From Roseateles toxinivorans (GTDB lineage Bacteria; Pseudomonadota; Gammaproteobacteria; Burkholderiales; Burkholderiaceae_C): 32,225 nt of DNA. Shown here one piece after another: positions 1-32,225 of the stretch. The stretch is taken from NCBI GenBank assembly GCA_945898095.1, contig CAMDHE010000053.1, forward strand, positions 1 through 32,225. The letters run 5' to 3'. Under the pieces are notes generated by a model. The model ran no database searches, was not told where the DNA came from, and was given only the letters and a program-made list of their open reading frames with translations. Position 1 is the stretch's first letter, and each line of letters starts with the position of its first letter. A program made the position numbers and the translations under genes.

Positions 1-98
1 TGATGCTCGAGGTGGCCAGCGGCCGCAAGAAGACCTGGGCCGAACATTGGAAGCTGCACAACGCCCTGGTGCTGTTCAATCCGGCGCCAGTGACCTGA
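1..98 (+). CDS. C-terminal end of a UxaA/GarD-family sugar-acid dehydratase (partial)
   Basis: Only the last 31 or so codons are present; the frame is open from the window edge and stops at 96-98. The tail contains [12 protein letters not shown] and ends in FNPAPVT. An 'ASG..T..E' stretch followed by a short hydrophobic end resembles the C-termini of altronate/galactarate dehydratases, which remove water from a sugar acid. In this neighbourhood such an enzyme would act either on altronate (isomerase pathway, giving KDG) or on galactarate made by the uronate dehydrogenase and lactonase nearby. The fragment is too short to choose between these, and the family call itself rests on pattern memory. 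Confidence 0.5.
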
Positions 99-239
99 GC
101 AGGCGACGGCGCAAGGCGCTCGCCGGTCCGAGCGTGGAAAGTCAACGCCCCCCGGCTCCCTAAAGTCGACTGAGCGGCTCAAGCCGGTAACATGCCGGAA
201 GCACCCCGAATCCGCGGCAAGAGCAACAGGAAAAATCAC

Positions 240-1208
240 ATGAAACTGGTCAGTTTTATAGCAAATAGCAGCACCCGCATCGGCGTTATCGATGGCGATG
301 AATTGGTCGACCTGCTGGCCGTGCATGGCCAGGAGGCCTGCTTTGATTCAGCCCAACTGGCCTCACTCGGCGACATGATTTCGCTGATCGCCAACTGGGA
401 CAGCGTCAAGGCGGCAGTGGGCCATTGCGTCGCCAGCAGCGCACAAAAAGGCATTGGCCGCCAGCCACTGGCCAGCGCCAAGCTGGCCGCACCGCTGATG
501 CCGAGCACCATCCTGTGTTCGGGCAGCAACTACCTGAGCCACAACAAGGAAAAAGCCAATGCCGACACCAGCGGTCGCGAGCCCGAATTCTTCGTCAAGA
601 CCAGCGATTGCGTGATCGGGCCAGGGCAGCCCATCGTGCTCGACCGCAGACTGACCAACAAGCTCGACGGCGAAGTGGAACTGGCGATCGTGATCGGCAA
701 GGCCGGCCGCCATATCCCGGTTGATCAAGCGCTTGACCATGTGTTCGGCTACACCATCGTCAACGATGTCACCGCCCGCGACCGCCAAGTGCGCCCGCGT
801 CCTGATGGGTCCTACTGGTACGAACTCGGCCGCGGCAAGGTGTTCGACGGTAGCGCGCCGATCGGGCCTTGCATCGCCACGGCTGACGAAGTCGGCGACC
901 CGCAACAGCTGATGGTCAAGTCATGGGTCAACGGTGAGCTGCGGCAGATTTCCAGCACCTCGCAAATGATCTGGACCTGTGCCGAACTGATCCATTTCTT
1001 CTCGATCAACATGACCTTGCAGCCCGGCACCGTGATCATCACCGGCACGCCCAGCGGCACCGCCTGGTCGACCGACAAGAGCCTTGGCGGCAACTGGTCA
1101 GGTGTCGATGGCATGGTGCCCGCCACCGGCTACCTCAAGGGCGGCGACGTGATCACTTGCGAGTTGTCGAAAGTCGGCCAACTCGAGAACCCGGTCGTCG
1201 AAGGCTGA
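240..1208 (+). CDS. Fumarylacetoacetate hydrolase (FAH) family protein
   Basis: This 322-residue cytoplasmic enzyme starts at the ATG at 240, preceded by ACAGGAAAA; an in-frame ATG at 192 has no comparable ribosome site. The FAH fold is indicated by GSNYLSHNKEKA (about 95-106), the metal-binding ExE in DGEVELAIVIG (Glu145, Glu147), the third ligand Asp176 in NDVTARDRQVR, and ITGTPSGT near 267-274. Family members are hydratases, decarboxylases or C-C hydrolases of 2-keto acids such as 2-oxohept-3-enedioate or 2,4-diketo-3-deoxy sugar acids. It lies 141 bases after the sugar-acid dehydratase on the same strand, so a role in processing a 2-keto-3-deoxy sugar acid is plausible. The substrate cannot be read from the sequence. 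Confidence 0.88.
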   Translation: MKLVSFIANSSTRIGVIDGDELVDLLAVHGQEACFDSAQLASLGDMISLIANWDSVKAAVGHCVASSAQKGIGRQPLASAKLAAPLMPSTILCSGSNYLSHNKEKANADTSGREPEFFVKTSDCVIGPGQPIVLDRRLTNKLDGEVELAIVIGKAGRHIPVDQALDHVFGYTIVNDVTARDRQVRPRPDGSYWYELGRGKVFDGSAPIGPCIATADEVGDPQQLMVKSWVNGELRQISSTSQMIWTCAELIHFFSINMTLQPGTVIITGTPSGTAWSTDKSLGGNWSGVDGMVPATGYLKGGDVITCELSKVGQLENPVVEG

Positions 1209-1264
1209 GCGGGCCCACAGATCTGCCGCGCCCACAGGCCGGCAGGTTTTCGACAGCATGTCGA

Positions 1265-1489
1265 TCAATGGCCAGCAGTCGGGTCCGTGACGATGGCCCA
1301 GGCTTCACGCGGCGAGACGATGCGCATGGCCGAGGTGGTCAATTGCAGTTCGTTCCAGCTCAAAACCCGCTTGTCTCCGGTGACAAAAAGATCGATCCCC
1401 GATGCTGCTGCAGCGGCCACCAGACGCCTGTCGTTGTCAGCTGCCGGTTCATCGACATCAGCAATCAATTGCGCCACCCGCCATTCAGC
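1265..1489 (-). pseudogene. C-terminal remnant of a PIN-domain protein
   Basis: Between the FAH gene and the lactonase gene, the minus strand is open and encodes about 75 residues with the second half of a PIN ribonuclease domain: acidic DND, then AAAASGIDLFVTGDKRVL and MRIVSPREAW, stopping at 1265. 'D.fVTGD..LL' followed by 'I.(T/S)P.ef' is the usual end of VapC-like toxins. No N-terminal half is seen. Upstream the frame only runs as a shadow of the lactonase gene, whose stop is at 1485, and the first catalytic Asp region is missing. I read it as a truncated toxin gene. It fills the otherwise empty 1209-1484 gap. Confidence 0.6.
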
Positions 1490-2486
1490 CGGCGCCCTGC
1501 ACGTTGACGTAGATGGCGTAAAGCGAGTGGCTGCTGGCCATGAAGAGCCGGTTCCGACGCTCGCCGCCAAAACAAAGGTTGGCACAGCGCTCGGGCAAAT
1601 GGATATGTCCGATTGCCAGCCCTTGCGGATTGAAGACACGTACGCCGTCGAGCAAAGCCGGCGATGCACCTTGACGCCCGTCGCTGCCCCAGCCACACCA
1701 GATATTGCCGTCCATGTCGACGGCGATACCGTCAAGGGCACCAGCGCCTTCGGCATCGATCTGCCGGCGTTTGTTCGAGAGCTGGCCGTCGACAGCCAAG
1801 TCGTAGGCCCAGACCAGCCGGCTGGGTGCAGCGCGACTTTCAACCACATAGAGCACTGATTCGTCAGGCGAAAAGGCCAGGCCGTTAGGGCCGGCCAGAT
1901 CGGTGATCACCTGATGCAGCGCGCCGCTATCGGGGTCGATCCGATAGACCGCCTGCGGCAGCTCGGAGGCGGCCGGTTCGCCCTCCCACCAGCCGTGGAT
2001 GCCGAACGGGGGATCGGTGAACCAGATGCTGCCGTCGCGCTGGCAGACGATGTCATTCGGTGAGTTCAGGCGTTTGCCGTCAAAGCGATCGGCCAGCACG
2101 GTGATGCTGCCATCGATCTCGGTACGGGTGACGCGCCGTGTCAGATGCTCGCAGGCCAGCAGCCGACCCTGACGGTCGCGCGCCAGGCCATTGGCCTGAT
2201 TCGACGGCTCACGGAAACTGCTTACCGAGCCCGATGCCTCGTCCCAGCGCAGGATGCGGTTGCCAGGGATGTCGCTCCAGAGCAAGCAGTGGTGGTCGCC
2301 GAACCACTGCGGCCCCTCGGACCAGCGGCAGCCGCTGGCAAGTTGTTCGACGCTGCTGCTGTAGACCCGGTATTTCAAGAACTCAGGCTCAAGCACCTCG
2401 ACCGCCGAGTCAGGGTAGCGGCTGTTCGGAGAAAACGAGATGTGTGGAGCGTTGGGCATGGCCAGAGTTTGACTGAGTTCGCTCAT
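1485..2486 (-). CDS. SMP-30/gluconolactonase family sugar lactonase (probable aldarolactone lactonase)
   Basis: The product has 333 residues and starts at ATG 2486, which overlaps the stop of the upstream dctM remnant as ATGA. The six-bladed beta-propeller lactonase signature is clear: WSEGPQW (metal ligand Glu57), SPNDIV (Asn143/144), [10 protein letters not shown] (Asn201) and LDGIAVD (Asp252). Family enzymes hydrolyse sugar lactones using a divalent metal. Next to uronate dehydrogenase the natural substrate would be the galactaro- or glucarolactone it produces, as for the UxuL-type lactonases of other proteobacteria. That assignment is inferred from context. There is no obvious signal peptide, so a cytoplasmic location is expected. 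The start at 2486 has only a weak ribosome site, consistent with former translational coupling. Confidence 0.85.
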
Positions 2487-2645
2487 TTGAGCAGCAAATC
2501 GGGAAGCCACATCGCGAAGCCGGGCACATAAGTCACCAGCATCAGCGTGCCGACCAGTGAAGCATGGGTGGTGACATTGAGCGCGTAGTCGGCGGCATTG
2601 CCCTCCTTCTTCATCTGCGGAATCAGCAATCTGCAAGCAGATAGG
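2483..2645 (-). pseudogene. Remnant of a TRAP transporter large permease (DctM) gene, C-terminal end
   Basis: Upstream of the lactonase gene, a short open frame ends in a hydrophobic helix, [17 protein letters not shown], which is typical of the extreme C-terminus of DctM permeases. It is preceded by IPQMKKEG and YALNVTTHASLVGTLM, resembling an internal DctM segment. Only about 55 recognisable residues remain out of the roughly 430 expected, so the gene is a deletion remnant, possibly an internal segment fused to the tail. Its TGA overlaps the lactonase ATG (ATGA), showing that an intact dctM once stood directly upstream. TRAP systems commonly import uronates, so this may mark a lost galacturonate importer. 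The 5' limit is approximate. Confidence 0.65.
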
Positions 2646-2701
2646 GTAGGGTCGGTGGCGATGATTGCTCCTCGGGTCGGGCCTTGGGTTGATCGGTCCA
2701 A

Positions 2702-3523
2702 TCAGGACATGCCGAACGGGCCGAACCCCAGGAAACTGCCGCCCTGCAGCAGATTGGGCAATGCCTTTGGATCAGGACTGACCAGGATATGGCCGATGCG
2801 GTCACGGTAAGCCTCGGCGTTGTCCTGCGGTTGGTAGCCGATGCGGGCCCATTCGGCATCCGCGTCGTACCAGCGTTGGCTGTTGGCGCTGACGCCATAG
2901 ACCACCAAAGCGCCCACGTCGACCGCCGTGAGTGCTGCCAGCACCAAGCGCACCAGGTCGGCATGGCTGAGCCAGGATGACAGCGCGCGCCGGTCCGGCG
3001 GTTCAGCTGTGGCCGTGCCGATACGCAAGCTCACGGTCTCGATGCCATAGCGGTGGAAGTACAACTGGGCCGTCGCCTCGCCGAACAACTTGCTGACGGC
3101 ATAGTTGCCGTCGGGACGGGCGGACTGCGTGGCCGAGACCCGGTCTTCGATGTCATAGCAACCGGTGACATGGTTTGAACTGGCGAACACCACCCGCCGC
3201 ACGCCGTTCAGGCGTGCCGCCTCGTAGAGGTTGTGCACACCCCGGATATTGGCTTGCAGGATGGGCTCGAACGGCCCTTCGAAAGACACGCCGCCAAAAT
3301 GCACCACCGCGTCGATGCCGGCCATCAATCCCATCACCGCTGAGCCATCGGCCAGATCGCAGGGACTGGCCTCGACCAGACCTCGCGCATCCAGCGCGCC
3401 CACCAAGTCGGACAAAACCAGCTTCTGACAGGCTTGTCGCAATGGCGCCGCAAGCACCAGGCCAAGCGCGCCGGCCGCACCTGTCAGGAGCAGATTTTCA
3501 AAAGGTCTGGAAGCAATTGTCAT
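2702..3523 (-). CDS. udh: Uronate dehydrogenase
   Basis: This 273-residue short-chain/epimerase-type NAD-dependent dehydrogenase oxidises D-galacturonate or D-glucuronate to the aldarolactone in the cytoplasm. Seen in the sequence are the Rossmann loop TGAAGALG (14-21), CDLAD near 55, HFGG near 75, SSNHVTG (115-121), the catalytic pair YAVSK (Tyr141, Lys145), LSSWLSH near 181-187 and DNAEAYR near 234. These match the characterised Agrobacterium-type uronate dehydrogenases (about 265 residues) throughout. It is divergent from kdgK across a 106-base intergenic region with a KdgR-like palindrome. Downstream on the same strand come the dctM remnant and the lactonase, which would use its product. 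The ATG at 3523 lacks a good ribosome site. Confidence 0.92.
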   Translation of the reverse strand: MTIASRPFENLLLTGAAGALGLVLAAPLRQACQKLVLSDLVGALDARGLVEASPCDLADGSAVMGLMAGIDAVVHFGGVSFEGPFEPILQANIRGVHNLYEAARLNGVRRVVFASSNHVTGCYDIEDRVSATQSARPDGNYAVSKLFGEATAQLYFHRYGIETVSLRIGTATAEPPDRRALSSWLSHADLVRLVLAALTAVDVGALVVYGVSANSQRWYDADAEWARIGYQPQDNAEAYRDRIGHILVSPDPKALPNLLQGGSFLGFGPFGMS

Positions 3524-3588
3524 CGCGAAAAATTGGGGGGAACAAGCGGTTCAGGATCTACCCGCTGAGCAAGGATTCTGAAGGTCAG

Positions 3589-3594
3589 TAGAAT
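3589..3594 (+). promoter_or_regulatory. Possible -10 element of the kdgK promoter
   Basis: TAGAAT at 3589-3594 matches five of six bases of the sigma-70 -10 consensus. It lies 35 bases before the kdgK ATG and ends just before the KdgR-like palindrome. The best -35 candidate (CTGAGC at 3565-3570, 18-base spacer) is poor. The assignment is based only on sequence and position. Confidence 0.35.
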
Positions 3595-3596
3595 AT

Positions 3597-3613
3597 CAAA
3601 ACATTGTTTCATT
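3597..3613. promoter_or_regulatory. KdgR-like operator between udh and kdgK
   Basis: The 17 bases CAAAACATTGTTTCATT contain the perfect inverted repeat AAACA-T-TGTTT (3599-3609) and the complete right half TTGTTTCATT of the enterobacterial KdgR box (GAAACATTGTTTC core). Only the first core base differs (A for G). It lies 17 bases before the kdgK ATG, just downstream of a possible -10, and about 75 bases from the udh start, so a repressor here could block either divergent gene. A close KdgR homologue is encoded at 20585-21403 in the same window. Confidence 0.7.
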
Positions 3614-3629
3614 TTTTTCAGGGTATTCC

Positions 3630-4580
3630 ATGACCAGACCCTTCCGGGTGGTTTCCTTCGGCGAGTGCATGCTCGAATTACAAGGTCAGGCCTTTGGCAC
3701 CATGCAGCAGAGCTACGGCGGAGACAGCTTCAATACAGCCGTCTACTTGGCACGTTGCGGCCGTCGCCAGGGTCTGCAGGTGGATTACGCCACGGCGCTC
3801 GGCGATGACAGCATGAGCGATGGTTTGCTGGTTCGCTGGCACGATGAAGGCCTCGGCTTGGGGCTGGTACGCCGGATCGCCGGCAAGCTGCCAGGCTTGT
3901 ATCTGATCGAAGTTGATGCCAAGGGCGAAAGGCATTTCAGCTACTGGCGCGGGCAGAGCGCAGCGCGCGACTATTTCGACTTCGGGGCCGGACTCACGCC
4001 ACTGGAAACACAGATCGACAACATTGATGCGCTTTACCTCAGCGGCATCAGCCTGGCCATCCTGCCACCCGAGGGGCGTGAGCGCCTGGCCGAATTGGCT
4101 CGCCGCTTGCGTGAGCGTGGGGCGATGGTGGTTTTTGACAACAATTACCGGCCGCGCTTGTGGCGCGATGCCAAAGACGCAAAAGCCGCCTTCAGTCAGA
4201 TGCTGACCCATGCCAGCTTGGCCCTGTTGACGCTTGACGATGAGATGGCTCTGTGGGGCGATGCCGGCTCGCCTGCGGCGGCCCTGGAACGCGCCTTGGC
4301 CACAAACTGCCCCGAAGTGGTGGTCAAGCACGGCGCCCAAACCACCTGGGTGCGCAGCGAAGGTCTGGCTCCGATTGCTGTGCCCACCGAACCGGTAGCG
4401 CTGGTCGTGGACACCACCGCCGCCGGCGATTCGTTCGCGGGCGCCTACCTGGCAGCGCGCATCTCGGGTCTGACGCCAGCGCTGGCAGCAGCAGCAGGCA
4501 ACCGTCTGGCGGCAAGGGTGGTGCAGCACCGCGGCGCGGTGATCCCGGTCGAGGCCATGGCCGATCTGCTGCGTCCCTGA
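3630..4580 (+). CDS. kdgK: 2-keto-3-deoxygluconokinase
   Basis: This 316-residue PfkB/ribokinase-family sugar kinase phosphorylates 2-keto-3-deoxygluconate (KDG) with ATP to KDPG, the step where the KduI/KduD route enters central metabolism. The N-terminus has GECMLEL (11-17) and YGGDSFNTAVYLAR (29-42), typical of KdgK. The C-terminus has the PfkB anion-hole and catalytic motif DTTAAGDSF (261-269, catalytic Asp267). The length is normal for KdgK (about 310). The start at 3630 follows CAGGG at a usable distance. It is the sole plus-strand gene here, divergent from udh and convergent with ygjV 15 bases after its stop. The KdgR-like box directly upstream suggests induction by KDG. Confidence 0.93.
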   Translation: MTRPFRVVSFGECMLELQGQAFGTMQQSYGGDSFNTAVYLARCGRRQGLQVDYATALGDDSMSDGLLVRWHDEGLGLGLVRRIAGKLPGLYLIEVDAKGERHFSYWRGQSAARDYFDFGAGLTPLETQIDNIDALYLSGISLAILPPEGRERLAELARRLRERGAMVVFDNNYRPRLWRDAKDAKAAFSQMLTHASLALLTLDDEMALWGDAGSPAAALERALATNCPEVVVKHGAQTTWVRSEGLAPIAVPTEPVALVVDTTAAGDSFAGAYLAARISGLTPALAAAAGNRLAARVVQHRGAVIPVEAMADLLRP

Positions 4581-4595
4581 GCCGTCGGCAGCCAG

Positions 4596-5111
4596 TCAGC
4601 CAGGGTGTTCGCGCCAGCGCCAGATCGTCCGCAGGTTTGACAAGGCCAGGCAGGCCTCCAGCAGGCTGCCTCCGATCGAGCCGACCGCTAGATTGTTGAC
4701 CAGCCACAACAGCGTGCCGAGCAGCATCCAGGCCCGCATGCGCCGCCCATGCATGAAGAACAATGCGGTGGTGCCGATGCACGAGGCCGCGATCGGCAGC
4801 AGTGATTGCCAACCCTCGGCCAGCCAAACACCACAGGCCAGGCTCAAGGCCACGAAACACAGGCCCAATGCCGGCCGCCGCCCGCGCAGCGAAGCCAGCG
4901 AACGCAGCATCGACACCGCCGTGCTCGCCACTGCCGTGGCTTGCCCCAGCAGCGCGAAATGCAGGATGTAAGCGCCGCATTCGGCTGCCATAAACAGCTT
5001 GAAGCGGCGGTCGTTGGTCTGGGCGAAGCAAGCCATGCCGAGGACAAAAGCCGCGTAGCCGCTCAGTTGGGTGGGGCTCAAAAGCCAAGCCAAGTCAGGT
5101 GCAATGGTCAT
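4596..5111 (-). CDS. ygjV: YgjV family inner membrane protein
   Basis: This 171-residue hydrophobic protein has about five to six predicted membrane segments separated by short basic loops (for example NDRRFK, GRRP, HGRRMR), ending in NLRTIWRWREHPG. The pattern and length match the YgjV (Imp-YgjV) family, which has no established function. In Escherichia coli ygjV sits beside the uxaC-uxaA galacturonate genes. Its presence here, among uronate genes of a different lineage, supports a functional link to uronate metabolism, possibly transport, but that is inference. It follows the esterase-lyase gene on the minus strand, and a 33-codon ORF lies between them. Its own ribosome site is weak, so coupling to upstream translation is possible. 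Confidence 0.75.
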   Translation of the reverse strand: MTIAPDLAWLLSPTQLSGYAAFVLGMACFAQTNDRRFKLFMAAECGAYILHFALLGQATAVASTAVSMLRSLASLRGRRPALGLCFVALSLACGVWLAEGWQSLLPIAASCIGTTALFFMHGRRMRAWMLLGTLLWLVNNLAVGSIGGSLLEACLALSNLRTIWRWREHPG

Positions 5112-5196
5112 CGGGCGGGTTTGGATTCAGCCAATGCACGGGGTCCATGCCCAGCACCGCTTCGCCGAGCAAGAGTCGGCGTAAGCGCTTCTTCAT
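5095..5196 (-). CDS. Small ORF (33 codons) coupled to the esterase-lyase gene
   Basis: The ATG at 5196 overlaps the stop of the upstream esterase-pectate lyase gene as ATGA. The frame reads MKKRLRRLLLGEAVLGMD and ends in PPDDHCT at 5095. It overlaps the first codons of ygjV in another frame and stops 16 bases past the ygjV start. The N-terminus is basic (five Lys/Arg in the first seven residues) and the rest has no recognised domain. It could be a real small protein, a coupling device that carries ribosomes to the poorly initiated ygjV, or chance. It fills the 81-base gap between the two genes. Confidence 0.3.
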   Translation of the reverse strand: MKKRLRRLLLGEAVLGMDPVHWLNPNPPDDHCT

Positions 5197-7223
5197 CGAC
5201 GCTGTCGGTCAAACAGCGATGCCCAGCCGGCCATCGGGCTCATATCGGCCTGCCGCCAGTTGCCTGTGTCGAACGCCAGCCTTGTCGCCGCATAGCGCGG
5301 GTAGCCGCGGGCAGCGCCGTCGCGTTCGCTGTCGATGATCTTGCCGCGACCCTCGGCCACATCCGAGAGTAGTTTGAAGTCGATCGGGTCTCGGTCCCAA
5401 GGTCTGGCGCCAGCAGTCAGAGGCAGCGCCTGTTCCAATTCCTGCACCGGCAGCACGCGAAAATCGGGCGGCAGATAGGGCGTCTGCGGCTTGATGATGC
5501 GGGCGGTGCTCTGGGTATAGCTGCCGGTCTGCGCGACCGGCTGGCCGACACCGTCCACCGCCAGGTTGTCCTGCAGATGCAGTTCCAGATCGCCCTGGCC
5601 GCCGAGCGCGAACAGCGGCGTATTGCCCTTGGTGTCGGGGCCATGCCGCAGCACATTGGCCACCAGCGCCAGCTTGCCGGTCAGGAAGGGGTAGCCCACC
5701 CACTCATGCGCCACCAGGTTGTAATGCACGGCCTTGGCGCCTGGGTTGTAGATCAGGTTGTTGACCATCGCCGCCTGTACGCCACCTTTGAAAAGCGCAT
5801 TGCGCTCGCGGTTTGAGGCGTAGACATTGCCAAGCAGCAGGATGCCGGTGGCGTTGTCATGAATCAGGCTGCCCTTGGAATGCTCACCCTTTTCATGCAC
5901 CGAATCGCTCAAGCCCTCATAGATCAGGTTGTTGCTGTAGGTGATGTCATGCGAGGTGTTGCGGCGCCAAGCCTCGACATCGGCGCCCTTGAAGCGCGGT
6001 CCGCTGATCGACAGGTTCTCGTCGCTGGCCCAGGAAAAACTGCAATGGTCGACGATCACCTGATGGGCCGAACCGGTGGTCGAGATGCCGTCCATGTCTT
6101 TGCCGCTGCGCTTGGCTTGGCCGGCCTCGCCAGGGCGGAACATCAGGTGTTGCACGATCACATCATGCGTGGCGATTTTGGTTTCGCCACGGATCAAGGT
6201 GATGCCAGGGTGCGGTGCAGTCTGGCCGGCAATGGTGATGAACGGTTGGCGGATGGCCAGGCCCTGGTTGTCAAGGTCGATGACTCCGCCGACCTCGAAA
6301 ACGACGGTGCGCGCACCGCTGCCGGTCACAGCTTCGCGCAGCGAGCCAGGCCCTGCGCCCTGCAGGTTGGTGACTTTGACGGTGCGCCCACCGCGCCCGC
6401 CGATCGTCCCGACTGCCCAGCCTGGTACATCGTAGGTAGCGCGGTTGAGTCCCGGCCAGGCGGTCTGAGCCCCGAGGCTGGCGCAATCCGGCCCGGGAAG
6501 AAAGGCTTCGCGAAACGCGGGCAGCTGTTCGGCCAGGATTTTCGCCATCAAATCGGCAAAGATGCAGGCGCCCTTGGCGCCCAGATGGGTGCGGTCGAAG
6601 CCGTTGCTCCCACCTTTTTCAGGCTCGCCGGCTGCGGGTGGTGGCGCCATCGCCAGCGTATCGGCCTCGGCATTGCCCATGGTCTGGACTGCTGCAGCGC
6701 TGAGCGCATTCAGGTCGATGAGCGGCACCTGTTCTGCTTTGGCGACCGCCCGCGCGGCATCAGCCCAACCCGACAGATCGTTTTGCAACGCAGCGCCTTT
6801 GAAGCTGCGACGCGTCAGCGGTGTGACCAGCACGGGACGGCCGCCCGCCGCCCGCACATCGGCCACATAACGCGCCAGGTTCTGAGGAAATTCGGTTGCC
6901 AGATCGGTCGATCGGCCCAGTTTGCCAGGTTGGTCGTTATGGCCGAACTGGATCAATACATAGTGGTTGACGCCGACCGGGCCGGCTTTCAGTCTTGCCA
7001 GCACCCGATCCCAGAGTCCCTCGCTGCGATAGCTGGCGCTACTGCGCCCGCCACGCGCCAGGTTCAGGCAGGCCAGCGCGGGATCCATCCGCTGGCACAG
7101 CGCGTCGCCATAGCCGGTGCGCGGGCCCATCGTTGAATCACCTACCAGCAACAAGGCCGCTGGTGCCGCCTCAACGGCCGCTGCCGCTAAAAGCAGCGCA
7201 GCTGCCATGGTGAAAATTTTCAC
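5193..7223 (-). CDS. Secreted bifunctional rhamnogalacturonan acetylesterase-pectate lyase
   Basis: The 676-residue protein has two catalytic domains. Residues 1-20 are a signal peptide. Residues 22-240 are an SGNH esterase of the rhamnogalacturonan acetylesterase type: GDST (nucleophile Ser30), NLARGGRS near 54, FGHND (93-97) and DRTHLG (Asp210, His213). Residues 253-676 are a right-handed beta-helix pectate lyase-like domain: GGRGG near 275, GPGSLREAV (291-299), MDGIS (377-381), VDHCSFSWASDENLSI (391-406) and NNLIYNPG (488-495). Deacetylation by the first domain would expose pectin to the second. The start is GTG 7223, chosen because AGAAGGG lies at the right spacing; an ATG five codons later is an alternative. 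It lies 84 bases downstream of the TonB receptor gene on the same strand, so the two are probably cotranscribed. The PL family number is uncertain (PL1-like). Confidence 0.85.
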   Translation of the reverse strand: MKIFTMAAALLLAAAAVEAAPAALLLVGDSTMGPRTGYGDALCQRMDPALACLNLARGGRSSASYRSEGLWDRVLARLKAGPVGVNHYVLIQFGHNDQPGKLGRSTDLATEFPQNLARYVADVRAAGGRPVLVTPLTRRSFKGAALQNDLSGWADAARAVAKAEQVPLIDLNALSAAAVQTMGNAEADTLAMAPPPAAGEPEKGGSNGFDRTHLGAKGACIFADLMAKILAEQLPAFREAFLPGPDCASLGAQTAWPGLNRATYDVPGWAVGTIGGRGGRTVKVTNLQGAGPGSLREAVTGSGARTVVFEVGGVIDLDNQGLAIRQPFITIAGQTAPHPGITLIRGETKIATHDVIVQHLMFRPGEAGQAKRSGKDMDGISTTGSAHQVIVDHCSFSWASDENLSISGPRFKGADVEAWRRNTSHDITYSNNLIYEGLSDSVHEKGEHSKGSLIHDNATGILLLGNVYASNRERNALFKGGVQAAMVNNLIYNPGAKAVHYNLVAHEWVGYPFLTGKLALVANVLRHGPDTKGNTPLFALGGQGDLELHLQDNLAVDGVGQPVAQTGSYTQSTARIIKPQTPYLPPDFRVLPVQELEQALPLTAGARPWDRDPIDFKLLSDVAEGRGKIIDSERDGAARGYPRYAATRLAFDTGNWRQADMSPMAGWASLFDRQRR
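7210..7223. repeat. 14-base perfect palindrome over the start codon of the esterase-lyase gene
   Basis: GTGAAAATTTTCAC at 7210-7223 is a perfect palindrome that includes the GTG start and the next three codons. It may be a chance product of the Lys-Ile-Phe codons, or it could affect initiation. It does not resemble the KdgR box. Confidence 0.35.
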
Positions 7224-7307
7224 AGCGGCCCTTCTGCCTGGCTTGCAGTTAACGCCGGCGCCGACACGATGAAGTCCTGCCGATCAGCCGGCGCTCAATG
7301 GCAGCGA

Positions 7308-10250
7308 TCAGAAGCTGTAGCGCATGCCGACCACGAACTCACGACCGGTCACATTGTTGACCACCGAGCTGTTGCGCAGCCGGCTGATGAACTGATCATT
7401 CGCCTGATTGGTCAAGTTGACGCCTTCCAGCGTGAAATCGAGCTTGTCGTTGTACTTGTAGGCAATCTGCGCATCGATGTTGAGGGTCTTGTTCTTGCCC
7501 TCGACGTCGTTGTTGTTCTGGCCCGGCACGCGAGTCAGATAAGCCTCACGCTGCGATCCCGAAATGCGGGCACTGAACTTGCCATCGTCGTAGTACAACG
7601 TCGCGTTCCAGGCCTTCGGAGACAGATTGATCAAGTCGTCGGTGATCGTGCTTGTGCTGGTCGGCGACACGACGTAGACGATTTTCGACTTCACATAGGT
7701 GTAGTTGAGCAGCGTCCCGAAGTTCTTGCCCCAGCTCGGCAGAAAGGTGAACGGCTGCTGGAAGTTGAGCTCGAAGCCCTGCAGCTTGCCGCCATCGGTG
7801 TTGATCGGCGCCGAGACTGCGAAGACCTCGTCGCCCGTCATGCCAGCGGGCAGCAATGCCATCGGCAAACCGGTCTGGTTGTAGGGCAGGTTGGTCCTCA
7901 GGGTCTGGATATAGGTCTTGATGTTCTTCTGGAACAGACCGAGGCCAACGAAGGCATTCTTCGCGTGATACCACTCAACGCTGGTGTCAAAGGTGTCAGC
8001 ACGGAATGGCTTCAGCGTCGGGTTGCCGCCGGAATAGGTCAGCGTGCCAGAAGTGCTGAGCGTGCCGCCCGGGCTCAGATTGGAAAGCTGCGGACGTGCC
8101 ATGACCTTGGCCGCAGCCGCCCGCACGACCACATTGCGCGACAGATCCGCAGAGAGGTTCATCGATGGCAGCCAGTCGGTGTAGGTGTTCTCGGCCGTCA
8201 CCTGCTTGGCCGGTGTGGCTGCCAGATAACCGTCGGCCACCATCTTGGTCTGGACGTAGCGCGTACCAAAGTTGCCGCGCAACGGGATCCCGCCCAGACG
8301 AGTGTTGAAGTCGGCCATCAAGAAGCCGCCGGTGTCGGTCTCGGTCACCGAGCGGTTGTTGCCTCGTGCATTGCCGTTCTCGATCGACGACATCGTGTAA
8401 TCGCCGGGACCACCGGCCGTACCGGTCTTCAGGCAGTTGCAGTAGATGTCGTAGGCCGAAGCAATCGCGTTCAGGTTGGGGATCACCCAGGATGTAGGCG
8501 TTCCTGCAGGCAGGCTCTGGCCCTTGCCGAAGGCTGTCAGCGTGGTCAGAAGGCTGGCAGGAGAAATTCCTACAGGCACGGTGTTCATTGTCTCGACCGT
8601 ACGGCGCGACTCAAAGCTGACAAAGGAGATCTTCTTGTAGTCGCCGCCGAACTTCAACATCAGCTTGTCGGGAATTGCGTCCCAGGCCACGTCCACATGG
8701 GCCAGATCGCTGGTGTTGGTGACGCCATTCGGGCGCAGACGCACTTCACTGGGCGTGAAGTTGCTGATGCTGGACGAACCCACCGGCACGCCGATGATCT
8801 GCAGACCGGTGCTGAGGTCGCTCGGGTTCAAGGTGCCGTAGTTAATCGCCGGTGCGCGACTGTTGCCGCGGAAATCGATTTCATAGCCATTGACATTGGC
8901 CGCGTCCAGCGTGGTCGTCGTCTGGATCGGATTGTCGAACTTGGATGTCGCCCGGCCGATCTTGGCGGTCAGCTTGACGGTGTTGCCGATGTCCTGTTCC
9001 AGCGTCAGCGTCGGTTGGGTAAAGGTGGTGGTGAGCCGGTCGAAACGCGACTCCGATCGGATGTCAACGCCGTTGTACTTGCCGTACAAAAGGCTGCCAT
9101 TGGCATCGTAAATGTTGCTGACCACGGTGGTCTGCGATTTGCCGCCTTGCGACAGACTGCGGCTGAACGAAATGGCTTCCAGGAAATCTTCCTGGCGAGT
9201 GGCGTCAAGCTTGGAGTACAGCATGTCCAGCGTTACCAGGCTGCCCTGGGCCGGCTTGATCTGGAACGAACCCGTCAGGCCCAGGCGCTCTTGTTCATGT
9301 GTCAGGCGGCCGTAACGCGGAAGGCGCGGATGGAAATTTGCGGCCTTGCTGGCATCGTTGTAAGCCGCAATGCTTTCGGTTGTGTTCGCAGCACGGAGCA
9401 CGCCCTGAGCGGCGGGACCGCAGGTGGTGGCAGTGGAGCCGGATGGCAGCGTCGTGCCGGTGGCGATCGTCGCGCCTTGCGGCGGGCACCAGCCACCCGA
9501 TGACGGGCCGTTGTCCCAACGCACGGTGCTGAAACCTTCTTCAAGCAACTGACGCTTGGAATATGCACCGGAGAGCAGAACACCGATCTTGTTGTCGGCA
9601 AAAGTATTCGACAACAGGAAGTTGCCTTTTGGTGTTGCCTTGCCGGACAGGTCGTTGTATTGCCCCTTCAGTCCGACTACGGCGGTCAGGCCCTTCTTCA
9701 GATCGAACGGGCGGCTAGTCTGCAACTCGACTGTTGCACCCAGCGAGCCCTCGTCGACATCGGCCGAGCTGCTCTTGCGCACGGTCAGCGAATTGAACAG
9801 GTCAGCAGAAAAAACGTTGAAGTCAAAGCCCCGTGAACGGTTGGCGCCGCCCGAACTGTCGGTACCGCCGGTAGTTGCCAGCCCTTCGACGCCATTGATG
9901 CGCACGCGGGTGAAGTCCTGGCCGAGGCCTCGCACCGTGATGCTGCGGCCTTCGCCGGCATCGCGGTCGATCACCACGCCGGGTACCCGTTGCAGCGCTT
10001 CGGCCAGATTGGTGTCGGGGAACTTACCGATGTCTTCTGACTTGATCACGTCGACGATGCCGCCGTCTTCACGCTTCTTGTTCAGCGCCGTTTCGAGCGA
10101 AGCGCGGTAGCCGCTGATGACAACGGTCTCGACCACCGCCGGCTTGGCCGACTCGGTTTGCGCTTGCACGCCGCTAGCCAGGGTCAGGATGGCCAAGGAA
10201 ATGGCTGAAGGCAGAAGTCGGGGCGAACGGATTGTGTAATGTGGGTTCAT
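7308..10250 (-). CDS. TonB-dependent outer-membrane receptor, probable pectin-oligomer importer
   Basis: The 980-residue protein has a signal peptide (1-30, cleavage after GVQA), a TonB-box-like stretch ETVVISG (41-47), a plug domain from about 60 to 190 (IKSEDIGKFPDTNLAEALQR, then VRGLGQDFTRVRINGVEG), and a long beta-barrel ending in GREFVVGMRYSF with the C-terminal Phe of outer-membrane proteins. This is the Xanthomonas/Caulobacter-type TonB receptor class, which is large and often imports plant-derived oligosaccharides. Located directly upstream of a pectinase gene and beside KdgF, it most likely takes oligogalacturonides or rhamnogalacturonan fragments into the periplasm. The start at 10250 has GGAGAC about six bases upstream. 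The 175 bases between it and kdgF hold no other gene or clear operator that I can see. Confidence 0.93.
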   Translation of the reverse strand: MNPHYTIRSPRLLPSAISLAILTLASGVQAQTESAKPAVVETVVISGYRASLETALNKKREDGGIVDVIKSEDIGKFPDTNLAEALQRVPGVVIDRDAGEGRSITVRGLGQDFTRVRINGVEGLATTGGTDSSGGANRSRGFDFNVFSADLFNSLTVRKSSSADVDEGSLGATVELQTSRPFDLKKGLTAVVGLKGQYNDLSGKATPKGNFLLSNTFADNKIGVLLSGAYSKRQLLEEGFSTVRWDNGPSSGGWCPPQGATIATGTTLPSGSTATTCGPAAQGVLRAANTTESIAAYNDASKAANFHPRLPRYGRLTHEQERLGLTGSFQIKPAQGSLVTLDMLYSKLDATRQEDFLEAISFSRSLSQGGKSQTTVVSNIYDANGSLLYGKYNGVDIRSESRFDRLTTTFTQPTLTLEQDIGNTVKLTAKIGRATSKFDNPIQTTTTLDAANVNGYEIDFRGNSRAPAINYGTLNPSDLSTGLQIIGVPVGSSSISNFTPSEVRLRPNGVTNTSDLAHVDVAWDAIPDKLMLKFGGDYKKISFVSFESRRTVETMNTVPVGISPASLLTTLTAFGKGQSLPAGTPTSWVIPNLNAIASAYDIYCNCLKTGTAGGPGDYTMSSIENGNARGNNRSVTETDTGGFLMADFNTRLGGIPLRGNFGTRYVQTKMVADGYLAATPAKQVTAENTYTDWLPSMNLSADLSRNVVVRAAAAKVMARPQLSNLSPGGTLSTSGTLTYSGGNPTLKPFRADTFDTSVEWYHAKNAFVGLGLFQKNIKTYIQTLRTNLPYNQTGLPMALLPAGMTGDEVFAVSAPINTDGGKLQGFELNFQQPFTFLPSWGKNFGTLLNYTYVKSKIVYVVSPTSTSTITDDLINLSPKAWNATLYYDDGKFSARISGSQREAYLTRVPGQNNNDVEGKNKTLNIDAQIAYKYNDKLDFTLEGVNLTNQANDQFISRLRNSSVVNNVTGREFVVGMRYSF

Positions 10251-10425
10251 GAGGAAGTCTCCAGATGGTTTCTCAAAGCGGCTTGCCGGAACAAGCCATC
10301 CGCCGGACTACCTGTCGATGCAGGCATGCCACGGCGGGGTTTCAACGATTCAGGCGCACGGAGGGCGCAACGGTAAATTTGCTGCCGGACGCTGTAGTGC
10401 AGCCGGCGCAAGATTGCTGCTCCGC

Positions 10426-10758
10426 CTAGAGGTAATCCTCGCGGCGGGGTGAAAATTGGTCCAGCAGCACGCTGCCATCCTCGAGGGCGACGACGCCATG
10501 GGTCTGTAGTCGCGCCGCGATGAAGGCGTCGCCAACACGCAGCACCCGCCGAACGCCGGCAACTTCGGCGTCAAACGAGCCCGCCAGCACATAAGCGATC
10601 TGGTCATGCCTATCATGGGCATGCGGGGTACCGATGGCGCCCTTGTCGAAATGCACCAGCACCGACATAAGTTCGGTCGTATGCCCGACGATTTTTCGGC
10701 GGATGCCGTCGCCCAGTTCGGTCCAGGCGACCTTGTCATTTTCGAAATATGGGTTCAT
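10426..10758 (-). CDS. kdgF: KdgF, unsaturated galacturonate-processing cupin
   Basis: This 110-residue single-domain cupin starts at ATG 10758, giving the normal KdgF length; an in-frame start 13 codons earlier adds an unrelated extension. The metal site is intact: His46 and His48 in GTPHAH, Gln53 in HDQIAYV, and His87 in QTHGVV. The tail FSPRREDYL is the conserved KdgF end. KdgF converts 4,5-unsaturated galacturonate, released by pectate and oligogalacturonide lyases, to the linear ketouronate DKI, the substrate of KduI. It is divergent from kduI across a region with KdgR-like inverted repeats. The TonB receptor lies downstream on the same strand. Confidence 0.93.
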   Translation of the reverse strand: MNPYFENDKVAWTELGDGIRRKIVGHTTELMSVLVHFDKGAIGTPHAHDRHDQIAYVLAGSFDAEVAGVRRVLRVGDAFIAARLQTHGVVALEDGSVLLDQFSPRREDYL

Positions 10759-10788
10759 GTAATGGTCCGCAATCCGTGTTGCAGCCGA

Positions 10789-10794
10789 ACTATA
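10789..10794 (-). promoter_or_regulatory. Possible -10 element for kdgF
   Basis: On the minus strand 10794-10789 reads TATAGT (four of six bases match TATAAT), 31 bases upstream of the kdgF ATG. At a 17-base spacer the -35 hexamer would be TTCCAT, weak, and inside the KdgR-like site at 10812-10828. A repressor there would block the promoter. Confidence 0.35.
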
Positions 10795-10799
10795 CATTG

Positions 10800-10828
10800 G
10801 TGAACAAAAAAATGGAACAATGGTTCAC
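10800..10828. promoter_or_regulatory. Candidate KdgR operator between kdgF and kduI
   Basis: GGAACAATGGTTC (10814-10826) matches 10 of 13 bases of the KdgR core GAAACATTGTTTC. Around it lies a perfect 6-base inverted repeat, GTGAAC (10800-10805) and GTTCAC (10823-10828). The site is in the 195-base gap between two divergent pectin genes and would suit joint repression. It is weaker than the site before kdgK. The rest of this gap up to the kduI start shows no clear promoter. Confidence 0.5.
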
Positions 10829-10953
10829 TAGAGAAAAACCATTAGTCCGGAAAAACTTTGCCTGAGCTATGATTGCCGCTGCCCCATCTAGAGAGCACCC
10901 CGCTGATGCGCAAGAACCAGCCATCCAGCATGCTTCAGCCCACAGGAAATTCC

Positions 10954-11790
10954 ATGCAAATTCGTCAACCCATCCACAGTGAACATGCCCGTACGCTCGA
11001 CACCGAAGGCCTGCGCCGGCATTTTCTGGTCGAGGATCTGTTCCAGCCTGACACCGCCACATTGACCTACAGCCAGATCGACCGCATCATCGTAGGCGGC
11101 ATCATGCCGGTCGGCGAGACGGTCAGCTTAGCGCCTGAACTCGGCCGCCACACCGGCACTGATTTCTTTCTGCAGCGCAGGGAACTGGGCCTGATCAACA
11201 TCGGCGGCGCAGCCCGCGTGACGGTCGACGAGCAGGTCTTCGAGGTCGGCCCGCGCGAGGCGCTCTACGTTGGTCAAGGCGCCCGTTCGCTGGCCTTTGA
11301 AAGCGTTGATGCGGAAAAGCCGGCCAAGCTCTACTTCAACTGCGCGCCTGCCCACACGGCTTACCCGCACCGCAAGGTCACGCTGGCCGAGGCATCGCCG
11401 GAAACTCTGGGTTCGGCAGAAACCAGCAACTGCCGCACGATCTACAAATTCCTGGTGCCCGATGTACTGCCCACCTGCCAGTTGCTGATGGGCATGACCC
11501 AACTCGAGAACGGCAGCCTCTGGAACACCATGCCTTGCCACACCCATGACCGGCGCATGGAGGTGTATTTCTACTTCGACATGAACGACAACGGCGTGGT
11601 TTTTCACATGATGGGTGAGCCCACCCAGACACGCCACCTGGTCGTACGCAATGAACAGGCGGTGATCAACCCGAGTTGGTCCATCCATACCGGCGTAGGC
11701 AGCCAAGCCTACACCTTCATCTGGGGCATGGTGGGTGAAAACCAGGTCTTCAAGGACATGGACCATATCCCGATGAGCGCCCTGCGCTGA
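10954..11790 (+). CDS. kduI: 5-keto-4-deoxyuronate isomerase (DKI isomerase)
   Basis: This cupin isomerase converts 5-keto-4-deoxyuronate (DKI) to 2,5-diketo-3-deoxygluconate (DKII). Starting at ATG 10954, which follows ACAGGAAAT, it has 278 residues, the same as the Escherichia coli enzyme, and begins with the characteristic [12 protein letters not shown]. The zinc ligands are present at the expected positions: His196 and His198 in PCHTH, Glu203 in RRMEVYFYF, and His245 in SIHTGVG. An open frame extends 27 codons further upstream but lacks family similarity. It is the first gene of the plus-strand run that continues with kduD 25 bases later. Confidence 0.97.
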
Positions 11791-11815
11791 AACCACTGCA
11801 ACCGGATCCTCTCTC

Positions 11816-12577
11816 GTGAGTCTCAATAATTTCCAACTCGCCGGCCGCGTGGCCATCGTGACGGGCTGCAATACCGGCCTGGGTCAAGGCATGGCGCGGG
11901 CGCTGGCCGAAGCCGGTGCCGACATCGTCGGAGTCAACACCAGTGACCCGGCGGACACCCGCTCCCAGGTGGAGGCAATGGGCCGGCGCTTCCTTGACCT
12001 GCGCGCCGACCTGTCGAACATCAGTTGCATCGACGGCCTGATGGAGCAGGCCAGGAGCCTGACCGGACAGGTCGACATCCTAGTCAACAACGCCGGCATC
12101 ATCCGCCGCGACGATGCCATCAAGTTCAGTGAAAAAGACTGGGATGACGTCATCGACCTGAACCTGAAGTCGGTATTCTTTTTCGCTCAGGCCGCTGCGC
12201 GCCAGTTCATGGCTCAAGGCACCGGCGGCAAGATCATCAACATCGCCTCGATGCTGTCTTTTCAGGGCGGTGTGAGGGTGCCGTCATACACCGCATCAAA
12301 GAGTGGCGTAATGGGCATCACCCGTTTGCTGGCCAACGAATGGGCCCAGCATGGCATCAATGTCAATGCGATCGCTCCTGGTTATATGTCGACCAAAAAC
12401 ACCGCAGCGCTGCGCGAGGACGCAGGCCGCAGCGCGATGATCCTCGAGCGCATTCCGGCGGGTCGCTGGGGCACACCCGATGATCTGGCCGGCCCGGTGG
12501 TTTTCCTTGCGTCGCGCGCCTCCGACTATGTGCACGGCTACACCATTGCGGTGGACGGCGGCTGGCTGGCCCGCTGA
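11816..12577 (+). CDS. kduD: 2-dehydro-3-deoxy-D-gluconate 5-dehydrogenase (KduD)
   Basis: This 253-residue classical short-chain dehydrogenase/reductase reduces DKII to KDG with NAD(P)H, following KduI. Its length equals the Escherichia coli protein. The cofactor loop TGCNTGLG (16-23), NNAG (91-94), the catalytic Ser145, Tyr158 and Lys162 (SYTASKSG), and the tail HGYTIAVDGGWLAR are all intact. The start is GTG at 11816, 25 bases after kduI, with a weak ribosome site. The permease gene follows 12 bases after the stop, so kduI, kduD and the transporter look like one transcript. Confidence 0.96.
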   Translation: MSLNNFQLAGRVAIVTGCNTGLGQGMARALAEAGADIVGVNTSDPADTRSQVEAMGRRFLDLRADLSNISCIDGLMEQARSLTGQVDILVNNAGIIRRDDAIKFSEKDWDDVIDLNLKSVFFFAQAAARQFMAQGTGGKIINIASMLSFQGGVRVPSYTASKSGVMGITRLLANEWAQHGINVNAIAPGYMSTKNTAALREDAGRSAMILERIPAGRWGTPDDLAGPVVFLASRASDYVHGYTIAVDGGWLAR

Positions 12578-12589
12578 AAAAGGATCACG

Positions 12590-13477
12590 ATGTACGAGAA
12601 CAAACGCCTTGGATTCCTTTTCGTCCTGCCGTTTGTGCTGGGCGTGCTGGGTTTCAAGTTGTTCCCCTTCGTGATGAGTTTTGCGCTCAGCTTCACTCAG
12701 TACGACATCATCGATCCGCCGATCTTTACAGGTCTGGAGAACTACCGCGAACTCTTCGGCGAGGACCTGCTGTTCCGCAAGTCGCTGGGCGTGACGATGC
12801 TGTTCGCGGTATTGGCCGTACCGCTGCGGGTCGGGTTCGCCTTGTTCATCGCGCATGTGCTGAACTTCCAGCTACGCGGCATCAACTACTTCCGGGCAGC
12901 TTTTTACCTGCCGTCGATCCTTGGCGGTTCGATCGCGGTAGCCGTGCTGTGGCGCTTCATCTTCGCCAAATACGGGCTGGTCAACGGTATTCTGGCTAAG
13001 TTGAATATCGAGCCGATCGCCTGGCTGGCCGATGAAAATTTCTCGATGTGGACGATCGTGCTGCTGTTCACCTGGCAGTTCGGTTCTGCGATGGTGATCT
13101 TCCTGGCAGCGCTGCAAAACGTGCCGCAATCGCTCTATGAGGCGGCAGAGATCGACGGCGCCAGCCGCAACCAGCAGTTCTGGAAAATCACCGTGCCGCT
13201 GATCACGCCGGTGATCTTCTTCAACATGATCATGCAGATGGTGCAGGCCTTCCAGGAATTCAACGGACCCTATGCCATCACCGAAGGCGGCCCGCTGAAT
13301 TCCACCTATGTGCTGGCGCTCTACATCTACGACCAGAGCTTCCGCTTCTTTAATCTGGGCTATGGCGCAGCATTGTCCTGGGTGCTGTTCGGGTTGGTGG
13401 CCGGACTGAGTGCCTTGTCGTTCTGGAGTTCGCGCTACTGGGTTTTCTATGCGGGTGAGAAGGACGACGGACGATGA
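12590..13477 (+). CDS. togM: Oligogalacturonide ABC importer, permease (MalF-type, TogM-like)
   Basis: This 295-residue inner-membrane permease of the carbohydrate (CUT1) ABC family has six predicted membrane helices. The ATPase-docking EAA loop, EAAEIDGASRNQQFWKITVP, is at 184-203. An AAAGGATCACG ribosome site precedes ATG 12590, and the stop overlaps the next permease as ATGA (13474-13477). The neighbours kduD and ogl make oligogalacturonides the likely cargo, as for TogMNAB of soft-rot enterobacteria. The symbol is given on context and family; substrate specificity cannot be read from the permease itself. Confidence 0.88.
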   Translation: MYENKRLGFLFVLPFVLGVLGFKLFPFVMSFALSFTQYDIIDPPIFTGLENYRELFGEDLLFRKSLGVTMLFAVLAVPLRVGFALFIAHVLNFQLRGINYFRAAFYLPSILGGSIAVAVLWRFIFAKYGLVNGILAKLNIEPIAWLADENFSMWTIVLLFTWQFGSAMVIFLAALQNVPQSLYEAAEIDGASRNQQFWKITVPLITPVIFFNMIMQMVQAFQEFNGPYAITEGGPLNSTYVLALYIYDQSFRFFNLGYGAALSWVLFGLVAGLSALSFWSSRYWVFYAGEKDDGR

Positions 13478-14319
13478 CTTCCTCCCAGGATCGCGCAGCC
13501 AAGCTGCTGCGCTACACCGCCTTGCTGGCCGTGGCAGTGGTGATGCTCTACCCGCTACTCTGGCTGGTCGGAGCCACCTTCAAGAGCAACCAGCAGATCT
13601 TTTCCGAGATCGGATTCTGGCCGGACAAGTTCGAATTCGGCGCCTATGCCAAGGGCTGGAAGACCAGCACTGAATACACCTTCGCCACCTATTTCCTGAA
13701 CTCGCTACTGATCGTGGTGCCGCGCATCATCGTCACCGTGATCTCATGCGTGCTGGTGGCCTATGCGTTTGCGCGTTTCGAGTTCTTCGGCAAGAAGCTG
13801 CTGTTCGGCGTGATGGTCAGCACGATGATGCTGCCGCTGATTATCCTGCGGCTGCCGCAATACCTGATGTTCCGGGAACTCGGCTGGCTCGACACCTACC
13901 TGCCGCTGATCCTGCCATCGGCCTTCGCCACCGACACCTTCTTCGTGTTCATGCTGGTGCAGTTCCTTCGCGGCATTCCGCGTGACATGGAAGAGGCCGC
14001 GATGATCGACGGCTGCAATTCGCTGCAATTGCTCTGGCACATCATCATGCCGCTGCTCAAGCCGGCCATCATTTCGGTGGTGGTGTTCCAGTTCATCTGG
14101 ACGATGAACGATTTCATGGGGCCATTGATCTACCTGGCCTCGGTTGAGAAATACCCGGTATCGCTGGCGTTGAAGATGAGCATCGGCGCGACCGAGGAAG
14201 TGGAATGGGCCAACGTGATCGCGATTTCAGTGGTTGCGCTGGTGCCCTCGGTGGCGGTTTTCTTCATGGCCCAGCGCCACTTCATCGAGGGTGCCGCAAG
14301 TTCCGGCATCAAGGGATGA
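13474..14319 (+). CDS. togN: Oligogalacturonide ABC importer, permease (MalG-type, TogN-like)
   Basis: This is the 281-residue second permease of the CUT1 importer, with six hydrophobic segments and the EAA loop EEAAMIDGCNSLQLLWHIIM (173-192). An FKSNQQIF periplasmic stretch follows the first helix, as is usual in MalG-like subunits. Its start overlaps the togM stop (ATGA), indicating translational coupling and equal subunit production. A 52-base gap separates it from the ATPase gene. The assignment to oligogalacturonide uptake rests on its position between kduD and ogl. Confidence 0.88.
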   Translation: MTSSQDRAAKLLRYTALLAVAVVMLYPLLWLVGATFKSNQQIFSEIGFWPDKFEFGAYAKGWKTSTEYTFATYFLNSLLIVVPRIIVTVISCVLVAYAFARFEFFGKKLLFGVMVSTMMLPLIILRLPQYLMFRELGWLDTYLPLILPSAFATDTFFVFMLVQFLRGIPRDMEEAAMIDGCNSLQLLWHIIMPLLKPAIISVVVFQFIWTMNDFMGPLIYLASVEKYPVSLALKMSIGATEEVEWANVIAISVVALVPSVAVFFMAQRHFIEGAASSGIKG

Positions 14320-14371
14320 CGCGCCGCCCTCAGCAGCGTTTGACCGCAATATCTGATTCGAAAGCAAACCC

Positions 14372-15499
14372 ATGGCACAACTGAGCCTGTCGAAGATCGA
14401 GAAGGTCTACCCCAATGGGTTCAAGGCCGTACATGGCGTCGACCTGGAAGTGCGCGATGGCGAGTTCATGGTCTTTGTCGGCCCTTCGGGCTGTGCCAAG
14501 AGCACCTTGCTGCGCATGATTGCCGGACTGGAGTCGATCAGCGGTGGCGAACTGCGCATCGGCGACCGGGTCGTCAACGATTTGCCTGCCAAGCAGCGCG
14601 GCATCGCGATGGTGTTCCAGAACTACGCGCTGTACCCACATATGACGGTTTACGGCAACCTTGCATTCGGGCTGAAGCTCGCGGGCATGGACAAGGCCGA
14701 GGTCGACCAGCGGGTGCGTCATGCCGCGAAGTTGCTGGAGATGGAACATCTGCTCGATCGGCATCCCAAGCAGCTCTCGGGTGGCCAGGCCCAGCGGGTC
14801 GCGGTAGGTCGTGCCATCGTCAAGCAGCCTGAAGTATTCCTGTTCGACGAGCCGCTTTCCAACCTCGACGCCAAACTGCGCGCCAATATGCGCATGCGCC
14901 TGACTGAGCTGCACCGCACCTTGCGGGACGGCGGCCAGCCCGCCACCGTGATTTACGTCACCCATGACCAGACCGAAGCGATGACCATGGGAGAGCGCAT
15001 CTGCGTGCTCAAGGATGGCGTGATCCAGCAAGTCGACACGCCGACAGCGCTTTACAGCCGGCCAGCCAACGCCTTCGTTGCCAGCTTCATCGGCTCGCCC
15101 GAAATGAACATCCATGATGCCCGGTTGCAGGCCAACGGTGACGGTCTGGATATTGTGTTGGGCGATCTGGCGCTGCCGCTGCCCGCCGACAAGGCGCAGC
15201 GCTTGCGCGACGGCCACCAGGCGGTGCGCCTGGGTTTGCGGCCGGAACATATCAGTGCCGGCGCACGTACTCAGGCCGACAGCTTCGAAGTCCCCGGCCT
15301 GCTGCGTTCGCTCGAACATATGGGCAACGAAGTGTTCGTGCATGCCGAAATCGGCGGCCAGGCGGTAACCGCTAGGGTGCCCGCTGATGAATTGCATGGT
15401 CTGGACCGCAAGGCAAGAGGCGATTTTCATGCCTTCCACCTGCAACTGGGGCATTGCCATCTCTTCGACGCCGTTAGCGGCGTTAACTTGCTGTGCTGA
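14372..15499 (+). CDS. togA: Oligogalacturonide ABC importer, ATP-binding protein (TogA-like)
   Basis: This 375-residue MalK/UgpC-type ATPase energises the importer from the cytoplasmic face. Walker A is GPSGCAKST (37-45), the signature is LSGGQAQR (135-142), Walker B is VFLFDEP (155-161), and the switch His is in THDQTEAMT. The C-terminal 130 residues form the regulatory OB-fold region of MalK-like proteins. The Walker A has Ala where most family members have Gly (CAKST for CGKST), encoded by a clear GCC. Both Lys43 and Ser44 are kept, so activity is expected. The stop overlaps the start of the binding-protein gene by seven bases. Confidence 0.9.
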   Translation: MAQLSLSKIEKVYPNGFKAVHGVDLEVRDGEFMVFVGPSGCAKSTLLRMIAGLESISGGELRIGDRVVNDLPAKQRGIAMVFQNYALYPHMTVYGNLAFGLKLAGMDKAEVDQRVRHAAKLLEMEHLLDRHPKQLSGGQAQRVAVGRAIVKQPEVFLFDEPLSNLDAKLRANMRMRLTELHRTLRDGGQPATVIYVTHDQTEAMTMGERICVLKDGVIQQVDTPTALYSRPANAFVASFIGSPEMNIHDARLQANGDGLDIVLGDLALPLPADKAQRLRDGHQAVRLGLRPEHISAGARTQADSFEVPGLLRSLEHMGNEVFVHAEIGGQAVTARVPADELHGLDRKARGDFHAFHLQLGHCHLFDAVSGVNLLC

Positions 15500-16797
15500 T
15501 CACGCGCCGCCGTCTGACCCTGGCCGGGGGATGGTCAGCGCTGGCCGCAAGCAGTGGCTTGCGGGCAGCGCCTGAGCCGACCGTATTGCGCTTTGCCTGG
15601 TGGGGCGGAGCAGGACGTCATGCCGCGACCCTGAAGGCTGTCGCGGCTTTCGAGCGCCATCACCCAGGGGTGAAAGTCAAATGCGAATACATGGGTTTCA
15701 GCGGCTACCTCGAGCGCTTGACCACCCAGATCGCAGGCCGCTCCGAGCCCGATGTGATGCAGATCAACTGGGCCTGGCTGGCAATGTTCTCCAAGCGCGG
15801 CAACGGTTTCACCGACCTGTCGGAGCACCGATCCTTGCTGTCCCTGGATCAATTCAGCGCCGGCGATCTGGCCACCGGCATGGTTGCCGGCAAGCTCAAT
15901 GCAATGCCGGTTTCCTACACGGCCCGAGTGCTGCTGTGGAACCAGGCCGCCTTTGCCCGTGCCGGCCTGGCCCTGCCTGACAGCTGGGAGTCGTTGTTTG
16001 CCTCTGGCCCGGTGTTCAAGCGAGCGCTGGGCGATTCGGCCTATCCGCTGGACGGCGAGCTCTACGACATGATCTTGCTGGCCCAAGCTTATGTGCACCA
16101 GAAGTACGGCACGCCCTTCATCGACCCGAACGAACCACGGGTGGCGATGAGCGCTGATGCGGCGCGGGAATGGGTCGAGGTCTATCGCCGGCTGGTGGAT
16201 TCACATGTGGCCACTCCGTTGCCGCTGCGCGCCAGCTTGGGCGGCGCCGACAAGCCCACCGAGCAGCAGCAAGACTGGGTGCAGGGTCGCTGGGCCGGCA
16301 ATTACACCTGGGACTCGGCCATCATGCTGCGCCAGGCGACGCTGGACGCGCAGCAGAAGCTGGCCATCGGCGCCTTCCCAACCCTGCCGAATGCCCGCAA
16401 CAGCGGCATGTTCGGTCGACCTTCACTGATGCTGGCGATCGGCCGCAACAGCCGGAAACCCGAGCTGGCAGCCAGTCTGGTCGGCTACCTTCTTGCCGAC
16501 CCTGAAGCCGCCATGCTGCTGGGTCGTACCCGCGGCGTACCCGCCGCACGCGAACCACTGCGAGCGTTGATGGCCGGCGGGGCGCTGCCGGCGCTGGAAA
16601 TGCAGGCCCACCAGTTGATCAAGACCCAGCGCGATGCTGGCCGGATCGACCTGCCCGCGCCGCTGTTCGAGCATGCCCGTGTGCACAAGCTGATGCGCGA
16701 GATCTTCGAGACCGTGGCATATAACAAGACCACACCCGCAGCAGCAGCGCAACGCCTGATCGTCGAGGGCAATGCCCTGCTGCGCCGGATCAAATAA
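15493..16797 (+). CDS. togB: Oligogalacturonide ABC importer, solute-binding protein (TogB-like)
   Basis: This 434-residue extracellular solute-binding protein (family 1) delivers the sugar to the permease pair. It starts at GTG 15493 inside the end of togA. The N-terminus reads MLITRRRLTLAGGWSALAA and runs to about residue 25 as a signal peptide; the RRRLTLAGG stretch resembles a twin-arginine (Tat) export signal. Mature-domain features include LRFAWWGG, FERHHPGVKV, SEPDVMQINWAWL and GRWAGNYTWDS. No lipobox is seen, so it should be a soluble periplasmic protein. The oligogalacturonide cargo is inferred from the adjacent kdu and ogl genes. Confidence 0.88.
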   Translation: MLITRRRLTLAGGWSALAASSGLRAAPEPTVLRFAWWGGAGRHAATLKAVAAFERHHPGVKVKCEYMGFSGYLERLTTQIAGRSEPDVMQINWAWLAMFSKRGNGFTDLSEHRSLLSLDQFSAGDLATGMVAGKLNAMPVSYTARVLLWNQAAFARAGLALPDSWESLFASGPVFKRALGDSAYPLDGELYDMILLAQAYVHQKYGTPFIDPNEPRVAMSADAAREWVEVYRRLVDSHVATPLPLRASLGGADKPTEQQQDWVQGRWAGNYTWDSAIMLRQATLDAQQKLAIGAFPTLPNARNSGMFGRPSLMLAIGRNSRKPELAASLVGYLLADPEAAMLLGRTRGVPAAREPLRALMAGGALPALEMQAHQLIKTQRDAGRIDLPAPLFEHARVHKLMREIFETVAYNKTTPAAAAQRLIVEGNALLRRIK

Positions 16798-16831
16798 CGC
16801 CCTGTCCCCTATCTACTCCCTGCGTGACCCC

Positions 16832-18001
16832 ATGAGCAAAGCCACCGTTCGCCCGATGCCCTTCGAGACTCGGCAGGACCCCGACACCGGGGCCCGCATC
16901 ACCCGGCTGACACCGCGTGATGTGACCTGCCACCGCAATTACTTCTATCAAAAATGCTTCACCAACGATGGCAGCAAGTTGATCTTCGGCGCCGAGTTCG
17001 GCCCGCAGCCCTCGCCAAACTGGAACTACCATCTGCTGGATCTGCAAACGCAGACCGCTACGCAGTTGAGCGAGGGGGCTGGCGAGAACACCTTCGGCGG
17101 TTTTCTCAGCCCTGACGACCGCCATCTGTACTTCGTGCGCGCCGAACGCCAGTTGATCCGGCTGGAACTGGCCACGTTGAAGGAAGAAGTGGCTTACACC
17201 GTACCCGAAGGCTGGGTTGGCTATGGCACCTGGGTCGCCAACAGCAAGTGCACGAAGATGGTCGGCATCGAGATCGCAGCCAGCGACTGGTTCCCGCTGT
17301 CGGATTGGAAGAAATTCGATGAGATGTTCCACAAGAAGCCGCGCTGCCGCCTGTTCAGCATCGACCTGGCGACCGGTCGGCGCAGCGTCATCCTGGAACA
17401 GCAAGGCTGGCTTGGTCATCCGCAATACCGTCCGTTTGATGACAACACCGTGGCTTATTGCCATGAAGGCCCGCATGACCTGATCGATGCACGCATGTGG
17501 TTCATCAACGAAGATGGCACGAACCGCCGCTGCGCCAAGGAGCATCTGAACGGCGAAAGCTGCACGCATGAGTTCTGGGTACCGGATGGCTCGGCCATGA
17601 TCTACGTCAGCTACCAGAAGGGTGACCCCGAGCGCTGGATCCGCTCGCTGGATCCGGTGACGCTGGCCGACAAACCGCTGATGAAAATGCCGCAATGCTC
17701 GCACCTGATGAGCAACCAGGATGGAACGCTGATCGTCGGCGATGGCTGCGGCCAAGCGGCCGAAGCGGCCAGCGGTTCGGCCAACGAGATGCTTAAGGGC
17801 GACCCCTTCCTGCACTTGTTTGATCTGAAGTCCGGCGCCACCAGACCGATCGCGCACCATGACAGCAGCTGGGGCGTCTACAAGGCGAGCCGCCAGGTGA
17901 CCCACCCCCATCCCTCGTTCACACCGGACGAAAAGCAGGTGCTTTTCAGCGCCGACGGCGAGGGTGAACCAGCGCTATTCTTGGCCGACGTCACGCATTG
18001 A
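16832..18001 (+). CDS. ogl: Oligogalacturonide lyase (PL22)
   Basis: This 389-residue seven-bladed beta-propeller lyase cuts short oligogalacturonides, mostly dimers, in the cytoplasm to unsaturated galacturonate for KdgF. Its length matches the enterobacterial Ogl (388). Family features are CHRNYFYQKCFTNDG near 33-47, ESCTHEFWVPDG (242-253), CSHLMSNQDG (289-298) and the metal-binding VTHPHPSF (356-363). Start ATG 16832 was chosen by family alignment over an earlier in-frame ATG at 16772 that lies within togB. Its stop overlaps the next gene as TGATG, so the pectinase fusion is translated from the same message. Confidence 0.95.
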   Translation: MSKATVRPMPFETRQDPDTGARITRLTPRDVTCHRNYFYQKCFTNDGSKLIFGAEFGPQPSPNWNYHLLDLQTQTATQLSEGAGENTFGGFLSPDDRHLYFVRAERQLIRLELATLKEEVAYTVPEGWVGYGTWVANSKCTKMVGIEIAASDWFPLSDWKKFDEMFHKKPRCRLFSIDLATGRRSVILEQQGWLGHPQYRPFDDNTVAYCHEGPHDLIDARMWFINEDGTNRRCAKEHLNGESCTHEFWVPDGSAMIYVSYQKGDPERWIRSLDPVTLADKPLMKMPQCSHLMSNQDGTLIVGDGCGQAAEAASGSANEMLKGDPFLHLFDLKSGATRPIAHHDSSWGVYKASRQVTHPHPSFTPDEKQVLFSADGEGEPALFLADVTH

Positions 18002-20523
18002 TGTTGCGCCTGGCAATTGCACTGCTGCTGGCCGCCTCGGCATTGGGCGCCTGCGTGCAAACGCCCCATGCAACTCCGCAGGCTCAGGCAGCCGAGACCG
18101 CTGCCGCGATTGCCCTGATCGGCAAGGTGCAGGCTGACGCCAAGAGCGACATCCCGCCAGACCAACTGCGCCCCCCCTCGGGAGAGCGCCCGCTGCTGAA
18201 TGCCGCCGTCGCTGCCCGCATGGAAGTGGCCGACTACTTGGCGCAGGGGCACGGCCCTTGGAGCCCTGAGGACTTGGCCGACAAGAGCTGGCGGGCAAAC
18301 TACACCGTGGCGGTCGATGGCAGCGGCACACACAAATCCGTGCAGGCCGCCATCGATGCGGTGCCGCAGCGCAGCGCCAACCCGGCCCGCGTGGTCGTCC
18401 AGCTCAAACCAGGCATCTATCGCGAACGCGTCTGCATACCAGTCGGCAAGGCACCGATCACGCTGCTGGGTGATGCAGGCGATGCGAGCGCCACCGTCAT
18501 CGTCGGCAGCGCCTATGGTGGGCAGGCCAAGCGGCCTGGTATCGATATATCGCATGGTTGCCAGCCCGACCTGGCATTGCCGATCTACGGCACGCTGGGC
18601 AGCGCCACCTTGATCGTCGCCGCCGAGGACTTCCAGGCCGCGCACCTGACCGTGGCCAATGATGTGCTTGAAGCCGTTCGTGGCGGCGAAGGCTATCCGG
18701 CTGGCGCTAGCGAAAGCGGCGGCGCACAGGGTGTGGCGTTGACCACGCAGGCCGACCGCGTGCAACTGGAAAACATCCGCCTGATCGGGCATCAGGACAC
18801 CTTCCATGCCCGCCGGCCCACGCCTGTCGAGCCGGCGCGCGTCTATGTGCATGGCAGCCTGATTGCTGGTGACGTGGACTTCATCTTCGGCAATGCCACG
18901 CTGGTCATCGCCGACAGCACCATCCTCAACCGTGGCGGCCGGCGCCGGCCGCCCAATGGTGGCCATGTACTGGCGCCCAGCACACCGGCCGGCGTGGCCC
19001 TGGGTTTCCTTGTCACAGGCAGCCGTTTTCTGGCTGAGACCGGAACCCCGCTGGCCAATGTCAGCCTGGGCCGTGCCTGGGATGAGGGCGTGGCGCGCGG
19101 TGCCTGGCAGGCCGGCAAATCACCCAACGGGCAGGCGCTGATTCGCAACAGTCTGCTGGGCCCGCATCTGGCACTGCAGACACCTTGGGCCGCATCGACC
19201 TCGCGCAGGCCCTTCACGGCCCATGGCCCGCAGGCCAACCGCATGGCCGAGTTCAACAATATCGTGCTGGGCGAAATCGCGCTGGCACGAGAAGTGTTGT
19301 CGCCGCTGGACGGCTGGGCAGCTGCCGCTGGCGGCACCACAGGCGGCGCGACGGCCTTGGCCGGCGATGTCCACACCGTGCGCAACCGTGCCGAGCTGGT
19401 GGCTGCGCTGCGACCCCATGGCAAGGTGCAGGGCTCGCGCCAGCGCCCGCGCATCGTTCAGGTGCAGGGCACCATCGACCTCAGCGTCGATGAAGACAAC
19501 CGGCCGCTGGGTTTCGAGCAGTACCGCGATCCGGGTTTCAATTGGCCCGAATTCGAACTCAGCTACAACCCATTAACGTGGGGCAAGAGGCCGCCCGACG
19601 GGGCCCTGGAAAAGGCCCGTGCCAGTTCAGCAAATAGGCAGGCGCGATCGGTTGTCGTGCGGGTGCCTTCAAACACCAGCATCATTGGCCTGGGTAACGA
19701 CTCCCACCTGACGCATGGCAACCTGATGCTCGAGCGCGTAGACAACGTGATCATCCGGAATTTGCGTTTTTCAGACTCTTACGACCATTTCCCGGCCTGG
19801 GACCCCAAGGACAATGCCAACGGCGAGTGGAACAGTGAATACGACGCCATCACGCTGAACGGCGCCACGCATGTCTGGGTGGATCACTGCAGTTTCGACG
19901 ACGGTGACCGGCCCGATGGTGGCGAACGCATCGCCTTTGGGCGCCGTATGCAGCACCACGACGGCCTGCTGGACATCATCCGCCAAGCCAACCACATCAC
20001 GGTCAGTTGGAACGTTTTTCGCAACCACGACAAGACAACGCTGGTGGGCAATGGCGACGGCCGCAAGGCAGACGAAGGCCGGCTCAAGGTCACCTTCCAT
20101 CACAACTGGTACGAGGGCAGCAAGGAGCGCACGCCGCGGGTGCGTTACGGCCAGGTGCATGTCTACAACAACCTCTTCGAAGGCCGCAAAGACGGCGACT
20201 ATGCCTACGGCTATTCACTCGGCGTTGGCGTGAACTCGCGCATCTACAGCGAACGCAATGCCTTCGAAATGCCGGCGGGCATCGGCGCGCAGCGACTGGT
20301 CCGTTGGTTGCGCGGCAGCAGCTTCTTCGACCAGGGTTCGCTGCTGAACGGCCAAGCGGTGGACCTGCTGGCCGGCTTGCGGGCGGCGAATCCAGCGGCG
20401 CAATTGAGCGCCGAGGTCGGCTGGCAACCCACGCTGGTCGGCCCCTTGGACTCAGCCAGCGAACTGCCGACAAGGATCCGGGCGAACGCCGGAGCCGGTC
20501 AACTTTGGCGTAAAGCCGATTGA
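18001..20523 (+). CDS. Lipoprotein pectin methylesterase-pectate lyase fusion (CE8-PL1)
   Basis: The 840-residue protein begins at ATG 18001, overlapping the ogl stop. It has a lipoprotein signal peptide (SALGAC, lipid Cys18). Residues 100-440 are a CE8 pectin methylesterase: YTVAVDGSGTHKSVQAAI, GHQDTF (Asp266), DVDFIFG (Asp293) and LGRAWD (Arg358, Trp360), so all catalytic residues are present. Residues 455-835 are a PL1 pectate lyase: RVPSNTSIIGLG, WVDHCSFDDG (627-636), HHNWYEGSKERTPRVRYG (700-717) and VYNNLFEG. The esterase would remove methyl groups and the lyase would then cut the exposed polygalacturonate. The lipid anchor suggests membrane attachment, probably facing the periplasm or outside. 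No linker repeat or carbohydrate-binding module is seen. Confidence 0.93.
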   Translation: MLRLAIALLLAASALGACVQTPHATPQAQAAETAAAIALIGKVQADAKSDIPPDQLRPPSGERPLLNAAVAARMEVADYLAQGHGPWSPEDLADKSWRANYTVAVDGSGTHKSVQAAIDAVPQRSANPARVVVQLKPGIYRERVCIPVGKAPITLLGDAGDASATVIVGSAYGGQAKRPGIDISHGCQPDLALPIYGTLGSATLIVAAEDFQAAHLTVANDVLEAVRGGEGYPAGASESGGAQGVALTTQADRVQLENIRLIGHQDTFHARRPTPVEPARVYVHGSLIAGDVDFIFGNATLVIADSTILNRGGRRRPPNGGHVLAPSTPAGVALGFLVTGSRFLAETGTPLANVSLGRAWDEGVARGAWQAGKSPNGQALIRNSLLGPHLALQTPWAASTSRRPFTAHGPQANRMAEFNNIVLGEIALAREVLSPLDGWAAAAGGTTGGATALAGDVHTVRNRAELVAALRPHGKVQGSRQRPRIVQVQGTIDLSVDEDNRPLGFEQYRDPGFNWPEFELSYNPLTWGKRPPDGALEKARASSANRQARSVVVRVPSNTSIIGLGNDSHLTHGNLMLERVDNVIIRNLRFSDSYDHFPAWDPKDNANGEWNSEYDAITLNGATHVWVDHCSFDDGDRPDGGERIAFGRRMQHHDGLLDIIRQANHITVSWNVFRNHDKTTLVGNGDGRKADEGRLKVTFHHNWYEGSKERTPRVRYGQVHVYNNLFEGRKDGDYAYGYSLGVGVNSRIYSERNAFEMPAGIGAQRLVRWLRGSSFFDQGSLLNGQAVDLLAGLRAANPAAQLSAEVGWQPTLVGPLDSASELPTRIRANAGAGQLWRKAD

Positions 20524-20553
20524 CGTATCGGCGCTGCGGGCGGACAATGAATT

Positions 20554-20570
20554 ATGAAACGGCATATCAA
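20554..20570. promoter_or_regulatory. Possible KdgR half-site before kdgR
   Basis: ATGAAAC at 20554-20560 is a perfect left half of the KdgR box. The right half (T.TCA) matches only partly; overall about 11 of 17 bases agree. It lies 14-31 bases before the kdgR ATG, which would suit weak autoregulation. The 61-base gap after the pectinase gene has no visible terminator. Confidence 0.35.
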
Positions 20571-20584
20571 AGAAAATAAAACAA

Positions 20585-21403
20585 ATGGATGACGACAGTT
20601 CCGACACCAAGCCCGAGTCAGTAGGTGCTGTACTGAAAGTGTTCGCAATCTTGCAGGCGCTCTCCGAGCACAGCGAGATCGGCATATCGGACTTGGCAGT
20701 GCAGCTCTACATGCCCAAGGCGACGGTTTACCGCTTTCTGCAGACCATGAAGACGCTGGGCTATGTGCGCCAGGAACCCGGTAGCGAACGCTATGGTCTG
20801 GCGGTGAAGACCTTCGAGCTGGGCGCGAGGGCCTTGCAATATCCCGACCTGATCGAGTTGGCCAAACCGCATATGGAAATGCTGTCCGAGAAGACTGGCG
20901 AAACGGTCCACCTCGGCACCCTGATCGACAGCGAAATCATCTATGTGCACAAGGTCGATTCGCGCCACATGCTGGGCATGTATTCGCGGGTGGGCCGGCG
21001 CGCGCCGCTGCATTGCACGGCCATCGGCAAAGTGCTGATGGCCTGGGAAGATCCTGTTCATCGCAAACAGATTCTGGACGGCGCCGAATTCAAATCCTTC
21101 CGCGAGAAAACCATCGTCGACCGTACAGCATTCCAAGAAGAGCTCGACCGGGTCAAGGCGCAGGGTTTTGGCGAGGACAGGGAAGAGTTTGACGACCATA
21201 TCCGCTGCCTCGGCATCCCGATCTTTGACCGGATGAATCACCCGGTCGCCGGCCTGAGTGTGTCGTTCCCGACCTTCCGCTTTGACGAGGCCAACGCGCC
21301 GCAGGTCGTGGCCATGCTCACCGAAGCCAGCCGCGACATATCGGCGCGCCTGGGCTGCACCAAGTTCCCGCTGGCCGCCCCGGCCAAGAAAGCGCGCCGC
21401 TGA
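20585..21403 (+). CDS. kdgR: IclR-family pectin regulator KdgR
   Basis: This 272-residue repressor has an N-terminal winged helix (about 12-75; SVGAVLKVFAILQAL, then MPKATVYRFLQTMKTLGYV) and a C-terminal effector domain (GETVHLG, YSRVGRRAPLHCTAIGKVL, GEDREEFDD, GLSVSFPTFRF). The similarity to Erwinia/Dickeya KdgR runs the whole length, including the VLKVFxILQAL start and the recognition helix region, so a similar operator and KDG as inducer are likely. It is the last gene of the plus-strand pectin run, 61 bases after the CE8-PL1 gene, and its likely targets in this window are the palindromes at 3597 and 10814. Confidence 0.92.
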   Translation: MDDDSSDTKPESVGAVLKVFAILQALSEHSEIGISDLAVQLYMPKATVYRFLQTMKTLGYVRQEPGSERYGLAVKTFELGARALQYPDLIELAKPHMEMLSEKTGETVHLGTLIDSEIIYVHKVDSRHMLGMYSRVGRRAPLHCTAIGKVLMAWEDPVHRKQILDGAEFKSFREKTIVDRTAFQEELDRVKAQGFGEDREEFDDHIRCLGIPIFDRMNHPVAGLSVSFPTFRFDEANAPQVVAMLTEASRDISARLGCTKFPLAAPAKKARR

Positions 21404-21457
21404 ACTGAGGGCATTCCGGCCAGGTGCAGCCGGCGCAAGTCTCTATGATCGACCGCC

Positions 21458-22714
21458 ATGTCCATCATCGAACTTGTTGCCGCTGCGCTCTTCGCCCTTG
21501 CGCTGATCCACAGCTTCTCGACCGGCTACTTCCAGCGGCTCGAGCAACGGCACCCCAAGCATGCGGGGCTGTTCCACCTGCTCGGTGAAGTCGAGCTGGT
21601 TTTCGGCTTCTGGTCGGTGCTATTGATCGCCGCGATGGCTTGGCTGGAAGGGCCGGCCAAGGCGATCGGCTATGCCGAATCGCGCCAATATACCGAGCCG
21701 CTGTTCGTCTTCGTGATCATGGTGATCGCCGCCTCGCGTCCGGTGGTGAGCAATATCGAGGCCTTGATCGCTTCGATCGCCAGCCGCTTGCCGCTGCGTG
21801 CTGCGCTGGCGCAGGTCTGGCTTTGCCTGGCGCTGCTGCCGCTGATCGGATCCCTGATCACCGAACCCGCCGCGATGACGCTGGCCGCGCTGATGCTCGC
21901 GCCGCTGGTGTTTCGCCCCGGCATCCCCGAGCGGCTGAAATACGGGGCGCTCGGCGTGCTGTTCGTCAACATCTCGATCGGCGGCACCTTGACGGCGTTT
22001 GCTGCGCCGCCGGTGCTGATGGTCGCTGCCAGTTGGAACTGGGACAACGCCTTCATGGCCAGCCAATTCGGCTGGAAGGCCATGATCGCCGTGCTGATCA
22101 ACGCCACCGCCATCACCTTCATGCTGCGCCAGCATCTGCATGACGCCGATGCAGCGCTTGCAGCGCCTGCCGCGCCAGCATTGCCGGTGCCGCGCCTGCT
22201 CAGCCTGATCCATTTCGCCTTGCTGGCCGGGGTGATCCTGTTCGCCCACCACCCCGTCATCTTCATCGGGCTGTTCCTGCTGTTCCTGGGCATTGCGCAG
22301 GCCTATGCGAGCCACCAGAACAAGCTGGTGCTGAAAGAAGCCCTGCTGGTCGGGCTGTTCCTGGGCGGTCTGCTGCTGCTTGGCGGCATGCAGCAATGGT
22401 GGTTGCAGCCGATCGTGGCCGGTCTCGAACCGACTACGCTGTTCTTCGGCGCGCTGGGCCTGACGGCGTTCACCGACAACGCCGCGCTGACCTATCTGGG
22501 CTCGCTGATCGAAGGCATCAGCGACCCCGCCAAATACATGCTGGTCGCCGGCGCCGTCGCAGGCGGCGGCATGACCGTCATCGCCAACGCCCCCAACCCC
22601 GCAGGCATTGCCCTGCTCAAGCAAGGCTTCCAGCACGCCTCCATCAGCGCCGCCGGCCTCGCTGCCGGCGCGGCGCTGCCGACGGTGGTGGCGGCGGCGG
22701 TGTTCTGGTTGTAG
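21458..22714 (+). CDS. Predicted Na+/H+ antiporter (Na_H_antiport_2 family)
   Basis: This 418-residue inner-membrane protein has about eleven hydrophobic segments. It begins MSIIELVAAALFALALIH and contains LGEVELVFGFWSVLL, SRPVVSNIEALI, GSLITEPAAMTLAALMLAP, GGTLTAFAAPPVLMVA, FTDNAALTYLGSLIEG and NAPNPAGIALL. The repeated short polar motifs in helices (TEPAAMT, TDNAALT) resemble ion-transporter folds, and the whole matches the putative Na+/H+ antiporter family annotated in many proteobacteria. Ion and coupling have not been established for most members. It follows kdgR by 54 bases on the same strand, but nothing links it to pectin metabolism. The 102 bases after its stop hold no gene that I can see. 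Confidence 0.75.
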   Translation: MSIIELVAAALFALALIHSFSTGYFQRLEQRHPKHAGLFHLLGEVELVFGFWSVLLIAAMAWLEGPAKAIGYAESRQYTEPLFVFVIMVIAASRPVVSNIEALIASIASRLPLRAALAQVWLCLALLPLIGSLITEPAAMTLAALMLAPLVFRPGIPERLKYGALGVLFVNISIGGTLTAFAAPPVLMVAASWNWDNAFMASQFGWKAMIAVLINATAITFMLRQHLHDADAALAAPAAPALPVPRLLSLIHFALLAGVILFAHHPVIFIGLFLLFLGIAQAYASHQNKLVLKEALLVGLFLGGLLLLGGMQQWWLQPIVAGLEPTTLFFGALGLTAFTDNAALTYLGSLIEGISDPAKYMLVAGAVAGGGMTVIANAPNPAGIALLKQGFQHASISAAGLAAGAALPTVVAAAVFWL

Positions 22715-22816
22715 TGGCGTCGCGGGCTGGTGCCATCGCTGACAGGACTTGCGCCTGAAGCCGCTCCGCTATCGGTGGTCGTATGTGCTTTCGCACTTCT
22801 TAGGCGACGGGGCGCC

Positions 22817-23191
22817 CTACATCACCGTCGCTTCAAGGCGGAATTGGCTGGCGGTGGCCCGGACTTCTTTCATTCGACCATGGCCGGGCAGCACCTTCGA
22901 TTCAACCGTGACCATGCCGATGTCGACCAGTTGATCGACATCGCGTTTGACTGCGCTACGGTCACGATGGAGCCGCTGGGCGATCGCTGTGATCGACCCC
23001 GGTGATTGCCTGACGCTGCGCAGCACATCGAGCCTGCCCCCGGTGAGCAATTTGAGCAGGTCCATCGGATCTTCAAAGCTGAGGATTCGTTCGGCTGGCA
23101 AAGGGCTTGCCCCATCTGCCAAGCGCGCAATCTCTATGCCGCGCCGGAAGAAATCCTGCGCGTCGCCGGTCTTCAGTAGAACTTTCTTCAT
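22817..23191 (-). CDS. TumA-like antitoxin with winged helix-turn-helix
   Basis: This 124-residue protein has a MarR-like winged helix between about 45 and 105 (GGRLDVLRSVRQ, then ITAIAQRLHRDRSAVKRDVDQLVDIGMV). Its ATG at 23191 overlaps the stop of the upstream toxin-like gene (ATGA). HTH proteins of this kind pair with DUF6516/TumE-type toxins and usually repress their own operon through an upstream palindrome, which is present here. The last 23 codons and other parts of the gene are repeated in a scrambled relic at 23568-23715. The family name is from recall of conserved pairings and should be tested by profile search. Confidence 0.7.
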   Translation of the reverse strand: MKKVLLKTGDAQDFFRRGIEIARLADGASPLPAERILSFEDPMDLLKLLTGGRLDVLRSVRQSPGSITAIAQRLHRDRSAVKRDVDQLVDIGMVTVESKVLPGHGRMKEVRATASQFRLEATVM

Positions 23192-23484
23192 GATGAACCT
23201 CGCAATACAAGCCAGTCAGCCTGGAACTGTTCTTCAGTGGCCTCGAAGCTGATGAACTCCACCGGGCTGACCACTCCGAAATAATGTCGGTGGTAGTAAC
23301 CATGCTGGTTGTCATAGCCAAGCACTCGGCCGTTGTCTCCCCGATGCAAATCATGGTTGATATAGGCCAAGTTGTATCGGTTGACCCGACCCTTGGCGTC
23401 AACCCACACCTCGCGCCTCAGTTGGCCGTTGCCTCGCTTGCGCGCAATGCTATGGGCTTCATCGATGATTTTTGCATCAGGCAT
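23188..23484 (-). CDS. TumE-like toxin (DUF6516 family)
   Basis: This 98-residue basic and aromatic-rich protein contains RREVWVDAKGRVNRYNLAYINH and GYDNQHGYYHRHYFG, followed by FISFEATEEQF. That layout is characteristic of the small DUF6516 (TumE-like) toxins found directly before an HTH antitoxin. No transmembrane segment or signal is present. The gene comes first in the pair, and its stop overlaps the antitoxin ATG, so both are made from one message. A 27-base palindrome covers the start codon and the bases before it, the expected place for autorepression. The molecular target of the toxin is not evident from the sequence. Confidence 0.7.
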   Translation of the reverse strand: MPDAKIIDEAHSIARKRGNGQLRREVWVDAKGRVNRYNLAYINHDLHRGDNGRVLGYDNQHGYYHRHYFGVVSPVEFISFEATEEQFQADWLVLRGSS

Positions 23485-23504
23485 GATTTATATTATCATG
23501 CCTG
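23478..23504. promoter_or_regulatory. Palindrome over the toxin start codon, probable autoregulatory operator
   Basis: CAGGCATGAT (23478-23487) and ATCATGCCTG (23495-23504) form a perfect 10-base inverted repeat around the AT-only spacer TTATATT. The toxin ATG (23484) lies within the left arm. On the minus strand GATAAT is seven bases before the ATG, so the message could be leaderless or nearly so. Binding of the HTH antitoxin here would block the promoter. Confidence 0.6.
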
Positions 23505-23567
23505 AAAAAGGTAGGGCGACGCGGCATGGTCGCAATGCTGCGTGAGCCCAGACCGTGGCTCCGAAGT

Positions 23568-23715
23568 CCTACATCACCCTCGCTTCAAGGCGGAATTGAC
23601 TCGCGGTGGCCCGGACTGCTTTCATTCGACCATGGGCCTGCTTGAATTGCTCACCGGGGAGTCCAAGGTGCTGCCCGGCCATGTGATCTTCAAAGCTCAC
23701 GATTCGTTCGGCCGG
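23568..23715 (-). pseudogene. Scrambled relic of a second antitoxin copy
   Basis: Bases 23568-23635 repeat 22816-22883 (the 3' end of the antitoxin gene and adjoining sequence) with four mismatches in 68. Bases 23637-23659 and 23665-23682 repeat 23038-23060 and 22880-22897 of the same gene in inverted orientation (two mismatches and none). Bases 23685-23715 repeat 23068-23098 in direct orientation with three mismatches. So a second copy lost its middle and had an internal piece flipped. No open frame survives and no toxin partner is seen beside it. The remainder of the 23485-23727 gap shows nothing recognisable. Confidence 0.75.
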
Positions 23716-23727
23716 TTGGCGCAGGGC

Positions 23728-25140
23728 CTACTCCGCGGCGGCTCTGATGTTCCCGCTGGAAAATCCATCAGTTGAGCCGGAAGCGGCTTGCAGTTCGACC
23801 ATGGCCGCAGCGAAATTTGCGCATGGGTCGCCCTTTGGCTGAATAAAAATACGCGATGCGGTTGAAAACGGCAGCGGCTGGCCGGGGTGCAGTTTCGCGG
23901 CAATGCTGTTCACGCAATTGTGCAAACGGTCGAGTACGCGGCAGGCAATGTCCCGGTCGGGCAAGCCGTGGGCGAGCAGCAGGTACTCGCCATTCCCCAA
24001 TGTCAGGCACAGGTCAGGCGATCGCACCGCCTTGCTGAACGCTTCGGTATGGGGATCCGGCAAGGCAATATGGATCCGCGCGAGGGGTTCATTGCGTCTC
24101 GGCGCTTGTACGACCAGCAAGGCGGTCCACCCCTGGCTCCCCCGCAGCGACTCCAGTTGTCGCTGGGCATCGTCGTAGGTGTGATTCCAGGCGTGTTCGC
24201 TGTCAGTACGCTGATAGTAAGAATTCCGCGAACGCGATCTGCGTTGCGAGCGCAGCAATGAGACGCAGGCCGCCGTAGCGATCAGGCAAGAGGCTATGGC
24301 TGCCAGATCAGCCAATCGCGGGTTAATTACGCTCGGCGGCTCACCTCCAACCGAGATCGTCCAATTGCGTTCTGGCAGGTGAATTTCGGCAGATACCGGG
24401 TTTGAAAGCGGCGGTGCCGGAAAAGGAAAAAATGCCTCTCGCTTGTTGGACGCGTTGTCGATGGTTGATAAATTGAAGCCCGCATCGGCGACCTGGATCC
24501 CGCAGGTCAATAGATGCGCTTCGATGTCAGGCGTCCGCACAAGGATGAAGATGAAGCCCCAGAGTTTCTCGCTTTTGGTGCTGCTGTCGATGGGCATGAA
24601 AACCGGCAGACGAGCCATGGCCCCGATGCCGCCCCTGAGAAACTGGTGTGGTCGTGCCACGACCATGGCGCGCTTGCGAATTGATTCCTGGGTTTCGTTC
24701 GAGGCGGCCGGGTCTTGCAACAGGTCCCGGCCCAAGGCTGCTTCATTTTCTTCCATCGGGTAGATGGCTCGAACTACTCCGTCAGGAGCCAGACCCAGTG
24801 CAGCGACGAGCGGATTGAGCTTGATGATTTCGGCTGCGACCCGGTCGAAGTCTTGAACCGATCCGGCGCTGCGAATCAGGTTCTTGAGGATTTGTGCCGA
24901 GGCGAACGCGCGAGTCAGGTCTTGCTCGATCAGCATGGCTGCCGCCGCAGTGGCTTGACGGAGCTTGGCGCGGCTTGAAGCGGACTGCGACTCGCGCAGA
25001 TAGTTCAGCCCGCCCAAGCTCAAGGCCAACAAGAGCAAGAAGATTGCACAGCCAAATTGAACGCTGCTTTGTTTCAACCACGACCGCCACGACCGGCTGC
25101 GGTTTGCAGCAGGTTGAACGGTCCGACTGGGTCTGGTCAT
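23728..25140 (-). CDS. CHASE-type membrane sensor with degenerate GGDEF-like C-terminus
   Basis: The 470-residue inner-membrane protein has two membrane helices (29-48 and 277-296) that bracket a periplasmic CHASE-like sensor (about 60-215; IIKLNPLVAALGLAPDGVV, then YPMEENEAALGRDLLQDP). CHASE domains usually feed diguanylate cyclases, kinases or similar outputs. The cytoplasmic part (about 335-455) aligns in pattern with a GGDEF domain, but the active-site position reads GNGEY (382-386) and other catalytic parts are missing. It should therefore not make cyclic di-GMP; it might bind a nucleotide or a partner, or be decaying. ATG 25140 follows AAAGGA. A 22-base palindrome lies 81 bases upstream. 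Confidence 0.75.
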   Translation of the reverse strand: MTRPSRTVQPAANRSRSWRSWLKQSSVQFGCAIFLLLLALSLGGLNYLRESQSASSRAKLRQATAAAAMLIEQDLTRAFASAQILKNLIRSAGSVQDFDRVAAEIIKLNPLVAALGLAPDGVVRAIYPMEENEAALGRDLLQDPAASNETQESIRKRAMVVARPHQFLRGGIGAMARLPVFMPIDSSTKSEKLWGFIFILVRTPDIEAHLLTCGIQVADAGFNLSTIDNASNKREAFFPFPAPPLSNPVSAEIHLPERNWTISVGGEPPSVINPRLADLAAIASCLIATAACVSLLRSQRRSRSRNSYYQRTDSEHAWNHTYDDAQRQLESLRGSQGWTALLVVQAPRRNEPLARIHIALPDPHTEAFSKAVRSPDLCLTLGNGEYLLLAHGLPDRDIACRVLDRLHNCVNSIAAKLHPGQPLPFSTASRIFIQPKGDPCANFAAAMVELQAASGSTDGFSSGNIRAAAE

Positions 25141-25220
25141 GCGAATCCTTTGGGCCCTTGGCCACTCGTTCGCTCAATGGGCTTTTTCCACTGTCTTGAG
25201 GCAGGAAAATGAATCGATTC

Positions 25221-25242
25221 GACTTTGATCAATGTCAAAGTC
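25221..25242. promoter_or_regulatory. 22-base palindrome with an FNR/ANR-like core
   Basis: GACTTTGA (25221-25228), TCAATG and TCAAAGTC (25235-25242) form a perfect 8-base inverted repeat. Inside it TTGATCAATGTCAA (25225-25238) matches nine of ten defined bases of the FNR/ANR box TTGATNNNNATCAA. It lies in the 230-base gap between the hyf-like operon end and the CHASE gene, upstream of the latter. No U-run follows it on either strand, so a terminator is unlikely. A convincing -10 at the FNR-type distance was not found. Confidence 0.45.
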
Positions 25243-25370
25243 CCGACGATGCTAAAGGCCGCCAACGTATTGTTCCAGCCCGTAGGTGCGTGTTCTGGCG
25301 CGCATTTATTTTGTCTATTCGCAGTCGGCTTCCTGTCAACCGGGGCCGAGCCTTGGCTTGGACGAGCCGG

Positions 25371-25895
25371 CTATTTCCGCCGGCGCACCGCGCTGAGGAT
25401 GCCTTCGAGAATGGCCAGCGGCGCAGGTGGGCAGCCGGGTATGCTGTGGTCGACGGGGATCACATTGGCGACGCGGCCGCAGCTGGCGTAGTTCGCCACC
25501 GGGCCGGCACAGAAGATGCCGCCATCGCAGCCGCAATCGCCAACCGCCACGACCAGCCTGGGCTCGGGCGTGGCCTCAAAAGTGCGCCGCAAGGCTTCTT
25601 CCATATGGCGCGACACCGGGCCGGTGACCAGCAGCATGTCGGCATGGCGTGGGCTGGCGACGAACTTGATGCCCAAGCCCTCGAGGTTGTAATAAGGGTT
25701 GCCCAGCGCGGTGATTTCGAGCTCGCAGCCGTTGCAGGATCCGGCATCGACCTGCCTGATCGTCAAGGCCTGGCCGAGGATGTTCAGCAAGTCCTGGTGG
25801 ATCGCCTGCACCGCTGCGGCTTCGGGCCAGTCGATGACCGGCAGCGGCTCGGTGACGATGCCGGTGCGGACGATCTGTTTGAGGATTCGTAGCAT
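25371..25895 (-). CDS. hyfI: NuoB/HyfI-like Fe-S small subunit of hydrogenase-4-like complex
   Basis: This 174-residue cytoplasmic-face subunit carries a single iron-sulphur cluster, the equivalent of N2 in complex I. The motifs are SCNGCELE (Cys54, Cys57), GDCGCDGGIF (Cys121, Cys123) and PGCPPAPL (Cys155). It is shorter than Escherichia coli HyfI/HycG (about 250) because a C-terminal extension is absent. Its start overlaps the stop of the large-subunit gene as TGATG. It is the last gene of the operon. Because the cluster site is intact while the partner has lost its Ni-Fe site, electron transfer to some other acceptor or a structural role is possible. Confidence 0.88.
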   Translation of the reverse strand: MLRILKQIVRTGIVTEPLPVIDWPEAAAVQAIHQDLLNILGQALTIRQVDAGSCNGCELEITALGNPYYNLEGLGIKFVASPRHADMLLVTGPVSRHMEEALRRTFEATPEPRLVVAVGDCGCDGGIFCAGPVANYASCGRVANVIPVDHSIPGCPPAPLAILEGILSAVRRRK

Positions 25896-27376
25896 CAGAG
25901 ATCATGCCCCGAATAGCTGAGGTTGAACGATTTGTTGATCAGCGGAAAGTCGGGAACGATGTTGCCGATCACCGCATGCTCGAGCACCGGCCAGTTCTGC
26001 CAGGAAGGGTCATGGCAATGGCAAGTCAGGATGCGGCTGGCTGCACTAAGGTCCAGCGCCACCATCACCTCGCCGCGCCAGCCTTCAACCCAGCCGATGC
26101 CGAAGCCGGCACTGGCGGGCTCGATCGGCTGCTGCAGCGGCCCGGCCGGCAGCATGCGGCAGATGCTGCGGATCAGGCGCAGCGACTCGAACAATTCCTC
26201 GAAGCGGATCGCCACCCGCGCCGCGACATCGCCTTGGCTGTTGGTGGCGACCCGGAACTCCAGCTTGTCATAGGGCGCCCAGGGCTGGTCGCAGCGCAGA
26301 TCCCTTGCCTGCCCGCTGGCGCGGCCGGCCATTCCCGTCAGTCCGAGCTGTGCGGCCAGCTCGGGGGTCACCCGGCCGGTATTCATGAAGCGGTCTTGCA
26401 AGCCGGCATGTTCGTCGTAGATCAGCTGCAACTCACGCAGTTCGCCCTCCACCGCATCGCATTGCCTCAGCATGGCTTGGACCATGGCCTGCGACAGGTC
26501 GCTTTTGACGCCGCCGGGCAGCAGCTGGTCCATCATCAGGCGATGGCCGAACGCTGTCATCGACAAGCGCTGCCAGTCCTCACGCAAGCGCGAAAACTGC
26601 GCCAGGCCGAAGGCCAGCGCGGCGTCATTGCCCAGCGCACCGAGGTCGCCCAGATGGTTGGCGACGCGTTCACGCTCGAGCATCAAGGCCCGCAGCCAGC
26701 TCGCCCGTACCGGAATCTCACAGCCCCAGGCCGACTCCAGCGCCATGCAATAGGCCCAGGCATAGGCGACGGTGCTGTCGCCCGAAACGCGGCCGGCAAG
26801 CCGGTAAGCATCCAACGGTGCCATTTCGGTGAAGCGTCTGCAGATGCCTTTGTGCGTGTAGCCGAGTCTTTGCTCCAGGCGCAGCAATTTCTCGCCGACG
26901 ACTGAAAAGCGGAAATGACCGGGTTCGATGATGCCGGCATGCACCGGCCCGACTGCAATCTCGTGCACGCCTTCGCCTTCGACGCGCACGAACGCATAGT
27001 CATCGGGCAGCTTGCCTGGGGCTTCATGCCATTGCCCATGGTTGATCCAGGGACGCTGGTCAAGGCTGCCTTCGGTTTGCAGCCCGCACAGGTCGGCCAT
27101 CGCGCGCTGCATCCGGCCGGCAAATGGAAAGGTGGCCGACAAGTCCGGTGCCGGCCGACCATCGCTCAGTTCGACGCAGAGCAAGCCTTCGGCCATGCCG
27201 TATGCCGCCAACACCGAACCGGCTGCGCTGCCCCAAACCGAGATCAACCTGCCGCCGCTGCTGGCCAGCCTCGGCGCCAGATCGGCCCAGGCCTGGCGGT
27301 CGACGCTGGCGCGCCAGATCGGCAGCGGCGCGGCCAGGCGCTGGATGGCAAAACCTTGTTCTGACAGGCTTTTCAT
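25895..27376 (-). CDS. hyfG: HyfG/HycE-like large subunit lacking the Ni-Fe cysteines (Ehr type)
   Basis: This 493-residue fusion of a NuoC-like N-terminal part (about 1-160) and a NuoD/hydrogenase large-subunit part contains GPVHAGIIEPGHFRF (143-157) and KLLRLEQRLGYTHKGI, the hallmark of HycE/HyfG. At the first metal motif, where hydrogenases have R-x-C-G-x-C-x-x-x-H, it has RVSGDSTVAY (196-205): Ser198 and Ser201 replace both cysteines and Tyr205 the His. The C-terminal motif DPCxxC is replaced by NLSYSG (485-490), with Ser487 and Gly490. No [NiFe] centre can form and no C-terminal processing tail follows. This places it with energy-converting hydrogenase-related (Ehr) complexes. Overlaps with hyfF (ATGA) and hyfI (TGATG) indicate coupled translation. 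Confidence 0.9.
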   Translation of the reverse strand: MKSLSEQGFAIQRLAAPLPIWRASVDRQAWADLAPRLASSGGRLISVWGSAAGSVLAAYGMAEGLLCVELSDGRPAPDLSATFPFAGRMQRAMADLCGLQTEGSLDQRPWINHGQWHEAPGKLPDDYAFVRVEGEGVHEIAVGPVHAGIIEPGHFRFSVVGEKLLRLEQRLGYTHKGICRRFTEMAPLDAYRLAGRVSGDSTVAYAWAYCMALESAWGCEIPVRASWLRALMLERERVANHLGDLGALGNDAALAFGLAQFSRLREDWQRLSMTAFGHRLMMDQLLPGGVKSDLSQAMVQAMLRQCDAVEGELRELQLIYDEHAGLQDRFMNTGRVTPELAAQLGLTGMAGRASGQARDLRCDQPWAPYDKLEFRVATNSQGDVAARVAIRFEELFESLRLIRSICRMLPAGPLQQPIEPASAGFGIGWVEGWRGEVMVALDLSAASRILTCHCHDPSWQNWPVLEHAVIGNIVPDFPLINKSFNLSYSGHDL

Positions 27377-28836
27377 GGGCCCACCAGCATTGCTGCTGCC
27401 TGCTGGTACCAGCCGTCCAGATAGGGCGGAATATAAAGGCCCAGCATCAGCCCCAGCAACAGGTGGACGAAGACCGGCAGCAGCGCCGGTTGATGGTCCA
27501 GCGGTTTCAAGCGGGTCTCGCCGAAGACCATCGGCTGCACCCGGCTGAACACGGCGGCAAAGGCCAGCCCCAGCGCGATCAACAGAAACGGCGTGGCCCA
27601 GGGCTGCTCGCGCATCGCGGTGGTGACGATCAGGAATTCGCTCGCGAACACACCGAACGGCGGCATGCCCAGGATCGCCAGCGTACCCAGCATCAGCCCC
27701 CAGCCGACGGTCGGGCTGACGCGAATCAGGCCGCGGATCTCGTCCATCAACTGGCTGCCGGCTTTTTGCGTGGCATGTCCTACGGCAAAGAAGATCGCCG
27801 ACTTGATCAACGAATGCACGGTCATGTGCAGCAGCCCGGCATAGCTGGCGATTGGCCCGCCCAGGCCAAAGGCAAAAGTCATCATGCCCATATGCTCGAT
27901 CGACGAATAGGCGAACATGCGCTTGACGTCCTTTTGCCGGATCAGAAAGAACACCGCCGCGACCACCGACAGCAGACCAAATCCCATCATCAGCTGGCCG
28001 GTCAGCTGCTGGCTGTGCAGGGCGCCGTCAGTCAGCACCTTGCAGCGCAGGATCGCGTACAGCGCCACGTTGAGCAGCAGCCCGGAGAGCACCGCCGATA
28101 CCGGTGTCGGCCCTTCGGCATGGGCATCAGGCAGCCAGTTGTGCACCGGCACCAGACCGACCTTGGTGCCGTAGCCGATGAACAAGAAGGCAAAAGCCAG
28201 CGTGATGATATTGGGGTCGAGCTGCGACTTGACCGCGTCGAGATGGGTCCACAGCAGGGCGCCGCCGCTGGCGCCGATGACTTTTTCGGCCGCCATATAC
28301 AGCAGCACCGTGCCGAACAAGGCCTGCGCGATGCCGACGCCGCAGAGAATGAAATATTTCCACGCAGCTTCCAAGCTGGCAGCAGTGCGGTAGACGCTGA
28401 CCAGCAGCACGGTTGTCAGCGTCGCCGCCTCCATCGCGACCCAGAGGAGGCCCATATTGTTGGTCGTCAGCGCCAGCAGCATGGTGAAGTTGAACAGCTG
28501 GTACATGCTGTGATACAGGCGCAGCCGCGGCGGCGTCATCTTGCCGCGGTCCTGTTCGATGCGCATATAGGGGCGTGAAAAAATCGTCGTCGTCAGCCCG
28601 ACGAAAGCCGTCAGCGTGACCAGAAAGACGTTCAGCGCATCGACATAGAACTCGCTGTCCCAGAACAGCTGCGGCCCGTCGCGGATGATCTGTGTGGTCA
28701 GCCAGCAGGCGGCCAAGAAGGTCACCCCGCTGAAAGCGACATTGAGGTCGCGCGCCCGCTGATGGTGGCCGACCCCACCCAGCAGCAGGCCGCCGAGCAA
28801 GGGCGTGGCGAGCAGCAGAGCCAGCGGGGCGCTCAT
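27373..28836 (-). CDS. hyfF: Hydrogenase-4 subunit F-like antiporter subunit (NuoN/NuoL family)
   Basis: This 487-residue membrane protein has about 14 helices and starts MSAPLALLLATPLL at ATG 28836. A longer open frame upstream lies within hyfE and is not the gene. The conserved proton-channel region FLFIGYGTKVGLVPVHNWLPDAHAEGP and the broken-helix sequence PTPVSAVLSGLLLNVALY are typical of Mrp/complex I antiporter-like subunits, as is FAYSSIEHMGMM. Its start overlaps the hyfE stop, and its stop overlaps hyfG (both ATGA). It is slightly shorter than Escherichia coli HyfF (about 526). The role is ion translocation coupled to the peripheral arm. Confidence 0.9.
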   Translation of the reverse strand: MSAPLALLLATPLLGGLLLGGVGHHQRARDLNVAFSGVTFLAACWLTTQIIRDGPQLFWDSEFYVDALNVFLVTLTAFVGLTTTIFSRPYMRIEQDRGKMTPPRLRLYHSMYQLFNFTMLLALTTNNMGLLWVAMEAATLTTVLLVSVYRTAASLEAAWKYFILCGVGIAQALFGTVLLYMAAEKVIGASGGALLWTHLDAVKSQLDPNIITLAFAFLFIGYGTKVGLVPVHNWLPDAHAEGPTPVSAVLSGLLLNVALYAILRCKVLTDGALHSQQLTGQLMMGFGLLSVVAAVFFLIRQKDVKRMFAYSSIEHMGMMTFAFGLGGPIASYAGLLHMTVHSLIKSAIFFAVGHATQKAGSQLMDEIRGLIRVSPTVGWGLMLGTLAILGMPPFGVFASEFLIVTTAMREQPWATPFLLIALGLAFAAVFSRVQPMVFGETRLKPLDHQPALLPVFVHLLLGLMLGLYIPPYLDGWYQQAAAMLVGP

Positions 28837-29495
28837 TGGTCTTCTTTCAATTGCTCGAGGTGGCTGATGTCGAGGCTGTCGAATTGTTCGCGGATCTGGA
28901 ACATGAAGACCCCGAGGATCAATACCCCGATCAAGACGTCGAGCGCAATGCCGAGTTCGACCACCATCGGCATGCCGTAAGTCGCTGCGGTGGCGGCAAA
29001 AAACAGGCCGTTCTCCATCGCCAGGAAACCGATCACTTGCGGCACTGCCTTGGCCCTGGTGATCATCATCAGAAAGGACAAGAGCACGCAAGCCAGAGCG
29101 ATGCCCAGGGTGCCACTGGCCAGCGCGGACGAGAAATTCGCGATCGGCAGCGCCAGGTTGAAGGCAAAGATCACCACGCCGATACCGATCAACATGGTGG
29201 TCGGGATGTTGATCAGCGTTTCGACGTCCCATTTGATGTTCAACCGATTCACCACCCGGTGCAGCAGCCAGGGGATCAGGAACACTTTCAGCAACAAGGT
29301 CATGCCGGCCGACAGGTAGAGATGGGGTTGCCCGGTGACATAGCCGACCAAGGCGGTTGCCAACACCAGCGTTGCCCCCTGCAGAGTGAACAGATGGATC
29401 AGCGAAACGACGCGGCGCTGAGAAATCATCGCGAAGGTCAGCATCAGCAGCAAGGCGCCGAGCAGGTTGACGAGCTGGGTCAGGAGGCTGCTCAT
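28833..29495 (-). CDS. hyfE: Hydrogenase-4 subunit E-like membrane protein (NuoK-related)
   Basis: This 220-residue protein has about seven hydrophobic helices, with length close to Escherichia coli HyfE (216). It contains SLIHLFTLQGATLVLATAL, LLLKVFLIPWLLHRVV, and AMENGLFFAATAATYGMPM with the membrane-embedded glutamate of NuoK-like proteins. It ends with a charged cytoplasmic tail, ISHLEQLKEDQ. It begins 13 bases after the hyfC stop and its own stop overlaps hyfF (ATGA). It would form part of the ion-translocating chain between HyfC and the antiporter-like subunits. Confidence 0.88.
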   Translation of the reverse strand: MSSLLTQLVNLLGALLLMLTFAMISQRRVVSLIHLFTLQGATLVLATALVGYVTGQPHLYLSAGMTLLLKVFLIPWLLHRVVNRLNIKWDVETLINIPTTMLIGIGVVIFAFNLALPIANFSSALASGTLGIALACVLLSFLMMITRAKAVPQVIGFLAMENGLFFAATAATYGMPMVVELGIALDVLIGVLILGVFMFQIREQFDSLDISHLEQLKEDQ

Positions 29496-29508
29496 TGGAT
29501 TGCGGCCC

Positions 29509-30450
29509 TCATCTGGCGAGCAAGAGATGAACCAGCAGGCCGATCACGGCCAGCAGGAAGGCGCTGGCGAGAAATTCGGGCACGCGGAAGATGCGCATCT
29601 TGGCCGACACCGTCTCGAACAAAGCCAGCAGCGCGCCACCGATCGCCAGCTTGAAGACCAGCATCGGCAGGGCCAGCAGCATCGCCAGCGGCGCCTGGGC
29701 TTCGGCTACGCCCCAGGGGAAAAACAGCGCCAGGCCGATGCAGGAATAGGCAAACAGCTTCAGGCTTGCCGCCCATTCAAGCAGGGCCAGATGGCGGCCC
29801 GAATATTCGAGGATCAATGCTTCATGGATCATCGTCAGTTCGAGATGGGTGTTCGGGTTGTCGACCGGCACGCGAGCGTTCTCGGCCAGCGAGACCATGA
29901 TGAACGCCACCGCAGCAAAGGCCAGCCCCGGGTAGATCGCCAGTTCGCGGTGGGCGAGCGTCTCGACGATCGTCACCAGCGAGGTCGATTGGCAGATCAG
30001 CGAGGCTGAAAAAAGCACCATCAGCAGCGCCGGCTCGGCCAGGAAGCCGATCAGCATCTCGCGCCTTGCGCCCATGCTGCCGAAAGCCGTACCGACATCC
30101 ATCGCCGCCAGCGAAATGAACACCCTGGCCAAGGCGAACAGGCCGACCAACGCGATTGCATCGGCGGCCGGCGCCAGCGGCAGATCGGTCGACAGCGTCG
30201 GGATGATCGCGCAGGCCAGCAACATGCAGCCAAACACCAGATAAGGCGCGGCGCGGAACAGCGGCGAGGCATGGGTGGCGACGATCGATTCCTTGTTGAA
30301 CAGCTTGTGCAGCGTCCGGTAGGGCAGCAACAAGCTCGGCGCCTTGCGGTTCAGCAGCCAGGCACTGCATTGCCTGCTCCAACCGCTGAGCAGCGGCGCC
30401 AGCGCCAGCGCCAGCAGGATTTCAAGCAACTGCGAGATCACGCCGGTCAT
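29509..30450 (-). CDS. hyfC: Hydrogenase-4 subunit C/HycD-like membrane anchor (NuoH family)
   Basis: This 313-residue NuoH-like membrane subunit connects the peripheral arm to the membrane. The start at ATG 30450 overlaps the hyfB stop as TGATG; the open frame runs upstream to 31038 only as a shadow of hyfB. Features include the amphipathic LLPYRTLHKLFNKESIVA (44-61), AMDVGTAFGSMGARREM, AENARVPVDNP and the acidic HLELTMIHEALILEYSG, which correspond to the conserved charged loops near the quinone or ferredoxin side in the family. The length is near that of Escherichia coli HyfC (about 320). Membrane helices number about eight. Confidence 0.9.
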   Translation of the reverse strand: MTGVISQLLEILLALALAPLLSGWSRQCSAWLLNRKAPSLLLPYRTLHKLFNKESIVATHASPLFRAAPYLVFGCMLLACAIIPTLSTDLPLAPAADAIALVGLFALARVFISLAAMDVGTAFGSMGARREMLIGFLAEPALLMVLFSASLICQSTSLVTIVETLAHRELAIYPGLAFAAVAFIMVSLAENARVPVDNPNTHLELTMIHEALILEYSGRHLALLEWAASLKLFAYSCIGLALFFPWGVAEAQAPLAMLLALPMLVFKLAIGGALLALFETVSAKMRIFRVPEFLASAFLLAVIGLLVHLLLAR

Positions 30451-32225
30451 CACATCACCACCAGCAGCGTGGCGGTCAGCGTCAGGAAGCTGTAGAGCAG
30501 GTAGACCGCGATGCGGCCCTGCTGCATCAAGCCGATCAAGCGCGCCAGATGGTTGGCCAGGTCGGCCAGTGGCAGATAGAGCCAATGCCAAAAATGGTCT
30601 TCCAGCTTGATGCTGTAACGCGGCTGTGGATCGAATGGCGTCGGCAGTTCGCGCTGCATCCGGAAGAAGGGTTCGAAAATCTGCCGGATCGGCTGACCGA
30701 AGCCTTCGGCCGTGTCCTGCATGCGTGCATTGCCCCAGGGAAAGCCGCAGGCCCAGGGCGGCGCGCGTCTTGTCCGGCCATGGTAGAGCAGGCGCACCAG
30801 CAGGAAAGCCAGCACAAAGCTGCCGATGATGCCGAGCAGGAAGATCACCGGCCCGTAACTCGCCTGATCCATGTTGACCGGCGCCAGCAGCCAGCCGTTC
30901 GCCGCAGTGCGCGCGCCCAGCCCGGCTTGCACCAGTTGCTGCGTCACCGGGTCGATCAACTGGATGAACTGTGTCGGCAACAGGCCTAGCGCCAAGCAGC
31001 CCAGCGCCAGCCAGAGCATGCCGGCGCGTTCCCACCAACCGGCGTCGTGGGCATGGGCGAGCTTGTCTTCGCGCGGCTGGCCAAGGAAGATCACGCCGAA
31101 GAACTTGACCATCGTGTAGCCCGCCAATGCCGCCACCAGCGCGATCAGCGCCGCGACCGCCGGAATCAGCATTGTCAGCAAGGGCAGCGGCAGGTCAGGC
31201 GTGAACAGAAAACTCTGCAGCAGCAACCATTCCGAGACAAAGCCGCCCAGCGGCGGCAAGCCCGCGCTGGCCAGCACGCCCAGCAGCATCAGCCAGGCGA
31301 CCCAGGGCATCGTGCGGATCAGTCCGCCGAGGCGGCCGAGATTGCGCTCCGAGGTCGCATGCAGGACGCTGCCGGTGCCGAGGAACAGCAAGCTCTTGAA
31401 GCAGGCATGGCTGGCGACGTGATAGAGCGTGGCAGTCAGCGCCAGCGCGGCCATCGGCAGCATTTCGAAGGCGGTAAAGATCAAGCTCAGACCCAGGCCG
31501 ACGAACAGCAGGCCCATGTTCTCGATCGACGAATAGGCCAGCAGGCGCTTCATGTCGGTCTGCGCCGCAGCAAACACGACGCCGTAGAGCGCTGTGGCCA
31601 GCCCGACCGCCAGCAGCAAGCCGCCCCACCACCACTGCTGCATCGGCAGCAGGTCGAACGACACCCTCAGCAGGCCGTAGATGGCGGTGTTCAGCATCAC
31701 GCCGCTCATCAAGGCCGAGACCGGCGAAGGTGCTGCCGGGTGCGCTTCGGGCAACCAGACATGCAGCGGCAGCACGCCCGCCTTGGCGCCGAAGCCGAAC
31801 AAGGCCAGCAGGAAACCCGCGCTGGCCCAGAACGGCGTCAGCTCCTGCGCGCGCATATTGGCGAAACGGTAGTCGCCGGTGTTCGCCTGCAGCACGCCAA
31901 AGCAGAGCAGGATGGCGATCGCGCCGACATGCGCCATCACCAGATAAAGGTAGCCGGCGCTGCGTACTTCGGCGATGCGGTGGTTGGCTGTGACCAGAAA
32001 GAACGATGACAGCGCCATCGTTTCCCACATCACCATGAAGGCATAGGCATCGTCAGCCAGTACCACCCCGACCATGCTGGCGAGGAAGAGATGGTATTCA
32101 AGGCATAACAAGCCCGGCGGTGTGCCTTCGCCCTGGCGGAAATAGCCGGCGGCGAAAACCGAGATGCCGGCCGAGGCGGCGCCGATCACCATCAGGAAAT
32201 AGGCTGACAAGGCGTCGAGCCGCAA
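30450..32225 (-). CDS. hyfB: Hydrogenase-4 subunit B-like antiporter subunit (NuoL family), 5' end beyond window
   Basis: The frame is open to the window edge, giving 591 residues; Escherichia coli HyfB has about 672, so roughly 80 N-terminal residues lie outside. It is a large antiporter-like membrane protein. The conserved channel region GFGAKAGVLPLHVWLPEAHPAAPSPVSALMSG is present, as are MKRLLAYSSIENMGLL, LYHVASHACFKSLLFL and GLPPLGGFVSEWLL. The C-terminal part has the HyfB/HycC-type extension with WACGFPWG and FEPFFRMQRELPTPF, then a final helix. It is the first gene of the operon visible here and overlaps hyfC. Confidence 0.9.
   Translation of the reverse strand: MRLDALSAYFLMVIGAASAGISVFAAGYFRQGEGTPPGLLCLEYHLFLASMVGVVLADDAYAFMVMWETMALSSFFLVTANHRIAEVRSAGYLYLVMAHVGAIAILLCFGVLQANTGDYRFANMRAQELTPFWASAGFLLALFGFGAKAGVLPLHVWLPEAHPAAPSPVSALMSGVMLNTAIYGLLRVSFDLLPMQQWWWGGLLLAVGLATALYGVVFAAAQTDMKRLLAYSSIENMGLLFVGLGLSLIFTAFEMLPMAALALTATLYHVASHACFKSLLFLGTGSVLHATSERNLGRLGGLIRTMPWVAWLMLLGVLASAGLPPLGGFVSEWLLLQSFLFTPDLPLPLLTMLIPAVAALIALVAALAGYTMVKFFGVIFLGQPREDKLAHAHDAGWWERAGMLWLALGCLALGLLPTQFIQLIDPVTQQLVQAGLGARTAANGWLLAPVNMDQASYGPVIFLLGIIGSFVLAFLLVRLLYHGRTRRAPPWACGFPWGNARMQDTAEGFGQPIRQIFEPFFRMQRELPTPFDPQPRYSIKLEDHFWHWLYLPLADLANHLARLIGLMQQGRIAVYLLYSFLTLTATLLVVM

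Follow-up and report, generated by a model that had tools for sequence, protein, structure and literature searches.

A predicted Ehr complex without Ni-Fe ligands in Roseateles toxinivorans, and the inorganic-carbon genes that lie beside some of its relatives

The window analysed here is a 32,225-nucleotide stretch of Roseateles toxinivorans DNA, and carries six open frames on the minus strand in the order hyfB-C-E-F-G-I, as the first-pass annotation had claimed. The window is the entire contig, and hyfB therefore lacks its N-terminal 79 residues, which lie past the contig end; in a same-genus copy that is 96% identical (L029), hyfB is complete and is the first of the six genes. The starts of hyfF (28836) and hyfC (30450) were placed by alignment with relatives. 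The genes and the features of interest are:

30450..32225, minus strand: hyfB (ehrA-like), antiporter-like membrane subunit, truncated at the contig end (NF005086, 881 bits; 670 aa in the L029 copy)
29509..30450, minus strand: hyfC, NuoH/HycD-like membrane anchor with the E-channel (PF00146; HycD, 7z0s_D)
28833..29495, minus strand: hyfE, small membrane subunit (NF008556 at 89 bits, cut-off 136; place conserved in relatives)
27373..28836, minus strand: hyfF, second antiporter-like membrane subunit (NF005045, 900 bits)
25895..27376, minus strand: hyfG, large subunit (NuoC/NuoD-like) without Ni-Fe ligands (PF00346; HycE by sequence and predicted fold)
26774..26785, minus strand: hyfG codons Ser198-Gly199-Asp200-Ser201, replacing the first Cys pair (alignments with hydrogenases and relatives)
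25907..25936, minus strand: hyfG codons from Asn481-Lys482-Ser483 to Ser487...Gly490, replacing the second Cys pair (same alignments)
25371..25895, minus strand: hyfI, small subunit with one predicted 4Fe-4S cluster at Cys54, Cys57, Cys121 and Cys155 (PF01058)

Pfam matches in these frames are NADHdh, Proton_antipo_M (twice), Complex1_49kDa and Oxidored_q6, with none above cut-off for HyfE; of the NCBIfam hydrogenase-4 models, subunits B and F score above their cut-offs and subunit E under its own. The six genes are homologous to the A-B-C-D-L-S set that marks Ehr complexes, named ehrABCDLS in the available part of PMC6688271, whereas the marks of a group 4 [NiFe] hydrogenase, four Ni-Fe cysteines and HypD in the genome, are both lacking, HypD having no match in the 97%-complete genome of the window. 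Judged by its sequence, the operon is of the published Ehr type and not a hydrogenase, in agreement with the first-pass assignment.

In HyfG, residues Ser198, Ser201, Ser487 and Gly490 align opposite the Ni-Fe cysteines of E. coli HycE, and the same four positions are cysteines in the aligned true hydrogenase L040; the L029 HyfG is identical to that of the window at all four. Not one of 156 HyfG homologues (some genomes appear twice among the rows) retains more than one of the four cysteines, from which it follows that the ligand loss is old. It is not an error in one sequence either, since the L029 residues are the same, dN/dS between the window and L029 (a single pair) is 0.02–0.14 in all six genes, and the homologues agree; these dN/dS values also indicate that the operon is under purifying selection, bearing out the earlier suggestion that selection has kept the complex. 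Asp200 and Asn481-Lys482-Ser483 make up an alternative signature that is near-invariant among relatives, and the site is not decaying, since in addition the Fe-S cysteines of HyfI are near-invariant, as are the proton-path residues in HyfB, HyfC and HyfF. His38 and Tyr87 (T. thermophilus numbering), which we take to be quinone-site residues of complex I, align with Ile150 and Gly199 of HyfG, and these are kept in 90/90 and 89/90 relatives respectively. The pocket thus fits neither hydrogenase nor complex I, and the quinone-like site once suggested for it is weakened. HyfG has no recognised CO2-hydrating site. Its last residue is Leu493, and the HycE chain continues for about 32 residues beyond this point in what is presumably a maturation tail.

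The predicted HyfG fold resembles HycE with a TM of 0.85 in the one model made (mean pLDDT 84.6), but residues 114–176 and 489–493, which hold E151, H146, H154 and G490, are mostly below pLDDT 50, so we have not taken pocket geometry from it. We note that residue 179 is a Glu in 138 of the 156 relatives, a Cys in the window and a Gly or Ala in near relatives. The samples of 90 and 156 differ because the two counts drew on different row sets; both omit L040, L041 (distant Ehr-like) and L049 (same contig as L042), and the larger also omits L084 (same as L177) and the second copies L147 and L184. Rows with a stop codon, coverage under 75–80% or identity below about 36% were excluded too, and for the tree on which the linked label (below) was placed, removal of rows more than 97% identical took 133 to 125. 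In a separate tree with HyfG, 22 Ehr rows group at 99/99, and a hydrogenase, a distant Ehr-like row and NuoD fall outside them. When bins of equal membrane identity are compared, HyfG identity in the window's clade is the same in one bin (74.7 versus 74.4) and lower in the other (75.0 versus 79.3), so these values give no clear sign of faster HyfG change in that clade.

The membrane subunits look intact, as had been claimed: buried Glu, Lys and His residues are kept in 120–126 of 126 relatives of HyfB and 144–145 of 145 of HyfF, and six Glu/Asp residues and one Arg of HyfC in 133/133. The four HyfI cluster cysteines (54, 57, 121 and 155) are kept in 86, 86, 86 and 85 of 86 relatives. The membrane arm of Ehr is relatively more conserved than its peripheral arm, by −2.9 points (24/28 pairs), and complex I has the reverse pattern at +14.4 points (28/28). 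The Ehr effect is modest and varies with the subunits averaged: with HyfC and HyfF alone as the membrane arm and HyfG whole it is −8.6, adding HyfB and HyfE and removing the fast N-terminal part of HyfG shifts it to −2.9, and we have kept the smaller figure.

The operon and its near flanks were checked for donor genes in the window itself, and in relatives we clustered 3810 flanking ORFs from 94 loci. Among these loci, neither the clusters nor inspection by eye revealed ferredoxins, formate dehydrogenases or NuoE/F/G-like proteins that recur, and the first-pass observation that no donor subunit lies near extends in this way to these relatives. Of the real flanking genes that recur, metG is found at 16 loci, the most, and next comes a spermidine-synthase-like gene at 11.

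What is new here is the linkage of Ehr to inorganic-carbon genes, a neighbourhood of the relatives that the first-pass annotation did not contain. SulP anion transporters, carbonic anhydrases or RuBisCO/carboxysome (cbb/cso) genes lie beside 22 of 77 Burkholderiales Ehr regions, in 7 of 28 families, and the other 55 regions are unlinked. The 77 regions are those of 80 Ehr genomes minus G000 (the window, where no linked gene was seen), G160 and G291, and 65 of them extend 1 kb or more beyond the upstream end of the operon. A SulP gene is found within 500 bp upstream of hyfB on the same strand in 13/77 regions, against a rough chance expectation of 0.023, computed with a slot of 1 kb and a genome size of 3.3 Mb throughout; a carbonic anhydrase is present in the flanks of 13/77. 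The query proteins were drawn from Ehr flanks, with DabA and form II RuBisCO excluded, and the linkage rate is 22/77; the same queries found nothing in 40 atp and 11 nuo control regions, and the Ehr-versus-atp sign test, in which 22 of the 40 genomes were picked as linked, serves as a control on the queries and not as an estimate of how frequent linkage is.

Individual loci illustrate the range of neighbours. SulP, Ehr, a CsoSCA-like protein and RuBisCO occur together in L138/L035, a run of CBB and carboxysome genes adjoins Ehr in L139, a gamma-anhydrase-like gene lies 8–17 bp upstream of hyfB in L140/L039, and form II RuBisCO lies 261 bp past hyfI in L106. In L054, the only such case among the loci searched, DabA lies about 3.6 kb past hyfI, and the HyfG of this locus groups with that of the window at 97/96; neither the window copy nor its clade of 23 rows has a linked neighbour in the count above, the DabA of L054 being outside its queries. 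Placing the linked label on the tree needs 12–13 changes, so linkage has been gained or lost several times. RuBisCO of form I or II is present in 21/22 linked and 33/55 unlinked genomes. The co-occurrence odds ratio of Ehr with HypD (5.2) is nearly as strong as that with RuBisCO (6.8), both uncorrected for phylogeny. Measured against the cut-off for BicA, the L035 SulP scores far too low, and neither the CsoSCA-like nor the gamma-type proteins reach their NCBIfam cut-offs. Among the open-access matches listed we found none that ties Ehr to inorganic carbon, and the word 'hydrogenase' has no occurrence in the accessible portion of a 2024 review of inorganic-carbon toolkits (PMC10880623).

We read the operon as encoding an Ehr complex, a membrane assembly resembling complex I that has a single predicted Fe-S cluster, its own kind of metal-ligand-free pocket and intact proton pathways, and the role that we favor for the family, with a probability of roughly 0.4, is in inorganic-carbon uptake. 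In favor of this role are the repeated linkage to carbon genes and the near-invariant proton-path residues. Proton movement by Ehr would make CO2 hydration by carbonic anhydrase go one way or, alternatively, would make bicarbonate import through a SulP-type carrier one-way; bicarbonate would then accumulate inside the cell, as with NDH-1MS in cyanobacteria and DAB in chemoautotrophs. The genome of the window has neither RuBisCO nor DabA (PF10070), and its copy might still do the family's job by providing bicarbonate for ordinary carboxylations. We infer all three elements, namely proton translocation, the carbon role and the bicarbonate supply by the window copy, and the argument is a family-level one that is weaker for the window copy because the genome lacks RuBisCO and the operon neighbours are unrelated to inorganic carbon. 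Points against a carbon role are the 55 unlinked regions, the lack of linked neighbours in the clade of the window copy, the origin of the query proteins in Ehr flanks, the similarly strong co-occurrence with HypD, the want of a recognised CO2-hydrating site in HyfG, the beta-type anhydrase that the window genome already has, the uncertain substrates of the SulP, CsoSCA-like and gamma-type proteins, and the differing roles that have been published.

A redox-driven pump is a possible if less probable account, in which a soluble low-potential carrier such as ferredoxin or flavodoxin would pass electrons through the HyfI cluster to HyfG and on to a quinone or other small molecule, with protons being pumped. 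Run in reverse, the proton-motive force would yield low-potential reductant, which would also suit the co-occurrence with RuBisCO. The retained cluster cysteines, the proton route and E-channel, and the higher abundance of Geobacter Ehr subunits with formate described in the part of PMC7894505 available to us are consistent with such a pump; the lack of a recurrent donor gene and of the complex I quinone residues argues against it, and it leaves the SulP and anhydrase neighbours unexplained. It is unlikely that Ehr is instead an ion gate for pH homeostasis, its antiporter-like arm exchanging protons or sodium and its hydrogenase-like arm merely regulating: the relative conservation of the membrane arm and a pH role proposed in the accessible text of PMC6688271 point in that direction, but the near-invariant pocket signature and cluster cysteines exceed the needs of a passive regulator, and the conservation effect is small and shifts with the choice of subunits. 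A decaying or sequencing-damaged hydrogenase-4 or formate hydrogenlyase, for which homology with formate hydrogenlyase subunits could be cited, is refuted on sequence by the open frames, the low dN/dS, the 156 homologues without even two of the cysteines, and HypD, which is missing here and from 33/80 Ehr genomes.

If inorganic-carbon uptake is the role of the family, many autotrophs and some heterotrophs would possess a carbon-uptake system that has so far been overlooked, and CO2 capture would be, once more, a use to which the proton machinery of the complex I superfamily has been put. A stronger version, which we regard as doubtful, is that Ehr is a third complex-I-derived machine for inorganic-carbon accumulation beside NDH-1MS and DAB, widespread in Betaproteobacteria including heterotrophs such as the host of the window, in which the remodelled pocket (Asp200, Asn481-Lys482-Ser483 and Arg434) would couple the protons moving in HyfB and HyfF either to the hydration of CO2 or to the import of bicarbonate, carried out by partners that can be exchanged (SulP, the CsoSCA-like protein, gamma-type anhydrase and DabA). 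The carbon neighbourhood gives a specific and testable idea for the poorly understood Ehr complexes, namely that they are part of the inorganic-carbon toolkit, and even if a carbon role is false, a conserved metal-ligand-free pocket beside an Fe-S cluster is still a distinct site.

Among known systems, the energy-converting or Ech hydrogenase-related (Ehr) complexes have, in the portions of the literature available to us, the same six-subunit make-up and the same lack of CxxC Ni-Fe motifs as the window operon, and we found no feature there that sets the operon apart. Ehr has turned up in surveyed genomes from nitrifiers, methanotrophs, Geobacter and candidate phyla, and its function is called unknown in those portions; the roles suggested are a formate/H2-related one for Geobacter (PMC7894505), coupling to formate dehydrogenase (PMC6349859) and pH homeostasis (PMC6688271). 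E. coli formate hydrogenlyase and other group 4 [NiFe] hydrogenases share the HyfG fold and the HycE/HycD/HycC homology, and Ehr matches the proton-route residues of formate hydrogenlyase given in the accessible part of PMC9474812; the window complex differs in having no Ni-Fe ligands, no C-terminal extension and an Asn485 in place of the canopy Asp, and no HycB/HycF/FdhF-like gene is present in the operon. Complex I shares NuoB/C/D/H/L/M homology and the buried Lys and Glu residues, but the window operon has no NADH module, carries Ile150 and Gly199 in place of His38 and Tyr87, and belongs to a family with the reversed conservation pattern; HyfI also has a CxxC (Cys54-x-x-Cys57) where NuoB of complex I has adjacent cysteines, the criterion for NuoB in the same part of PMC9474812. 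The vectorial carbonic anhydrases DAB, for which the available text of PMC13144422 gives the proton-motive force as driver, and cyanobacterial NDH-1MS are set apart by the absence of DabA from the window genome and of a known CO2-hydrating subunit from the operon; they resemble Ehr in the work proposed for it, in their antiporter-like subunits, and in the carbon-gene neighbourhood of its relatives.

The final 6.9 kb of the window, which is one whole contig, carries hyfB, hyfC, hyfE, hyfF, hyfG and hyfI, all on the minus strand and tightly packed, stop and start codons overlapping; the kinds of subunit given by Pfam and by NCBIfam agree. hyfB is truncated at the contig end, and the complete operon, with hyfB first of the six, is present at locus L029 of the same-genus genome G017; four of the 18 genomes of the genus searched have it (the window's own, G000, with G014, G016 and G017). 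Alignment confirms that HyfG is without the four Ni-Fe cysteines, as the first-pass annotation stated, and its claims that selection keeps the complex and that no hydrogenase maturation gene is seen in the visible part agree with dN/dS values of 0.02–0.14 for all six genes against L029 (one pair) and with the lack of any HypD match in the whole genome, where the only PF00346 protein besides HyfG is NuoD. The operon is an ordinary energy-converting hydrogenase-related (Ehr) complex, a type that the annotation described as known from genome surveys; published accounts, in the portions available, use the name Ehr for such complexes, and several call their function unknown. Its neighbours in the window are:

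17998–20523, plus strand: single long ORF, by eye pectinesterase-like in its first part and pectate-lyase-like in its second
21458–22714, plus strand: putative Na+/H+ antiporter (595 bits to PF07399), 2.7 kb from hyfI, of an unrelated fold family
22817–23484, minus strand: small, probable toxin-antitoxin gene pair: HTH protein (HVO_A0114-like, above cut-off) and TumE-like toxin (below cut-off)
23728–25140, minus strand: CHASE-domain protein directly downstream of hyfI

In a scan of named genomes, the best 80 of 533 confirmed loci include records from Beta-, Gamma-, Alpha- and Deltaproteobacteria, Nitrospirae and Acidobacteria, and the six-gene order is repeated in most loci of sufficient length. 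Within the Burkholderiales, 86 of 300 genomes match at E <= 1e-60, or 80 once six weaker matches are set aside; these six include at least one true hydrogenase, L040. Several variants were seen. A second, paralogous Ehr type with the tail NKSVNGSYSG (L048 12187–19518, L148 around 10159, L147 and L184) forms its own clade (support 100/99); in L048 and L148 it lies next to the first operon. Genome G033 has Ehr genes in two distant chromosomal places (L033 4242–8596 and L032 10182–11782), with most of hyfB not found and an overlap of about 80 codons between the hyfG pieces; one open frame at L042 2–2245 spans the end of hyfF and hyfG, a fusion or an assembly effect; and L041 7111–14134 (G044) is a distant Ehr-like operon with a HyfG about 30% identical and a different replacement of the Ni-Fe motifs.

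We examined 77 of the 80 Burkholderiales Ehr regions with query proteins drawn from Ehr flanks: SulP, carbonic anhydrases (gamma-type, CsoSCA, CsoSCA-like and beta-type), form I RuBisCO, Cbb and Cso proteins. At least one queried gene lies in 22 of the 77, in 7 of 28 families, and the same search of control regions gave 0/40 for atp and 0/11 for nuo. Thirteen regions, from five families, have a same-strand SulP gene no more than 500 bp upstream of hyfB, against roughly 0.023 expected from SulP counts; an anhydrase occurs somewhere in the flanks of 13 regions (six families), no beta-type one being found beside Ehr, and cbb or cso genes occur in four. The best examples, including two with other carbon genes, are:

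L138 (G277) and L035/L137 (G048): SulP, six Ehr genes, CsoSCA-like protein on the opposite strand, GGDEF/EAL protein, CbbR-like regulator, both RuBisCO subunits (large and small) and CbbQ/CbbO-like genes (apart from RuBisCO, the Cbb assignments are by eye)
L139 (G325): run of CbbO, CbbQ, BMC shell, CsoSCA, CsoS2 and RuBisCO facing the operon, starting 233 bp away
L140 (G184) and L039 (G054): gamma-anhydrase-like gene 8–17 bp upstream of hyfB
L106 (Thiomonas): form II RuBisCO 261 bp after hyfI
L054 (Accumulibacter): DabA, some 3.6 kb past hyfI

The L140 gamma-anhydrase-like protein has three histidines aligned with those of the Methanosarcina enzyme, which we take to have a zinc role, and the L054 HyfG groups with that of the window (support 97/96). 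L039 (15901–17880), L140 and L095 also have a CitMHS/TrkA_C transporter (PF03600) close to hyfB and on its strand; in the first two it comes after the gamma-anhydrase-like gene.

RuBisCO I/II is found in 21/22 linked genomes versus 33/55 unlinked. On a 125-row tree, where 27 of the 123 labelled rows are linked, this label requires 12–13 changes against a shuffled mean of 24.7; it is clustered, though with several gains or losses. The window copy has no SulP, anhydrase, RuBisCO, Cbb, Cso or DabA neighbour; its genome gives no RuBisCO or DabA match and has, elsewhere, a beta-type anhydrase and one SulP. The L035 SulP scores far under the cut-off for BicA. The anhydrase-like proteins fall short of those set by NCBIfam, although the CsoSCA-like one passes that of Pfam. 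We tentatively favor, at a probability of roughly 0.4, an inorganic-carbon role for Ehr, at the level of the family. Such a link was not found in searches of an open-access library, and may be new.

Close behind stands a redox pump, and the two readings can both hold. The first-pass annotation considered the ion-pumping membrane subunits intact, and the Glu, Lys, His, Asp and Arg residues examined are indeed near-invariant (HyfB 120–126/126, HyfF 144–145/145, HyfC 133/133); no recurrent electron-donor gene was seen beside Ehr in the relatives' loci. Across genomes the odds ratios for Ehr with RuBisCO (6.8) and with HypD (5.2) are of similar size, in statistics that ignore phylogeny. In the parts of these papers available, a formate and H2 role is favored for the Geobacter Ehr (PMC7894505), and formate dehydrogenase coupling (PMC6349859) and pH homeostasis (PMC6688271) are proposed.

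Among 156 homologous HyfG rows the four Ni-Fe positions are Ser in 141, Ser in 140, Ser in 142 and Gly in 150, with Cys 8, 1, 1 and 0 times and never two in one protein. Around the lost site, Asp200 (156/156), Lys482 (154/156, two gaps) and Asn485 (152/156) form a signature, and HyfI keeps C54, C57 and C121 in 86/86 and C155 in 85/86. Codon 179 of hyfG (window 26840–26842) encodes Cys, versus Glu in 138/156 relatives and Gly or Ala in near relatives. The predicted HyfG fold is HycE-like (TM 0.85), residues 114–176 being of low confidence. Ile150 and Gly199 stand opposite residues of complex I that we take to be its quinone-site residues, which weakens the quinone-like site suggested earlier; from this and the conservation it follows that the pocket is maintained as something other than a Ni-Fe centre or a quinone site of the complex I kind. 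The formate hydrogenlyase proton route, as described in the available part of PMC9474812, maps by alignment to E151, H146, H241, R352, E394 and R434 of HyfG, each kept in at least 153/156, whereas the canopy Asp given there is Asn485 in the window. The two arms differ as well: in complex I, NuoD and NuoB exceed NuoH/L/M in conservation by a mean of 14.4 points (28/28 genome pairs), whereas in Ehr HyfI and the NuoD-like part of HyfG are 2.9 points lower than HyfB/C/E/F (24/28), a modest figure that varies with the choice of subunits averaged. Relative to complex I, the membrane arm of Ehr is thus the more constrained.
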